DNA of 64,000 nucleotides from Thermoguttaceae bacterium (GTDB lineage Bacteria > Planctomycetota > Planctomycetia > Pirellulales > Thermoguttaceae): contig JANXBW010000006.1 of assembly GCA_025060325.1 (NCBI GenBank), positions 124,001 through 188,000 on the forward strand, in the 5' to 3' direction. Made by a program: the position numbers and the translations under genes. Of the stretch, positions 1 through 64,000 are shown piece after piece. Each line of letters begins with the position of its first letter. Position 1 is the first letter of the stretch. Below the pieces are notes generated by a model. The model had not been told where the DNA came from. It made no database searches and worked only from the letters and a program-made list of their open reading frames with translations.

Positions 1-752
1 GCCGCTTGGCTCAGGCCCTTTACCGGCATGTGGTAGCGGAGGTAGTGCCCGTTTCAAGCTGTGAGGTGGCCGAGGCCTGCAAGATCTTGGAAAATACTTA
101 TCGTTCGATCAACATCGCCCTTGTCAACGAACTAAAGGTACTCTTTGCCCGGATGGGTATTGACATTTGGGAGGTAATCGAGGCGGCTAAGACGAAGCCT
201 TTTGGCTTCCAGGCGTTTTACCCAGGACCTGGCTTGGGGGGACATTGCATTCCCATCGATCCGTTCTATCTCAGTTGGCTTGCCCGCAAGTACGGAATGG
301 TCACCCGATTCATCGAGCTTGCCGGCGAGATCAACACCAGTATGCCCGACTATGTCATCAAGTGCGTGGTGGAGGCGCTTAACGACCACGGCAAGCCACT
401 GAGAGGGAGTCGCGTCTTGGTGTTGGGCGTGGCATACAAGAAGGATGTGGACGATCCTCGGGAAAGTCCATCTTTTGCCCTGATGCAGCGGCTTTTGGCA
501 GGCGGGGCAATTGTGAGCTACAACGATCCGCATATTCCTTCGCTTCCGGCGATGCGCCATTACAAGCTGCCGCCTCTGTGGAGTGTGGAGCTTACTCCGG
601 AGCTTTTGCGCTCGCAGGACTGTGTCTTGATCGCTACGGACCATTCCAGTTATGATTACCAATTCATTGTGGATCATAGTGTCCTTGTTGTTGACACGCG
701 GAATGCCACTCGGCATGTTACTCGTGGCAGGGAAAAGATCCGCAAGGCTTAG
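1..752 (+). CDS. UDP-sugar 6-dehydrogenase (3' part, cut by window edge)
   Basis: This is the C-terminal two thirds of a nucleotide-sugar dehydrogenase, an NAD-dependent enzyme that oxidises C6 of a UDP-hexose to a uronic acid. The frame is open to the first base, so the start lies outside the window. The conserved helix ending in EACKILENTYRSINIALVNE is followed by the catalytic motif GPGLGGHCIPIDP, whose Cys attacks C6. The Rossmann-type UDP-binding domain follows, with VLVLGVAYKKDVDDPRESP. The pattern resembles UDP-N-acetylglucosamine or UDP-N-acetylmannosamine dehydrogenases (WbpA/WecC/TviB type) more than UDP-glucose dehydrogenase, but the substrate is inferred. The next gene on the strand is a sugar epimerase, which fits production of a polysaccharide precursor. 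Confidence 0.93.
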   Translation, partial: RLAQALYRHVVAEVVPVSSCEVAEACKILENTYRSINIALVNELKVLFARMGIDIWEVIEAAKTKPFGFQAFYPGPGLGGHCIPIDPFYLSWLARKYGMVTRFIELAGEINTSMPDYVIKCVVEALNDHGKPLRGSRVLVLGVAYKKDVDDPRESPSFALMQRLLAGGAIVSYNDPHIPSLPAMRHYKLPPLWSVELTPELLRSQDCVLIATDHSSYDYQFIVDHSVLVVDTRNATRHVTRGREKIRKA

Positions 753-963
753 CCCACTTACGTGCTTGGTTAGCCCTTGGGATTTGCGCGTCGGGCTAGT
801 GGCCCCGAGGACGATTGACCGAGAGTGGTTTGGTCCCTGGCGTGATTAAATTAGTTCCTTGACCCGGCCGTTTATTCGACAGGCTTGCTGGCCTTTGCCG
901 AGGTGTTTACCAGACGCTTAGGAGGGAAAAGCCCGGCACTTTTCGCCCGGGAGGTAGAACTTG

Positions 964-2004
964 ATGAGCCAGCCCGCGGTTGCCACGTACCTGGTTACAG
1001 GCTGCGCTGGGTTTATTGCCGCCCGTGTGTGCGAGCTTCTCTTAGAGGCAGGTCATGAAGTCCTCGGCGTTGATAATCTCAACGCGGCGTATGATCCGCG
1101 GTTAAAGGAATGGCGCTTGGCTCGGTTGAGGAGTTTTCCTCGATTTCGCTTTGAGGCGCTGGATATCTCCGACCGAAAGAGTGTGGAGAATCTTTTTGTC
1201 AACGAAAGGGAACGGCAGCGCTTGTGCCAGCCGGCCAGCCGGGATCAAGCACCATTTGCGGCCGTTATCAACTTAGCTGCTCGGGCTGGGGTCCGGGCCA
1301 GTGTTGCTGATCCTTGGGTTTATTATCGCACCAATTGCGAGGGGGCGCTCAACCTTTTGGAAGCCTGCCGGCAATTTGGTGTGCGGAAATATATTTTGGC
1401 GTCAACCTCTAGCCTCTATGGCGCTCACAACCCCGTGCCGTACGATGAGTCGGCCGACACCGATCGGCCCCTTTCCCCGTATGCCGCCTCGAAAAAGGCC
1501 GCGGAGACCATTGCCTATACTTATCATCACCTGTACGGAACCGATGTCAGCGTCTTGCGATATTTTACTGTTTACGGGCCGGCGGGCCGGCCGGACATGA
1601 GTATCTTTCGCTTTATCCGCGCTATTGCCGAGGGAGAACCAATCGTCGTTTACGGCGACGGAACCCAAAGCCGCGATTTTACCTATGTTGACGATATTGC
1701 TCGGGGGACAATTCTGGCTCTTCGGCCGGTGGGTTACGAGGTGATCAATCTGGGGGGTGATGCCCCCGCTGTCCTCAATGATGTGATCGATACAATTGCC
1801 CGACTAGTCGGCAAGCCGGTCCACCGAACCACTCGGCCGCGCCATCCCGCCGATGTGCCAGCCACTTGGGCCAACATCCGCAAAGCAAGGGAAATACTTG
1901 GCTGGCAGCCTCAGGTACCGCTTGAGGAGGGTCTCAGACGAACGGTAGCTTGGTATTGGGAAAACCGGGACTTTGTTTGCTCTCTTGAGCTTGGGCCGTG
2001 GTGA
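964..2004 (+). CDS. NAD-dependent nucleotide-sugar epimerase
   Basis: This is an extended short-chain dehydrogenase/reductase of 346 residues, the usual length for UDP-glucuronate or UDP-GlcNAc 4-epimerases. The N-terminal Rossmann signature reads TGCAGFIAARV, with Ala where many relatives have Gly. The catalytic triad is present: STSSLYG supplies Ser, and SPYAASK supplies the Tyr-x-x-x-Lys pair. RYFTVYGPAGRPDM and GDGTQSRDFTYVDD are typical of the family's sugar-binding half. I chose ATG at 964 over TTG at 961 because GGGAGG lies at 949-954, nine bases upstream. It follows the UDP-sugar dehydrogenase by about 210 bases and probably acts on the same sugar pathway. The exact substrate cannot be read from sequence. 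Confidence 0.9.
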   Translation: MSQPAVATYLVTGCAGFIAARVCELLLEAGHEVLGVDNLNAAYDPRLKEWRLARLRSFPRFRFEALDISDRKSVENLFVNERERQRLCQPASRDQAPFAAVINLAARAGVRASVADPWVYYRTNCEGALNLLEACRQFGVRKYILASTSSLYGAHNPVPYDESADTDRPLSPYAASKKAAETIAYTYHHLYGTDVSVLRYFTVYGPAGRPDMSIFRFIRAIAEGEPIVVYGDGTQSRDFTYVDDIARGTILALRPVGYEVINLGGDAPAVLNDVIDTIARLVGKPVHRTTRPRHPADVPATWANIRKAREILGWQPQVPLEEGLRRTVAWYWENRDFVCSLELGPW

Positions 2005-2071
2005 AAGCGGTCCCGCCAGGTGGGTAGGTAATCGGGCTTTGTCTCCACCCGCGAAGGTGCGACAGGCCGTT

Positions 2072-3136
2072 CTAAAATTTCCCGTTGCGCACCTGAAACA
2101 TGGTCGGTTTGCGAAGGGTGGGACCTCCGCGGACAAGCCAATCGGCAATCCAGTGGATGAGTTTTTCCTCGGGCACCAGAGGCTCCCCAAGAAACCGGTA
2201 GCTAGCTCGTGCGTCGTTCAAAAGGGCATCCGGCCCCTCTGTGCTGCCGAAGCGCACCTGTTTACCAAATAGCCGACCAAATTGCAGGGCCACCTCGCGG
2301 ACAGCCAAGATCTTTGGCCCAGCGATATTAAAGATCCGCGGGGGGACGGAGGCGTATTCAACTGCCCGCACTGCCATCAAGTTGGCATCCCCCTGCCAAA
2401 TAGCGTTGAAATAAGCCATCGACAGATCGACGGGCCTTTCCGCAAGGACCAGTTGGCCCAGATCCACTAGCGTCCCATAACGCATCTCATTGGCGTAGTT
2501 AAGCCGAAGAAGGGCCACTGGCGTGTTGTTTTGTTGACTAAAGTAGGTAAAGATCTGTTCTCGGCCGAGGCAGCTCATGGCGTACTGACCGATAGGCCCA
2601 GGCGGATCGGTCTCCTTAGAGCCGCCGGTCTCCGGCCGAACAAGTGGGTAAACGTTCCCTGTGGAGTAAGCCACAATACGACTGGCCGGATAGCGCTGGC
2701 ATACAAGCCCAGGCAGGAAGCTGTTAATGGCCCAGGTGGTCGGTTCCTGACCGGTGGTGCCGAATTTCATAGCGGCAAGGTAAAAGACGATCGGCGCATC
2801 GGGCAGTTGCGCAAGTCGGTGTGGATCAAGCAAATTGCAGGTGCGAAGCTCGATTCCCCAGCGGGCAAAGTTGGCCTCAAGTTCCGGCCGGGCTTGGCGC
2901 ACCACCCCGATCACCCGCCTTTTTTTCCCGGCAAGGTCACTTGCTCGGCGAATCATATGGGCAAGGCTTGGGCCGATCTTGCCCCCGGCTCCCAAAAGGA
3001 TGATGTCTCCGTCCAATTTGCCAAGACAAGACACGACCTCCTCGCTTGGCAGACTAAGAAGGTCCTCGAGCATGTCTACATCGCGGATGGAGGCAAGCCC
3101 TTCGTAAAAAGCTCGGGAAGCCAGCAGCTCGCCCAT
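2072..3136 (-). CDS. NAD-dependent epimerase/dehydratase-like protein, catalytic Lys missing
   Basis: This is an extended SDR-type Rossmann protein of about 354 residues, convergent with the upstream epimerase. The nucleotide-binding loop is seen as DIILLGAGGKIGPSLAHMI, and VVAYSTGNVYPL-like and FNIAGP segments match the SDR fold. The expected Tyr-x-x-x-Lys reads Tyr-Ala-Met-Ser-Cys (QYAMSCLGRE), so the usual catalytic Lys is replaced by Cys. I use ATG at 3136 because AAGGAG lies six bases upstream; the GTG at 3154 would put that site inside the gene. The protein may bind NAD(P) without classical epimerase chemistry. Its function is not recognised beyond family level. Confidence 0.8.
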   Translation of the reverse strand: MGELLASRAFYEGLASIRDVDMLEDLLSLPSEEVVSCLGKLDGDIILLGAGGKIGPSLAHMIRRASDLAGKKRRVIGVVRQARPELEANFARWGIELRTCNLLDPHRLAQLPDAPIVFYLAAMKFGTTGQEPTTWAINSFLPGLVCQRYPASRIVAYSTGNVYPLVRPETGGSKETDPPGPIGQYAMSCLGREQIFTYFSQQNNTPVALLRLNYANEMRYGTLVDLGQLVLAERPVDLSMAYFNAIWQGDANLMAVRAVEYASVPPRIFNIAGPKILAVREVALQFGRLFGKQVRFGSTEGPDALLNDARASYRFLGEPLVPEEKLIHWIADWLVRGGPTLRKPTMFQVRNGKF

Positions 3137-3284
3137 TCCTATCTCCTTGTGCACTGTTTGTTGGGGGCAGTTTGTTTAGCTTTCGGTTTCGTATAAAGTC
3201 TGTTTGCCAGACTTACCTTCGGGCGGGGCCGGGCCCTTTTTGTCAACAGCTGCCTGAGGCCTTGCCAAGGAGGCTCCCAAGACC

Positions 3285-5225
3285 CTAGGTGGCCCGTGCT
3301 TCGTCCGCCAGGCGGAAGCCAAACCGCCCAAGCTCGGCACGGACGCCGGGGTCGGCAAGGAGCTCCCGAAAAGCGACGACCGCCGGCCGATCCCGCCGCG
3401 ATAGTGCGACCACAAAGTCAAAGTGCTCTTCGGCCAGAGGCAAGAAGCCCAAACCGTTGAGTCGGGCAACCCACTCGATGGCCACTCCCCAGTCGGCTCG
3501 GCCCTGGGCCACCGCCGCCACCACCGCATGATGTGTGTTGACAGTGACACTATATCCCGGTGGTCGAGCGCCCTGGAGCAAACGGTCGATCAAGATCCGT
3601 GTGCCGCTGCCGGGGTTCCTGTTGACCATTCGGCAGAAGGGATCTTCGCGAATCCGCCTGAGGATCTCTGGCAGCTGCAGAGCTCGGAAACGAGGATCCT
3701 CCGCCCGGAACACAATTCCTTGCATGCGGCGGTAGCCGGGAATAAGTTCGAGGCCTTCGCTGAGGAAGGGGCGATTGTACTGGCCGCTTTGTTCGTCAAA
3801 AAGGTGGATTCCTGCAAGGTCGCATTGCCCACGCTTAACGGCTGTTAGGCCCGCCATGGAACCGGCTGCCAGGAATTTGACCCGAAAGCCGCGCTCCCCC
3901 AGTTTTCCGACAAGTAGATCAACCCCAACGCAGTGACTGCCGATGATGGTTAAATCGGGTATCGCCGGATGACGGCCAAACCAGTACACGAGCCGCTCAG
4001 TGCCGGCCGGGACAATTTCTTCCAGGGTGTCAACAACAAGGTAGCCATCGGCCTGCTTGAAGGCGGAAACGGATCCCGAGCCTTTGCCGACGGGCCATGC
4101 AAGGGGGCCCTGGGCGCTGGGGAAGACCTGCACGGGGACATACTCGCGTCGCCCAGGCTCGGAGTGGATGGCTACTGCTACGCGAGCTGGCTGCCGGGCA
4201 AGTTCAGGTGCCCGCCGGCCACTTAGTTGACAAAGAAGAGGTGCGACAAATTCATTAAAAGTAAACACCGCCGAGAGCGGAAAGCCCGGCAGAATGACAA
4301 CTGGCTTTCCTTCATGCACAGCAAGACAAAGGGGTTTGCCGGGCTTGGCAGCAATTCCGTGGACGATAATTCCCGGCCGGCAAATCGCCCGGACTGCTTG
4401 ATAAGAAAGGTCGCCACCACCTTTGCTTGTGCCCCCTGAAAGAAGCACAGCGTCGCATTGCTCCAGGGCACGCCGGAGTGCTTCACTTAGTCGCTCTAGC
4501 TCGTCCTCAATAATCCCGAAAGAGATCGGTTGGCAGCCAAGCTGTGTCACAGCCGCTGCGAGCATCGGCCCGTTGGCATCGTAAATTTTTCCCGGCTGAA
4601 GCGGCCGGCCACTCGGAAGAAGCTCATTGCCTGTGGAAAAAATGGCTACGCGAGGACGTTTGTAGACAATGGCGGAATCCATCCCCAAGGCAGCCAGTAC
4701 GGCAATGTCGGCCGGGCCGATTATTTCCCCGGGCCAAAGTACCGTTTCGCCTCGGGCCACGTCTGTGCCGGCGTAAGCCACCCCTGCCCCCGGCACAAGT
4801 GCTCGTGTAATCACAAGCTCGTTTTCGTCAACAAGACAATCCTCCACCATTGCGACTGCATCTGCCCCTCGAGGGAGCATCGCGCCGGTGGCGATGGCGA
4901 TCGCTTGACCACTGTCTACTTCCGTCGTGGGAGCATGCCCCGGTTCGATCCGCCCGGGTAGTAGCGCTAATTTACGCGGATTAAGCTGGGTTGCTCCGTA
5001 GGTGTCCTCGGCGCGGACGGCAAAGCCGTCCACAATCGATCGGTCAAACGGGGGAAGATCTGTGGCAGCGACAATCGGCTGAGCAAGTACCCGACCAAGG
5101 AGATCTGCCAATGGGATTTGTTCTTCGCCAAGCGGCCGGGGATTGACCGCATCGATGAACTTTCGCCAAGCTTCCTCCGGCGGGAGGACGGTGAGGAATT
5201 CCTGAATGGGCGGTTGATCACTCAT
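3285..5225 (-). CDS. moeA: MoeA fused to a periplasmic-binding-like domain
   Basis: MoeA inserts molybdate into adenylylated molybdopterin in the cytoplasm. Residues 1 to about 410 form the MoeA part: PPFDRSIVDGFAVRA near the N terminus, the LSGGTSKGGGDL loop and LPGFPLSAVFTFNEF. Residues about 425-640 match the PBP-like domain often fused to MoeA (PF12727 type), with MQGIVFRAED, a NRNPGSGTRILID motif and THHAVVAAVAQGRADWGVAI. Such a domain may bind the oxyanion or cofactor, but this is inferred from the family. At 646 residues it is about 240 longer than MoeA alone, as expected for the fusion. It lies 138 bases downstream of a second moeA on the same strand. Confidence 0.93.
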   Translation of the reverse strand: MSDQPPIQEFLTVLPPEEAWRKFIDAVNPRPLGEEQIPLADLLGRVLAQPIVAATDLPPFDRSIVDGFAVRAEDTYGATQLNPRKLALLPGRIEPGHAPTTEVDSGQAIAIATGAMLPRGADAVAMVEDCLVDENELVITRALVPGAGVAYAGTDVARGETVLWPGEIIGPADIAVLAALGMDSAIVYKRPRVAIFSTGNELLPSGRPLQPGKIYDANGPMLAAAVTQLGCQPISFGIIEDELERLSEALRRALEQCDAVLLSGGTSKGGGDLSYQAVRAICRPGIIVHGIAAKPGKPLCLAVHEGKPVVILPGFPLSAVFTFNEFVAPLLCQLSGRRAPELARQPARVAVAIHSEPGRREYVPVQVFPSAQGPLAWPVGKGSGSVSAFKQADGYLVVDTLEEIVPAGTERLVYWFGRHPAIPDLTIIGSHCVGVDLLVGKLGERGFRVKFLAAGSMAGLTAVKRGQCDLAGIHLFDEQSGQYNRPFLSEGLELIPGYRRMQGIVFRAEDPRFRALQLPEILRRIREDPFCRMVNRNPGSGTRILIDRLLQGARPPGYSVTVNTHHAVVAAVAQGRADWGVAIEWVARLNGLGFLPLAEEHFDFVVALSRRDRPAVVAFRELLADPGVRAELGRFGFRLADEARAT

Positions 5226-5363
5226 CGGGGTGCAAAGATCTTGCTAGGAGCCCATGGTTGTGTAGGTTGGCGAACTTGTCCGGCCGAGCTTTTGAGGGGT
5301 TACCACATGTTCCCGGTCGCGCTGGACCAGTCGGTTTGGTGAAGCCGTGGGGCGGCTATGCCG

Positions 5364-6608
5364 TCAACATTCGTTATAGAGGAAGACTTCCACTTCCGCC
5401 CCGGCCGGATAACCCTCGACCTCTTCCGGACAAAGCACGAACCCGTCGGCGCGAGTTGTTGACGAAAGTATCGCGGCGCCAAATACGGCGAGCGGTTCGA
5501 CTTGACCGTCCACAATGCTTACCCGGACGTAGTCCATGCGGCCCAAAGCCGAGGTGATTTTTTGCCGTAAGGGCAAACGGATTGATCGGTATGGCCAAGA
5601 AGCCCCCCGGCCGCCGAGCAGTCTAATCGCCCGGCCGGCGAAAAAATCGTAGGCACAAAGGCAGGAGACTGGGTTGCCGGGCAGAAGAAACACCAACGCG
5701 TTTCCGATTCGACCCATCCCTGCGGGGCTACTTGGCCGCATCGCTAACCCGTGGATGACGACCTCCCCCAGCCTGGCTAAAGTTTGAGGAACAAGATCCA
5801 GATGCCCCACGCTTGACCCGCCGGAGACGAGAATAACGTCGGCCGGTTGACAAAGGGCCTGGGCGATTACCTCGGGGTCATCCGGGAGAAGTCTTCGCTC
5901 CCGCAAAACCCCCCCGTCGCGACTAACTAAGGCGGCCAACATTGGACCGTTGGCGTCGGGGATCCGACACCCCTCTGGGGGAGAGCCGGCCGGCAGAAGC
6001 TCATTCCCAGTGACGAAGATCCGCACCTCCGGTCGTCTGACCACGGGAACATAAGATACCCCTAAGAGGCTTAGCAACCCCACGTCTTGAGGGCGAAGCC
6101 TCCGGCCGCGCGGCAGCACCAGATCACCTGGCCGAACATCCTCCCCCACTTCCCCGATGTGTTTAAAGGGTGCAACCGGCGCCTGGGCGAAGACCGTGCC
6201 GGAAACTTCCTCGGCAAACTCCGCCGGCAACACGGCATTTGCCCCTGGCGGGAGAGCTGCGCCGGTGGCAATCCGAGCTGCCTGCCCGGGACCAAGCTCA
6301 AACGCCGGCTCTTCGCCAGGGCGAACTTCCCCCACTAGTCGTAAGGGCACAGGGTTGGTGACCGAAGCCCCTAAGGTGTCCTCCGCCACGACGGCGTAGC
6401 CGTCCATCATCGCGCGGCGAAACCGGGGAACCGGCCCGGGACTGCGGATATCCTCGGCAAGTACCCTGCCGTAAGCGGAATCGATAGCCACCGTCTCGGG
6501 GGGAAGCGGCTTTGCTGCCGAATCGATCCACGCCCAAGCCTCGGCTACTCGCTGCCGCTTTAAAAAAGGCTGCATCGAGGCGGAGAAGTCACTCAGTCTA
6601 TCGCTCAT
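5364..6608 (-). CDS. moeA: Molybdopterin molybdenumtransferase MoeA
   Basis: This is a second, stand-alone MoeA of 414 residues, the normal family length. It shows VPRFRRAMMDGYAVVAEDT at the N terminus, ARIATGAALPPGANAV, the VSGGSSVGHLDLVP loop and LPGNPVSCLCAYDFF. The C-terminal beta-barrel domain IV ends in PAGAEVEVFLY. The start is ATG at 6608; an in-frame TTG nine bases upstream has no better ribosome site. It is transcribed ahead of the MoeA-PBP fusion gene. Two MoeA paralogues in tandem often imply separate roles, for example in Mo versus W insertion or for different enzymes, but nothing here decides that. Confidence 0.93.
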   Translation of the reverse strand: MSDRLSDFSASMQPFLKRQRVAEAWAWIDSAAKPLPPETVAIDSAYGRVLAEDIRSPGPVPRFRRAMMDGYAVVAEDTLGASVTNPVPLRLVGEVRPGEEPAFELGPGQAARIATGAALPPGANAVLPAEFAEEVSGTVFAQAPVAPFKHIGEVGEDVRPGDLVLPRGRRLRPQDVGLLSLLGVSYVPVVRRPEVRIFVTGNELLPAGSPPEGCRIPDANGPMLAALVSRDGGVLRERRLLPDDPEVIAQALCQPADVILVSGGSSVGHLDLVPQTLARLGEVVIHGLAMRPSSPAGMGRIGNALVFLLPGNPVSCLCAYDFFAGRAIRLLGGRGASWPYRSIRLPLRQKITSALGRMDYVRVSIVDGQVEPLAVFGAAILSSTTRADGFVLCPEEVEGYPAGAEVEVFLYNEC

Positions 6609-6915
6609 CGGTACCAAAGTGGGCCGGGCAACTTGCTACCAAAGTAGTGGCGTTTACTCCCTTCCGGGGGTCATCGGGGGTAGCGTGGAGGACTCCATCA
6701 AGGAAACGTTAATGGAATGCCCCCATGGCAATCGCCATTTGTAACCTGCTCCGCCGCGCCAGCGAGAGGCTTTGGTCTTCTTACGCAAGCCCTTGGTGAC
6801 CTTGGTTCCTTGCGCCAGGGGAAAGGCTTGTTGCGACGATCGGGCTTAACGGCTCAGACGACTTGGTCCCCTGCGCCAGGGAGAGGCTAGCGACTGATCG
6901 CGCGGAACATTCCCC
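6609..6915. repeat. Intergenic stretch with three imperfect direct repeats
   Basis: No gene is supported here. The stretch separates the moeA pair from the secreted glycosidase-like gene. It contains repeats with the shared core GCGCCAGGGRRAGGCT: at 6756-6771 (diverged, GCGCCAGCGAGAGGCT), at 6812-6827 and at 6873-6888. The last two copies also share an upstream CTTGGTYCCYT, giving units of about 27 bases starting at 6801 and 6862, about 61 bases apart. No coding or RNA-gene signature was seen. Confidence 0.5.
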
Positions 6916-8346
6916 TCAACCTACCGGGCGAAGGACCAGCACCATGGGTGCCGGCCCCGGGAGAGGCAGTTTCTGCCAGCTTCCGCCCGGCAGAGGTTCA
7001 CCGTCGGTCATTTCCCCGGAGACAGGATGAACCCAGGTGGGCCGAAGGGCCGACTTAGTCGAACGGAGGTCAATATCCAATTCTCTCCCCTCCGGGATGA
7101 AAGTGACATACTGCCGGCCCGGCTCAGCCAACAGGTACCCCGTCGAGGCAAGTTCGGGGAGCGGAAGCATCGCTTCCAGCTGAACCATCTGAGCTACCCG
7201 GCGGGTAACCCCCATGGCCCGGCGGATCTGTTCGGCGCCAGGAATATCCGGTTGGTCAGCCCGGCCCGCCCAGGTTATTACCTTGCGGGTGATTTCCATA
7301 ATTCGGTCCATAAAAAGCGGATGGTGGCCCCGGGTGAAAGTCTTCCACACCCACACAGGGTTTCCACCTTCACCCCACAGGTGATCTGTGTCATTGAGCA
7401 CGACTTTCCGTCCGTCATTCGGAGGCGGATCGTCCCGAAAACCCCCCTCGGGGTTAGGCGAGATCCAATCGGCAGGACTTGAGAAAAGATCTTCGTTCTT
7501 GCCACCGCGATATTGGAAAGTCATGCCCACGGGATGCTCTTTCCCTCGGCGGCGGGCTTCCTCTTTAACAAAGCGTATGACCTGGTATTGCCACTGGGTG
7601 GAATAGGGACCGGCCTCGTTGCAAACCTCATAAAGCACATTGTCTAGGTCGTTGACAGCATCCATCACCCGGCGGAGGTAGCCAGTCTGGAGCTCCCAAA
7701 CCGCTTGGTTGGCAAGCGTGTAATAATCCTGCCAGTTCATTTGCAGGTTGTTGACATTATTGTTGGGATGAAAAGGATGGAACTGCCAGCCTTCCTCGGC
7801 AAACTGGAGGCAGTGCCCTTCGAAGAGCATGACAGATACGTAAATGCCGCGTTTACCGGCCGCTAAGACTCTTTCCCGCAGCCGAGCGAAATAGCCCTCG
7901 TCAAAGCGCGTAAGGTCGAATTTGGGTTTGCCATCGGCGGCTTCGCCGGGGCCGGTACGCAACCACGGGTGGGGTTGACAAAAGCTGGTCTGACCTTTGC
8001 GGGCCGGGCCGTAGTTCCATCGCGGAACTTCCCACCGCCACAACCGGATGAAGTTATGCCCGTACCGGCCCAAAAAGTTAAGGTAAGCCTCGAAGTCAAA
8101 GACAGGCGGAGGGTCGCTTAATCCTTGATCCTGAAGATTAGCCCAGGTATGGGAACCGGTAACGTAAACAGCTCGCTCCCCATCGGCTGTAAAGTACCGC
8201 GGGTTTTTCGGCAACACACGCAGTGGGCCTGCCGCTTGAAGCGATTCTGTGGAGAAGCTAACGCCCGCCGAACTGGCAAGCTTCCCTCGGCAGCTCATGG
8301 CGACAAATGCGGCGGCTCCGTGGGCCAAGAATATTCGTCGCTTCAT
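6916..8346 (-). CDS. Secreted TIM-barrel glycoside hydrolase-like protein
   Basis: The 476-residue protein begins MKRRIFLAHGAAAFVAMSC, a twin-Arg-like or Sec signal with a Cys. The core resembles clan-A glycosidases of the DUF4038/DUF6298 kind: VYVTGSHTWANLQDQ, an NFIRLWRWEVP strand, and NVLYEVCNEAGP, where the Asn-Glu pair is the likely acid/base position. A C-terminal beta domain (about 400-476) contains GYLLAEPGRQYVTFIP, like collagen-binding domains in this group. The ATG at 8346 is preceded by a strong purine-rich site (AGGAGGGAGGAA); the longer open frame upstream overlaps the kinase gene. It lies 35 bases after the GHMP kinase and is probably co-transcribed. The substrate is unknown. 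Confidence 0.82.
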   Translation of the reverse strand: MKRRIFLAHGAAAFVAMSCRGKLASSAGVSFSTESLQAAGPLRVLPKNPRYFTADGERAVYVTGSHTWANLQDQGLSDPPPVFDFEAYLNFLGRYGHNFIRLWRWEVPRWNYGPARKGQTSFCQPHPWLRTGPGEAADGKPKFDLTRFDEGYFARLRERVLAAGKRGIYVSVMLFEGHCLQFAEEGWQFHPFHPNNNVNNLQMNWQDYYTLANQAVWELQTGYLRRVMDAVNDLDNVLYEVCNEAGPYSTQWQYQVIRFVKEEARRRGKEHPVGMTFQYRGGKNEDLFSSPADWISPNPEGGFRDDPPPNDGRKVVLNDTDHLWGEGGNPVWVWKTFTRGHHPLFMDRIMEITRKVITWAGRADQPDIPGAEQIRRAMGVTRRVAQMVQLEAMLPLPELASTGYLLAEPGRQYVTFIPEGRELDIDLRSTKSALRPTWVHPVSGEMTDGEPLPGGSWQKLPLPGPAPMVLVLRPVG

Positions 8347-8381
8347 GTTTCCTCCTCCCTCCTCTTGTGGACAACGGGACT

Positions 8382-9884
8382 TTATTGGGTCGGAACTGGC
8401 AGGAGGCAAAATGTGCCAAAGGCAATCGCGCCCGGCGAACTTCCGGAAAACACATAGGGTCGGTAACCGGTAGCGGCTGCGTAGCGATCGCAGATGGCCT
8501 GGATGGCAGGTGCTCCCTGGGGCGTTCCCAAGACAGCAACGCACCCTCCGGATCCGCCCCCAGTAATCTTCGCCCCAAATAGTCCCCGCTCTGGTCCTTG
8601 TGCTTTGACTAAGTCAACAATCAGATCGGTTTGCCAGGTGCCTAGTCCACAACGGGAATAACTTTCGTGCGAGCCAAACATCAACTCTCCAAGTTCCTCC
8701 AGGTGAGCCATCGGCTGATCGCTCCGCAAAAGCTCGGCGAATCGCTCCACCCGGGCGTTCTCGTAAATCGGGTGGGCGGTCGGATAAAAAATGTTATATC
8801 GTCGGGTCGGGTCGATTTTGGTCACTGGGTCAGTGGTTCCTTGATACCGGGCGAGAAATTCCTCGCCGCTTAGCTCCGCCGGGAGTCTTCCGGCAAATTC
8901 GGCCTCAAATTCCGCCGGTCGGACGTTGGCCAAGTACCCATGCCAACGCGGATCGTCGACTTGCACCAGGCCAGGTTGGTCGGTAGGTCGAACGGTCAAA
9001 CCGGCCAGCTCGGCCAGGATGCGGTATCCCATAAACGCCCCTACTCGCACCGAGGTGTAGTCTGCTCCGGACACACTGTGCCGGACCCCTGAATCGATTC
9101 CCCAGAAGCAAACCCCTGGCGGAATGTCAACAGGTGGCAAGATGAGGGCCGGCTGACATCGAAGGGCAAACAACCTGCCCTCGTGCCCAAGGGCCGAGGT
9201 CATCTGGTCCATGACACCGCAGGGCGCAAGAGCAATGCGGTTCTCCACCTTTTGACAAAGGAGAGCGAGCTCCGGACCTTCAAGTGCCACCCCGAGAAGC
9301 TCTGCCACCGCAGTCATCGAGGCCACTTCCAAAGCTGCCGATGAGCTAACCCCTTTACCCTCTGGAACAGTTGACCAGATGAGCAAACGGACACCACCGC
9401 GGGACAGCTGGGTTTTGCCCTCGTAAACAAGCGCAAGGATCGTGCCGAGGGAGTAGCTGGCCCAGCGATCCGCGGGCCGACTAGCAAAATACGCGCCGGC
9501 CTGAGGATAGTCGCTCAGCTTGCCATTTTCGATGAGCTCAGTCGGCAGCTTGACATGGCGAGGCAATTCCCCCGGCGCGGAAGCAAGACTTAAGGCCTCA
9601 AGGACAGGTTCCTCGCAGATTTGAGCGGCAACAAAGGTTGCTTCCGCAAGTGGTAGTTCCAGGACAAGTGATCCACTGTAGTCGGCAATTCCCCCCATAC
9701 AATCCAGTCGACCTGGTGCTCGGGCACAGATGATGGGGCGATCGGGATGAAAATAGGGCCTTTTTTCTCCGGTCTCTAAGCTTGCCAAAGGCTCCCGGAT
9801 TACACCTTGGACAATTTCCAAGAATTGATCAACATCATGCTGGCTTTGATGAGGTTGTAGTTCCACAACAAGCTTTCTATTCAT
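8382..9884 (-). CDS. L-arabinokinase-like GHMP sugar kinase
   Basis: This is a GHMP-superfamily sugar 1-kinase of about 500 residues. Motif 1 reads CARAPGRLDCMGGIADYSG, the ATP loop is PEGKGVSSSAALEVASM, and motif 3 is AKITGGGSGGCV. The blocks LCQKVENRIALAPCGVMDQM and FWGIDSGVRHSVSGADYTSVRVG closely resemble, from memory, the kinase half of plant L-arabinokinase (ARA1) rather than classical GalK. A role phosphorylating L-arabinose or galactose at C1 is therefore likely. galT lies in the same strand block, which favours a Leloir-type route. I chose ATG at 9884, with AAGGAG 12 bases upstream; TTG at 9989 would add 35 residues that look partly coding, so the start is uncertain. Confidence 0.85.
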   Translation of the reverse strand: MNRKLVVELQPHQSQHDVDQFLEIVQGVIREPLASLETGEKRPYFHPDRPIICARAPGRLDCMGGIADYSGSLVLELPLAEATFVAAQICEEPVLEALSLASAPGELPRHVKLPTELIENGKLSDYPQAGAYFASRPADRWASYSLGTILALVYEGKTQLSRGGVRLLIWSTVPEGKGVSSSAALEVASMTAVAELLGVALEGPELALLCQKVENRIALAPCGVMDQMTSALGHEGRLFALRCQPALILPPVDIPPGVCFWGIDSGVRHSVSGADYTSVRVGAFMGYRILAELAGLTVRPTDQPGLVQVDDPRWHGYLANVRPAEFEAEFAGRLPAELSGEEFLARYQGTTDPVTKIDPTRRYNIFYPTAHPIYENARVERFAELLRSDQPMAHLEELGELMFGSHESYSRCGLGTWQTDLIVDLVKAQGPERGLFGAKITGGGSGGCVAVLGTPQGAPAIQAICDRYAAATGYRPYVFSGSSPGAIAFGTFCLLPVPTQ

Positions 9885-10163
9885 ATGTAGCCCAAGCTCC
9901 TTAGCAAGCTGATACTGTGGATGAACAATCCAAGTTTTGGGACCTTTGCGCTCTGTTTGCCGAAGGGATCGCCGGCTATTTTTTCGCAAGATAGGGGCAC
10001 CGCGCTCGGAGTTTGCCGGAAGTCTCTTGAATAGGGGCGGTTCCCTTTATGAACCACATCACTCGTGGGGGACCTGCAACTAGGCCGCCCTTTCGTTCAG
10101 GGACGGCAACTCAGTGCCCGCGTTGAGCCCGGGTGATTTTCCCGCCATAAAATCGGCAAAAGT

Positions 10164-11180
10164 CTACAGAAGCCCAAATTCTTTGAGCAACCGAGTCAAG
10201 ATCGGCTGAACTTTGTCCCGAATCTGGTGATTGGCATAACCAATCCACGCCACATTTGCCTCTAGGTCTAGTGCACAATCGAGGGGCTGGCCGGTCGGGT
10301 CGGTTATAATGACGCCCAAAGCCTGGGCTATCGGAGCTGTGCAGACATCATAGGGATGGCAACACAGTCCCAACGGCTGGCCGCGGCGGCGAAGTTCCTC
10401 GGCCAAAAGGGGACGAATATCCCCGTTAAAGCGATCATGCCCCATGGCTAGCTCATAGAATTGGCCCCCGGTGGAGGCATACTGATCTTCAAAGCAAAGG
10501 GCCTTGCCAGAAGGACTGTCGCCGAGCAGTTCGCGGATTAGGCGTTCCTCAATGGCGGCTATGACATCACGAGCACCGGGGAAAAATCGGCTGAGCATCG
10601 CATAACCATGCAAAATGGTATCCGCTGTGGATGGCCGCGGATGGATGGCCATTTTGTCATCACCGCTTAGGCTTAGCCGCCACGCTTCCACTCCTCGCTC
10701 TTCCACCCACATTAATTGATCAAGTAAATGTTGCTTAATGGTGGGCACTTCGGTCTGAACGGCCGCCACGACATCCCGCAGTCGAGTCTCAGGCCCTTTG
10801 TTGACGGCAATGGCCGTCAGGATCCACGCACTCCGTTTTTGATAAACAAGTCCACGCGTTCCGTCGATGGGATCGACAATCACTCGCCAACGGACACGTG
10901 ACGGATCGGTGTCGGTAGGCAAAACCACTTGACCACCTTCCAGCCCCTCGGCAACTAAGACCAGGGGGGCAATTTCAGCCACCTGAGAAAAAAGCTGAAG
11001 GAGCATCGGCTCGGCGATGGCATCGAGGCGAAAAATAGTATCGCCCGGCAGGTCACGCTCCACAGAACCAAGCAGATATGGCGACTGCTCTCGGCAGGTG
11101 CGGACAAGCTCGCGGGAAAGTTCTAGATGTGCCCGGCGGATAGCTCGAGCTAGATCCAGTGCTTCATGAAAATTAGGCAT
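10164..11180 (-). CDS. Inositol-monophosphatase-family sugar phosphatase
   Basis: This is a Mg-dependent phosphatase of the IMPase/FBPase fold, about 338 residues. The metal site is seen as VIVDPIDGTRGL (Asp-Pro-Ile-Asp-Gly-Thr), with an upstream acidic LVAEGLEGG in place of the usual Glu-Glu loop. The C-terminal half contains HPYDVCTAPIAQALG, equivalent to the family's second Asp region. It is longer than IMPases (about 270). The start is uncertain: ATG 11180 gives a natural N terminus MPNFHEALDLARAIRRAH, while TTG 11324 gives 48 additional basic residues. Position between the sugar kinase and galT suggests action on a sugar phosphate, which is inference. Confidence 0.82.
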   Translation of the reverse strand: MPNFHEALDLARAIRRAHLELSRELVRTCREQSPYLLGSVERDLPGDTIFRLDAIAEPMLLQLFSQVAEIAPLVLVAEGLEGGQVVLPTDTDPSRVRWRVIVDPIDGTRGLVYQKRSAWILTAIAVNKGPETRLRDVVAAVQTEVPTIKQHLLDQLMWVEERGVEAWRLSLSGDDKMAIHPRPSTADTILHGYAMLSRFFPGARDVIAAIEERLIRELLGDSPSGKALCFEDQYASTGGQFYELAMGHDRFNGDIRPLLAEELRRRGQPLGLCCHPYDVCTAPIAQALGVIITDPTGQPLDCALDLEANVAWIGYANHQIRDKVQPILTRLLKEFGLL

Positions 11181-11589
11181 GGTGTACTCGCAAAAAGAAG
11201 GCCAAGGGTTCGGTTGTTGGGAAACCTGTTTTCGCAAGGGTGCGGTCTTCAACCCTTCGTAAGTTCCTGTCCACTTTAAACGGAAAATGATTTCGCCATC
11301 GCGTCTTTTCCTTTCTTTACCCAATTTGCTTATGGAAGATCGGCGGCGAAAGCTTAAACGTACCCGATGGTGGCAGGACCTTGCGGGCCAATTGATTTCG
11401 CCTGGACTCTCCAGGTAAGTGAAGGCTTTGGCAATCGATCAACGGCGCCCCATGACATCAACGATTCGGTCAACGGTCATCACAATCTGGTCAACACAAA
11501 GCGCTAGTTGCTCTAGGGGATTGTCATAGTCGGGGGTTCGACCGGAGCGGCCGACTACGCCCTTGCCGGCGAGATTGACACCAGCCAGT
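11181..11589. other. Gap between galT and the phosphatase gene
   Basis: No convincing gene. A minus-strand frame that overlaps the 3' end of galT runs on to 11439 and ends in a helical-looking segment (ALCVDQIVMTVDRIVDV), but it has no start outside galT. The piece 11181-11324 may be the extended N terminus of the phosphatase gene if TTG at 11324 is used. Confidence 0.4.
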
Positions 11590-12666
11590 CTATGTCGGCG
11601 AAGGAGCCTTGGCCGCCACCGATGGCTCACCGGAGCGTTCTTTCCGCTTTTTGTAATGAAGGGTGGAAACCGCCTGAAGCTCGGCCGCCTTAGCCTCGGG
11701 GGATGTGTCGCTAATAAAGCAACCGCCGCCAATCTCCGGGCCTGCCAGGTACTTAAGCAAATTGGGCTTGCGAAGTGGCGGATGAAATTCCATGTGGAAA
11801 TGAAACGCGGAATAATCCCCGCCGTCTGTAGGCGCCTGGTGTAGCGCCAACACATAGGGGAAGGGAATCTCCCACAAGTTATCAAAGCGGATGGTCACCT
11901 CCAAAAGCACAGCTGCCAGGTCCTCGAGCTCGCGATCGGAAAGTGTAGCTAGGCTTGGGTGCTGAGCTTTCGGTGCCACGAAAGTTTCGTAAGCATATCG
12001 GGCAAAATAAGGAATAAACGCGATGGCGGAATCGTTCTCCGCCAAGATTCGCCGACCATCCGCCTTTTCCGTGGACAGAATCTCGCTAAAGAGCATTCGG
12101 CCGGTTTCTTCCCGAAAGCGCCGGCAGGAGCGGACCTCGGTCTCGATAATTTTGAAAACAAAGTTTGTGGCGTAGATTTGGCAGTGTGGATGGGGATTGG
12201 AAACGCCCACCACCTCGCCCTTATTTTCAAAGATCAACACGTGGTTGATTTCCTTAAGCGAGCCAAGCTCCACGTATTGATCTCGCCATGCTTTTAACAG
12301 GGCAACTACTTCCGGCAACTCTAGCTCGGCCAAGGAAAGATCATGACGGGGTGTGTAGCATAAAACGCGGGCAATCCCTTGTGCCGGGCAATTGCGATAA
12401 AAACCTGGGGGTTTGGCCAATTCCTTCGGGGCGTCCATCGCCACGCAGGGATGGTCGTTGTCGAAAACGAAAATCCCCGTGTACGGCGGATTTAATTTGC
12501 CGCTTACCCGCCGGTTACCCGGACAAAGATAACAGGTCGGGTCGTAGGCTGGGCGGGGCTTGTCGCCCAAATGTGCTTCTTCGCCCCGCCAGGGGCGATC
12601 TTGCCGGTGGGCCGCTATCACGACCCATTCTTCGCGAAGTGGATGCCACCTTTGTTCGAACGTCAT
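11590..12666 (-). CDS. galT: Galactose-1-phosphate uridylyltransferase
   Basis: GalT transfers UMP between UDP-glucose and galactose 1-phosphate. The active site triad is visible as [11 protein letters not shown] (His-Pro-His, with the second His as nucleophile). Zinc-ligand positions fit [11 protein letters not shown] near residue 45, and a C-terminal HxHxE-type segment reads [10 protein letters not shown]. The length of 358 residues is normal for the family. ATG at 12666 has no clear ribosome site. Together with the ARA1-like kinase it could complete a Leloir-type pathway; no galE was seen inside this block, though epimerases occur at the window start. Confidence 0.95.
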
Positions 12667-13291
12667 TGGTCAACTTGGCCGCGGAAAGTTTACAAGTCCA
12701 CTTAGACTCGAAAAGGAACTCACACGGAGCTAGGCGTAGGTTCTTGGGCTCCCCTACCCGGAGGGGTATGAAGAACTTGTTACTCGAATGAGCACAGTGC
12801 GATAGCCGGCCCAGCCTGCCGCAAACGATCGGTACTGGCCTTCGCTTTGGCTGCCAAGTGCTCGAGTTTGCACTTCCGTTTGAGGCGGCCGGCGACAATC
12901 GCCTTATGCTATTCCTCCTGTGCTTTTTCCGCAAGGGACGGCCCACCGTCTCTCAGAGGGGTAAAAGCCTAGTATTTTAGGGACCTCAAGCGCCTCTGTC
13001 GGCTCAGGCAGCAGCGTCCTCGCGGAGAGGACGCTGCGAATGTTTAGCCACCTGCTAAGGCGGCGAAAATCCAAATTGTTAGCCAAAGGAGCCCGTAGCG
13101 GTGTGCTCGCTTTCAGGCAAGTGCGTAGGAAATAGGTACCGCCTGCCGGATCCGGGCTGCGACGGAGTTAGCAAAGAATCATGTAGGTGGGCGGCTACCA
13201 CCGGCAGTGGCTGAAGGGAAGGTCGTTCCTTCCTTTGGCTGCGTCTTAGCGGGCTGGGGAGGGATGCCTACCGAGAATTTTGCCGCCAAAG
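12667..13291. other. Gene-free stretch downstream of the sigma factor
   Basis: No gene is supported. The main structure is a perfect 11-base inverted repeat at 13011-13037, listed separately. Weak minus-strand frames (for example 12904-13086, TTG start) lack ribosome sites and family signatures. Confidence 0.5.
13011..13037. terminator. Perfect 11-bp hairpin, possible transcript end
   Basis: GCAGCGTCCTC at 13011-13021 and GAGGACGCTGC at 13027-13037 form a perfect 11-bp stem with a five-base loop. It lies about 255 bases downstream of the sigma-factor stop on the minus strand. No T-tract follows on either strand, so it is not a standard intrinsic terminator; it could be an mRNA 3' end stabiliser or an attenuator. 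Confidence 0.35.
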
Positions 13292-15013
13292 CTAGTCAAG
13301 CGGCAAGGGCGGATGAGGAATAGCTGCATATTGTGCCTCGATCTTCTCCGCGTGGTCGATAAAGCCGAGCAATTTGCGGGCCCGCATGGGATGTTGGAGT
13401 TTACGCACGGCTTTCGCCTCGATTTGCCGCACGCGCTCGCGAGTGACCGAAAAGATCTTGCCCACTTCTTCTAGCGTGTACGAATACCCGTCGGCCAAGC
13501 CGTACCGCAGCCGCAATATCTCTCGCTCCCGGTAAGTAAGCCCGGCGAGCACTTCGTTGATCCGCTTTTTGAGGAGTTCGCGGTTCATTTCATCTAGCGG
13601 ATCATGCTCGCGATAATCCTGGAGGAATTCGCCCAGGAAGCTGTCGTCGTGTTCACCAACCGGTTGATCGAGGGACAGCGGCTGGCGAGTCAACTGCAGG
13701 GCGGCTCGGGCCTCTTCCAAAGGTACACCGGCCAGCGAGGCGGTTTCCTCTAGGCTCGGTTCCCTGCCCTGAAGTTGCTGAAGGAATCGACCGGCGGCCC
13801 GCATTCGGCCCATCGTCTCGATCATGTGGATGGGAAGCCGAATAATCCGACTTTGATCGGCTATCGCCCGGGTGATGGCCTGGCGAATCCACCAGGTGGC
13901 ATAAGTGGAGAATTTGTAGCCCCGGGCATACTCGAACTTATCGACGGCCCGCATGAGGCCCGTATTACCTTCCTGAATAAGGTCGAGGAAGCTTAGCCCC
14001 CGGTTGCGATACCGCTTAGCGATGGAAACCACTAGCCGGAGATTGCCGGCCGAAAGTGCCCGTTTAGCTGCGTCGTATTCTTCCCGCAATGCCCGAATCC
14101 GCTCGATTCTTCGGCGGAGAGTGGCCGGGGTTTCTAGCGTTAGTCTCATGAGTTCCCTAAGCTGCTTCCGCAATGCTCGAAGGGCGGGATCCCCTGCATT
14201 CCCGGCCGAGATCTCCCTAATCTTTCGGAGCAGTTGATCCATGGTTTGGGAAATCTCTTCCAGCTTCTCAAGCAGCGGCTGCAGTCGCTGGGTACGAAGC
14301 CCGAGCTCTTCGATCAGTCGAATTGCCCGCCTTCGCCGCTGGGTGAGACGTGACCAAGCAGCCCGGCGAACGTGTGCCGGCTGAGACCGCGAGACGGCTG
14401 TGCGGAAATCCTTCTTGTTTTGCTGGCTGATTCTCTCGAGCGTTGCCAGGTGGGGTCCAAGAATTCGCATGACCCGGCGTTTTTCCCGCAGGTTGGTTAC
14501 AGAAACCTCAATGGTCCGGTCCAGGCGAAGCCGCCCCTCCCGGATCTTTTGGGCCATGACCACCGCCCCTTGCAGGACAAACTCGCTGCCGAGCATTGCG
14601 TGGCGAAATCGCCGCCTGGCCCGCTCGATTCGCTTGGCGGCTTCAATTTCCCCCTTGCGAGTCAACAAGGGGATTTCGCCCATCTGCATTAGATAGATCC
14701 GGACCGGATCGTCAACCTTGTTTGCCCCCTCCTCCAGTTCGCGCGGACCTTGGATTTCCTCGAGCAGGTCATCGTCAAGGAGGAGAAAACCGTCATCTAG
14801 ACCAGGAATGGGTGGTTTCTTGGATCGCCGTCGGCCGGGCTTCTTGGCTTGGCCGTTACTCCCCGGCGACATACCGGCCAACGCCGAAACCTCGGAGGCA
14901 AGGGGGCTTGTTGCACTCTTATTAGGCGCAGGGGTCTCCCGGCTCTTGCCGCCAGACGGAGTGGCTGGCTTGGAATGGGGGGGCTTTTTGGAGCGCGACT
15001 TCACGTTCGACAA
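13292..15013 (-). CDS. rpoD: RNA polymerase primary-type sigma-70 factor
   Basis: This directs RNA polymerase to vegetative promoters. The order of conserved parts is complete: region 1.2 ([19 protein letters not shown]), region 2 ([18 protein letters not shown] then [16 protein letters not shown]), region 3, and region 4 with [15 protein letters not shown] and [18 protein letters not shown]. The N terminus is a Lys/Ser/Pro-rich low-complexity stretch without a recognisable region 1.1. I chose TTG at 15013 because AGAGGG lies seven bases upstream; the longer frame to 15235 begins with unlikely sequence. That gives 573 residues. It is probably the main sigma factor, though planctomycetes can carry more than one RpoD-like paralogue. 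Confidence 0.93.
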
Positions 15014-16134
15014 GGTGCTACCCTCTTTCGCCGTTGCCAAAAGACCCTGCTTGACCGACAGCGTGGACGAAGGGTTCCGGTGCCATTCCGCAACCTGAAT
15101 TCCTTTGCCGGCACAGTGGATGCCGAGTTGAGGCGGCGGCGGTGATTTCCACTTGTAAGTTGGGATCCTGCCGATGCTTACGACATAACAAGCCGCCAAA
15201 AATCCCAAAGGCCCAAGGGGGCCACGTTGCCGCACATCAACACAGGCAGTCCGGGAGTGTTGATAATTGGCAGCATGTTGCCAAAATCCTGTTTATCTTG
15301 CCAGCACTAACTTTTCAGCTTTCTTGCTTCATTTACCGGAAATGCCTGATATTTTTGAAACGTGGTATTTTCTGCATTTTCTCCGTTTTATCAATCGTGC
15401 CGGCATTTCGGATTAGGATATATCACTTCATTTCCAAATGAAATGATGATGGCTAGTACGGATAAGACGCGGGGCATGGCCGAAGGGTATCCTGGGTCCT
15501 ATCCGCAGCCGGCGCCGCAGCAGAATTCGGAATGGGTGTGGGGACGCTCCGGCCACGCAGGGAGTTTCGCGCAAGCGATTTAATGCTCCAGGGGTAGGGC
15601 AAGCCTCGTAAACTCGCGGACCGGTAAGGCGCGGTCCCCGCTCGGAAATCTCGGGAATCAGAGGCACCTATCCGCTTGCTATGCCCCTGCCCCCGCGCTG
15701 CCCAATGCCGTCAAGGGAGCGGAAAAGGCTCGGCTGAACGGCGGTTAGGGTTGGTCCAACGGCCGGGGCGGGTGCGAGGCGAGAGCCTCCCCCACGGGGT
15801 CGTCGGCCGTTTGCGCCAGAAGGATAAGCTGCCAAAAGCGTAGGGCTGGGGGAGGGGACCATGGGTTACATCTTGCCCGGGGCCCAGTGGCCGCTCGATG
15901 AGCTATAAACCAGGAATCTCGGAACTGTCCACCTGGCGGCCGGATGCCAGCGCCAACCGCCGAGCTTCTAATCCGCCTAAGGTGCTATCCCACCGCACTG
16001 ATGGATGGCAAAGTGGAATTTCGGAAGGACGCCGGCCCTCTGCGTCTTAGCCGCGGGCCTTTCTCAGATCTTTGGTCGCCTGAGTCTCGCGTAACCGCTA
16101 GTTACCCGAAAAGTAAACCCGATATCCTGCGCCT
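15014..16134. other. Long gap with AT-rich region and small palindrome
   Basis: No confident gene. The stretch 15290-15440 is clearly AT-rich compared with its surroundings and may hold the sigma-factor promoter region. It ends in a 7-bp inverted repeat TCATTTC-CAAAT-GAAATGA. A plus-strand frame from about 15442 to 15583 encodes a Pro/Gln-rich 45-residue peptide with ATG-ATG start but no ribosome site; I leave it uncalled. From 15600 to 16134 I see nothing beyond GC-rich sequence. Confidence 0.5.
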
Positions 16135-17313
16135 TTACCGGCTAAAAGATCGCAGGAATTCGGCCTCCACTGCTTCTAAGTCTCCGAAGACCTCTTGGAA
16201 ATCTCTCAGACGAGCATCGGGGGGATATTCTCCCCCGATAGGAAGATCCTTCATTTTCTTGATGTATTTAATTGTCTTCTGTGGATATTTTCGCAGCAGG
16301 TAGTAGCTTAAGGCCCAGGCCTCGGCGTAGGCATCGATCGCCGTGCTGGTGTCGCGGAAGCGGTCGTCGCTTTGGATCAAAGTGGCGAGCGAATTACGTG
16401 CCCGGCGGGGGAGGTACGCATAGAAATCCGCTGCCCGCTTGGGATTCTTTTCGCCCACCCCCGCCCAGCCGGCTGTGCTCTGAAGATCCGGCGTTTCGAA
16501 GAACATTGCAATCCCCTCGGAAAGCCACAGCGGCGTTTCCGTCATCCGGGAAAACATTCCGCAGTTGAAACAAAGCTGGTGCGTGGCCTCGTGGACGATC
16601 GTCGCCACTGCTCGAGAAGCTTGAGGATGATTAAGCAGCCGGTTGATTTCCGCTACCGACCGTCGGCCGCTTTGTGGGGCTAGCCCCGACGTTTCCGTTA
16701 GGTCATAGAGTATCATCCGGTTCTTTTCCAGGTGATAGTAGCCGATGATCGCGGAGGCTGCACCGCCCACGTCGGCCGTTGCGTAACGGGTGAAATCCCG
16801 TTGGTTGCGAAAAACAATCGCCACAAGGGGGTACTCCGGCTCGCTTAAAGCCAATCCTCGCCGAGACCAAAAGTTCTGGAACGCACCGTAAAGCCGCTCG
16901 AATAGCCAGCCGCACCACGCCGCGTAAGAGTCCCCGCAGTTGTAAACGATTAGGTAGTGACCTGTCTTCCGCGTGGAAAAACCGGGTCCAAATTCCTGCC
17001 GAAGCTGCTGAGCCAGTTCCTCGGCTGTGAACGCCCGAAATGGCTCAGCGTCGGAGGAACGTTCAAGGATTTGGTCGGAAGAGAGGAGCCAGTAGCTGCC
17101 GTCGCGGGTTTCAAAAAGTAGCGAGCCGTCGGCGGCTTCCACACGGACTCGCCCAGTAAGCGTAAGTTTCCTTCCCTCCCGCTCCACAGTCACATGATCT
17201 AGCGCCAATGAAGGGATTGCGGAAAAAAGAACGGCAAACCCACAATAAAGCGGAAGGTGCACCGAGGATCCCGCTCGAAGTCCTCCCCGCAATTGACGTA
17301 GATGAAGCTGCAT
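16135..17313 (-). CDS. DUF1570-type secreted metalloprotease-like protein
   Basis: This is a secreted protein of about 392 residues with an N-terminal hydrophobic segment (LYCGFAVLFSAIPSLALDH). A zincin motif is present: VHEATHQLCFN (His-Glu-x-x-His) followed by LSEGIAMFFE, which supplies a downstream Glu as in gluzincin-like families. The TIVHEATHQ and PLWLSEGIA pairing is characteristic of DUF1570 proteins, which are abundant in planctomycetes. The N-terminal part (HVTVEREGRKLTLTG) looks like a beta domain. ATG at 17313 and GTG at 17328 are both possible starts, neither with a good ribosome site. Its substrate is unknown; proteolytic activity is inferred from the motif. Confidence 0.82.
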   Translation of the reverse strand: MQLHLRQLRGGLRAGSSVHLPLYCGFAVLFSAIPSLALDHVTVEREGRKLTLTGRVRVEAADGSLLFETRDGSYWLLSSDQILERSSDAEPFRAFTAEELAQQLRQEFGPGFSTRKTGHYLIVYNCGDSYAAWCGWLFERLYGAFQNFWSRRGLALSEPEYPLVAIVFRNQRDFTRYATADVGGAASAIIGYYHLEKNRMILYDLTETSGLAPQSGRRSVAEINRLLNHPQASRAVATIVHEATHQLCFNCGMFSRMTETPLWLSEGIAMFFETPDLQSTAGWAGVGEKNPKRAADFYAYLPRRARNSLATLIQSDDRFRDTSTAIDAYAEAWALSYYLLRKYPQKTIKYIKKMKDLPIGGEYPPDARLRDFQEVFGDLEAVEAEFLRSFSR

Positions 17314-18513
17314 CTGGAAGCCGTCCACAAAAGCGGCATGGATCGGTGAAAGACTGCTTACGATTTGGTTGCGGCGATCCTCTAAAGAAGCTTAGGAGGC
17401 CCGACGCCCTGTGTAAGGGGAAAGCTCGTCAACAGCGTTTTCGGGCGCTTTGGCAAGCTTCTGGACCACCGCTTTGCGTTTTCCACCATTTTACCTCCCA
17501 GGTTCAGCCGCCGTCTCGCCGGCGCACCGGCCCAGATGGAATCCCCTTTTGCCCGCATCGGCCCGGCTTGGAAAGTTCCTGCCGGATCCGACGAGACTCG
17601 AGCATGCCCAGCGTAGGGGGTTTCGAGTAACTCAGCCTCCTATTAAGCGGATGCAAAAACCCAGGGTCGCTCCCCCTGATACGCATGGCCTGGTCTTTGG
17701 ACAGGCGACCAATCACCACCGGAAAGCATACCCTCCGGATGCCGTCGACCGTGATGAACGACACCCCGCCGGGCTGAAATTAGCCGACAGCTTTAGCGAG
17801 ATCCGTCCCACTGCGACCGCCGGCTTGCACGTGGACGACATGAGTCGCCCCAACCTCCGCGGAGAAGGAAGGTTCGGTATGTTCGTGATGAGTGAAGATC
17901 AAGCCCCTTCGCACCGTAGAGGTGGCAAGATGATCGCCGCTTTCTGGATTAGGTCGAAACGGACAAGGGCATCATGGTTTAAGACCGGTCAAGAAACCTC
18001 CGGGTTCACCGCTTAAAGTTCGCCGGATTTAGACCCGGCGGTTACCCGCGAGAGGTTTCGAGAATGGAGGATTGATCCTCGGGCGGCCAATGATCCCCCA
18101 GCTGGTAAGAGCAATTGCCCCGGCTCGGACAGGTCGGAATTTTAGGCCGAATTTGGACCATTTTCGCTTTTCTCTTCAGACCCTACCGAAATGAAATTTG
18201 AGCCTACCCTAATGAAATTGCTGCTGGCCGCTTAGAATGCGCTGAGACGATGTGCCAGCGATCAGCCGGCCAAGGCTGGGTGCAAATCGCCAGAGGCTTT
18301 GGTCCCCTGGGCTTTTTAGTTTCGTCAACTCGTACTGCCGGCTGTCCGAGGGTGTTTGCGCAGGTTGGCGCCAGCTTTCGGGCTCGGTGACCAGGAAAGC
18401 GGCAGGGGGCCGCCCTCAGGCTTGTTGGATTAAACACCGGAGGCGGCCGCGAGGCCGATTGAGTAAGGGTTGCCGTGGCGGCGAGGTGTTGCCATTTATC
18501 GGAAACCGGGCGG
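17314..18513. other. 1.2 kb gap with coding-like remnants
   Basis: No intact gene. On the minus strand two adjoining frames look coding: one ending at a stop near 17780 contains GLIFTHHEHTEPSFSAEVGA and THVVHVQAGG, and the next (17764 downwards) begins VSFITVDGIRRVCFPVVIG. Their order weakly recalls a metallo-beta-lactamase-fold hydrolase broken by a frameshift, but all frames are fairly open here. A plus-strand frame of 188 codons overlaps and cannot be excluded. At 18181-18225 there is an imperfect direct repeat, CCTACC-N2-AATGAAATT, 22 bases apart. Confidence 0.3.
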
Positions 18514-19650
18514 ATGGTATCTCAGACGGTAAAACCCGCGTTGCTGTTGACATTTTGGGAGGTCTTCTCCTGCGGGTATTTGCCGCGAGCGAGGTGGGAA
18601 GGTTTTTTGTTGATAACTGCCGCCGCTCTGGCAATAGCTGCCAGTTTCTCTGGCAATGCGGAGGCACAGAGGACTTCGCCATCTGAGGATGTGGAACTGG
18701 AAATGCGGGCGGGGCTATTAATTACTCCGGCGGCGGAGCGGGCCATTCAACGGGGGCTTGAGTACCTCGCCCGGCAGCAGCTACCGGACGGCTCGTTTGG
18801 CTCAGGAGCTTATCGCGGCAATGTGGCTATCGCAGGACTTGCCGGCATGGCTTTTCTTGCTTCCGGAAGTACTCCGGGCAGAGGCCCGTATGGCCGGAAC
18901 ATCTCGCGGGTAATTGACTATCTACTTGCCCACACCGATCAAAGTGGGTTTATCTGCTACGCCCCGGCGGCAAGTCATGGACCGATGTACGGCCACGGGT
19001 TTGCTACATTGTTCCTGGCGGAATGTTACGGAATGGACCCACGACCGGAGCTGGGCGCTGTCCTCCGCAAAGCCGTGCAACTGATTGTTGACACACAAAA
19101 TGACGAAGGCGGGTGGCGGTATCAACCGCGGCGGGCTGATGCCGACATCTCCGTCACCGTTTGCGAGATTATGGCACTTCGTGCTGCCCGCAATGCGGGG
19201 ATCTTTGTGCCTAAGGAGACCGTCGATCGCTGCGTGGAATATCTCCGCCGTTGTCAAAACCCGGACGGGGGATTCGCCTATCAGCCACAGGTCGGGGAAA
19301 GTGCCTTTGCCCGATCGGCAGCGGGCCTGGTTGGCTTCTTCTGTGCCGGGATCTACGAAGGTCCGGAAATCCAACGGGCCGCCGACTATCTGATGCGATT
19401 TCTCCCGAAGCCGGGGCAATTCCAACCGGATCCTCCTTACTACGAATACGGCCATTACTACGCCGTGCAAGCGATGTGGATTTTGGGTGGCTCCTATTGG
19501 CAGCGTTGGTATCCGGCAGTGCGCGATGATCTTATAGCCCGGCAACGGGAAGGATACTGGCGTTCGCCCCTGTCCAATGAATACGCCACCGCCATGGCCC
19601 TTTTAGTTTTACAGATGCCTAACAATATGCTGCCGATCTTCCAGCGATAG
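18514..19650 (+). CDS. Secreted prenyltransferase/squalene-oxidase repeat protein
   Basis: The 378-residue protein has an N-terminal signal segment (FLLITAAALAIAASFSG, likely cut after AEA). The rest is built of alpha/alpha-toroid repeats of the prenyltransferase/squalene-cyclase type: LEYLARQQLPDGSFG, VQLIVDTQNDEGGWRY, VEYLRRCQNPDGGFAY. These Gly-Gly-Trp/Phe units are diagnostic of the fold. The cyclase catalytic DxDD motif is not seen, so enzymatic cyclisation is unlikely. Start chosen at ATG 18514; an earlier in-frame start at 18475 adds 13 unlikely residues. It is one of three helical-toroid proteins within 7.5 kb. Such proteins are frequent but uncharacterised in planctomycetes. Confidence 0.85.
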   Translation: MVSQTVKPALLLTFWEVFSCGYLPRARWEGFLLITAAALAIAASFSGNAEAQRTSPSEDVELEMRAGLLITPAAERAIQRGLEYLARQQLPDGSFGSGAYRGNVAIAGLAGMAFLASGSTPGRGPYGRNISRVIDYLLAHTDQSGFICYAPAASHGPMYGHGFATLFLAECYGMDPRPELGAVLRKAVQLIVDTQNDEGGWRYQPRRADADISVTVCEIMALRAARNAGIFVPKETVDRCVEYLRRCQNPDGGFAYQPQVGESAFARSAAGLVGFFCAGIYEGPEIQRAADYLMRFLPKPGQFQPDPPYYEYGHYYAVQAMWILGGSYWQRWYPAVRDDLIARQREGYWRSPLSNEYATAMALLVLQMPNNMLPIFQR

Positions 19651-19833
19651 GCCCTGGTAGCCACCAGGCGGGCATAATTTATGTTGACACAGTTGACAAA
19701 AGCGCTAATGAATGTCCTGAGCTTGTTGAGTTTAGGAATAGGGTTGCCTCGCCCGACTGAGCGATGCCGCCCGGGATGTTCCGCTCGGAGGAACATCTCG
19801 CCATGCGCTTGGCTAGCGGACCGAGCGCCCACG

Positions 19834-21090
19834 ATGAAAAGGGGTGTAAACAGTCGAGCTTCCTTGCTTTTTAGGATCACTCTCGGTTGGGTGTTGGTGG
19901 GCGTTGTTGGGCCGCTTGGTTGTATACCAAACCTCTTCGGTAATGAGCTTCTTTTAGTCGACGGCCGGCGGTACGTGGGTGAGCTTGCTTCCGCCCATGA
20001 GGATGGTCGACTGGAGTTCCTGGCGGATCTTGCGCCCCTTGAAGTCCGAATGGAGGAAGTTGTTATTTGGGGGAGATTGCCTGACATCCAGTCCCCGGCG
20101 ATTGTGATTCTTGCCGATGGGTCACTTCTAGCCGTTACTGGCATTCAGATTGCCGAGGAGCGGGCTTATCTCCGCGGCGTCCACCTAGCGGAAGCCGTTC
20201 TTCCCCTCGATCTTCTAGCCGGCGTCGTCCTTATGCCACCGGGAGATAAAGAGAGAAAAGACCGCCTCCTTGATCGGATTTTGTTTGCCGACATCAACAA
20301 CGATCAGATCCTGCTTGCTAACGGGGACCGGATCTCCGGTGTGGTCCTTCGCTTGGACGACAAGATTTGTCTTGTGGAGATCGAGGGCGGCACAGCGCCG
20401 GTACCGCGAGAAAACGTAGTGGCCATTACTTTTCAACCGGCCTTGCGGGCAGGGGTGACTAAGCCGATTACCGCAGCCCAAGACGCGGTCGGAATCGGCG
20501 AGCGGCCCGATCGAATCCTTGTGGGCCTGCTAGATGGGTCACTTCTTTGCTGCGAAAAGCTCCGGACGGCGGCGCAAGGCATGGAATTTACGCTTGTTTT
20601 CGGGGTTAGCTTATCGGCTAAAGCGGGATCAGTGGTTTTGTTGGAGCCACTCGGGGGGCCGGTCGTGTACATTTCGGATCTTGAGCCGGCCGAGTATGAA
20701 CATCGCCCCTTTTTGGGGATTAAGCGCGAGCTGGGAAGGGATCGCTCGGTGCTCGGCAGCCGACTGCGGAAGGGGGGGCGAGTATTCCCTAAGGGGCTGG
20801 GCATGCAAAGTTGGACAATCGTTAAGTATTCATTGGCCAAGAAGTTCCGGCGATTTGAAAGCTTGATTGGTCTTGACGATTTGGCTGGCGAGCGTGGCAG
20901 CGTGGAGTTCGTGGTGCGACTGGACGGGCGGGAGGCCTTCCGCAGTGGCATTATCCGGGGCAATGATCCGGCCCGGCCTGTGAGCCTCGATGTGACTGGA
21001 GTTAACGAACTTGAGCTTGTCGTCGAATATGCAGACCGCGCGCACGAATGCGACTTTGCCAATTGGTTTCTCGCCCGAGTAATTCCTTGA
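19834..21090 (+). CDS. Secreted NPCBM-domain protein
   Basis: About 418 residues with an N-terminal signal segment (FRITLGWVLVGVVGPLG). The N-terminal two thirds are beta-rich and contain repeated VDGRRYVGEL-, ADGSLLAVTG-, ANGDRISGVVL- and LDGSLLCCEKL-like units, which look like one motif repeated about four times. The C-terminal third (about residues 280-418) matches an NPCBM-type carbohydrate-binding module: GGRVFPKGLGMQSWTIVKY, FRRFESLIGLDDLAGERGSV and DFANWFLARV. Start chosen at ATG 19834 because the signal sequence follows directly; the open frame reaches back to 19681. It sits 183 bases after the toroid protein. A role in binding surface polysaccharide is inferred. Confidence 0.78.
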   Translation: MKRGVNSRASLLFRITLGWVLVGVVGPLGCIPNLFGNELLLVDGRRYVGELASAHEDGRLEFLADLAPLEVRMEEVVIWGRLPDIQSPAIVILADGSLLAVTGIQIAEERAYLRGVHLAEAVLPLDLLAGVVLMPPGDKERKDRLLDRILFADINNDQILLANGDRISGVVLRLDDKICLVEIEGGTAPVPRENVVAITFQPALRAGVTKPITAAQDAVGIGERPDRILVGLLDGSLLCCEKLRTAAQGMEFTLVFGVSLSAKAGSVVLLEPLGGPVVYISDLEPAEYEHRPFLGIKRELGRDRSVLGSRLRKGGRVFPKGLGMQSWTIVKYSLAKKFRRFESLIGLDDLAGERGSVEFVVRLDGREAFRSGIIRGNDPARPVSLDVTGVNELELVVEYADRAHECDFANWFLARVIP

Positions 21091-21539
21091 AATCCAGGTT
21101 TAGAAAGCTCACGTTTGGTTTTTGGAAGGCCCGAGTTCGGCGTGGCCCGTTGCGGTTGACGGTCGGTTCTTTCTCAAATCCTCCTTAAGAGCGTCTCGGC
21201 TCATTCGGCGGGGGTGTAAGCCGGAGCCACGAAGGGGGATTCCCGGTAGGTAACTTTTTCCGGTGGATTTCTCCACAGGCTTATAACTAGCCGGCAAAGG
21301 TTTTTAGCCTGGGTTCCAGAGCGTTAGCCTTTTCACCCCGGACCTTCAATTGGGATCACGCAATTGCCCTTCTAGAGGATTTTGGGTAAGTTTTGTGTTG
21401 GAAAATGTCGTACCACCCCGGCCGCTAGGTCGGCGAGAGTTCTGCAAGCCGTTGGCAATATCGCCCCCTTTTGGAAAACCGGGCAAGGCAGCGACGCGGG
21501 AAGCTTTTGACACAAGCCACGGTAGCGTAGGGCTGACTT
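21091..21539. other. Gap with no recognised gene
   Basis: Nothing coding is supported. The sequence CAGGCTTATAAC near 21277 recurs as AGGCTTATAAC near 26187, each ahead of a gene-sized region, and TATAAC could serve as a -10 element; no clear -35 was found. Further evidence is lacking. Confidence 0.35.
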
Positions 21540-23216
21540 ATGAGCGAGGGATCTACTTCGCGCCCCAAGTCGGGGGGCCAGCAGCCCCAGCAAGCTAAGT
21601 CCCCACTTGCAGCCCGGGTGCAAAAGGCAGCCGATCGTGCCTCGTCGGTTTCTGCACCAAGCGGTGCGACAGCACCTAGAGCGGCAGGCTCCTCAGTGGC
21701 CTCGGTAGTGGCGCCTGCAGCGGCGGAGCAGGTAGCAGTACCAATCGCAGCCCCCGAGAGGGAGCCGGGTCGACTGGCTCGCTTGGTCCACCAGCTCCTC
21801 CGGCAGACCCCTAGCTGGCTCGTCAGCATGGTCCTTCATACTGTGATGCTTTTGGTGTTGGCACTTTTAACGTTACCGCCTCCGCCAAGTGACGAACTTC
21901 GCCAGCTAGTCGTGGCTCCGGGGGAAGAAGAGCCGGTCGAAATGATCGAAACACTGGAGGAGGCTCCGGAAGAAATTAACGTGGAGGTGGCCGAAGCCGT
22001 CTTCGAGACTGCTGTGCCGCAGCAGATGGATGTGTCTCCCATGGATCAGATGGAAGCGGCGGCGGTTTCGGTACAGTTAAGCGACTTCGGCCTGGAGCAT
22101 GCACCGCGGAGCGATGTGTTGGGACAAATCGGGGCCTTTAGCGGCAATGCGTTCGAAGGTCGGGGGGCCGGGAAGGCTCGCCTCTTGGCGGAGGCGGGTG
22201 GCACCGAAGGAAGCGAGCAGGCTGTCGCCCTGGCCTTGGAGTGGTTGGCGGCACACCAGTTGCCAGATGGAAGTTGGTGCTTCGACCAACGAGCTGTGCC
22301 GAACTGTCGCGGCCAGTGTCGCCACCCGGGAGATTTGACCAACGCACGGATCGGGGCGACGGCCCTGGCCCTTCTCCCCTTCTTGGGGGCTGGTCAAACT
22401 CATCGGCAGGGGAAGTATCGTAACCAGGTTCAGGCCGGGCTTTACTTCCTGGTCAACCAAATGAAAGTAGGGCCGGAAGGCGGAAACCTCCACGAGCCGG
22501 GTGGCAATATGTATTCCCACGGCTTGGCATCGATCGCTTTGTGCGAGGCTTATGCCATGACGAGGGACCGGGGCCTATTTGGCCCGGCTCAGCAGGCCCT
22601 GAACTTTATTTGCTACGCCCAGGACCCAGTTGGCGGGGGGTGGCGCTACCAGCCTCGCCAGCCGGGTGATACCTCCGTGGTGGGCTGGCAACTGATGGCC
22701 CTCAAAAGCGGCCATATGGCTTATCTTCGGGTTCCGCCCATTACTATTCAGCGGGCTGTCCGGTTCCTGGATTCGGTCCAGGCAAACGACGGCGCCAATT
22801 ACGGGTATACAAGTCCGGGCCAAGGCCCCGGCACTACTGCGGTCGGGCTTCTGTGCCGAATGTACCTCGGCTGGCCGAAGGATCATCCCGCGTTGGAACG
22901 GGGCGTTCGCTGGCTGGCAGAGCGGGGGCCATCGAAAACCGATATGTACTACAACTACTACGCCACCCAGGTCCTCCGCCACCTAGAAGGGGATCTGTGG
23001 AAAAAGTGGAATGCACAAATGCGCGACTGGTTAGTTAGTACACAAGCTAAGGAAGGTCACGAACGTGGCAGCTGGTGGGTCGACGGCGGTCACCAAACCG
23101 AACGGGGTGGCCGATTGTACGTCACCTGTATGGCCGCCATGATCCTCGAGGTCTACTATCGCCACATGCCCATCTATCGTAAACAAAGCGTGGAAGAATC
23201 CTTCCCCTTGGACTAA
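21540..23216 (+). CDS. Membrane-anchored prenyltransferase-repeat protein
   Basis: This 558-residue protein has three parts. Residues 1 to about 85 are low-complexity Ala/Pro/Ser-rich. Residues about 93-112 form one membrane segment (WLVSMVLHTVMLLVLALLTL), followed by an acidic Glu/Pro stretch that recalls TonB-like linkers. From about 225 on come alpha/alpha-toroid repeats: LEWLAAHQLPDGSWCFD, LNFICYAQDPVGGGWRY, VRFLDSVQANDGANYGY, with YNYYATQVLRHLEGDLW near the end. A Cys pair (VPNCRGQCRHPG) sits in the first repeat. The toroid is probably on the outer side of the cytoplasmic membrane. Function unknown; the family is common in planctomycetes next to ExbB/ExbD genes, which are not visible here. 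Confidence 0.85.
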   Translation: MSEGSTSRPKSGGQQPQQAKSPLAARVQKAADRASSVSAPSGATAPRAAGSSVASVVAPAAAEQVAVPIAAPEREPGRLARLVHQLLRQTPSWLVSMVLHTVMLLVLALLTLPPPPSDELRQLVVAPGEEEPVEMIETLEEAPEEINVEVAEAVFETAVPQQMDVSPMDQMEAAAVSVQLSDFGLEHAPRSDVLGQIGAFSGNAFEGRGAGKARLLAEAGGTEGSEQAVALALEWLAAHQLPDGSWCFDQRAVPNCRGQCRHPGDLTNARIGATALALLPFLGAGQTHRQGKYRNQVQAGLYFLVNQMKVGPEGGNLHEPGGNMYSHGLASIALCEAYAMTRDRGLFGPAQQALNFICYAQDPVGGGWRYQPRQPGDTSVVGWQLMALKSGHMAYLRVPPITIQRAVRFLDSVQANDGANYGYTSPGQGPGTTAVGLLCRMYLGWPKDHPALERGVRWLAERGPSKTDMYYNYYATQVLRHLEGDLWKKWNAQMRDWLVSTQAKEGHERGSWWVDGGHQTERGGRLYVTCMAAMILEVYYRHMPIYRKQSVEESFPLD

Positions 23217-24804
23217 CAGACGCTTTTCAGCCCTTTTAGGAGACCGTCTTAGAATCCTGTCCCCCGACGCGCTTTTTCTTGAGTGGCAGCTCATTCCGCG
23301 TTTCGCGCCCCCCTTTCTACACTTTGTGTGTGCGCTTTCACACAAGCCTTCGCGGTGTTGAGGACAACCCCTAAAGACACCAGACCCCGAATGATTCGGG
23401 CGGGGAGCCACGTTCCGCCATGAGCTGAAACCCCGTCTCGACCGCGCAAGCTGCGCCAAATTGCTGCTGGTCTCATTCGCTCCCCCATGAGCGGCTACTC
23501 CCGAAAGGATCAGACGAGCCCGTTCGATCTGGTTTAAGCTATTCCGCTCGATTTCGAAGGTAGTTTCGAAGAACCGCGCGTTAGGTGAACTGAAGGTACC
23601 GTGGCAGGTCGCCTGGGCCAGAGAAGGCCCATCCCGCACAGTGCCTGGAAAATAACTCAAAGGCGCCGGTAATGGCCCGCGCGGCCGCCGGTTGGGCGCC
23701 CCGAGAGGATCAGACCAGCACCGACGGGGAGCTCCACCCCTCCCTAGTCACTCCACTGATACTCCCCCGGTTCTTAAGACAATTTCTGGGTGGGAGTGTA
23801 TGGCCGGCGCTCTAGTACTCGGATGGCATGTTGAGACGTTACCTCTTATTGAGTTTACCTCAGTAAGATTTCTTAAGTCTCCCAATAACGCTACGCTCCG
23901 GGACATATCCAGGGACACTTGGTCAGATTTAAACCAACGTTGCGAACGGCACGAAGTCGGTAGAAGTGGGCGGCCCTAGGTGATTCCCGTCGGTTCGCTG
24001 CTACCGGCCCGTGGAAGTCGTTTTCCAAGCCTTTGGCGTGGGCACTCCGTTGTTTGAGTCAACGCGTGGGTGCGACGGGCAACCGGAAACCCAAGAAAGA
24101 ATGTGTTGGCGCCAGGAGTAACTGCCCGCCAGCACCGATCCGACTTGCCGCAATTCGAGCCACCCACTCGGACTGCGTGGATAAACTCTGAACTTGAAGC
24201 GTTTCCGCCCGATGTCCGAGCTTAGGAGATTGAGGGACCAAACTGAAGAGATCTCGCCCACCCGCTTTTGCCGTGCAACCCTTCCTTACCCCGCTAACCA
24301 GCCGCCGCCTTCATGCCTTCCCACCGCGTGAAACCTCAATTTGCACCAGGTTTTGCCCCCAACGGAGATGCTCGTCGTGTGGGGGCGTTTAACCAATGGG
24401 GGCGGCCCCGGCATGCGGGTGTGGTTTGCGAAAGCACTTGGCGTATGCAAATTTCCGTTTATTGCGGGATCCGGTGGCCGCAGTTCGGGACGTTTTGTGG
24501 GGCCCAGTGGGGCCGGTCATTCTGCCGGAGCTAGTCCCGTCGAAGATTTCGCCTATCGTTTGAGCCGATTCGGTATCTCGCGTATCCTCCGGCTGAGGTT
24601 CCAGGGCAGGTTACGTGATGGGCGACGCTGGGAATTGGGATAGTCGCCTTGTTGAAGAGTGACAAGCGGTGGTGGGGGTAAGCCGTCCTCGGCTGGATCG
24701 GGTGGAATTTAGTTTTCCACAATTTTTGGGGTGACGAGTTCTTTTTATTCTCGCGGCATTGGGCCTGGGCTTTGTTTGCTGTTTTCGTATTTGGACTCAA
24801 GGCG
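23217..24804. other. 1.6 kb gap with possible decayed genes
   Basis: No intact gene. A minus-strand transposase-like remnant is listed separately (23291-23578). A second minus-strand frame at 24001-24261 (with WLELRQVGSVLAGSYSWRQ) looks weakly coding but has no family. The rest shows only overlapping short frames. The region 24660-24780 ahead of the next gene is more AT-rich and may hold its promoter. Confidence 0.4.
23291..23578 (-). pseudogene. Possible IS630-type transposase N-terminal remnant
   Basis: One minus-strand frame reads EIERNSLNQIERARLILSG, and about 75 bases on, another frame reads RIIRGLVSLGVVLNTAKA. In order these recall the N terminus of IS630-family transposases, where a (Q/R)-x-RARI(L)L helix is followed by a helix-turn-helix, a Trp-Arg pair and a GL-x-GL segment. 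A Trp-Arg (SSWRN) lies between them. Several frameshifts would be needed, and no terminal repeats or catalytic DDE part was found. This is inference from pattern only. Confidence 0.25.
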
Positions 24805-25959
24805 ATGCGTAGTTGGCAGCAGGCTGCTGTGGTCGTTTTCGTGGCAATCGCACACCTGGTGGGTTTGTATAACCTTTTGGTTGCGGCAACCGAAAGGGCA
24901 GCTTATCTAGAAAGACCGCTGCCGGAGAAGCGGTTCTTCCTTTTCGGGATGGGCCTAAGGGACAAGTACGTCCACCGGGACGGCATGCTCGTTGCCCTTG
25001 AAACCGGGCAAGCGGTTAGTCAATGGCAACTCGATGTTGACGAAATCATCCTTGCAGAGTACACGGTAAAGATCAAAACCAAACAGGGGGCAAGCTTTAC
25101 CATTGTCGAAGACGAGCAAGCTGTGTGGCTAAGCGAGCCTGGCAGGGAGCGGACCGCTTTGCCCGGGACGCAGCATCCGCTTCGGCTGCCGCGGTTTGAG
25201 GATCATCCGCAGGCTGAGCTGCTTCGCATTTTGCATCATGAAGTGCTTATCGGTGTCACGCGGCAAGGGCCGGTGCCCAATCCCTTAGTGTACCGGAAAC
25301 CGTGGTATCGCGATGCGGCTGTGATGGCCATGGTTTTGAAAGTGACGGGCAATCTTGATCAGATTCGTGATTGGATTCTTTCCCTGCGGGAGCCCTACGA
25401 TTTTAACAACGGAGTCCCCGAGCCGGACAATCTTGGTCAGGCTTTGTTTTTGATCTCGCTTGTGGCGGACAAATCCCACCCGCTTGTTCCCATCATTTTA
25501 GAGGAAGCCGAACGACGGGCGGTCCGTAAAGATGGCGTGAAGTACTTGGAGGGCCTGACGGATGGCGCCCGACACCCAGTTTATCAGACGAAGTGGCTCA
25601 AATTTGGGCTAAAGGCATTAGGGCTTCCTGACGATTGGACTATCCCAGCCGTTGCCGATAGCTACAGTGCTCTTTTCTGGATGGACTTTAAAGATCAACA
25701 TGTTCGGGGACATGATGCAGCCGACCGGAGGCGATATCCTTACCTTGCCTGGGCATGCGCTCACTTTCACGGCACTGAACCAGGACCTTTTTCTGGCCAA
25801 GCCTATCCCCTAACTTGGGAGGCGGAGGCATCGGCAGCGGATTATGCAAAAATGTCCGCGATTAGCCCGGAGTTTGCCGTTCGTCGAGTCGCCGCCCCCC
25901 ACGCTTGGCACGCCGCTGAAGCCTTCCTCTATCTTCTCGAACTTCCGCGTAGGCCCTAA
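24805..25959 (+). CDS. Membrane-anchored helical-barrel protein, function unknown
   Basis: 384 residues with a single N-terminal membrane segment (AAVVVFVAIAHLVGLYNLLVAA). The rest is helical and recalls six-hairpin (alpha/alpha barrel) enzymes: VYRKPWYRDAAVMAMVL, YDFNNGVPEPDNLGQALFLISL and a conserved-looking FWMDFKDQH. The Tyr-Arg-Asp and Asp-Asn-Leu-Gly-Gln elements could line a sugar-binding pocket, but I do not recognise the family and assign no reaction. Start at ATG 24805 with a weak AAGGCG site; TTG 24772 is possible. It is the third helical-toroid-like gene in this stretch, which suggests a shared envelope theme. Confidence 0.7.
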   Translation: MRSWQQAAVVVFVAIAHLVGLYNLLVAATERAAYLERPLPEKRFFLFGMGLRDKYVHRDGMLVALETGQAVSQWQLDVDEIILAEYTVKIKTKQGASFTIVEDEQAVWLSEPGRERTALPGTQHPLRLPRFEDHPQAELLRILHHEVLIGVTRQGPVPNPLVYRKPWYRDAAVMAMVLKVTGNLDQIRDWILSLREPYDFNNGVPEPDNLGQALFLISLVADKSHPLVPIILEEAERRAVRKDGVKYLEGLTDGARHPVYQTKWLKFGLKALGLPDDWTIPAVADSYSALFWMDFKDQHVRGHDAADRRRYPYLAWACAHFHGTEPGPFSGQAYPLTWEAEASAADYAKMSAISPEFAVRRVAAPHAWHAAEAFLYLLELPRRP

Positions 25960-26510
25960 AGATTTTGGCCGGTAACCGGGGGCAATCGGTGAAGAGATCT
26001 CACGTCGAGAGGGGCGCGGGGAACCTTTACGTGGCTAGTCTCGATTTGGGAAAGTGCCCTCTTGAACCTTCCTGAGTCACTCGGCGGGGGCGCCCACCCG
26101 AGCGCACTGGCCGGCCTTTGCCTGCCATGGCATAATCTTCGAGCCGGGTGCCAAAATGCTAAGTTCTAAGAGGGCAGCTATCCTTAGGCTTATAACCGCT
26201 CGAAGTGGACGGAAGCTCCGGACATTGGGCGCTTTCACGGTCACGTCGGGTTTCCCGGCTGGGTTTCCCGGGGTGGCGAGGGATGCGATCCGGATTTGTG
26301 CGGCCGGGTGGCGGTGCTCGGCCAACGGGAAGTCCCTCGCAGCCGGGGGAGAGCGCGGGCCTGTCTTCCGGCGCGTACTTGCGATTAGGTGTCGAGCAGA
26401 TAGTTCAATTGCGATAGAAGAAGTAAAGCATCCCGCCTTCGCGTGAGATTTGTCCCCGGTTTTGGGGTGGCAAGAGGGCGGGAGCGCAGGAACTGCGACG
26501 AGTTGCGCAC
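25960..26510. other. Gap upstream of thrS
   Basis: No gene supported. No T-box, tRNA-like or other leader signature was recognised ahead of thrS. The TTATAAC element near 26191 is a possible -10 box without a convincing -35. Confidence 0.4.
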
Positions 26511-28463
26511 ATGGTCGAGGTAGTCTTGCACCCTGAGGGGGCTAGGGTTCAGATCCGGTCTGGTGCCCGTCTTCGCGACATCCTTCCCCAGTTAGGGGGA
26601 GAGTCGACCGATAGCATTTGGGGGGCCCGCATCGGGGAAGAAATTATCGACCTTCAGACGCCTCTCCGCGTTGAAGCCGGGGCGGCCCTCGAGCTGGTGC
26701 GGGCTGGCGAGGCACCGGCGCTTGAGCTCTTGCGCCACTCTTGCGCGCATGTTATGGCGCGGGCGGTGATGCGGCTGTTCCCGGGGGTGCAGCTGGCGTT
26801 TGGTCCCACCGTTGAAAATGGGTTCTATTACGACTTTTTGACCCCCCGGCCGATTTCGGAGGAAGACTTCCCGGCAATCGAGGCCGAGATGGCCAAGATC
26901 ATAGCCGAGGACGAACCTTTCGAGCGGATCGAACTCCCCCGGGATCAGGCGTTGGAATTGTGTCAAGCCCTTGGGCAGCGCTTCAAGGTTGAGCACATCC
27001 AAGAGGGCCTCCGGGACGAGCCGGTTCTTTCCTTTTACCGTCAGGGGGAATTCATCGACTTATGCGGCGGGCCTCATATCCCCAGTGCAGGAAAAATCCC
27101 GGCCTTCAAACTCCTCTCCGTAGCCGGAGCATACTGGAAAGGAGATGCCTCGCGTGAGCAGCTCCAGCGACTCTATGGCACAGCTTGGTTTAGCCGCCAG
27201 GAGCTGGAGAGCTATCTCCAGCGGCTGGAAGAAGCCAAGAAACGGGATCACCGCGTCCTTGGCCGCCGACTTGAGCTTTTCCTCATCGACCCAGCAGTCG
27301 GGCCGGGGCTTGTGCTGTGGCTTCCAAAAGGGGCGATAATCCGGCGCGAACTAGAGAACTTCATCTATCAGGAGCTTCTCCGTCGGGGCTATCAGCCGGT
27401 GTACACGCCGCATATTGGTCGGGTTTTCCTGTACGAAACTTCTGGCCACTTTCCCTATTATGCCGACAGCCAGTTTCCGCCGATGCAGCTTGCCGACGGG
27501 GAGCGTTACCTGCTTAAGCCGATGAATTGCCCCCACCATGTGATGATCTACAAAAGTAAACCACGAAGTTACCGGGAGTTGCCGCTTCGGCTTGCCGAAT
27601 TAGGCACCGTTTACCGCTTTGAACAATCCGGCGAGTTAAGCGGGATGACCCGGGTCCGCGGCTTCACGCAGGATGATGCCCATATTTTCTGCACAGAAGA
27701 TCAGGTGGCTGAGGAATTCCGCGCCTGCGTGGAGATGACCCAGTATGTGCTCGGTAAGCTGGGTCTTAGCGAGTACCGTGTCCGGCTAGGCTTTCGCGAT
27801 CCGCGAAGCACTAAGTATGTGGGGAGCGACGAAACTTGGGCCAAGGCAGAAAAAGCTTTGGAGGAAGTGTGTCGCCAGATGGGGCTCCCCAATCTGTCGG
27901 TGGAGCGTGGTGAGGCTGCCTTCTACGGACCTAAGGCCGATTTCTTGGTCACCGATTGCATAGGCCGCGAATGGCAACTGGGCACAGTGCAGCTTGATTA
28001 TAATCTGCCCAGTCCGCAGCGGTTTAATCTCCACTACATCGGCGCGGATAATGCCCCGCATCAGCCGGTGATGATTCATCGGGCACCATTTGGCTCGCTG
28101 GAACGGTTTGTGGGGATTTTGATTGAACATTTTGCCGGGGCTTTCCCGCTGTGGCTTTCGCCGGAGCAGGTGCGGGTAATGAGTGTTAGTGAACAAACCG
28201 AAAGTTATGCCCGGGAAGTTGCAGCGAAGCTTTCAGCGGCGGGCTTCCGGGTGCAAGGCGACTATCGGCCGGAAAAGATTTCTTCTAAGATCCGCGATGC
28301 CCAGCTGGAGCAAATACCCTATATGGTCGTGATCGGTCGGCGCGAGGAACAAGATCGCACTGTCTCCGTGCGACACCGCCGTCGCGGAGATCTCGGGGCA
28401 ATGAGCCTGGAGAATTTTGTGGCTCAGCTCCAAGAGGAAATTGCAACGAAGGCCTTGCCTTAG
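26511..28463 (+). CDS. thrS: Threonyl-tRNA synthetase
   Basis: Cytoplasmic class II synthetase that charges tRNA-Thr. The 650 residues cover all four domains: TGS (about 1-62), the editing domain with [16 protein letters not shown] and later FIDLCGGPH, the catalytic core, and a C-terminal anticodon-binding domain ([14 protein letters not shown] onward). Motif 1 and 2 parts are visible as [23 protein letters not shown] in two pieces (zinc Cys in MNCPHH), [20 protein letters not shown], and motif 3-like [19 protein letters not shown]. The length is normal. It is followed by cmk and plsC on the same strand. A 6-bp hairpin (CTTGCC-TTA-GGCAAG, 28454-28468) overlaps the stop codon but has no T-tract. 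Confidence 0.98.
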
Positions 28464-28580
28464 GCAAGTTGACGAACTTAGGTTCGCAAGGCCAACCCGG
28501 TTGACACACGCCTGCCGGTTTAGTTTCCTCGTAATGCTCCGGAGAAGGCCTTTGGCGATCGGGCTGACAGTGGGCAAGCA

Positions 28581-29300
28581 ATGATTGTCACTATCGACGG
28601 GCCGGCCGGGGCCGGCAAAAGCACCGTGGCAAAACTATTGGCCGCCCGGCTTGGCTTTGAATATCTGGACACTGGAGCGATGTACCGGGCGGTGGCCTGG
28701 GCAGCACTCCAGGCCGGGATTGATCTTGCCAATCCGGAAGAACTTGCCAACTTCGCCCGAAACCTCGACATCACAGTCCATCGGGGGCAGGTCTTTGTGG
28801 ACGGCAAGGAAGTAGGCGAGCCGCTTCGCACTCCGGAGGTCACTCAAGCCAGCCGCTATGCCGCGGACAATGACGCAGTTCGTGCCCACCTTGTTACCCT
28901 TCAGCGTCGTTATGCAGCCGGGCGAAATGTTGTTACTGAAGGTCGCGATCAGGGGTCGCTTGTGTTTCCGGAGGCGGAAGTGAAGTTCTTCCTGACGGCA
29001 AGTCCGGAAGAGCGCGCCCGCCGCCGGCTGCGCGAATACGAACGTGCTGGCCACCAGGTCCCATCTTTTGAGGAAGTCCTTCAAGAGCTAAACGCCCGAG
29101 ATCAGCGGGATGCCTCGCGGCCGTGGGGGCGACTGGTCAAACCGCCGGGTGCCATCGAGGTTGCCACCGACGGTCTCAGCGTTGAGCAAGTGGTCAACCA
29201 CTTGGAGGCCGTTGTGCGTGCCGCCATAGCGGAAAAGTCCAAGAGGGGCGAGATTGCTGCCGAGCGGTGCGGCCAGGCGAGCTCGGGCACAACTGGCTAA
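28581..29300 (+). CDS. cmk: Cytidylate kinase
   Basis: Phosphorylates CMP and dCMP with ATP in the cytoplasm. The P-loop is GPAGAGKSTVAKLLA near the N terminus, followed by YLDTGAMYRAVAW, which contacts CMP. TEGRDQGSLVFPEAEVKFFL supplies the Arg-Asp pair, and RDQRDASRPWGRLVKPP is the typical lid region. The 239 residues include about 20 extra at the C terminus (SKRGEIAAERCGQ) beyond the usual end. Order thrS-cmk-plsC suggests a loose housekeeping operon; cmk next to plsC is common in bacteria. Confidence 0.97.
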   Translation: MIVTIDGPAGAGKSTVAKLLAARLGFEYLDTGAMYRAVAWAALQAGIDLANPEELANFARNLDITVHRGQVFVDGKEVGEPLRTPEVTQASRYAADNDAVRAHLVTLQRRYAAGRNVVTEGRDQGSLVFPEAEVKFFLTASPEERARRRLREYERAGHQVPSFEEVLQELNARDQRDASRPWGRLVKPPGAIEVATDGLSVEQVVNHLEAVVRAAIAEKSKRGEIAAERCGQASSGTTG

Positions 29301-29574
29301 AGCCTCTACCCAGAAATCCTGTCGCCGGTGCCTTTTCCCAGCTCCTCCCTTTCGCAGTCTCCGAAAAAAGGGACAATAATCGCACAAGACGGAAACCTGC
29401 AAAGGTGCAACTGGCAGCTGGAAGAGCACTCTTCGTTGGTTGCGGCAACGTTTGGTGCGAGTACACGTTCCGGAAATGCGTTGTGGCCATTTAGAATTTT
29501 CTGCGTGCTGTTGATAAACTATCTGCGCGGTGGGTCGTGAGGGACAAAATTCCTAGTCGAGGTCAACAAGGAGC

Positions 29575-30417
29575 ATGGCGCAGAGCCAATCGCATAAGGC
29601 CGGGCAACTGGGTGGGGTTGCCCCTTTAGGCAAAAATCGTTCTTTCCCAGTTCAAGACTATTGGGAGGCACCAGACTGGTGGTACGAGCTTTTTCGACCG
29701 GTGGTCCGCACCTGCTGGTCTCTTGTCTACTGGGTGCACTACACGGGCAAGGAAAATGTGCCGGACTGCGGTCCTGTCCTTGTCGTGTCTAATCATCAAA
29801 GTCACTTTGACCCGCCGCTGGTGGGAGCGGGGGTCCGTCGCCGAATGTGGTATTTCGGACGGCGGTCCCTTTTCACCTTTCGCCCGGTGGGTTGGTTTTT
29901 TAGTTCGCTCGGGGGAATCCCGGTCGACTTAGAGGGGTCGCCGCTAGCGGGCGTTAAGGTATCGCTCAGGCAGCTCCAGGCCGGACGGGCACTCCTTATT
30001 TTCCCCGAAGGAACGCGGACCTGGGACGGGGAGCTAGGACCTTTTCGGCCAGGCTTTACCATGCTGGCCAGGCGTACACAAGCAACAATTGTTCCAGCCG
30101 CGATTGAGGGGGCATTTCATGCCTGGCCGCGTTGGCGGGCTTTTCCTCGGTGGGGAATTATGCATGTGGTGTTCCTCAAACCCTTAAAGCCGGAAGAATT
30201 TGCCGGCTGGGATGACGAAGCGATCATCGCCGAGGTGCGTCGACGCATTGCCGAAGGGATCGGGCTTCTCCGCCGGCGGCCTATCCTCCAGGAATGGCGC
30301 AGGTGGGTTCATCAACTGGGTTGGGATCGAGCACCGGCCGATTTCGTCCGCAAACATCGGGACGAGATGGCATCGGGGGATAGCCACTTCGGAGAGACGA
30401 GTCTGTCGAGGGCATAA
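29575..30417 (+). CDS. plsC: 1-acyl-glycerol-3-phosphate acyltransferase
   Basis: Makes phosphatidic acid by acylating lysophosphatidic acid at the inner membrane. The catalytic HX4D motif is VSNHQSHFDPPLVG, and the substrate motif is IFPEGTRTWDGEL. FRPGFTMLARRTQATIVPAAI is the typical third block. The 280 residues exceed most PlsC proteins (about 240), mainly in the C-terminal tail. An AAGGAG ends only one base before the ATG at 29575, closer than normal, so a downstream start or non-canonical initiation is possible; no better in-frame ATG precedes the HX4D block. It follows cmk by 274 bases. Confidence 0.93.
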   Translation: MAQSQSHKAGQLGGVAPLGKNRSFPVQDYWEAPDWWYELFRPVVRTCWSLVYWVHYTGKENVPDCGPVLVVSNHQSHFDPPLVGAGVRRRMWYFGRRSLFTFRPVGWFFSSLGGIPVDLEGSPLAGVKVSLRQLQAGRALLIFPEGTRTWDGELGPFRPGFTMLARRTQATIVPAAIEGAFHAWPRWRAFPRWGIMHVVFLKPLKPEEFAGWDDEAIIAEVRRRIAEGIGLLRRRPILQEWRRWVHQLGWDRAPADFVRKHRDEMASGDSHFGETSLSRA

Positions 30418-30654
30418 GATCGGGACAACATAGAACCGCGCCCCCGGAGGTCTTCATCGTCGCTTGAGGGGATCGTTTATCCTCGGCCTTGCATCCGTAA
30501 CTTAAGAAAGTTGAGGATTGTTGTTGACTTTCGACCCCGCAAATGGATTGGGCAGGAAAGATGGCGCTCGCCTTGTTGACATATCCATGACTGCTGAGGT
30601 CGGGAGAGTTCGCTTTTCCGGAATCGCCCCGCCAAAACGACGGAGGACGTCAAC

Positions 30655-33600
30655 ATGGTGGATGGATTATCGTGTGCTTCCCCAGCGTTTTTTCCGTGGG
30701 GGAAGGTGCGTATCCACAAGATCTTCACGTTAGTTAACCTATGGCTCTTGGTTTTCTCTGGTGTTGGGGCCGTCGGCCGGTCCTTGCCGGTATTGGCGGA
30801 GGAAGAGCAGCCATGGGAAAGGCTTTATTCCGGCGGTGAGGCCACTGGCCCTCAGGTCATCGCGTTATGGCAATTCCTTCCCGGGCGGGAGGCCGAGGAT
30901 AACTCCGGGCGCGGTCACCATCTTGTTCTACGGGGCAAATCCCGATTTGTGCCGGAGGGTAAGTTCGGCAACTGCCTAGAGAGCTTTAGCGTTGACAGGC
31001 AAGAAGATCAGCCCGTCGGTGCCATGGCGAAAAACTCGCCAGAGCTTACCCCCAAGGGTGCGTTTACGCTGGAGATGTGGATTTGCCCCAAACCTGAGAT
31101 TGACAAAGTCAGCCAAGCCTTCCTCCTTGATAAGAAGTACTATCACTACAAAAGTCCGTTGCCGCAGGCTAACTGCGACTACGGTTGGTATTTACGGCGG
31201 CAGGGGCAGGGGCGATTCCGCATGGTCGTAGGCCTGGGCTTTGGGAGCGATTCGGCGGTTTGGGAGTCTGCTCCCTTTCCCCTTGAGCCGGGCCGATGGT
31301 ACCACCTGGCTTTTGCTTATGACGGGCGGGGAACTGGCCGGTTCTTTGTTGACGGCAAATTGGCTGGGCGGATGACGGAAGCCGGTCGAGGACCAATCGC
31401 CCCTGGCCCTCATCCGCTTGTAATCGGCGATCGCGTAGGAAGCATCCACGTGGGTTTCCCCGGTTATATCGATCAGGTGCGGATTGTCCACGGATTGGCC
31501 TCCTTTATCCCACGGGTAGCTATCGAGCTTGCCCCGGGAAGCCGCAGAGTTTGGGTGAGACTTGAGCGGGAGGCTACGCTCAAACTCGTTGTCGCCAACA
31601 TGGGAGCGGAAGATTTTTCCGATGCCAAGTTGCAGGCGGAAATGCCCTCTGGGGTGTTCGAGCAACCGCTTGGGGCATTAAGGTCGGGCGAGTCAGTCCG
31701 TGTGGACATTCCGGTTGACACCCGCCTTCGGCCGGGGAATTACGCAATCAAAGTGTCTTTCACAGCTTGGCGAGGTAATCCTGCTGGGAAAGACGCGGCG
31801 CAAGAATTTCGGCTTGCCCAGGAAATTCCGCTAAGCATTGTTCCTCCACCTTTACCGGGCCGAATGCCCGTGATTTTGTGGGGTACTGGTCCTGTAGGGC
31901 AGGTCCGCCAGCTCGGCTTTACTCACCAAATTGTGCACATGGTTGACTACCGCCGGGTTTGGGAGGCCGGCGCGGTTACAAGTCCGCTGCTACCGGCTTC
32001 CCTGGAAAGTGTGCGCACCGAGCTGGATGAACATCTTCTCCATGGCCTGGGGGCTGTGGCATCACTTTCGCCTGGGGCGTGGATTCTTCAGCAGGAGGAA
32101 CTACGCAGACGATTCGAGCGGATTGACCGGAAGGGCAAACCTTATTCTACAGCCGACATCTGTGGACTTTTCCCGGAGCTAGAAGTTTTCGTTTACAACG
32201 TCGGTGCGTCGGTTGGGAAAGCGTTCGGTGATCGCCCTGCCTTTCAAGCTGTCCTTGTGCACACGGAGGTTCGCGATAAGACTAACCTCTGCTTCCACGA
32301 CCACGATTTCGCAGCTTACCGAAACGCCACCGGCCAGGAGGTCCCGGCGGAAGTTGTCTCCAAATGGGGATTTCGATACACGAATTTAAAGGATTTTCCT
32401 CCGGACCGTGTCGTCGCTGATGACCACGGGCTGCTTGTGTTTTATCGGTGGTTTTGGAAGGAAGGTGACGGATGGAATCGGCTCCACTCAGCTTTGCATC
32501 GGGGGCTTAGGGCATGTGCACCAGCTCGCGTGTGGACGTGGTTTGATCCGGCAGTTCGGGCGCCTAGCCTTTGGGGGAGTGGCGGCCAGGTCGATGTCCT
32601 TTCACAGTGGACGTACACCTATCCGGACCCCATAAAAATCGGCCAGGCAACTGATGAACTCTTTGCGATGGCGGGAGGCTCGGGCCAACAGGTGATGAAG
32701 ATGACACAGATCATCTGGTATCGTTCACAAACGGCGCCGGTTCTGCCGGAAGATCCTCACAAGAGGGCGGAGTGGGAGAATCGGGTCCCCGATGCGCAAT
32801 TTATCACGATTGCCCCGGATCATTTGCGCGAGGCTTTTTGGGTGAAAATATCTCGACCCATTCGGGGAATCATGTACCACGGGTGGGGCTCGCTTGTGGA
32901 TGCTGGCCCGGGGGCATACCGGTACACGAATCCGGAAACGAAGGAGGTGTTGGCGCACCTTATCCGCGAGGTGGTCGAGCCATTGGGGCCCACGCTCCTT
33001 GAGCTTATTGATCCGCCGGCAGATGTGGCCCTGTTGGAGAGTTTTACTTCGCAAATGCTTGCCGGCCGAGGTACCTACGGCTGGGGGCAAAGTTGGGAGG
33101 CCGACGTTCATCTTGTGCTTCAATGGGCACGGCTGCAACCCAAAATCGTTTACGAGGAGACCCTTCTTCGCGATGGTCTTGACGGCTACCGGGTGCTTGT
33201 GCTTCCCGGCTGCGATGTTTTGCCCCGGAGTGTAGTTGAACGAATTAGCGCCTTCCAGAAAGCAGGCGGAATTGTAATTGGCGATGAAAACCTATGCCCT
33301 GCTATCAAACCGGATTATGTGATCAAAACATACAAGCGGGCGCAGCGAGCACAGGAAGATAAGGCAGCACTTCAGGAGGCTGCGGAAAAGCTGAGGGAGT
33401 TCCTGGCCGAACGGTACCAGTGGCAGGTTGACTCCTCCGAGCCGGATGCGATTGTCCGCCGGAGGGTCGCTGGTCAAGCAGAATATGTCTTCGTCGTAAA
33501 CGATCGGCGGACATTCGGCAACTATGTGGGGCACCACGGCCGGGTTATGGAAAAGGGCTTACCGCTTGAGGCGACTGTCCGTGCGTTAACAAAAGGGCGG

Positions 33601-34047
33601 GCTGTTTATGATCTAGTGGCTGGCCAAGAGGTGCCGGCCGAGCAAACCGAAAAGGGACTAGCTTGGAGGGTAAAGCTTGGCCCAGGTGAAGGCAAACTGT
33701 TTATGATTGCTCCCCAAGCAATCGGCCAGGTGAGGATAAGTGCCGAGCGGACCGTGCCCACTGGCGGAGCTGGAGCTGACGGGGGGATGGAGGGTCAAAT
33801 TAAGCTAAACGTGGTTCTTTGCGGGAGGGATGGGTCAAGGCTGGCGGCGGTGGTTCCTGTGCGAGTTGACTTAGTTGATCCGGCTGGTCGACCCGCGGAT
33901 ATATCGGGCTATTATGCGGCCAGGGATGGCAAACTAGAGCTTATCTACGTGCTAGCGCCTAACGACACCCCGGGCATGTGGCGGGCAGTTTGTCGCGAAC
34001 TTGCCTCCGGAAAGACCGGGGAGGTAAGTATCGATTTGGCACGCTAG
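30655..34047 (+). CDS. Large secreted LamG-domain glycosidase-like protein
   Basis: 1130 residues with a signal peptide (IFTLVNLWLLVFSGVGAVG, likely cut near LAEE). Residues about 60-290 form a concanavalin-like LamG domain (FTLEMWICPKPE, GRWYHLAFAYDGRGTGRFFVDG, GYIDQVRIV). A beta domain (about 290-400) follows. The central part (about 410-800) resembles a TIM-barrel glycosidase (TWFDPAVRAPSLWGSGGQVD, RGIMYHGWGSLVD). Near 840-900 a beta-galactosidase-like Rossmann segment appears: YRVLVLPGCDVLPRSVVERI, AFQKAGGIVIGDENL. The C-terminal 200 residues are beta-rich. GGAGG lies eight bases before ATG 30655. It stands alone between plsC and the convergent dxs. The exact glycosidase family and substrate are not recognised. 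Confidence 0.82.
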   Translation: MVDGLSCASPAFFPWGKVRIHKIFTLVNLWLLVFSGVGAVGRSLPVLAEEEQPWERLYSGGEATGPQVIALWQFLPGREAEDNSGRGHHLVLRGKSRFVPEGKFGNCLESFSVDRQEDQPVGAMAKNSPELTPKGAFTLEMWICPKPEIDKVSQAFLLDKKYYHYKSPLPQANCDYGWYLRRQGQGRFRMVVGLGFGSDSAVWESAPFPLEPGRWYHLAFAYDGRGTGRFFVDGKLAGRMTEAGRGPIAPGPHPLVIGDRVGSIHVGFPGYIDQVRIVHGLASFIPRVAIELAPGSRRVWVRLEREATLKLVVANMGAEDFSDAKLQAEMPSGVFEQPLGALRSGESVRVDIPVDTRLRPGNYAIKVSFTAWRGNPAGKDAAQEFRLAQEIPLSIVPPPLPGRMPVILWGTGPVGQVRQLGFTHQIVHMVDYRRVWEAGAVTSPLLPASLESVRTELDEHLLHGLGAVASLSPGAWILQQEELRRRFERIDRKGKPYSTADICGLFPELEVFVYNVGASVGKAFGDRPAFQAVLVHTEVRDKTNLCFHDHDFAAYRNATGQEVPAEVVSKWGFRYTNLKDFPPDRVVADDHGLLVFYRWFWKEGDGWNRLHSALHRGLRACAPARVWTWFDPAVRAPSLWGSGGQVDVLSQWTYTYPDPIKIGQATDELFAMAGGSGQQVMKMTQIIWYRSQTAPVLPEDPHKRAEWENRVPDAQFITIAPDHLREAFWVKISRPIRGIMYHGWGSLVDAGPGAYRYTNPETKEVLAHLIREVVEPLGPTLLELIDPPADVALLESFTSQMLAGRGTYGWGQSWEADVHLVLQWARLQPKIVYEETLLRDGLDGYRVLVLPGCDVLPRSVVERISAFQKAGGIVIGDENLCPAIKPDYVIKTYKRAQRAQEDKAALQEAAEKLREFLAERYQWQVDSSEPDAIVRRRVAGQAEYVFVVNDRRTFGNYVGHHGRVMEKGLPLEATVRALTKGRAVYDLVAGQEVPAEQTEKGLAWRVKLGPGEGKLFMIAPQAIGQVRISAERTVPTGGAGADGGMEGQIKLNVVLCGRDGSRLAAVVPVRVDLVDPAGRPADISGYYAARDGKLELIYVLAPNDTPGMWRAVCRELASGKTGEVSIDLAR

Positions 34048-34279
34048 GGGCCAAATCAGCGGCCAGAGGACCAGTTTTTCCGCCAGACCGGCCAGACGGG
34101 TTTTTTCGGACATTGGGGCGACCAGCACGTGACGAAAAAGCCCATATTGGCGGAACTCACATCAAAATCGACATGTGCGGGCGGCTAACGTAATTCGACT
34201 TCTTTTCAGGCCGTTGACGCAGCCGTGGCTACCTCGCCATGAGATGTTGACAAAAAAGTGGCCGGTTCCCGAACGATGA

Positions 34280-36241
34280 TTATCGGCAGAAGATTTCCCG
34301 AGGTTGCTCGGCCGAAAAAGCCATGGCGGATTTCGCCCCTGGGCTGCCGAGGGACTTTTGCCTTTCAAGCAGACGTAAGCAGCGCTGGCAGATTCCCTCG
34401 GCTGTTAACCCCAGATCGGCCAAAAGCTCGTCGCGCTCTCCATGTTCGACAAATTGATCCGGGATCCCCAACCGGTTGATATTTCTTGAGTCAACACCGG
34501 CTTCGTTGGCGGCTTCGAGGAGTGCCGAACCAAATCCCCCCTGGAGACAGCCTTCTTCCACCGTGACCACAAACGGCATCTGGTCAACTAGATCAACAAG
34601 GCGAGGATCAAGCGGTTTGGCAAACCGGGCGTTGACAAGGGTCAGATGGATGCCAAGCTCTTCCAGCCGTCGACAAGCCCGCTCTGCAGCAGGAAGGAGC
34701 GCCCCGTAAACAACTAGGGCACCGTCTGGTCCCTCGCGGAGGACTTCTGCTCGGCCCAGCTCAAATGGAGCCGGCCGGCGGGAAAGATTTTCGGCAGCTG
34801 CCTTCGGGTAACGGATCGCAACGGGTCGGCCAGAGGCCACCGCCCAGCGAATCGCAAGGTTGAGCTCGGCTGCGTCCCCGGGGGCCATGAGGACCATCTG
34901 CGGCAAATGCCGGAGGTAAGCAATATCGAAAACGCCGTGGTGTGTCGGTCCATCTGGTCCCACAACACCTGCCCGGTCCATACAAAAAACCACCGGTAAA
35001 GGTTGAAGGGCCACCTCCTGGAAAATTTGGTCGTAAGCTCGCTGGAGGAAGGTGCTGTAGATGTCAACAATTGGGATAAGCCCGGCCTTGGCCAAGCCGG
35101 CGGCAAAGGCTACGGCGTGCGACTCGCAGATGCCGACGTCAAAGAACCGCTGCGGGAAGTGATCGCGGACAGGCTCGAGCATATTGCCCTCGCACATGGC
35201 CGCGGTGATCACCACCACGCGGGGATTCTCTGCCATTATCGAATAGATCGTATCGCGAGCTACCTGCGTGTACGTCAGCCGGTCAGAAGCTTTGAGAACA
35301 ACTTCCGTGCCATTTCGCCTTGCAAAAGGTGCCGGGGCGTGAAATGTGATGGGATCGTCCTCGGCGGGCTTAAACCCGTAGCCCTTCTTGGTGACCGCAT
35401 GCACAAGCACAGGCCGATCGCATTGTTGAGCAAGGCGGAGGTAGCGCTCCAGTTGACGAATGTTATGGCCATCTACAGGCCCGAGGTAGTGGAAACCAAG
35501 CTCCTCGAAAAGCATCCCGCCCAAAAGTCCGGCCTTTAGGGCATTGCGGGCCTGTTCGAGGAATCGTTCCACCGGGTCGCCAAAGAGTGGCACGTGGCTG
35601 AGGATCCGTTGTATTTCGCTTTTCAGGCCGCGGTAAAAGTGCGTCATCCGCAACCGATCAAGATACTCGGCCAGACCCCCTACCCGCGGGCCAATGGACA
35701 TCTTGTTATCATTAAGCACCACGATAAGGCGGGTCTTCTTCATGCCGGCGGCGTGGTTCATCGCCTCAAACACAACGCCGCACCCAAAGGCCCCGTCCCC
35801 GACCACAGCCACGCTAAATCGCGCGCAGCTGGAGCCTTCCACCAGCTCGTCGCCCACCCGCAGTCCAACAGCCGTGGAAACACTTGTGCCGGAGTGGCCA
35901 ACCAGGAATAAGTCAAAGGGACTTTCCGCGGGGTTAGGGTAGCCCATCAGGCCCCCCTTGCTTCGGATGGTATGAAAAAGCGGATAGCGGCCGGTGACAA
36001 GTTTGTGCGGATAAGATTGGTGCCCCGTGTCCCAAACAAGCCGGTCTTGTTGAAAATCGAACACGCGATGAAGGGCCAGCGTTAGCTCGACAACACCCAG
36101 ATTGGATGCGAAGTGGGCACTGCGATGACCAAGAAGTCGACAAAGCGCTTCGCGAATCTCGGCCGCCAACTGCTCAAGTTGACGATAGGACAATTCGCGA
36201 AGATCAGCCGGCGACTTGATTCGCCGAAGAAGCTCATCCAT
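34280..36241 (-). CDS. dxs: 1-deoxy-D-xylulose-5-phosphate synthase
   Basis: First enzyme of the methylerythritol-phosphate isoprenoid pathway; condenses pyruvate and glyceraldehyde 3-phosphate using thiamine diphosphate. The 653 residues show VWDTGHQSYPHKLVTGR near the N terminus, the TPP/Mg motif GDGAFGCGVVFEAMNHA...NDNKMSI, and the transketolase central part with ESHAVAFAAGLAKAGLIP and VCMDRAGVVGPDGPTHHG-like sequence. Conserved catalytic His residues are visible (HQSYPHK, PTHHG). The C-terminal domain is complete, with about 20 extra residues. It lies 87 bases downstream of ispA, a pairing found in many bacteria, so the two are probably co-transcribed. Confidence 0.97.
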   Translation of the reverse strand: MDELLRRIKSPADLRELSYRQLEQLAAEIREALCRLLGHRSAHFASNLGVVELTLALHRVFDFQQDRLVWDTGHQSYPHKLVTGRYPLFHTIRSKGGLMGYPNPAESPFDLFLVGHSGTSVSTAVGLRVGDELVEGSSCARFSVAVVGDGAFGCGVVFEAMNHAAGMKKTRLIVVLNDNKMSIGPRVGGLAEYLDRLRMTHFYRGLKSEIQRILSHVPLFGDPVERFLEQARNALKAGLLGGMLFEELGFHYLGPVDGHNIRQLERYLRLAQQCDRPVLVHAVTKKGYGFKPAEDDPITFHAPAPFARRNGTEVVLKASDRLTYTQVARDTIYSIMAENPRVVVITAAMCEGNMLEPVRDHFPQRFFDVGICESHAVAFAAGLAKAGLIPIVDIYSTFLQRAYDQIFQEVALQPLPVVFCMDRAGVVGPDGPTHHGVFDIAYLRHLPQMVLMAPGDAAELNLAIRWAVASGRPVAIRYPKAAAENLSRRPAPFELGRAEVLREGPDGALVVYGALLPAAERACRRLEELGIHLTLVNARFAKPLDPRLVDLVDQMPFVVTVEEGCLQGGFGSALLEAANEAGVDSRNINRLGIPDQFVEHGERDELLADLGLTAEGICQRCLRLLERQKSLGSPGAKSAMAFSAEQPREIFCR

Positions 36242-36328
36242 CCGCTTCCGACTCCTTCGTCTACTCGTGCAATATCGGAAATACCGGCAAACTCGTTAGG
36301 ACCCGCCGGGGGCAGATGTCGCGATTCT

Positions 36329-37333
36329 TTAGCGCCTTCGTTCCAAGACGAATTGGGCCACCGTGATCAGATCATTGGCGGCCTGACCGAAGACGACCAA
36401 GGCTTGGCATGCTTCGTGGATTAAAGCCGCCGCATGTTCCCGACTTGTGACCACCCCGAAAACAGCCGGGTAAGTTAGTTTACCCTGCTTCTGGTCCTTG
36501 CCCGGCGTTTTGCCAAGGGAAATCCGGCTGCCCGACGCGTCGAGGATGTCATCCACAATTTGAAAGGCAAGCCCCAGTTTTTCACCGTAAAGCTCCAAGG
36601 CGGCCAGTTGTTCCGGTGATCCACGGCCAATTAAGCCGCCTAGGCGAACAGAGGCCCGAATCATGGCGGCGGTCTTCCGGCGATGGATCGACCGAACTAA
36701 TTGGGCAAGCTCTTGCCCGCTGACCCTGTGGTCGCTAAGCGAACCCTGCCCTGCTGGCGAGGGAGTTCTTGCAAGCCGCGTGCCCGTACTGGCCGGCATG
36801 CTCTCCCAGGTAACCTCACCCCGGCAAATACATCCAGTCGCCGCGAGATCGTCGGCCTGACCACCCACAAGGTTCTCAGCCCCTGCTGCCTGGGCTAAGG
36901 TCAGGCAGCACTCGACGGCCACAGAAGGTGGGCTAATTCGCTGTGCCAAAAGCTCGAATGCTCGGGCAAGTAATGCGTCCCCCACTAAGATCGCTAATCC
37001 TTCGCCATAAACCCGATGACACGTGGGCCGACCCCGCCGGAAATCGTCATTGTCCATAGCGGGCAGGTCATCATGCACCAGGGAATAGGCGTGAACCAAT
37101 TCCACAGCACAAGCGGCCGGGAGGGCAGCCAATTGGTCCCCCCCGCAGGCCCGACACGCTAGCAACACCAAAATTGGCCGGAATCGCTTCCCCGGCCCAA
37201 GAACGACATATCGGATAGCCTCCGCCAAAAGTGGGGGACAACCCTCCCCGAATTGGAGACAGTCTCCTAAGGCCGCCTCAATAAGCGGGGATATTTCGGC
37301 CGTAATTTCTTCAAAGCTTCTCTGAGACACCAA
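36329..37333 (-). CDS. ispA: Farnesyl/geranylgeranyl diphosphate synthase family
   Basis: Condenses isopentenyl diphosphate with allylic diphosphates. The first Asp-rich motif reads LVHDDLPAMDND (residues 86-95), and the second is QIVDDILDA (258-266); GPGKRFRPIL near residue 47 binds IPP. The short DDxxMD spacing of the first motif fits the bacterial short-chain (IspA) group. Residues about 168-205 form an insertion relative to E. coli-type IspA, rich in Ser, Thr, Gly and Pro, between the conserved GGQADDL and the HRRKTAAMI block. Start is TTG 37333 or GTG 37330; neither has a good ribosome site. It precedes dxs on the same strand. Confidence 0.94.
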   Translation of the reverse strand: MVSQRSFEEITAEISPLIEAALGDCLQFGEGCPPLLAEAIRYVVLGPGKRFRPILVLLACRACGGDQLAALPAACAVELVHAYSLVHDDLPAMDNDDFRRGRPTCHRVYGEGLAILVGDALLARAFELLAQRISPPSVAVECCLTLAQAAGAENLVGGQADDLAATGCICRGEVTWESMPASTGTRLARTPSPAGQGSLSDHRVSGQELAQLVRSIHRRKTAAMIRASVRLGGLIGRGSPEQLAALELYGEKLGLAFQIVDDILDASGSRISLGKTPGKDQKQGKLTYPAVFGVVTSREHAAALIHEACQALVVFGQAANDLITVAQFVLERRR

Positions 37334-38642
37334 GTGGAAGCTACAGCTCCAAAGTGTGATTCACGCTTTTTCCCGGGTCCCGTCCCTTCTTGTTGCCGGG
37401 TCCCATCCCACGATTCGGGGAAACGGTGAACGCTAATCATTGTTCCGCAGTCGTTATTGTGTGCCGGAGCTGCCCGGCGGCGGCAGCTACCCTGCCCTGC
37501 TTTGCACCACGCGAACTTTACGCCATTTTGCCCGCGGAGCGGCCGGGCTTCCGCCAAATGCTCCTGCCCTAGGGCAATTCCAGCGCTACCGATTTAATAG
37601 ACCTGCGGAGGCTCCCTCTGCTTGTGGTCAGTCAAATGAGGACCAAAGCTAGTTTCGAGGCCCGATGGCTCTACTGACCCGCTCCCGCCACTGTGGAACG
37701 CGCCGAAATGCCCGATTTGACTTCGCCACTGTAGCTGGGCAATTTGGCCAAGATCCAGAAGACAGGCGGCTTGGTGAATTTGGAGTGCACCTCCAGGATT
37801 TGCCTCTTGGGCGGCTTTTCCATTCTAGTTTTGGCTCGCAGGGCGGTCTACCGCACGACTTTGCGACCGTTTCCCGCTTGCTACGAGTTCGGCTGACCGA
37901 CTCCCAAGACGGTGCACTGGCATTTGCAAGCAGCGTTTATCTTGCGAGCATTTTGCTTTGCCAGGAAGTTTGCAAACCACGGCGGCTTGCAAAGTAGCGC
38001 CATCTCTACCCACGAGGCCCTTCGCAGGGAATTGCGGCACCGGAACCCCTCGCCGCTTTGGAAAGTGCCACCGAGGCGTCGTCGAAAAACTTTCTCCAGG
38101 CACGCCTATCGGCGCCGGCGATTTTGTCGAACCTTTAACCCTCCATTCGGTGAACCCTAACGAAATTTCTTAGGCGGATCCCCCGGCACCATACGCTAGT
38201 CGATTTAAGGCCGGCCCGGAGCGGTCCTCGTCTTTCGGTAGCCGGAGGTGCCTTGAGAACCAGTCAAGCGACGGCCAAGGAGCTTGCATCTCTTCCAGGC
38301 TCCCACGCAAGGGGCCAGTCGATCAAACCGAACCAGGGCCGAAAAGCAGAAGGCGCCCGAGCCTGAGGCTACAAGTTCTGTTGTCAAGATTGCGCACCCT
38401 GCTCCGTAAAAGATAGTGGAGCAAAATCGCCCCGGTTGGTAAACCTGCTGGAAAGACCCCGACCTTTAGCGAGCGTGTTGAATCATTGCAGTTGTTCACC
38501 ACCTTGGTGCGGTAAGTTCACAAGGCGGTCACCTCGCGAGCAAGGGGCAGACAAATCGACACTTCTTTGTCACAGCGATCGCCGCAGGACCGTGATAAGT
38601 AGGCCGGTAAGGCGTGTAATCCCATCCCCCAGATTTAGCCAA

Positions 38643-39292
38643 TGGGATGCAAACCGATCGGCTCCCATCGCCATTCCCTATCAGCTTTTTGACCAACAAG
38701 GAGCGTCTTTATGGACGCGGACGCGGTTTGCGGCAAAGCCAATCGGAGAGGTGGCTGGGTGAGCCTCCGGATCGTTACGTGGATGAGAACTGCGGTGGTA
38801 AATGCCGGTAGTTTCCTTCGGCGACTGGTGCTCTACAAGCCGGTTAAGGAAGCGCTATCGCCGACCTGCGGGACATTGAAAACGAAATGCTAGTTCGGAT
38901 TCAGGCCAACCTAGCGGAGGTACCGAGCATTGGGGGGCCTCCCTTGGCAGTCGGATCATTCATCTCCGGTATTGAAGGCGCAGTGGAGGTTCTCGTTAGT
39001 TTCATGCGGGAAATAGTTCCGAAGCAGATGGCCGGGGGATAGGATCGTTTGTTGCGAACAAGGTGGTGCCCGGCCTTATCAACTGTGTGTCAGCGCAGGG
39101 TCTAGCTGGGGGGCACATGTTGCTGCGGGGTGGTGGACCTTTGGCATAGGGTTAATCCTGGCAGTGGGAGTCAATGTTATATCCGCGCAAATTCAGAATC
39201 AGATCCGTCGCGAACTCTATGCCCAAATTGCCTTCCAGCTAGATCAGATCCGCGAGCAACTGGTAGGGCATCCGAACGGATTGCGGGCTTAA
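38643..39292 (+). pseudogene. Decayed ORF blocks, one ending in a membrane segment
   Basis: In one frame the segment TNKERLYGRGRGLRQSQSER is followed by in-frame stops TAG and TAA (near 38805 and 38845), then the same frame reads a convincing DLRDIENEMLVRIQANLAEV and SFISGIEGAVEVLVSFMREI until TAG at 39040. The next frame, open 39017-39292, takes over with GWWTFGIGLILAVGVNVISA (a membrane segment) and then the amphipathic QIRRELYAQIAFQLDQIREQ, ending at TAA 39290. A GGGGG run at 39034-39038 sits at the frame change. An alternative start at ATG 38711 has AAGGAG seven bases upstream. The original protein family is not recognised. Confidence 0.5.
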
Positions 39293-39528
39293 TGATTGAG
39301 GATTGCTGAAGACTATTTCAGTAAGCAGAGGGGGCTGGTTGTTGATCATCTTCGGAGGCCTCCTGGCGATGTAGATAACTGGGAACACGGTAGGTGTGCC
39401 CCACGGCCTCTGTCGGCATTATGACTTGCTGTCCGCATTAACCCGGGAAGAAATTAACCGCAGATTTGCGCCCGTTGGGAAAGGAAGTAGGCTCGGTATG
39501 TAAGCAGGCTCGACAAAAGGGGCACTGC

Positions 39529-39775
39529 ATGTCCCGCCTGATCGCCTTGTTTAAGATTCCCTTGGCGCGGTTGCTTGAAGGAGCATGGGTGGCCGCTGCT
39601 TCCGGAATGGTCATTTGTATAGGCGTGCAGGCGGGTTTCTCCTGAGGCAGGCCAGGCAGTAAGGCGGATGGTAGTTAGTCTTCCTGCTATTGGAGTTATT
39701 CCGCTTGTTTTGTTCGGCGGGATCGCTAGGTGGATAGCTCGGCGGCGGGTACTTCTGCCGCGACTTTCAGCAAGC
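39529..39775 (+). pseudogene. Decayed small membrane protein, frameshifted
   Basis: ATG 39529, with AAAAGGGG six bases upstream, opens a frame reading MSRLIALFKIPLARLLEGAW, then VAAASGMVICIGVQAG, ending in TGA at 39643. Just before this stop another frame continues with PEAGQAVRRMVVSLPAIGVI and PLVLFGGIARWIARRR, which includes a second hydrophobic helix. A one-base change near 39640 would join them into one small protein with two membrane helices. Beyond 39775 the sequence loses coding character. No family recognised. It precedes the helicase gene by 430 bases. Confidence 0.4.
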
Positions 39776-40208
39776 CACCCGGCGAGAACTCCCACCTCCG
39801 GGCAATCGCCGAGGCTTGTTCGAAATAGTCAACTCTCCCCGGGAACACCCCGGGCGGCTGCAGGGTTTTTGCACAGGGGTTTCGGGGGATCGATTGTGGT
39901 TCCAGGTTGGACATCGTTTGACCAATCTAAAAACGACGGCGCTTTCGGTTTGCAAAGCCGAGGTCGATGTCCGCTTGATTGAGTGGGACCGCTTCCTCAG
40001 GTAAGTTGGATAATGGAGCAAAGTACGGGTAAACAACGGGGCGCAGACGAAAGGGCATTCTTTTGCCAGAAGAATGCTTGCTTTCTCGGTGGTGCCTAGC
40101 CATCCGAGGAGGGAAGGATGCTTCGCGACTGGCAAGTACGAGGGGAGGACTTTTCAAAGGGCCGGATTCCTGTGCCCTGCCTGCGTTTGCAATAAAAGGA
40201 GGACACTC

Positions 40209-43200
40209 ATGGGCTACCTTGTCTACCATATGGAGGCGATCGAGGAACTCCGTGGCGAAGATCGCAGCAAGATAAAGGAAATCGAGACGAGACTTGTCAA
40301 CGAGCCCGTGAAGCATTCGGGATATGTCCCCTTCTTTGAGGCGCTAGGTCGGGGTTATTTCAAGAAGCGGCTAGAGAAGAAACGCCTGGTCGCCTACCGA
40401 ATGGACGTCCATCTGGAAGGGAAGTGGGTCCCTGTCGTTGTTTTTCTTGAGCTTTTTGATCGCAACGATCCAAGTTATGGCGACGGCAGCGCGGAGTACT
40501 TCGCCCAGCGTTTTGAAAAGCTTCTGGCAAATAAAGAGCCGAAAATAAAGGATTGGGCAGCCAAGAAATTGCAAGAGTTGGCGAAAGTTGCTGTCGTGGA
40601 GCCTAAGCCCCTTCCGGAGGCTGTCAGGGTTATTCACCAGCCGATTATCTCTCAGCGAGGCACGGAGGGGATCTTTCATTCACGTTTGTGGGCACAACAG
40701 TTTGCCAAGCTAGATTCGACCCATTGGAAGGATTTGTATGAAGCCTTGGTTGAGGTGGGCGATCGGGTGGAGAAAGGTTCCTATTCACCAAACCAAGTAG
40801 CTCGGTGCACATTTGGAGAGGTTGAAATCCATTTCGCGCCGCTAAAAAACCCGCAAAGCAACATTTCCCATATTTTCTTTGTTGGCTTTGTTCACCCTGA
40901 GTTAAGCGAGGCTGAGGAACCGATTTGGCAGGAAAGAATTAAGCAAGAGATCGAGCGCCTCGAATACGAGATTCTCTATCCGTTCCTTGAAGATGAGGGA
41001 CTTAAAGAAGAAGACTTTAACAACCGCATTTCTCGATTGTCGGCCTATGCCTACCCTTATTTTATGCTAGGTGATTATGATGAATGGGTGGGCATGATGA
41101 AAAGAAGCGAGGTTCTTCTCCCCCTGTCTTTTGAAGAGCACTCGGTATTAGAGAAGCTGCTTCAAGGAAACTGTTTCCCGGCAGTGATCGAAGGTCGTGC
41201 AGGGAGCGGCAAGACCACCTTGTTAACGTTTTTCGTTCCTCAGCGGCTGGTGCGCGTTCCGCCAACCGACGTTGACTTAAGTGGGGCCAGCTTCGATCTG
41301 CTTTTCCTAACCCAAAGCCGGCGGCTACTAAAGCGGGCCGCGGACACCGTTGATAAGCTTATTGGACAGTTAAAGGCGGAAAAACCTGATAGCCTTTCTT
41401 CAAGTGCAAGGATTTTGCGAGAGCAGTTCCTAACTTTCCACGAGTTTGCTTTACAGCAGCTACCTCCGGAGAGACGGTGGCGGTTCTCACAACGATCGCG
41501 GGAGGGAGGGTGGATTGATTTCTATCACTTTCGCTCGCTTCTTCGTGATCCCAAACGGGGACTCCGCGAAAGGCTCTCACGGGAGCTTCAGAATCCAGAG
41601 GTCATTTGGTTTGTTCTGCGGAGTTACATCAAAGGATTTAACCTGGGGGTTGAGAAAGATGAGCGGTGGATGACACCCGAGCAGTATGCGTCCGGAGAGG
41701 ACATTGGGAACAAGGACCGACAGGTATCTGTGGAGGTCTTTGAAGAGGTCTGGCACAAAGTGTGGCCATGGTACAAGCGGCTCACGGTTCCCTGCCCGGA
41801 GAATGATTTCCATCCAGAATTTTGGGATGACATTGATTTAGCTTGGGAGGTCCTGGACCACCGCGGGGAAAGTGCTCCTTCCTATGCCGTGATTGTCTGC
41901 GACGAGGTGCAGGATCTGAGCCGTGTTGAGCTGGCGGCAGTGCTCCAAAGTTTGGAGCAATTGCGATACCGTATTCGCCCGGAGGAGGTGCGTCAGATTC
42001 CGGTCATTTTTGCCGGTGATTCTCACCAGACCATCAACCCTTCCTGCTTCCGCTGGGCTCGTTTGACGGCGGATTGCGGCAAGGCGCTTGTCCGGCAAGT
42101 GCCCGATGCGGAGTGTCCTTCGATTGAACCTTTTGAGCTTTGTTTCAATTACCGCAATAGGCCCTCCATTGCCCGCCTTTGCAACGCCATTCAATTTTTC
42201 CGTCAAGAAATCCTTAAAGTGCGCGAAAAGCTGCAGCACATTTGGGTGCCGGAAGATGATCCTTATAACCAGGCGGTCAAAACGCTTATTGTCGCCCCCG
42301 GTGATAGCATCTTAGCGCAGCTTTTTAGGAAGGGGGTGCTTTTTGTTGGTCCTGAGCCCGTTGACGTTCAAGACCCACAAGGCAGGGCGTTTTGGAAGGA
42401 GATAGGTTTCCCGGAGGGGCCGCCGGAGCGACAAGCTTACGAAACCCCCGTGGATCTGAAAGGATTGGAGAAAGATTACGTTGCTCTTCTTGGCTTTGGT
42501 ACCGCCTTTAGGTTGCTTGATATCCCTCAGTTTCGTGAATGGGATGGCCGGATGCCATTGAACGAACTCACCGAGCGAGATCGCTTTGCCCTGGAGTATT
42601 TCCTAAACAGACTTTACGTGGCAGCAAGCCGGGCGAGAGAAGAGCTGTGGATTGTAGAAACCAAATCCGGCTGGAAAGCCTTTTGGGAGCCGTTTAAGAA
42701 ATGGTTGGAGGCCCAAAAGGAAAGTAGGCCGTTTTTGTCGTCGGGGGGTGACCTGGCAACCAAGTCGGCAGGTGGGGAGGGGGTCCCGTTTGACCTGACG
42801 TGGGTGGAGGGCAAACCAGAGGATATTATCAAAGTTTTTGACAACAAGTTTGGGGAGTTGGCGAAAGAGTATTTAGATAGAGCAATACAGGATTCGAGAA
42901 ATCCCGAGGATGCAGAGCGTGCGGCATACTACTGGAAGCGAGCCGGAGACGTTATCAGCGAGAGGAAGGCGCGGGCCTGGCAGCTTTATTTACAAGGAGA
43001 AAAATCCAAGGCCGCCGGACTTATGTGGGAAGTTGATCCCTCCCAGGCGGGGGATTGGTGGTGGGAAGCAGCCGACTGGCAGGAGCTGGCAGGAAGGGAA
43101 GTTTCGCCGACTTGGCGGCGCCTTGTAGCCCAGCGAATGATTCAGATCGCATCTTCCCCCCGAAAGTCGCGGATTCTTGAGTTGGAGACCCTTTTCCGTC

Positions 43201-45041
43201 AACGTGGCGATTATGTCGATAAAGATCGACGAAGAAGTCCGGAAGCCTGGCTCACGTGGAGTCAGATCTTAACAGAGATTGTTGAGGGAGCAGGAGCGAG
43301 TGATTTTACCCGGCAGGAACGGGAACAAATTGTGGATTTAGCCCGGCGTTACGAGCATGAAGCATTTAAAGATCCCGTCCGCTTCCACAAAGCAATGGCT
43401 CAACTGTACTTTTTCTTGGATCGCTTCGAAGATGCCGTAGGGCACTGGGAGGAAGTCAACGACAAAGGCCATCGGGACTACTTTTTGGCAAAGGCCCGCA
43501 TCACTCCGTTCCCTGCCTGTCTTGCTTTTTATGAAAGTGCGCAGGACTGGGATGCCATTGTCCGCGAGGACGAGCTCAACCGGGACAAGCGATTGTCGGT
43601 CGAGGACTACCGACGGGTCTTCCGGGCATGTTTGGAAAAGGGGCGCCTTCGCCGCGCGGTCGAGGTCGCGGCTGCTATTGGCGATCGCGAGTTCAGCTCG
43701 CGATGGGCGTTGCTGATTGAGGATGAAAGGGTTGGGGATCTGCGAAGTCTTGTGAGAGCGGCTCGAGCGACCTTGGAAAATGCTATTCGGTCAGAGTTGG
43801 AAGCCTCGTCGGAAAAGACCGATGAGTTCGAGGAGCGATTGCGGGCAGAGGTCAACAGCCGCTGGTCTTTCCTTATATTGGACACCTTACAATTTGTTTA
43901 CGAACGTAGCACGCGTTTCGAGCGATTTGGAAATGAACGAACATGGTATCCGTTGCTTGATGCCCTAAGCCTCGGCAATAATCCCGACGCTGTGGCCGGC
44001 CGATTCCAGACCATTTGGGAAAGACGCTCCGAACTACCTGAACGGTGGGCGCAAGCGGCGCAGTTGCTCGACCATCTTGTTGATTTCGCTTTGGTTCTTC
44101 TGGAAGAAAAGTGGAGATTGAAATATGTGCGCGCAGTAGCGAACCTCACCCATTTAATCGTGGGGTTGGTTTGGGGGGTTGCTCGGGAAGATACCCCTGA
44201 GGGCCGAAAGCGCCGCGTTTACGACGACATGTTGGGCGGCCATTTTGATGTCGTAAGCCCCCGAGTGTACGTGCGAAGTTCGAATTTCGGTGGCGAGGCG
44301 CGTTTTGATCGGACTGACTTCGCGCAAGAATTCCTGGGGGTTGTGCGCAAAGCTTTGGAGGCGGTGGCCGAGGCTCCACCTGGGCTTTTGCGATCTGCTT
44401 CCGGTCCGGATTACCGGGACTTTCGTGACTTATTGGATGGAATTGGGTATGGCTTGTTAAAGCATGTACAGTTGGTGGCCAGAACCGGTCAAAGCCGGCC
44501 TACACCCGATCAAGAGGATTGGTGGAAATTGGCAGGGAAATTTGTTCGCAGGTTGCCATTCCGTAAGCTGGCCGTGGCATTTTTTAATGAGCTTAAGAAG
44601 ATTCACGAGAACCTTGGTACCTCGCAAGAGTTTGAGCGGTACATCCGCGAAGGCCTGCGAGAGGCCCAAAAAGACCTGGATGAATTTCGCGATAGATCCC
44701 GGGAGTGGCGGCTGGGGCCCGGTGAGTGGAGAGAGGATGGAGATCTTTTGGTTCGAAGTCTCCCCAACAGGCCGGAAATTATTATCGAAGTGCTGCCTAG
44801 CTATGACCAGCTTCGGTTTGCTATAGAGGACAAGACAGGCGAGGCAACTTTGAGCCGGCCTAGAAGCGTGGAAGTAGATCGCACTGGGCGTGACGGTCGG
44901 GCGAGGTGGTGGCAGTTTCGTTCGCCGGCCGGGAAGCTTATCCGCATTGTTTGGGAGGAAGGAGAAAGACAGGTCCGCGTGGAGGGCGAGGCGACTTTTT
45001 GGGTGACGCTTGCCGAATGGAGGAGAGGGGCCGAGCAATAA
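40209..45041 (+). CDS. Giant UvrD-like SF1 helicase with long flanking regions
   Basis: 1610 residues. The SF1A core spans about residues 310-850: Walker A EGRAGSGKTTLL (about 329), motif II VCDEVQDLS (about 564), motif III VIFAGDSHQT (about 601), motif IV LCFNYRNRPSI (about 645), a motif V-like LKGLEKDYVALLGFG (about 752) and motif VI YVAASRAREELW (about 803). All key residues are intact, so ATPase activity is likely. The N-terminal 310 residues and the C-terminal 750 match nothing I know; the latter is helical and starts with TPR-like units (ERAAYYWKRAGDVISERKARA). AAAGGAGG six bases before ATG 40209 fixes the start. It stands alone on its strand beside decayed genes, which fits an accessory, possibly defence-related, gene (inference). 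Confidence 0.88.
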   Translation: MGYLVYHMEAIEELRGEDRSKIKEIETRLVNEPVKHSGYVPFFEALGRGYFKKRLEKKRLVAYRMDVHLEGKWVPVVVFLELFDRNDPSYGDGSAEYFAQRFEKLLANKEPKIKDWAAKKLQELAKVAVVEPKPLPEAVRVIHQPIISQRGTEGIFHSRLWAQQFAKLDSTHWKDLYEALVEVGDRVEKGSYSPNQVARCTFGEVEIHFAPLKNPQSNISHIFFVGFVHPELSEAEEPIWQERIKQEIERLEYEILYPFLEDEGLKEEDFNNRISRLSAYAYPYFMLGDYDEWVGMMKRSEVLLPLSFEEHSVLEKLLQGNCFPAVIEGRAGSGKTTLLTFFVPQRLVRVPPTDVDLSGASFDLLFLTQSRRLLKRAADTVDKLIGQLKAEKPDSLSSSARILREQFLTFHEFALQQLPPERRWRFSQRSREGGWIDFYHFRSLLRDPKRGLRERLSRELQNPEVIWFVLRSYIKGFNLGVEKDERWMTPEQYASGEDIGNKDRQVSVEVFEEVWHKVWPWYKRLTVPCPENDFHPEFWDDIDLAWEVLDHRGESAPSYAVIVCDEVQDLSRVELAAVLQSLEQLRYRIRPEEVRQIPVIFAGDSHQTINPSCFRWARLTADCGKALVRQVPDAECPSIEPFELCFNYRNRPSIARLCNAIQFFRQEILKVREKLQHIWVPEDDPYNQAVKTLIVAPGDSILAQLFRKGVLFVGPEPVDVQDPQGRAFWKEIGFPEGPPERQAYETPVDLKGLEKDYVALLGFGTAFRLLDIPQFREWDGRMPLNELTERDRFALEYFLNRLYVAASRAREELWIVETKSGWKAFWEPFKKWLEAQKESRPFLSSGGDLATKSAGGEGVPFDLTWVEGKPEDIIKVFDNKFGELAKEYLDRAIQDSRNPEDAERAAYYWKRAGDVISERKARAWQLYLQGEKSKAAGLMWEVDPSQAGDWWWEAADWQELAGREVSPTWRRLVAQRMIQIASSPRKSRILELETLFRQRGDYVDKDRRRSPEAWLTWSQILTEIVEGAGASDFTRQEREQIVDLARRYEHEAFKDPVRFHKAMAQLYFFLDRFEDAVGHWEEVNDKGHRDYFLAKARITPFPACLAFYESAQDWDAIVREDELNRDKRLSVEDYRRVFRACLEKGRLRRAVEVAAAIGDREFSSRWALLIEDERVGDLRSLVRAARATLENAIRSELEASSEKTDEFEERLRAEVNSRWSFLILDTLQFVYERSTRFERFGNERTWYPLLDALSLGNNPDAVAGRFQTIWERRSELPERWAQAAQLLDHLVDFALVLLEEKWRLKYVRAVANLTHLIVGLVWGVAREDTPEGRKRRVYDDMLGGHFDVVSPRVYVRSSNFGGEARFDRTDFAQEFLGVVRKALEAVAEAPPGLLRSASGPDYRDFRDLLDGIGYGLLKHVQLVARTGQSRPTPDQEDWWKLAGKFVRRLPFRKLAVAFFNELKKIHENLGTSQEFERYIREGLREAQKDLDEFRDRSREWRLGPGEWREDGDLLVRSLPNRPEIIIEVLPSYDQLRFAIEDKTGEATLSRPRSVEVDRTGRDGRARWWQFRSPAGKLIRIVWEEGERQVRVEGEATFWVTLAEWRRGAEQ

Positions 45042-45066
45042 CATCCTGGGCGGATGGAGGAAGATA

Positions 45067-45130
45067 AGGGCATGTCACAGGTTCGGCCGGCGGGAGGGGC
45101 CGGGTGATTATGATTCTGTCGACATGCCCT
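45067..45130. terminator. Long inverted repeat between convergent genes
   Basis: AGGGCATGTCACAG at 45067-45080 pairs with CTGT-C-GACATGCCCT at 45116-45130: fourteen paired bases with a one-base bulge and a GC-rich loop of about 35. One arm lies just downstream of the helicase stop, and the other lies inside the last codons of the convergent gene. It could end transcription from both sides, although no T-tract is present. Confidence 0.45.
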
Positions 45131-46010
45131 CTTCTCTTTCGGCGGGCCGTTCGTCGGGGCGCTTATAAAAGCGCTCCAGGTTAATGCCGCCGCGGAGCTC
45201 TTCCTCTAGGAGCTTGAGGCGAACCTCAAGACGCTGGAGCTTTCGGCTTAGAAGCATAATCGTCTTCTGCGGGGACTCTTCGCGCCGCGGCCGAGGCACC
45301 GAGGGATACCCAAGATGTCGGGAAAGCGCAGCAAATAAATAAAGCGGATCTTTTTTGCGGTTAGCGGCTGCAATCTTTCCCTCCTTTTCCCCAAAGAGAA
45401 TGGGCTTTCCCGGATCGCCGAAGAGTTGCCGGTAATATTCGCTTCGCAGGAAAATGAGGTCGGCAATATCCAGGAGGCCCACTTGTCGACGAACGGTGAG
45501 GATCCATTCGCGCCAGTTTTCATCGAAAATCGGGTCCCCTGCCATAGCAGTCAGGCCACGATCGTAACCTAGGCGGTTTCGGCAGAGGGTCTCGAATTGG
45601 TAGAGAAATATCCCTTGCGGGGTGGCCCCCTGGACACGGTACTCGGCTTCTTTTTGAAGCACCTCAAGAGCGATGCGGAAATCAAATCGGCCATCGTCCT
45701 TTTCGGCCTCGTGGATGACAAAGGTTTGGAATGGCGTAAAGTAATGACTGAGCCGTGCCATCGCTGTGGCAAAGCCGCCGGTTAGCCGCAGCTCTGCGGC
45801 CAGGAAATCAAGAGCAAGTGGTAGCCGAGTTGTTGATAAAATCTCCTGCTTGATGGACTTAATTAGCTCTTGGGTAGAGACATTTTCCTCTAATCTTTCG
45901 CGGAGGGTGCGGAAGAAGTAGGCTTGTTCGATATACTCCTCCCGCTCCAGAAGCTGAGCTGGACCTGCGATTTGTTTTTCGATGTAAGACCAAATTTGAG
46001 CTTGGGTCAT
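45108..46010 (-). CDS. Hypothetical helical protein, convergent with the helicase
   Basis: 300 residues, cytoplasmic in appearance (no signal or membrane segment). It is rich in Glu, Arg and Leu. Residues about 240-275 (QKTIMLLSRKLQRLEVRLKL) look like a coiled coil. The centre contains TLCRNRLGYDRGLTAMAGDP and FDENWREWILTVRRQVGLLD, with no motif known to me. ATG 46010 has no clear ribosome site. It lies tail-to-tail with the giant helicase and is divergent from nothing obvious, so a functional link is possible only by proximity. No function assigned. Confidence 0.75.
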   Translation of the reverse strand: MTQAQIWSYIEKQIAGPAQLLEREEYIEQAYFFRTLRERLEENVSTQELIKSIKQEILSTTRLPLALDFLAAELRLTGGFATAMARLSHYFTPFQTFVIHEAEKDDGRFDFRIALEVLQKEAEYRVQGATPQGIFLYQFETLCRNRLGYDRGLTAMAGDPIFDENWREWILTVRRQVGLLDIADLIFLRSEYYRQLFGDPGKPILFGEKEGKIAAANRKKDPLYLFAALSRHLGYPSVPRPRREESPQKTIMLLSRKLQRLEVRLKLLEEELRGGINLERFYKRPDERPAEREEGMSTES

Positions 46011-46156
46011 GCGTGCGCGTTAGGTACTAAATGGGCGATCAGTCCACGGGGCAACTGTTTTCCAAAAGTTTGCTCATGGTGTGTTCATTTCCCCGTGGGC
46101 GAACCATGGGGCCGTCATACGGTCACCAGTTTCGTTTACTAATTTAGAAACGCTTC

Positions 46157-48109
46157 CTATTTTGCTTGACAAACAATCACCCCGTCCCAACCGGGCGGGG
46201 CAATGCGGTTGTGCTGGACGATGTAAGCCAGGAGGAAGTCTGCGCCTGTGTCTTCCGAAGGAAGCCGCCGCAACAGCGAGTAAGCCTGTGTCCAATTGCC
46301 CTCAAGGAAGGCGTCTAGGGCATGTTCATACACACTGATATGTTCGTCGCTGAGGACGGGATCGTCAGTGACCGGTGGGCGAAGCTCGGCAATTTCCACA
46401 GGACGGTCCAGACCATAAGGACGAACGCGGGCAAGGCGACGCACGCGGGCCACAGCGGGCGGAACTTCCGTGCGGATCGCTTGGGCCGTTCGCTCGTCAA
46501 CAAGAATGGGCACTCGGAAGATCTTGGTCAGCCCTTCTAGCCGGCTTGCCAAATTGACCACCGGTCCGAAGACCGTCACCTTCACCTGATCTTCTGTACC
46601 GATTTTACCTGCTACCGCCGGACCAGTAGCAATTCCGATCCCCACATGAAAGCCCGCCAGCGGTCCTTTATCTTGTTGAGCGACATCTTGGAATTCCCGG
46701 CGGATGGCCAATGCCGCCCGACAGACTGATGGGATCCAGGACTTGTCGGCCAGCGGCCAGCCCCAGAAGCCCATGGCGGCATCTCCGTGGAAATCGCCAA
46801 TCACGCCACCTTCGCGGAGAATGGCCCGCGACATTACTCCCAAGGCGCTGCTGACGCGGTCCAGTAGATGCATCAAGTTGGCGGCATGTCGCTCGGCCTC
46901 CCGGGAAAAGCCCCTCAGATCGCAAAAAAGAACAGTCACCACCGTCTCTCGCGGAGCCAGAAGTTCGTCCAGATCGCCACTCCCTAGCCGCCTCAGGAGT
47001 GCTTGAGGGAAAAACTGTCTTAGTTGACTTTGTCGGCGCTCAAGTTCGCTCAGATCGCGAAGGGCGGCCACGATCGAGGCGGTGATCCGGGCAAACTTCA
47101 TGTCGCCTTTTAGGGCCTGAACCACTTCGGGCAGGGCATCCAGACTAAGCTGTTGTGGCCAGCTACCGGCCACGTAGAGCACAAGCTCCGAAGATGTCTC
47201 CCCGATCACCGGTGTACAAAACGCCCAGTCAAGGCCTTCCTGCATCGTGAATTCGGCGGGACGCTCCGCGGCAGGTGGCTCCTTGGTCGCGATTGGCCGC
47301 TGGCCCATTGATGATGGCGGTTTCTGGGCGAAGTGGGGCGAAACCCCGGCTGCCGAGCGCGCGGCCGGATTACCTTCCGGGCACCGCCAAATGTGAAGAA
47401 CCGTTTGTTGCTGGGTTACTGCTTCCCGGACCAGCCGGCGACTGGGCTCAAAATCCGAAAACCGCGTCTGACGTTCGTCCCAATAAATCGTCTCGAGGCG
47501 AGGAAATCCGGTTCCCCCGCGCGGTGGCGGGTTACCGGCAAGGCCGGACTCCATTCCACCCTCGGTCGCTTCCCCCTCCGGTATCACCCGAACAACGGCG
47601 GCCACCTCGGCCAGCACAATCCCGCTTAGAAGCATTCGTACCAAAACGGCCGAGAGATCCCCGATATCGGAAGCCTGGGCAATTACTTCGGGCAGCCGGC
47701 TAAGCACCTCAAGCCGGCGGTCAGGATTTTGGAACGATACAGCTTCGAGGTGCTCGGGACTGACGATTTCCCGGTAAACAAGCTCCTCGACTAACCCATG
47801 AGGACTGGGCAGATCTTCCAGAAACGTGAAGGTAGTCGTCCCGATGACAAATCGATCGTTGGGGCGGAGGACGGCCTCCCGGACTTCCGATCCCCTGAAG
47901 AAAACCGGGTTACGAGCCTCCGGCAGCACCCGCAGAAAAAGATGACCATGGCGATAAAGAATAGCCACATGCTTCCGCGATATCCGCAAATCCCAGGGTA
48001 CGCTCCATGCGGCGACTTCCGTTCGGCCGAGGGTAATTTCTTGGCCTACGGGGAGCGTTCGCCGCCAGCGGAACTCGGGCTTTTCCCCCTGGGCGACTAG
48101 CACCGCCAT
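46157..48109 (-). CDS. FHA-domain class III adenylate/guanylate cyclase
   Basis: 650 residues. An N-terminal FHA domain (about 10-105) shows ITLGRTEVAAWSVPWDLRIS followed by RKHVAIL, the phosphothreonine-reading loop. A GAF-like region lies at about 120-350. The class III cyclase domain (about 390-570) starts VTVLFCDLRGFSREAERH, where the Asp binds metal; GDFHGDAAMGFWGWPL supplies the second Asp, and VKVTFGPVVNLASRLEGLT-like sequence follows (KVTVFGPVVNLASRLE). A short TPR-like tail (YEHALDAFLEGNWTQAYSLL) ends the protein. It probably makes cAMP in response to phosphoprotein binding; base specificity is not clear. Planctomycetes carry many such cyclases. Confidence 0.9.
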   Translation of the reverse strand: MAVLVAQGEKPEFRWRRTLPVGQEITLGRTEVAAWSVPWDLRISRKHVAILYRHGHLFLRVLPEARNPVFFRGSEVREAVLRPNDRFVIGTTTFTFLEDLPSPHGLVEELVYREIVSPEHLEAVSFQNPDRRLEVLSRLPEVIAQASDIGDLSAVLVRMLLSGIVLAEVAAVVRVIPEGEATEGGMESGLAGNPPPRGGTGFPRLETIYWDERQTRFSDFEPSRRLVREAVTQQQTVLHIWRCPEGNPAARSAAGVSPHFAQKPPSSMGQRPIATKEPPAAERPAEFTMQEGLDWAFCTPVIGETSSELVLYVAGSWPQQLSLDALPEVVQALKGDMKFARITASIVAALRDLSELERRQSQLRQFFPQALLRRLGSGDLDELLAPRETVVTVLFCDLRGFSREAERHAANLMHLLDRVSSALGVMSRAILREGGVIGDFHGDAAMGFWGWPLADKSWIPSVCRAALAIRREFQDVAQQDKGPLAGFHVGIGIATGPAVAGKIGTEDQVKVTVFGPVVNLASRLEGLTKIFRVPILVDERTAQAIRTEVPPAVARVRRLARVRPYGLDRPVEIAELRPPVTDDPVLSDEHISVYEHALDAFLEGNWTQAYSLLRRLPSEDTGADFLLAYIVQHNRIAPPGWDGVIVCQAK

Positions 48110-48328
48110 TAACGAGATGCTCCTGAAGCCGCTCCAAAGCGGGGTGGGATAAAGATCGGCCCAACCCTTCCGGGCAAAGTAACCGCAGTTTGCTCCGGAC
48201 GAACGAGGACGTGGAGGGAAAGGCCCCTCTCCCTCCCTGCAAAGATATCCCCGAAAGTTTACCGCAGAAAAGAATTCCCCACCCGAAGTTGGCCTTGGCG
48301 TGTGCTATCGGATAAAGCCAGGAGCGCG

Positions 48329-49687
48329 TTACGGAGTGCTGCCGGCCTGGCGGGCGGCCCGTCGAGCTGCTCGCGGTCTGGCGGGCTGATTCTTCGGGAC
48401 CAGCTTTCCCCCGGCGGGATTTAATTGGTCGAGCACAGCTTGGAGACGTTTTCGGGCGGCTGCCGCTTCGGCCGCCTGCCCCTCTACCGGTACGAGCCGC
48501 TCCTCAAACGGGGCGTCGCTCATGTCGAAAAGCTCCCCTTTTTCGTTCAGCTTCCACTTCATGTCGCGGACGTACCACTGGGCGCCAAGCTGAACGAAAA
48601 TCCACTCCCGAGGATTGCCCCGCTCCCCGCGAAGTTGCGCAGCAAAACTTCGTCCGTCGAAGACCACCCCTTCGGGCAACTTCGCCCCGGCAAGTTCGGC
48701 CAAGGTGGGCACAAAGTCGCTAAAGTCAACAAGATCTTCTAGCACCTTGCCTGCGGGCGTCACTCCTTTCCAACTAACTAAGAGAGGGACATGAGCGCCG
48801 CCTTCCCACATGGTACCTTTTTGACCGTGGATCTTTCGGCCGTTGATGGTCCCCGATTCCACTGCGGTTCCATTGTCGGAGCTAAAGAAAATGATGGTTT
48901 TTTCCCGCAGGCCGAGCCGCTCGAGCTCGTCAATCAGCGATCCCACCTGTTTATCGAGGTAAGCGACATTGTCCGCATAGTACGGTTGGCTTGGACCAGC
49001 GCCACCTTTGATGCCCTTAGGCGGCCGACCTTCCGGACCGACCGGGCTATCCGGCGTAGGGAGTATAGGCCCGTGGACTAAGTGGGAGGAGTAGTAAAAG
49101 AAAAACGGACGGTCCTTGTGTCGACGGATAAAGTCTAGTGCGAATTCGTGGGCCACATCCGGGTAGTAAACAACTTCCTCCAGCTCAATAACCTGGCCAT
49201 TCTTAATGTAGCTTTTTTCCCAGAAATAGCCGCCGGCTGTGGGATCCGTAAGGTATTCGTCGAATCCCCAATCACCGGGCAAAGCGCCCATCTGCCGCCA
49301 TTTGCCGCACATACCGGTGGCATAGCCGGCCTGTTTCAGGATCCGTGCAATGGAAGGTTCCTCTTTTGGCGAGGGCAACCCGGCCGTTTGATTCGTCAAC
49401 CCACCTGTGCGGAAGCCATACCGTCCGGTGATAAGCAAACACCGTGTCGGTCCGCACAGCGGCGTGCAGTAGCAGTTTTGGAAGCGGATACCTTCCTGGG
49501 CGAGCCGATCCAGATTCGGCGTTTTGAAACGGTCCGATCCATAGCAGCCCACCCCATCCAATCCGTAATCATCGGCAAGGATAAAGAGGATGTTCGGCCG
49601 CGGCGGCTCGGCGGCCACTCCCCCCTGCCACATGGCCGTCCACAGACAAGCCAAGGCACATCCCCAATAAGCAGCCCCAAGTCTCAT
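48329..49687 (-). CDS. Secreted arylsulfatase-type sulfatase
   Basis: 452 residues with a signal peptide (GAAYWGCALACLWTAMWQGG, cut near VAAEP). The sulfatase core is complete: NILFILADDYGLDGVGCYG binds calcium through the Asp pair, and LCGPTRCLLITGRYGFRTG contains Cys-x-Pro-x-Arg; the Cys (about residue 78) should be converted to formylglycine. GKWRQMG supplies the conserved Lys, and FFSSDNGTAVESG the second Asp-Asn metal pair. I chose ATG 49687 with AGAGGAA upstream over TTG 49693. Such sulfatases release sulfate from polysaccharides and are highly expanded in planctomycetes. The substrate is unknown; no maturase gene is nearby. Confidence 0.94.
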   Translation of the reverse strand: MRLGAAYWGCALACLWTAMWQGGVAAEPPRPNILFILADDYGLDGVGCYGSDRFKTPNLDRLAQEGIRFQNCYCTPLCGPTRCLLITGRYGFRTGGLTNQTAGLPSPKEEPSIARILKQAGYATGMCGKWRQMGALPGDWGFDEYLTDPTAGGYFWEKSYIKNGQVIELEEVVYYPDVAHEFALDFIRRHKDRPFFFYYSSHLVHGPILPTPDSPVGPEGRPPKGIKGGAGPSQPYYADNVAYLDKQVGSLIDELERLGLREKTIIFFSSDNGTAVESGTINGRKIHGQKGTMWEGGAHVPLLVSWKGVTPAGKVLEDLVDFSDFVPTLAELAGAKLPEGVVFDGRSFAAQLRGERGNPREWIFVQLGAQWYVRDMKWKLNEKGELFDMSDAPFEERLVPVEGQAAEAAAARKRLQAVLDQLNPAGGKLVPKNQPARPRAARRAARQAGSTP

Positions 49688-50068
49688 GGCCAATTCCTCT
49701 GCCGGTTCAAGATTGACTAACTTGGCGGGCTCCCGACTTTGGCAAAAACGTATTTCGCCAAAGGTGGGGGCACAGTGTCAACCGGGCACACGGGCGTAAC
49801 TCACCGGAGAAGCGGTTGGCTCTTTGGGCTAAGAAGCTAATCCGGGGAAGGGTTTCGTTCAACGCGATGGAGGGTTTCGGAGGCGAATGCCGCTCTGCCC
49901 AATCCCCGGCTAGACAAAGCTTTTTGCCAAACCGTATCCGCTTACGGTTGGGAAGTGCTTTCCCTTCCGCGCAAGCGCCACGGGAAAAGGTGTCGCACAA
50001 CGGCGAAAACTGTGGCGAGATCTAAGACAACGCAGCGGGTATGGGTGACTACGCTCGGCGGCGGCTTT
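49688..50068. other. Gap with a small hairpin
   Basis: No gene supported. An inverted repeat AACCGTA-TCCGCT-TACGGTT at 49930-49949 extends outward by two more pairs (49927-49928 with 49951-49952) after one mismatch. It is preceded by TTTTT on the plus strand, so on neither strand does it look like an intrinsic terminator. Confidence 0.4.
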
Positions 50069-50734
50069 CTAGGAAGTTTCTCCCAGAAGGCGGCGGAGCC
50101 GATTGACTTCGAGTCGCACCGCCTCCAAGTTAGGGTTGATCTTTAAAGCGCGGCGGAAGGCCTCGAGGGCGCCCCGGAAATTTCGAAGCTTTAGGTACGC
50201 GTAGCCCATGCCTGCTGCCGCTAAGAAGTGATAAGGATTAAGTTCCAGCGCCATATGGTGATCCCGGATGGCTTCTTCGTAGCGATCCTCGGCCATTAAG
50301 GCGTTTGCGCGGAGGTAATAAACTTCCGGGACATTCTTAGCGGTCTGGAGCAACGTGGTGGCTCGTTCGACCACTCGGCGGAATAATCGAGCCGACGCCA
50401 TCCGATTGAGAATCCGAAGCTCGCGTTCCAACCCCGGGATTCCCGGCCTCAGCCAGACATTGCGGATCGCTTCCTCGGCAAGGAGACGCACCGGCCGATC
50501 AGAGTCCCGGAGGGCCTCCCCCAAAGACGGATTAGCCGCAAAATCCCCCAAAAAGCCTAGGGCCAAGGCAGCTGCCCGGCGCACCCGCGGATCCGCATGC
50601 TTGAGCAAGCGACAGAGCGTCCCCTGCATATAAAGGCGGCCGGTGCGGGCGACGAACCGCTCCACATCACCGTCGTCCAAGTAATCCTGATAGAACTCGA
50701 TAATTTTTGGCAAAATGCGTGTTGAATCCGTCAC
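50069..50734 (-). CDS. HEAT- and TPR-repeat protein
   Basis: 221 residues with two repeat types. Residues about 30-105 form HEAT-like helices: LLKHADPRVRRAAALALGFL and ALRDSDRPVRLLAEEAIRNV. Residues about 125-215 form TPR units: VYYLRANALMAEDRYEEAIR, AAGMGYAYLKLRNFRGALEA. Such scaffolds bind other proteins. I chose GTG 50734 because GGGAG lies seven bases upstream; ATG 50812 would add 26 basic, low-complexity residues. No enzymatic part and no signal peptide. The partner is unknown; it is upstream of the sulfatase by a 381-base gap, so co-transcription is uncertain. Confidence 0.8.
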   Translation of the reverse strand: MTDSTRILPKIIEFYQDYLDDGDVERFVARTGRLYMQGTLCRLLKHADPRVRRAAALALGFLGDFAANPSLGEALRDSDRPVRLLAEEAIRNVWLRPGIPGLERELRILNRMASARLFRRVVERATTLLQTAKNVPEVYYLRANALMAEDRYEEAIRDHHMALELNPYHFLAAAGMGYAYLKLRNFRGALEAFRRALKINPNLEAVRLEVNRLRRLLGETS

Positions 50735-51350
50735 GGGTTTTCTCCCATGCGCCGGGCGACCAGATCGCGGCGATGGTCGCCTGAGTTCTCGGTTTTTGGA
50801 CGGACGGCTCAAACTGTGGCCCCCGGCTCCCTTGTGTCCTTGCTACCCTCAAGGATCTATGAGGACGCCTGGGCTTGACCCAGCCTGCCCGGTGACCTCT
50901 CTCCGTCGATTCTAATTGGTCGGTTCACGGACGCCAAAAAACGGTCCTGCACCGCATGATAAGTAGCATGATAAGCACCGTAAACTATCGGCCGTTATTC
51001 ACATGTAGCTTGGGCTCCTCGCACGCTGTGCATTGCTTGAGAGGTTACCTGCTTGCGCTGGTGCCCTTGGTTGCGGTTTGTAAGGCCGTGTCAACTGTTT
51101 TTTTCGCATCCGTGGGCTTTTTAGCCCGCTAAATCGGCGGGGACCTTTTGGGCCCGATTTTCTCCTCGAGCTTTTTCAGGCCCGCGGCACCCAAGCCACG
51201 TTGCATCTCCCGTTGCTCCTTCGCCCGTTACATATGGCAATTGCTGCGTGCCGCGTGTCCGGCGTGCTGATCACATGTCGACTCGTTTTGGCGGATAGAC
51301 GGGAATACGATGGAAGCACCGTTTAGGGGCCACGGCGGAAGGGGCGCAAA
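50735..51350. other. Gap with tandem 12-bp repeat
   Basis: No gene supported, unless the HEAT/TPR gene starts at 50812. Two adjacent copies of GCATGATAAGYA lie at 50954-50965 and 50966-50977. A short stem GGGCT-TTTT-AGCCC lies at 51114-51127, after a T7 run near 51098. The region lies between divergent genes and probably contains promoters for both. Confidence 0.4.
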
Positions 51351-51356
51351 TTGGTG

Positions 51357-52682
51357 ATGAATAGCCCGTTTACTTATCTGCGGAGAGTCTCACAGATGAG
51401 GGGTTTGTTCCCTCCCGGGTTAATGCGTAAAACGTTGCCGGTTGGTCAACAATTCCAGATTGCTCCTTATCGTGTTGTCTTTACTCTGTGGATGGCTATC
51501 AGGATCCTCCTTCCGGAGTCGGCTTGGGCTGGGGGCTTTGATCCAGTTGCCCCGGCGGTTCGTGCGGAGTCGATCCGCGTTAGTGCCGACTTCGAGGGCG
51601 GCAACGTCTGCGCTGTGGACATTCGGCCTGCCGAAACGGCGGCAGAGATTCGCTTTGCCGCTGATCCGCGCGGTGGTACTGAAGCCCTTTGGTTTAACTT
51701 CAAGCTGCATGCACCGAGGGGGACTCAGCTTCGGCTCATCCTCACCAATCCGGATACGCTGCTTGGCGGAGGCGGAGATTGGAACACCGTCCATCCTGCA
51801 GTGCGCTTTTCCGAGTCGCCCGAGCGGATGGGACCGTGGCGGCGCGTAACAGGGGCGCACATGCATCGATTGCCGGACGGACGCATGGAGGTTGCTTGGA
51901 CCCTCTTGGCGGAAAGTGAGTACCTCCAGTTTGCGTTCTGCTATCCCTACGGCACCCACGAGCTTTGTGACACGGTGGAAACGTGCCGTGGGTATTGGAA
52001 GGTTGACCAAATCGGCGTTAGTTCCCGAGGACGGCCAATTCTGCGGCTAAGCAACTCATACGGCGATCTTTCCCGGCAAGTGCTGGGGGTGCTGTTAACC
52101 GCAAGGCAACACTCGGGTGAGACACCGGGCTCTTGGGTACTTGACGGACTTCTTCGGGACGCTGTAGACGAAATCTCTCCGGAGAAACTTGTCCTTTGGG
52201 TGATACCTTTTGCCAATGTGGACGGCGTGATCGAAGGGGAGTACGGCAAAGATCCCCATCCCATTGATCTAAACCGAGACTGGACCTCCCCCATGCCTAT
52301 GCGCTACGAAACGAGTGTGATCCAGAAGGATATCGAGCGATTAAGGCAGCGAAGTCGGTTGGTGGCGGCGGTAGATTTCCATGCGCCAGGTGCTCGGGAG
52401 GCAGCCGGTGCCTACTTCCAGGTGCTAAAGCCTCAGGATCCGCAGGCGGCGGCAATCCGCCAGTTTGTCGACAAGCTTATGCCCTATCTGCCGGCAGAAC
52501 TAATGGCCAAAGATGCGTTTCGCATTGCCACCTACGGTTCGCGGTGGAATGAACGCGGGACACTGGGAAGTTACCTTTGGGACCGCTATCACAACCTGCT
52601 CCTGCGCTTGAAGTGCCCTACTCTTGCGTTGGGGAGAGAGTCCTCGAAATTGACGATTACCGCCGGTTGGGGGCTGCATTAG
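51357..52682 (+). CDS. Secreted M14 carboxypeptidase-like protein, 3' frameshift
   Basis: About 441 residues with a signal segment (YRVVFTLWMAIRILLPESAW). An N-terminal beta domain (about 60-190) precedes the M14 zinc-carboxypeptidase domain. Zinc ligands are seen as TARQHSGETPGSWVLDG (His-x-x-Glu) and VDFHAPG (His); PIDLNRDW carries the Asn-Arg substrate site. The expected catalytic Glu should follow CPTLAL, but the frame reads GRESSKLTITAGWGLH and stops at 52680. In another frame, from 52634, the sequence continues E-RVLEIDDYRRLGAALARALR and ends at 52738. So the gene is frameshifted at its active site, or the sequence has a 2-base error. ATG 51357 is a tentative start. Confidence 0.85.
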   Translation: MNSPFTYLRRVSQMRGLFPPGLMRKTLPVGQQFQIAPYRVVFTLWMAIRILLPESAWAGGFDPVAPAVRAESIRVSADFEGGNVCAVDIRPAETAAEIRFAADPRGGTEALWFNFKLHAPRGTQLRLILTNPDTLLGGGGDWNTVHPAVRFSESPERMGPWRRVTGAHMHRLPDGRMEVAWTLLAESEYLQFAFCYPYGTHELCDTVETCRGYWKVDQIGVSSRGRPILRLSNSYGDLSRQVLGVLLTARQHSGETPGSWVLDGLLRDAVDEISPEKLVLWVIPFANVDGVIEGEYGKDPHPIDLNRDWTSPMPMRYETSVIQKDIERLRQRSRLVAAVDFHAPGAREAAGAYFQVLKPQDPQAAAIRQFVDKLMPYLPAELMAKDAFRIATYGSRWNERGTLGSYLWDRYHNLLLRLKCPTLALGRESSKLTITAGWGLH

Positions 52683-52826
52683 CACGGGCCCTAAGGAACT
52701 ATGCCAACGAAGCAGTCCGCGAGAAATCTGTACCTTGAAACTGATGGTTAAGCATGGGTGGATTTCCGGATGATACTTTGCGGACTTTCCTGCTTATTTT
52801 CGTAAACGATGGAGGAAGCTCTGGTC

Positions 52827-53846
52827 ATGCCCTCCAAACCACGGATAACTGCCCTAGCGGACCTTGCGCCGGGTCAGGAGGGGGAATTCTTCGCCATTTT
52901 GGCGGCCAAGGAAGAACTGAAAACGCGTGACGGAAAGCCATATTTTCGGGTGACTTTCCGCGATGCTCGCCGGCAGGTGAGCTTTCCCATTTGGATCGAT
53001 TCTCGCTGGGGGCCGGAGTGTCGAAGCCATTGGCAAGCGGGCCGATGCTATCGGCTCCGGGCACTCTATCGGGAAAGTAATTTTGGGCCGGAGCTCGACA
53101 TCCGGCAGATCCGGGAATTTTCCGCCGAGCAAGACAAAGACTTTGTGCCCGAGTGGGTTTACGGCGGTTCGACCCGGCCGGCGGACGAGCTTTTTGCCGA
53201 ACTTCTCGCCCTGGTTAACGCGGAAATATCCGACAGCGGGCTTCAGCGGCTTGTCTTGGCACTCCTTGAGGGCCATCGCGACAAATGGCTGTGGACGCCG
53301 GCGTCGAGCAAACATCATTTCCCGCGGCCAGGAGGCCTTTTGGAGCACACGTTGCGGGTAGCTCAGAACGCCGCGGCCTTTGCTCGGCTATATGCACAGC
53401 GCTATCCGCCGGCAGAAGTTCCGTGGTATCCAGACTTAGTTGTCGCCGGGGCAATCCTCCATGACATCGGCAAGTTGTTGGAATACGAGAATGCTTGCCA
53501 GGCGATTGAAACTCCCGCTGGCGGATTGCTGGGCCACCTGGTTCTTGGCCGAGACCTCCTCCGCGAGGAAGTCGCTCGACACCCTATTGAGCCGGAGAAG
53601 CTCCTTCGGCTTGAACACATCCTTGTTTCGCATCATGGACAGGCAGAGTTTGGGGCTGTTCGACCACCGATGACACTTGAGGCCATTTTGGTGCAATTTG
53701 CCAACGAGGTGGATGTTCGGATGGAGCTTGCCTGGCAAATTCTTGCGGAAAAATCCCCCGGTACGCCTTGGACAAGTGACCGGAACGTTTTGAAACAGCG
53801 CTTTTATCGGGGGATCCCTCCTGCGGAAGAAACCGGCTCCCAGTGA
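52827..53846 (+). CDS. OB-fold plus HD-domain nuclease-like protein (YhaM type)
   Basis: About 339 residues. The N-terminal OB fold (about 1-95) reads ITALADLAPGQEGEFFAILA and YFRVTFRDARRQVSFPIW, a nucleic-acid-binding module. The HD domain follows: HHFPRPGGLLEHTLRVAQNA, then VVAGAILHDIGKLLEYE (His-Asp pair), and LRLEHILVSHHGQAEFGAVR. This architecture matches the 3'-5' exoribonuclease YhaM/CBF1 family, which degrades RNA or DNA ends with metal ions. Start ATG 52827 has GGAGG 11 bases upstream; ATG 52809 has none. The upstream gene is the frameshifted M14 protein; no obvious operon. Confidence 0.85.
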   Translation: MPSKPRITALADLAPGQEGEFFAILAAKEELKTRDGKPYFRVTFRDARRQVSFPIWIDSRWGPECRSHWQAGRCYRLRALYRESNFGPELDIRQIREFSAEQDKDFVPEWVYGGSTRPADELFAELLALVNAEISDSGLQRLVLALLEGHRDKWLWTPASSKHHFPRPGGLLEHTLRVAQNAAAFARLYAQRYPPAEVPWYPDLVVAGAILHDIGKLLEYENACQAIETPAGGLLGHLVLGRDLLREEVARHPIEPEKLLRLEHILVSHHGQAEFGAVRPPMTLEAILVQFANEVDVRMELAWQILAEKSPGTPWTSDRNVLKQRFYRGIPPAEETGSQ

Positions 53847-54181
53847 GCAACGGCGCAAGCTTCGGTCCAACGTGACTCCGCGGCCGTCCTCAGGGCCTCG
53901 CTCCTCCCTTTACGTTCTTCGTCTCGGAATCTTATGACCCGCGAACCAAGGCCCGGTTCGTCTTTGTGTTGCAGCTTTGTCAAGGTCGGAAGGGGGTATC
54001 CGTAATTTACCTGAGGGAAGTCTTCCGATCGCCGGCGATTTTTGCCGGTATTGGCTTGTCCGGGTGCGGTGGCAAGTTGGGCCCTCATGCCTCGGAGATA
54101 CGTTGGGAACTTCCCTGCTTGGCATAGGGGTTCATAGGCAGGTTTGGTTCAGTGGTCTCTTTGCCAAACGGAGTAAAGGTT
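53847..54181. other. Gap without recognised gene
   Basis: No coding or RNA signature seen. The 3' end holds GGAG eight bases before the ATG at 54182 of the next gene. Confidence 0.4.
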
Positions 54182-55498
54182 ATGGTTTGCGGTGCTAGGC
54201 GACGCAAGGTGGTGTGTGGGGTTGTTGTGTCGGCTGTCCTTCTAGTCTTGGCGGCGGGTGGCGGCGAGAGGGCTCTTTTTGCCCAAGATGGTTTGGCGGT
54301 TAAGCCTTTGGGGACTTCGCTCCTCGGAAAGGAAGACCTACCGCCTTCGCGACGAGCTGAGTGGCTTTCGGCCAGCCAAGATCTAACGAAGCGCCAAGTT
54401 ATCGCTGAGGAGCTGGGTGAAAAGGCAGCCCGGATTTACGCCCGAAAGCAAGGGTGGCAACCCATTTCAGACGGCACTTCAAAGCAACTATCTATCGGGC
54501 CCGATCAGGTATGGCGGAATCCTGCCACGGGGGAGGTAATCGTGATTGAAGCCAAAGGCGGATCCGGGCGCCCAATCGTGAGCTACGGCGAAAAGCAAGG
54601 GACCTCCATGTGGGCCGTGAAGTCAGCACAGTCGGTACTTGGGCATAAGGGCGCCTCCCCAAATGAAATCAGGGCAGCCAAGGCCGTTCTGCAAGCAGCC
54701 GCCGAAGGCAAGCTTCGAGTCCAGACCACGCGATTGGAACACGTCTTAGGCGAGCCCACGAAGCTCCTTCTGGAAGCGGACGAAGTTACGTCTCCCCAAG
54801 CAAAGGAGCTAGCCCGACGAATTTGGGCAGGGATTGTGGGTGGTGCGCATCGTGCGTCCATTGGAGGTAAAGGGAGCAGCCGCTCCGGTGCCGCTATCCA
54901 GCCGGCGAGGGAGACTCCGGGAAAGAACCTACTGGCGGCATCAGATGTGCAACCTCGCCCCCAGCAAGCAACTTTGAAGAGCTGGGAGGTTCGAGGTGGG
55001 AAACCCGGCTTGGGATCGAAAGTTGGTGTCCCGGCGGCTGCGGGCAGCGCTGAGCCCCTCAGCATGGGAGCAGCTTTGCCAAGCCAGGGCGGGACCAGGG
55101 TAAGTGCTCCGGCCAGGCCTGGAGAGTTTTCGCTCAATTCTGGGGGGACAAAAAGTCCTGTCGTCGGACGAATTGTTACGCCGGCCGTAGTTGTGGTCTC
55201 TGTCGCAGGATTTGCTCAGGAGGCGTACGCCGTTGAGCAAGAGTACGCGGATGGTGTTATTACAGCCGAAGAGCGGTCGCAGAGGCATGCCGAGAACGCC
55301 GCGGGACTGGCAGGTGGCTGGGCTGGGAGTTTCGTGGGCGGGTACGCAGGCGCAGCGGCAGGTGCCTTGGTCGGATCCTTTGTTTGTCCGGGGGTCGGAA
55401 CGGTGGCAGGCGCATGGGTGGGCGGGTTGCTCGGAGGCATCGCTGGTTATCATGTGGGGGATACCGCGGGGCGGCAGGCCGTACGAGGGCTGTATTAG
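54182..55498 (+). CDS. Secreted PD-(D/E)XK-like protein with glycine-zipper tail
   Basis: 438 residues. The N terminus is a signal peptide (VVCGVVVSAVLLVLAAGG, cut near LFAQ). Residues about 70-220 form a restriction-endonuclease-like domain: GEKAARIYARKQGWQPIS, then GPDQVWRNPATGEVIVIEAK, where Asp108, Glu123 and Lys125 fit the D...ExK site, followed by GTSMWAVKSAQSVLGHKGAS. Residues about 220-330 are a low-complexity Gly/Pro/Ser linker. About 330-345 is hydrophobic, and about 375-430 is a glycine zipper (GGYAGAAAGALVGSFV, GTVAGAWVGGLLGGIAGYHV), able to insert in a membrane. GGAG sets the start at ATG 54182. The layout resembles secreted nuclease toxins, but no toxin activity is shown and no immunity gene is confirmed. 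Confidence 0.72.
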   Translation: MVCGARRRKVVCGVVVSAVLLVLAAGGGERALFAQDGLAVKPLGTSLLGKEDLPPSRRAEWLSASQDLTKRQVIAEELGEKAARIYARKQGWQPISDGTSKQLSIGPDQVWRNPATGEVIVIEAKGGSGRPIVSYGEKQGTSMWAVKSAQSVLGHKGASPNEIRAAKAVLQAAAEGKLRVQTTRLEHVLGEPTKLLLEADEVTSPQAKELARRIWAGIVGGAHRASIGGKGSSRSGAAIQPARETPGKNLLAASDVQPRPQQATLKSWEVRGGKPGLGSKVGVPAAAGSAEPLSMGAALPSQGGTRVSAPARPGEFSLNSGGTKSPVVGRIVTPAVVVVSVAGFAQEAYAVEQEYADGVITAEERSQRHAENAAGLAGGWAGSFVGGYAGAAAGALVGSFVCPGVGTVAGAWVGGLLGGIAGYHVGDTAGRQAVRGLY

Positions 55499-55835
55499 GA
55501 TGAGCGAAAGTTAAGCTATTTAGGGCCACGGCCGCGCCACGGGGACCCGATCCGCCAACCTATATCCAAGGTACGGGAGAAATCGCTTGAGTTTCTCCCA
55601 CACCATGACGTTTTGGCTGGATACATGCCGGTCGTCGAGTTAAACTCTAAAGAAAGGGAAAAATGGGCAATTTTGGCGGTCCTCGACTCCGAGGTTGAAG
55701 GCCGGAGGGCTGTTTGATGCTCTGTTGCTCTCGCGCCACTTGGTTACCGACCGGAATGGTAGGGGCGTAGGTTGGCTGTTCGGGCTATATGGGCGGAGAA
55801 ATTCCAGATTTCTCGGCGGCGAAAAGGGAATTTCA
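55499..55835 (+). other. Coding-like frame continuing after the stop of the previous gene
   Basis: After TAG at 55496-55498 the same frame stays open for 72 codons to TGA at 55715, with a coding-like composition: PIRQPISKVREKSLEFLPHH, AGYMPVVELNSKEREKWAIL, AVLDSEVEGRRAV. No start with a ribosome site was found; an internal ATG at about 55626 would give a 30-residue peptide. It could be a separate small gene, a remnant, or a stop-codon readthrough product. The remainder up to 55835 is the leader of the next gene. Confidence 0.35.
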
Positions 55836-56213
55836 ATGAGTCGGGGTGATTTCGATAAGCTTTTCGAGGAGTTTGACGAAGCTCAGCCGGGGCGCGACTC
55901 GGCCGGGGACTTCCCCTCGGAAGAACCACTTGAAGGGCAAGGATTGCCTTCGGACTTCGGCGGTACCGAGCTTGGCGCAGCTCCACCCGGGGCGATGGCC
56001 CCTTCAGAGTCACAACAGGCTTTGGAGAAGCCGGAACTTGAAGATACTGAAGAAGAGGAAGCCCCGCGGCGACCGGGAATTTTTGCCCGCTTGGCCCAGA
56101 CAAGCCCTTATGTGGTCATGCTTTTCCTGAGCCTTCTTGCCCTGATCATAGGCACCCTTATGCTGGGTGTCGAACTATGGCGGTACCAATTCGAAATTAA
56201 ACCGCCCGGCTAG
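55836..56213 (+). CDS. Small acidic membrane protein
   Basis: 125 residues. The first 85 are acidic and disordered (RGDFDKLFEEFDEAQPG, LEDTEEEEAPRRPG). One membrane helix lies near the C terminus (YVVMLFLSLLALIIGTLMLG), with a short tail. This is a tail-anchored or single-pass layout. AAGGGAA five bases before ATG 55836 sets the start and rules out the longer frame from 55695. No family recognised, but similar small acidic single-pass proteins are common in planctomycetes. No clear partner nearby. Confidence 0.72.
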   Translation: MSRGDFDKLFEEFDEAQPGRDSAGDFPSEEPLEGQGLPSDFGGTELGAAPPGAMAPSESQQALEKPELEDTEEEEAPRRPGIFARLAQTSPYVVMLFLSLLALIIGTLMLGVELWRYQFEIKPPG

Positions 56214-56883
56214 CCCCCTAGCGTCAGAAACTGTCATCAGGGTTATTGTTGAAATTCTCTTCGGGATTTCTCGACCCCTGGGCCCGGTCAGGCGTCGGTG
56301 TTGGCCCCTGACTAATTGACTCGCGCTACGCAGACACCCAAGCTCCGTGAGAGGTGGGCGTGAGGGCGAGCTATATCGCTTGAGGATTAGACGGCGCACT
56401 CCAGTCTTACCAGCACGTCTGAAGGTGCGAATGGTGCGGGGTTAATACCCGAATTGTTAGCTCCTCTTCGGGGTGTTTACTCCTTAACACCGGTAGATTG
56501 TGTTTGGGGTCTTTGCGCCCAGAGATTGTGGATTTGAGAGGTTCTTTGCTCCGGGATCGCGTGCGGCCGGCCCCATCGCAAAAGTCAGTAAGGGGAGCCC
56601 GACGCCCGCTATAAATTCCTGCTCGGCTTATGGCAATTCAAGCTATTGCCTTGCATTTGCAAGACAAGTCTGTGGGCGGCTGTCTGCAAGACCCAGAGCC
56701 CCAGCTTGGCCGCCGAAAAATCGCCACACCTTCAACCTGAACTTAGTCGCCAGTTGACGTGGCGGCAGATCGACAGTTACCTCAGGCGCCCGAGACGCGC
56801 GAGAGGTCGTGGGGAGCCCGACCTAAGAAAAGCCCCCTCGATTCCAGGAATTTGGCAGACAATCTCTCAGGCAGCGTTACCAA
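56214..56883. other. Gap between convergent genes
   Basis: No gene supported. A 6-bp inverted repeat GGTGTT-TACTCCTT-AACACC lies at 56472-56491; its loop read on the minus strand contains AAGGAG, but no start follows. Nothing else seen. Confidence 0.45.
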
Positions 56884-58341
56884 CTACCGGGAGGTAGCCA
56901 CTTGGGCTTGGGCCTCCAGGTAAAGGGCAAAGGCAAGTTCTTCGATCCCTCCCACCGGAGGCCAGCCGCGGTGGATCCATACGCGATACGGTAGCCGGAC
57001 GGTCTCCCCGGCAGGCAGTGTCCGCGGTTCCACCCCCGGCCAACCTACACAAAGGGGACCGTAGTGGCGGGTGAGCCAGGTGGGCGGAAAGTTTGGGTGA
57101 TCCGGGCGAACAAAAAGGGTGGCGCCACTTTCTTCGGTCCCCTCCCCAAACTGGGAAGTAAGGTCGGCCCAGCGGAGCCGAGTTTCAAGAAGGTCTTCGC
57201 TTGTCAGCCCGTCGGGGACGGTAATCTTGACGGGCCGATCAGGCCGCACACGAAAACGCATCGTCATCCCACCGTAACTTTTACCGGGAGCACCCCAAAG
57301 CGTGACGGGTTGCCCCTGCGGTTGGAAGAAAAGTTCAAAGTCAACAAAACGGCCTTTTTCCAAAGTGGGCCAGACGGTCACCCAAATGCGCTCGATCACG
57401 ACCAGGCGATCGCCCACATACCAGCCATTTTCCACCGAAAAGCGTGCACCCAGTGGGCCTGCCCATAACCCGAGCCATTGGCGAAATCGTTGACGAATAC
57501 CCCGGTCGGCCCAGAGATCGTACTCCACTCCTTCGATCTGAATATGTGGCCAGGTCCAAAAGATGCCGTGATGATGATAATGGTCCTTGGGAAAATCGTC
57601 GGTCAGGACCTCCCCGTCTAGGCCGAACACCGGGTGGATGTAACAGGCCCGGGTGCGCCGCGAATCGTTTTCGGGGACCCATCCGGCTGTTACCGGCGAA
57701 TGATTGTAAACAAGCACCGCACGATTATTTTCCCAAAGGATAAGCCGCCATTGGTCAAGCGTAAACGAAAAGCCACCTCGATCCACCTCCGGTCCTTGGG
57801 CTACTTCACTCGGGTGGGTTAGCATACGTTGTACTTGGGCGGGAGTGCCCACAGCAAAACGCCGCACCGGTATGGAGGGCTTTTCCCCGGTCTTTTCCGG
57901 CAAGCCTTGGTCTATCGAGGTTTCCCCCGTAGGTTTAGATGGAGGAATAACCGCCAAAAGCTCAAATCGGCTGCACTCTGGTTGTCCGGCGGGGCCCGCC
58001 CCAGGCAAAACCCAGCCTTTGATGGGAGGAGGTAATTCGGTAGTTCCGGAGCTTCCGGCGGAAGCATCGGCCTTTTCGGTTAATTCGACAATATCGCCCG
58101 CTTTGTACACTTCCTGCTCGCCGGGTAATTGGATGCGGATGAGAAGGGGGACCGAAGCACGAGGAACCACCACTTCCGAGGCCGGGGTCGATGGCTCTTG
58201 GCCGGCCAAAACCTGCCCGCACAAAGCGAGCATCCCAAGCCAGATAATTTGGCCCGGCAGCAGCTGGCGTCCACGGCGACCAAATACACACCGGCCTTTG
58301 CCGTCTTTGTGAACTTTTCTCAAGCCGAACTGGGTGGGCAT
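56884..58341 (-). CDS. DUF6807 (PmoA-like) secreted protein
   Basis: 485 residues with a hydrophobic signal segment after a basic stretch (IIWLGMLALCGQVLAGQEP). The C-terminal 300 residues match the DUF6807/'PmoA' group: VLVYNHSPVTAGWVPENDSR, CYIHPVFGLDGEVLTDDFP then KDHYHHHGIFWTWP, and GGMTMRFRVRPDRP. The His-rich KDHYHHHG could bind metal. Despite the family's name, relation to methane oxidation is not established. The N-terminal part (about 60-160) is less conserved and Pro-rich. Such proteins are frequent near sugar-catabolic and sulfatase genes in planctomycetes. Function unknown. Confidence 0.85.
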   Translation of the reverse strand: MPTQFGLRKVHKDGKGRCVFGRRGRQLLPGQIIWLGMLALCGQVLAGQEPSTPASEVVVPRASVPLLIRIQLPGEQEVYKAGDIVELTEKADASAGSSGTTELPPPIKGWVLPGAGPAGQPECSRFELLAVIPPSKPTGETSIDQGLPEKTGEKPSIPVRRFAVGTPAQVQRMLTHPSEVAQGPEVDRGGFSFTLDQWRLILWENNRAVLVYNHSPVTAGWVPENDSRRTRACYIHPVFGLDGEVLTDDFPKDHYHHHGIFWTWPHIQIEGVEYDLWADRGIRQRFRQWLGLWAGPLGARFSVENGWYVGDRLVVIERIWVTVWPTLEKGRFVDFELFFQPQGQPVTLWGAPGKSYGGMTMRFRVRPDRPVKITVPDGLTSEDLLETRLRWADLTSQFGEGTEESGATLFVRPDHPNFPPTWLTRHYGPLCVGWPGVEPRTLPAGETVRLPYRVWIHRGWPPVGGIEELAFALYLEAQAQVATSR

Positions 58342-58794
58342 AACTCGATCCCCGTGTTGTTTCTCTTTTGTTGCGATGGATTCCTGCAGATGTTTAAGAA
58401 ACTCGGCAAAGCAAGATGGGGCCGGGAGAGAACTCCTTGGGCCGGCCGTTAGGCAGGTTTATTCCGACTGGGTGGAGGTGCCCACTCGATCCGGATTTCC
58501 CAGTCGGGATGTCTCGAGGCTTGCGAGGCTCTTCCGCTGGGTCGCAATACTTCCCGTGCCGGCGTCAACCGGCCTTTGTAAAAATATAAAGGGATTCATG
58601 TACCGGCCGGTTGGCTTCGTATCAGCGGAGCCCTCTTAACGCCTCCTGGGGACTTATCCCTTTTGTCGGTGATGCCAACCCGTGGACTAATCCTTGCGGA
58701 AATTACCCTTTGCGGCTTGCGGCTTTGCCGGGGTAAACAGCGGGAAGCTGGGACTCCCCATTTGTGTTAAAGGACTATTAGTATCAAGGACCAG
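58342..58794. other. Gap without recognised gene
   Basis: No gene supported. It contains AAAAATATAAAGG near 58579, an AT-rich box that may belong to a promoter. It lies between the DUF6807 start and the transporter stop on the same strand. Confidence 0.4.
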
Positions 58795-59991
58795 TTAGCC
58801 CGCCACTTGTCCCTTGAAAACAACGGCCATAGCCACCAGGCAAATGGCAAGGATTGCTGCCGGAACAATCCACACTCGCCGCCAGACAAATTGCTCCCCC
58901 ACTTTGGCCCGATCCATGACCGCACCTGCTAACTGCGTCCCCAGGAATAGGCCTACACCGGTGGTGGCTACGAAGATTAGCGCCTGCATCGAGCTGCGGA
59001 TGGCTTCCTCCGCCACCGCGTTAGCGTACATTTGGCCAGCAATCATGAAAAACACGTAGGCTAGTCCATGGAAGGCCTGAATCACGGCCACCAATAGCCG
59101 CGGCTTACCCAAGATGTACACGATATAAAGCACAAGCCAGCTAAGAAGCCCCACCACCAATGTCCACTTGTAACCAAGCACCTCCGGTTTAACCACCGTG
59201 CCCAGCAGGAACCAAGTAGCTAGTGCCTGCACAGCCTGGGCAATGGCCATGATGCCGGGCACGTTCTGCGCTGCGATCCCAATGTCCTGCATAAAGCGGG
59301 CCGACCCAAGGAAGTAAAATTGCATCATTCCGGCAGCTGCCAAAGACACAATGAAGAAGAGGAGAAAATCGGCAGATTCCAGCTTGGAAAGTGCAGCGAG
59401 GATCGGTACCTCACCAGTTCGTGCTGGCTCGTTTGTCGGCAAAAAGGCAGCGCACACGAGGGCCATCACGATTGCCAGGACGCCGCCAAAAATTAGGCAG
59501 TCTCGGCCCTCCCGTTCTGTCTTAAAGACCCAGCGCCAACCTGTCAACACATAGCCGATTAGTGCCCAGGCCACAGGTGCCCACAGAAACACAAGTGCCT
59601 GGGTCCCAGCGTCCTTGACGTTGACAAACAGGATCGCGTTGACAAGTGGCAAAGTAGCTGCGTAAAAAGTCGATTGAGCAAGCATTACCCAAAACAGCGG
59701 CCAAAAGGTGCGGATGTTAGCCGCCGCTAAGAGAAAAACACCAGTTGCCAGCTGACAGCCAGCTAAGATCCATTTGATGGGCAGGTAAGCGTCGGCGAGA
59801 GCTCCGGAGATCAGCGGGGCATAAATGCAGGCGAGGGGCAAGGTGGCATAAATCCAACCGGTTTGTTTACCGGACATCTTTAGCGGGCCTAAAAGCCGTG
59901 CCGCCAACACCGGCGCCCACGCACCCCAGATAGCGTACTCAAGAAACATCGCGGCACTTAAGGCCAAGTAAAGGTCCCAGCTGACCGTCAC
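58795..59991 (-). CDS. MFS transporter, nucleoside/oligosaccharide symporter type
   Basis: 398 residues, almost entirely hydrophobic with about 12 predicted membrane helices (for example YLALSAAMFLEYAIWGAWAP, FLLFFIVSLAAAGMMQFYFL, VFFMIAGQMYANAVAEEAIR). The N-terminal FLEYAIWGAWAPVLAARL resembles NupG/LacY-type nucleoside:H+ symporters, and PLISGALADAYLPIKWILAG is a loop 2-3-like motif. The cargo may be a nucleoside or sugar. GTG 59991 is the start. It follows no clear operon partner; DUF6807 downstream on the same strand suggests catabolic uptake, which is inference. Confidence 0.88.
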   Translation of the reverse strand: MTVSWDLYLALSAAMFLEYAIWGAWAPVLAARLLGPLKMSGKQTGWIYATLPLACIYAPLISGALADAYLPIKWILAGCQLATGVFLLAAANIRTFWPLFWVMLAQSTFYAATLPLVNAILFVNVKDAGTQALVFLWAPVAWALIGYVLTGWRWVFKTEREGRDCLIFGGVLAIVMALVCAAFLPTNEPARTGEVPILAALSKLESADFLLFFIVSLAAAGMMQFYFLGSARFMQDIGIAAQNVPGIMAIAQAVQALATWFLLGTVVKPEVLGYKWTLVVGLLSWLVLYIVYILGKPRLLVAVIQAFHGLAYVFFMIAGQMYANAVAEEAIRSSMQALIFVATTGVGLFLGTQLAGAVMDRAKVGEQFVWRRVWIVPAAILAICLVAMAVVFKGQVAG

Positions 59992-61151
59992 GGCTTTTCT
60001 CCCCGTACCCAGAAGGTGCCTTTGCTACCAGTAACCCAAGACTGATATCCGCCGGCCATGCCCAGGTAAGGCCGGCCTTTCCTCCCGAGAAAGGCTGGGT
60101 TGATCTTGGTCTCGAGCTTAGGCCTTGTCAAGCCGTTGGCCCCTTGGACTAACGGTGCTGCTTAACCGGCCGGTTGTTTAGCTCCTTGAGCGGGAGGCAA
60201 AATCCCGTCCACATCTGGGGTGCAAATTGATTCCCGAGCCCCAACAGGGGAGTAGCGATCCAAGCGAAAAAAGGGTTTTCATTAATCTGCCGGTAAGCCC
60301 TGTCCGGGGGCGCAAGCTGAAATTGGCCTTCCACGCTTTACCGACAAGTTACCCGGCGTGGCAAAAGTGCAGAAAGTGACGCCCTCAATCTCCGGCTCGA
60401 TCGGGCAATTCTTCCGTATGACACGCTTCTCTTGCGGGATGGCCACGGGGGAGTGCTGCGGGTTTGCTACTTGCTTGATCTCAGCCGGCTAGTTGCGAGG
60501 ATGGCCCCGGCTGGCCGCATAAGGTTGACCTCGTTTCGCAAACCTATGGCATGGGGGGAGAGGCCTCCGGAGCTGCCGCCACGCCAGACCCCCAATTTGG
60601 CGGCCCAGTACCTCTCGACAGTCGGCCGACTTGATTTGTCCGGATGGAAGCAGCCTACCGCCTACAGGTAGATGCGCAGGTCGAAGCAGTGTGTCCGCGA
60701 TAGCCGGACCGTCCCGCCTTCCAGCGATCTTGGTCAACGATTGGCTTTGCAGGATGTCGCGCGGGTATTAATCGGCCAAGTTGACACCGGTTCCCCCGCG
60801 GACTGGGCCGGGATCTTGGGTGGTTGGGGAAAAGTTTTGCCCAGCCCGGGCTAGCTAAAGTTCAAAGCGGAGTATTCACACTTAAGATTGCAAGTTGGTT
60901 CCAAAAGGGGGCGGTCGCGTAAGAACCAATGCCGAGAACTTCCGAGTTTAACTCCCCCTGCCCGGCGTGGCTAACCTTGTTGCCGTTGTCCTATTTGCCG
61001 TATGGTCTGCCCAATAAACCGCCGAGAGTGCAAGGGGTCTTCCCAAGTTTGTTGTTAGGGCCAACACCATGTCAGGCAAAGCGAGAGTTAGAATAAAGCG
61101 AAAATAGGGGATCTTAGCTAATTAGGGTGTTTTCGAAAGAGGTGCCAACTC
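59992..61151. other. 1.2 kb gap with decayed coding fragments
   Basis: No intact gene. On the minus strand 60149-60334 reads FQLAPPDRAYRQINENPFFA, which weakly recalls the YRxIxENPF segment of YfbK-type von Willebrand proteins. On the plus strand a PDZ-like fragment lies at 60672-60854 (listed separately). The rest shows nothing I can support. The pattern suggests old genes decaying. Confidence 0.4.
60672..60854 (+). pseudogene. PDZ-domain-like fragment
   Basis: The frame reads LALQDVARVLIGQVDTGSPA, then DWAGILGGWG. This matches the core of a PDZ domain of HtrA/DegP type (carboxylate loop, 'V-x-x-GSPA-x-x-AGL-x-x-GD'), but the Gly-Asp end is lost and the frame stops at once. There is no ribosome site and no protease domain. 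It is probably the remnant of a PDZ protein; the likeness rests on about 30 residues. Confidence 0.35.
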
Positions 61152-61493
61152 GTGACAGCCGAATGGGTTCAGGTCCTTACCACAACGGATCGGCGCGAAC
61201 TTGCGGAAACTATTGCCCGGCAACTGGTGGAGAAGCGGTTGGCTGCCTGTGTACAGATCGTGGGCCCCATCCTCAGTATCTACCGCTGGCAGGGCGCAAT
61301 TGAGCAGGCTGAGGAGTGGCAATGCCTTATCAAAACCCAAGCCCGGTTAGTGGACGAAGTCGACCGGGAGATTCGGCGTCTGCATACCTACCAGGTACCA
61401 GAGATTGTGGTCACCCCCATCGTGGCCGGAAGCCGGGACTATCTGGAGTGGATCGTCCAAGAAACCAGTCCGCCGGAGCGGGCCGCCGATTAG
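61152..61493 (+). CDS. cutA: Divalent-cation tolerance protein CutA
   Basis: Small trimeric cytoplasmic protein linked to copper and other metal tolerance. The 113 residues cover the whole family: QVLTTTDRRELAETIARQLV, EKRLAACVQIVGPILSIYRW and EEWQCLIKTQARLVDEVDRE, with HTYQVPEIVVTPIVAGSRDY near the end. The conserved Cys in RLAACV is present. GTG 61152 has AGAGG nine bases upstream. It is convergent with argS, 94 bases apart. CutA's precise biochemical role is debated. Confidence 0.95.
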   Translation: MTAEWVQVLTTTDRRELAETIARQLVEKRLAACVQIVGPILSIYRWQGAIEQAEEWQCLIKTQARLVDEVDREIRRLHTYQVPEIVVTPIVAGSRDYLEWIVQETSPPERAAD

Positions 61494-61586
61494 GTCCACA
61501 AGAAGGTTGCCCCAAAGCGCTAGTTTCAATCCGGAGGATGTGCCATAACTTTACGCATCGCAAAGTCGCGATCCTTGTAGACGGCA

Positions 61587-63323
61587 TTACATCCGCTCAA
61601 CGACGCCGATGCCAAGCAGTTCCAGGCCTTTCTGGATTGTTCGTGCCGTCAAATCGCACAGCAAAAGCCGGCTCTGACGAAGCTCCGGTGTTTCCGCCTG
61701 GAGCACGGGACAAGTTTCGTAAAAAGTCGAATAAAGCGTGGCCAGTTCGAATAGATAATTGGTCAACAGATTTGGGCGAAAATCCTCCAGGGCAAGATCG
61801 ATTGCTTCGGCAAACCGAAGGATCCCCAGTCCCAAACGCCGCTCCACAGTGGTCTTCAAAGTGATGCTCCCGTCACGAGCGCGGACTTCTTCCGGGGTAA
61901 GCCCGGCTTTGGCAAAAATACTTCGCACCCGGGCATAGGCATACTGCATGTACGCCCCTGTGTTACCATTCATCGCCAACATCTTGTCGAAGCTAAACAC
62001 GTAGTCGCTGGTGCGATTTTGCGACAAGTCGGCATACTTCAGAGCACCGATGCCCACGACCTCGGCAATGCGTGCTCGCTCTTCTTCGGAAAGTTCCGGG
62101 CCATTTGGTTTGGCCTCATCGTTTTGGTCAACAATTTTTCGTGCCCGGGCCACAGCTTCGTCAAGCAGTGCTTCCAGCGGCACGGTTTCGCCGGATCGCG
62201 TGCGGAACGGACGTCCGTCCTCGCCCAGTACTGTGCCAAAACTAACGTGGACCAATTTGACCTTGTCGTAACCAAGCAGGCGAGCAGCAGCAAAAAGCTG
62301 CTGGAAGTGGAGGCTTTGCCGATGATCAACGACGTAAAGGATCCAATCCGGTTGCCACGTCTCCATTCGATAAATGAGCGTCGCCAAATCGGTGGTGGCA
62401 TAGAGGAATGCCCCGTCGCGTTTACGAATAATCATTGGGGCCTTGAACCCCTCTAGGAAAATGCACACTGCCCCTTCGCTTTCCTGAGCGATGCCGCGGC
62501 GACGGAGGTCCTCCACAAGAGCCGGCAGCCGATCGTGGTAAAAGCTTTCCCCCAAGGTGTAATCGAAGGTGACGCCCAGTCGGCGGTAGATGGACTCAAT
62601 CTCCTGTAGACAGATAGGCATAAACTGCTGCCACAGCTGGCGGTTTTCTGGGTCGCCGGCATGAAGTTTGGCTGTCTCCGTCTGCACCGCCTGGGCCACA
62701 GCGGGGTCTTTTTCCGCCAGTTCGTTGACAAGCCGATAAAGCCGGCCCAGCTCGCCCAGGGGATCCTTTTCGAAGTTGGTCCGATCGGCAAAATGCCGCC
62801 AGCCGTAGATGATCATGCCAAACTGTGTGCCCCAGTCACCGATGTGGTTGTCGCTAATTACTCGGTGGCCCACAAACCGGAGCATCCGGCAAATGGCATC
62901 GCCGATTACAGTAGACCGAATATGGCCCACATGCATGGGCTTGGCGACATTGGGAGCAGAGTAATCGACGACAAAGGTCTCGGTCTGTTGACGAAGCGGT
63001 ATCCCGAGGCGGGGATCGTGAACCGATTGCGTTAGCCGAGCCTCCAAAACCTCGTCGCGAATACGCATGTTGATAAAGCCCGGGCCGGCTATTTCCAACC
63101 GGTCACACAAATCGCCCAGCTCGGTGCGGGCAAGAAGTTCGTGGGCTAATTGGCGGGGTGATCGGGCAAAACGCTTGGCCAAGCACATTGCCAAGTTGGC
63201 TTGATAGTCGCCGTATTCCGGCGATTGAGCCGGCCGGACTTGATCAATCCACCGCTTGGGGTCCTCTCCTAGGGACTCCAGACTAACGGCAAACCGAGCC
63301 CGTAACTCTGTCAGAAGACTCAT
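61587..63323 (-). CDS. argS: Arginyl-tRNA synthetase
   Basis: Class I synthetase that charges tRNA-Arg. 578 residues, normal for bacteria. The N-terminal Add-1 domain (about 1-110) is followed by the HIGH-type motif SAPNVAKPMHVGHIRSTVIG (His-Val-Gly-His) and ICRMLRFVGHRVISDNHIGD. A KMSK motif is not seen, as in many ArgRS, where VFSFDKMLAMNGNTGAYMQY takes its place. The DALR-type C-terminal domain ends the protein. ATG 63323 has AGGGG six bases upstream. It starts 23 bases after the rsfS stop, so the two share a transcript. Confidence 0.97.
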   Translation of the reverse strand: MSLLTELRARFAVSLESLGEDPKRWIDQVRPAQSPEYGDYQANLAMCLAKRFARSPRQLAHELLARTELGDLCDRLEIAGPGFINMRIRDEVLEARLTQSVHDPRLGIPLRQQTETFVVDYSAPNVAKPMHVGHIRSTVIGDAICRMLRFVGHRVISDNHIGDWGTQFGMIIYGWRHFADRTNFEKDPLGELGRLYRLVNELAEKDPAVAQAVQTETAKLHAGDPENRQLWQQFMPICLQEIESIYRRLGVTFDYTLGESFYHDRLPALVEDLRRRGIAQESEGAVCIFLEGFKAPMIIRKRDGAFLYATTDLATLIYRMETWQPDWILYVVDHRQSLHFQQLFAAARLLGYDKVKLVHVSFGTVLGEDGRPFRTRSGETVPLEALLDEAVARARKIVDQNDEAKPNGPELSEEERARIAEVVGIGALKYADLSQNRTSDYVFSFDKMLAMNGNTGAYMQYAYARVRSIFAKAGLTPEEVRARDGSITLKTTVERRLGLGILRFAEAIDLALEDFRPNLLTNYLFELATLYSTFYETCPVLQAETPELRQSRLLLCDLTARTIQKGLELLGIGVVERM

Positions 63324-63346
63324 CGCCAACCCCTACCGATGTTGAC

Positions 63347-63790
63347 TTACAAGGCTTCCTCCCCCGGTTGCGGAGGGGGAGCATCCGGCTGGCCAGCTTC
63401 GAAAGGTACCGGCGTTGCATCACTCCAGAGATCCTCCAGGGCGTAGTAGGCGCGGGTTTCTGGCTCAAAGAGGTGGATGATCACGTCGCCATAGTCCAGG
63501 AGGATCCACCGGCTGTCGGCTTCCCCTTCGATTCCCAGCCGAATGGCACCCGTCTCTTGGGTCAACACACGATCGATTTCGTCGGCCATCGCACGAAGCT
63601 GGCGGCGACTTGTACCGGAGACGATGACGAAATAGTCGAAAAGATCGCTTACCTGCCGCATGTCCAGGATCACGATGTGCTGGCCGCGACAATCAGCTGC
63701 CGCTTGTGCTGCCAGATAAGCTCTTTGACGCGAAAGATCCTTTTCCGCCGATGACCAGGTCCTAGAGGCTCGCCCAACTTCAGGCGCCAC
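63347..63790 (-). CDS. rsfS: Ribosomal silencing factor RsfS
   Basis: Binds ribosomal protein uL14 and blocks joining of subunits when nutrients are low. The conserved core spans about residues 30-130: DCRGQHIVILDMRQVSDLFD, YFVIVSGTSRRQLRAMADEI, and RWILLDYGDVIIHLFEPETR followed by AYYALEDLWSDA. A Pro-rich tail of about 15 residues follows. I chose GTG 63790, preceded by a strong GGGGAGGAG; the open frame to 63943 adds 51 unlikely residues. It is the first visible gene of a unit with argS; nadD, often upstream of rsfS, would lie outside the window if present. Confidence 0.93.
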   Translation of the reverse strand: MAPEVGRASRTWSSAEKDLSRQRAYLAAQAAADCRGQHIVILDMRQVSDLFDYFVIVSGTSRRQLRAMADEIDRVLTQETGAIRLGIEGEADSRWILLDYGDVIIHLFEPETRAYYALEDLWSDATPVPFEAGQPDAPPPQPGEEAL

Positions 63791-64000
63791 TCTCGATTGC
63801 TCCTCCCCGCAAAGGGTGATGATGTTGACTGCCGACCGCGGCCTACTTCTCCGGTCATTAGCTAGTGAAAAACCCGCCACCTTGGGCTTTCCGCACGCCC
63901 ACCAACAGCCCGAGTTGACTTCCGCCTTTAGAGCCGGTGCCACGGAAACGACCGTGGCGGATACGACAGGTCACTTTGGGACTTTTACCCCCCCTCTTGC

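Follow-up and report, generated by a model that had tools for sequence, protein, structure and literature searches.

Toxins of the RelE family are normally restrained by a separate antitoxin, and they often stabilise mobile elements. A RelE domain also lies inside a larger protein in Cami1, whose layout we take to be CARF-RelE, with a cyclic-nucleotide sensor where the protein described below has an SF1 motor and a TPR-like half. The structure 8phj shows Cami1 together with cA4 on the 70S ribosome. RelE itself cuts mRNA in the ribosomal A site; according to PMC2807027, the mutations R61A, R81A and Y87A lowered cleavage, K52A and K54A caused no significant decrease, and K54 was considered a residue that may stabilise the transition state. 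RelE-like domains have been described in defence helicases as well. The CoCoNuT report (PMC11090510) places a RelE/colicin D-like domain, found by structure, between the OB fold and the helicase of CnuH. According to the ARMADA report (PMC12458937), ArmD of ARMADA type II (E. coli ATCC 8739 ECOLC_RS20870) has a RelE-like N-terminus and a GajB/UvrD-like SF1 helicase, sits in a defence operon, and belongs to a system whose protection is direct and non-abortive. No description of a RelE-SF1-TPR protein was found in the literature that we searched, mostly as titles and the starts of abstracts and with subscription papers outside its scope; a word search of PMC11980606 turned up no helicase.

We analysed a stretch of 64,000 nucleotides from a Thermoguttaceae bacterium (hereafter, the window), which contains a long gene with a putative layout of this kind (Table 1). 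As the preliminary description had stated, the frame is open over 1,610 residues, which would happen by chance with a probability of about 2.5e-26 at the base composition of the window, and the open reading frame at 40209-45041 is real. Its GC content by codon position (0.62, 0.41 and 0.57) lies within or slightly under that of five other window genes. The frame is already open from an ATG at 40074; the ATG at 40209 was taken as the start because a ribosome-binding site precedes it and because its position is shared by an ATG in L009 and L017, the two nearest relatives. The gene is the sole match in its own genome. Searched alone against Pfam, NCBIfam, PADLOC and PDB sequences, the protein matched nothing at curated cut-offs; AAA_22 (6.8e-5) and UvrD_C_2 (6e-4) were both under the Pfam cut-off, and beyond these two nothing was found at E 1e-3. 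NCBIfam and PDB sequences gave 0 matches each, and PADLOC gave weak matches to Nhi and GajB (whole protein against GajB, 0.024). Elsewhere in the window, at 54152-55498 on the forward strand, lies a 448-aa protein whose start looks signal-like and whose C-terminal segment is rich in glycine (by eye), possibly a toxin-like or surface protein.

Table 1. Coordinates in the window of the gene, its predicted parts and its flanking genes.
Feature	Position	Strand	Basis
Complete gene (1,610 aa), comprising the RelE-like and second alpha/beta domains, the SF1 motor and the TPR-like half	40209..45041	+	
Ribosome-binding site AAAAGGAGG ahead of ATG 40209	40194..40202	+	direct sequence reading
Predicted RelE/HigB-fold domain, residues 1-113	40209..40547	+	AlphaFold model, VIA-align
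K52, K in 54/59 rows, aligns with RelE K54	40362..40364	+	MAFFT alignment
R59, 59/59 rows, aligns with RelE R61	40383..40385	+	MAFFT alignment
R85, 56/59 rows, aligns with RelE R81	40461..40463	+	MAFFT alignment
Y90, 57/59 rows, aligns with RelE Y87	40476..40478	+	MAFFT alignment
Second alpha/beta domain, residues 137-300	40617..41108	+	secondary structure of model; hhalign to first domain
SF1A (UvrD/GajB-like) helicase core, residues 304-846, motifs I-VI	41118..42746	+	
Motif I (Walker A) GRAGSGKT, residues 329-336	41193..41216	+	
Motif II VCDEVQD, residues 563-569	41895..41915	+	
Motif VI NRLYVAASRAREEL, residues 800-813	42606..42647	+	
TPR-like helical region, residues 847-1510	42747..44738	+	family-level Pfam TPR matches
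Strand-rich-looking tail, residues about 1511-1610	44739..45038	+	by eye from sequence
Left flanking gene, by eye a polyprenyl synthase-like one	36329..37333	-	
Right flanking gene, 92% identical in G001	45108..46010	-	

The N-terminal part had been described as matching no known family, a statement superseded for residues 1-113, which are predicted to have the RelE/HigB fold. An AlphaFold model of residues 1-321, built from an alignment of 59 rows (A3), had a mean pLDDT of 91 and a pTM of 0.60; a single-sequence model of residues 1-314 (pLDDT 38) was discarded. In a Foldseek search with the model, the first ten PDB rows comprised nine RelE-type or toxin-antitoxin chains and Cami1 (best E 2.5e-3, prob 1.00); a fold search of BFVD had no match at E 1e-3. 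VIA-align superposed the model on HigB2 (Z 9.0, 96 aligned, rmsd 3.1), on Thermus thermophilus RelE (Z 8.1, 80 residues, rmsd 2.2) and on Cami1 (Z 7.2 over model residues 1-123). Judged from their titles, 46 of the best 50 VIA-align rows were toxin, toxin-antitoxin or Cami1 chains, which we take to be members of the RelE superfamily; the other four were Txp40, BLOC-3, TrmO and Sec22b. A Z of 8 was reached by only 7 of 999 chains, and the tool warns that lower values may reflect common arrangements. Since the VIA-align rows span model residues 1-112, the fold claim is confined to residues 1-113, and none is made for residues 114-321. The segment MDVHLEGKWVPVVVFLELFD (residues 65-84), earlier singled out as a beta/alpha segment of the N-terminal part, falls within two strands of the RelE-like sheet.

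The N-terminal alignments used 58 of the 81 loci from L017 to L097. Five ORFs truncated at the 5' end were dropped, as were L018, which has an in-frame stop, L055, whose N-terminus is short, five loci without the Walker pattern, L087 (the same record as L011) and ten judged to be near-duplicates or truncated. In the resulting alignment A2 (59 rows), the four least variable well-filled columns of the domain are R59, Y90, R85 and K52; the window protein keeps all four, and by MAFFT they fall on E. coli RelE R61, Y87, R81 and K54, respectively. RelE K52 is without a counterpart in the family, which has F or L there. Comparisons at the sequence level returned little: Pfam ParE_toxin matched 2 of the 59 N-terminal rows (best 2.9e-4) and not the window row, the A2 profile found no RelE in the PDB, and hhalign of the domain against a ParE set that included a few wrong-strand rows (by eye) gave a non-significant probability of 1.4%. 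Because this sequence-only support is weak, the RelE assignment rests on the model and the residue pattern. The putative RelE domain is probably mRNA-cutting, and we consider it fairly likely to be an active RNase. The RelE family PF06296 matched in 7 of 149 phylum genomes, and these loci were left out of the analysis. In the same-genus relative L009:435-5348 (the same gene as L018, from a Thermogutta MAG, genome G002, contig C174), an in-frame TGA stands at codon 100, just past the RelE-like core, and may reflect decay, an assembly error or recoding.

Downstream, residues 152-261 have the order b-a-a-b-b-b-a in the secondary structure of the model, similar to the RelE-like domain. The hhalign comparison of the second domain with the first was collinear over 79 columns (p 0.048, probability 1.1%), and a degenerate RelE copy in residues 137-300 is possible, as a lead only.

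The motor makes up about one third of the protein, and its SF1A motifs are intact, both as previously described. Motifs I, Ia, II, III, IV, V and VI begin at residues 329, 367, 563, 602, 647, 749 and 800, and by motifs I-VI the window protein is classed as an SF1A (UvrD-like) helicase. The core and C-terminal alignments used 50 of the 81 loci; 11 of 13 checked motif residues are identical in all 51 family rows, and the two that vary are T336 (S in 45 rows, T in 6) and Y648 (Y in 50 of the 51). By profile, the nearest solved proteins to the core are PcrA, FBH1, UvrD1 and GajB. The GajB profile PDLC00122 was matched by 37 of 51 family cores at E 1e-3 or better (best 1e-10); the core of the window row matched only Nhi (4.4e-4) and did not match PDLC00122 at 1e-3. 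The C-terminal half, which had been said both to recall TPR helices and to match no known family, appears TPR-like in part of the family, where TPR_2 matched 12 of 51 C-terminal regions (best 1.1e-7) and TPR_1 matched 9 of 51 at E up to 0.1. The first statement is thereby supported for those members and the second partly withdrawn; the window row's own C-terminal region matched neither TPR_1 nor TPR_2 at that threshold.

With the parts in place, the protein can be compared with the described systems. ArmD, the nearest known protein, has 704 aa and ends just past motif VI without a TPR half, whereas the window protein has 1,610 aa. The best blastp piece between them is 32% identical over 66 aa (E 0.016); ArmD scored 26.8 bits against the family core profile and nothing significant against the RelE-domain profile, and it reads KHDEAY where the window family has R...Y. 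The ArmA, ArmB and ArmC genes of the ARMADA II operon were not seen by eye beside the window gene, whereas all three are found at L065, a relative described below. The window protein thus resembles ArmD in layout but by sequence is a distinct, larger variant and not an ArmD, and it stands alone. RelE/HigB type II toxins resemble the window domain in predicted fold and catalytic residues; here, however, the domain is built into a 1,610-residue protein, and no adjacent antitoxin-like ORF is common to the loci. Gabija GajB has a similar SF1 core, but no GajA-like gene was seen by eye beside the window gene, and the window protein has the additional RelE and TPR-like parts. The same order of parts, RelE-UvrD-TPR, occurs in three cousins, the planctomycete L013 and the cyanobacterial plasmid loci L014 and L015, which score 135-177 bits against the core profile but are shorter (962-1,172 aa) and have HDD in place of R...Y. 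Pfam TPR matched L013 and, weakly, L015, and weak Pfam toxin matches (YoeB and HigB-like) were obtained for L014 and L015 (E 0.023 and 0.012). A further RelE-UvrD-type protein, L016, carries an ankyrin annotation; some of L013-L016 are plasmid-borne, and annotated cas1-cas2 genes are found at a distance of about 7.7 kb from L014.

The gene is accessory. Its protein is matched in 3 of 60 genomes (its own and others of the genus, family and order) and in 4 of 392 genomes of a phylum-wide draw, the own genome included in both counts; one of the four (G155, L013) is a cousin. A search of genome contigs with the single window protein gave no related loci; the five-row alignment A1 gave 97 relatives in a set with a single genome for each species, and the best 80 of them were retained. 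The 50 relatives in the core tree belong to 11 phylum-level groups, which is a lower bound because only two peptide patterns were scanned. In this tree, the window protein joins L017, L019, L020 and L021 to form a planctomycete group of five (support 100/100), and the planctomycete L094 is placed elsewhere, outside the group. Phage records gave no match at 1e-3, viral contigs gave 1 relative, and 114 plasmid records matched, all below 60% identity and each spanning less than 80% of the query.

In the same-genus genome G001, counterparts of the two flanking genes lie at C9:239798-240775 and C9:242534-243412, separated by 1.76 kb versus 7.8 kb in the window, and the interval has no blastn match; G001 is an empty site for the window gene. 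The G002 relative is close to the start of contig C174 and has different genes to its right, and the flank counterparts are on C27 and C111. Taken together, G001 and G002 point to a gene that is gained and lost and has no fixed site. Upstream of the gene, the 2.9 kb at 37334-40208 are without a long ORF, and the 1.76 kb at the same place in G001 have no blastn match to them. Decayed genes had been described beside the gene; the interval 37334-40208 has no ORF above 129 aa, and no gene remnant was identified in it. A search for a housekeeping position shared by most planctomycetes was negative. The initial guess of an accessory or defence helicase gains support from the patchy distribution, the empty site in G001 and the position of certain relatives near CRISPR, restriction-modification and ARMADA/DISARM-like genes.

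The close relative L019 follows, at a distance of 542 bases, a run of genes on its own strand that includes Cas3g, Cas8g and Cas56g, and L022 lies 167 bases upstream of Cas10, followed by Csm3 (CRISPR III). L083 has HsdS on one side and HsdR on the other (type I restriction-modification), L074 adjoins a type II-associated helicase, and Pfam identified methyltransferases near L089 and L025. At L065, a DrmD/BrxHII-like helicase and a DrmMI-like methyltransferase flank the gene on one side and a DruE-like helicase on the other, all on one strand with gaps of 169 and 16 bases. Homologues of E. coli ArmA, ArmB and ArmC are present there (E 1e-32, 1e-13 and 4e-31); ArmA and ArmB also match at L089, and ArmB at L025. 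At a threshold of E 1e-8, E. coli ArmD matches only L014 among 89 loci; it finds nothing at L065 at this threshold, at which so diverged a copy could be missed. The stretch L065:638-19532, from a Lindowbacteria MAG, is laid out as an ARMADA-like operon with a 1,435-aa family member between the ArmB-like and ArmC-like genes, the ArmA-like gene being on the ArmB-like side. L019 and L020 are two diverged copies in one genome (Pirellulaceae KatS3mg110), and L019 is the copy beside the type I-G (I-U) CRISPR run.

A defence neighbourhood was seen for L019, L022, L065 and L083 and not, by eye, for the window gene or for L020 and L021, which have no defence gene within five ORFs. The ten neighbours of relatives that were scanned with PADLOC had been picked by eye; among 10 neighbours scanned with Pfam, 3 gave nothing. 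In a wider comparison, 277 PADLOC profiles were matched at 1e-10 by 147 near ORFs (of 179 eligible, from 53 of 64 loci) versus 108 by 135 far ORFs (of 250 eligible; 139 were picked from 30 loci and 4 open-ended ones dropped), a contrast that is suggestive only, since the loci are partly different, the profiles overlap heavily and the counts are of profiles. Defence enrichment is not established for the family, because the neighbours were picked by eye and the near/far comparison is confounded. No fixed partner emerged either. The largest neighbour family shared among 827 ORFs (at least 70 aa, from 74 loci) spans 7 loci, all cyanobacterial; of the 622 ORFs with 30-130 aa that lie no more than 500 bases from the gene at 76 loci, none was common to more than 4, and the ORFs of this size near the window gene were not matched at other loci. 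These comparisons give no sign of a common antitoxin or partner, and an adjacent cognate antitoxin as in type II modules was not found, though unrelated antitoxins may lie at individual loci.

Our preferred reading, which we hold with somewhat better than even confidence, is that the protein is an anti-phage (anti-mobile-element) factor that has spread horizontally and that carries an RNase of the RelE type within a large SF1 motor protein, where other such RNases would be paired with an antitoxin. The occurrence of some relatives inside antiviral gene clusters suggests that it probably guards the cell against viruses, and we regard a defence role of the window protein as likely; against this, no defence gene was seen by eye at the window locus. 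The A-site cleavage by RelE described above (PMC2807027), the lack of a common partner and the presence of relatives in many phyla would also fit translation quality control, in which the SF1 motor and TPR half sense aberrant mRNA or ribosomes that have stalled, whose message the RelE domain then cleaves, as a bacterial analogue of mRNA surveillance. Such a role seems unlikely, given that the gene is rare and patchy even within one genus and that some relatives lie in CRISPR, restriction-modification and ARMADA-like clusters, unlike a core factor.

The resemblance of the core to PcrA, FBH1, UvrD1 and GajB by profile, together with the methyltransferase or restriction genes that adjoin several relatives, could instead point to a DNA repair or restriction-associated helicase whose RelE-fold domain is a nucleic-acid or protein binding module without catalysis. 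The four columns with the highest conservation align with RelE active-site residues, which a module that serves only for binding would have no need to retain, and we give this explanation a similarly low probability. Lower still, and in our judgement improbable, is a stand-alone addiction or stress toxin that is controlled within the same chain and serves mobile-element maintenance or dormancy and not defence. The general tendency of RelE-family toxins to stabilise mobile elements would agree with it, as would the different places that the gene occupies in related genomes (on contig C174 of G002, with a different set of genes to its right), but addiction would not need a 500-residue motor with kept motifs and a TPR-like half, and no antitoxin-like partner was found.

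If the defence reading is followed, the motor and the TPR half would keep the RNase domain inactive in the resting state. Engagement of the motor with invader nucleic acid, or with an intermediate of a partner system, would be the trigger, and ATP turnover would expose the RNase domain, which would then cut mRNA in the ribosomal A site, so that translation of the invader or of the cell would stop. Caging by the motor and the TPR-like half is a tentative conjecture, to which we give rather less than even weight. For ArmD, the direct and non-abortive protection reported for ARMADA (PMC12458937) does not favour cell-wide translation shut-off; the RelE-helicase fusion there seems not to act by cell killing, which calls for caution here.

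A bolder and more doubtful generalisation is that the relatives may form a widespread, unnamed family of single-chain immune proteins composed of a toxin (active RelE RNase), a sensor or motor (SF1) and a cage (TPR-like, possibly with a degenerate second RelE). Such proteins might act alone in some hosts and have been recruited separately as a plug-in effector by CRISPR, type I restriction-modification and ARMADA/DISARM-like systems in others, wiring the processing of invader nucleic acid to ribosome-targeted mRNA cleavage. The proteins join a predicted toxin fold, complete with catalytic residues, to a motor of the phage-defence type, in a family that spans at least 11 bacterial phyla, some members of which adjoin several unrelated immune systems. 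ArmD is a RelE-helicase fusion needed in one proven system, of which the window family would be a larger relative able to stand alone. If the domain is active, the recognition of invader nucleic acid would be linked directly to the cleavage of mRNA on the ribosome, and the family would offer a testable rule for how toxins may be tamed inside immune proteins, by caging through a motor and without an antitoxin.
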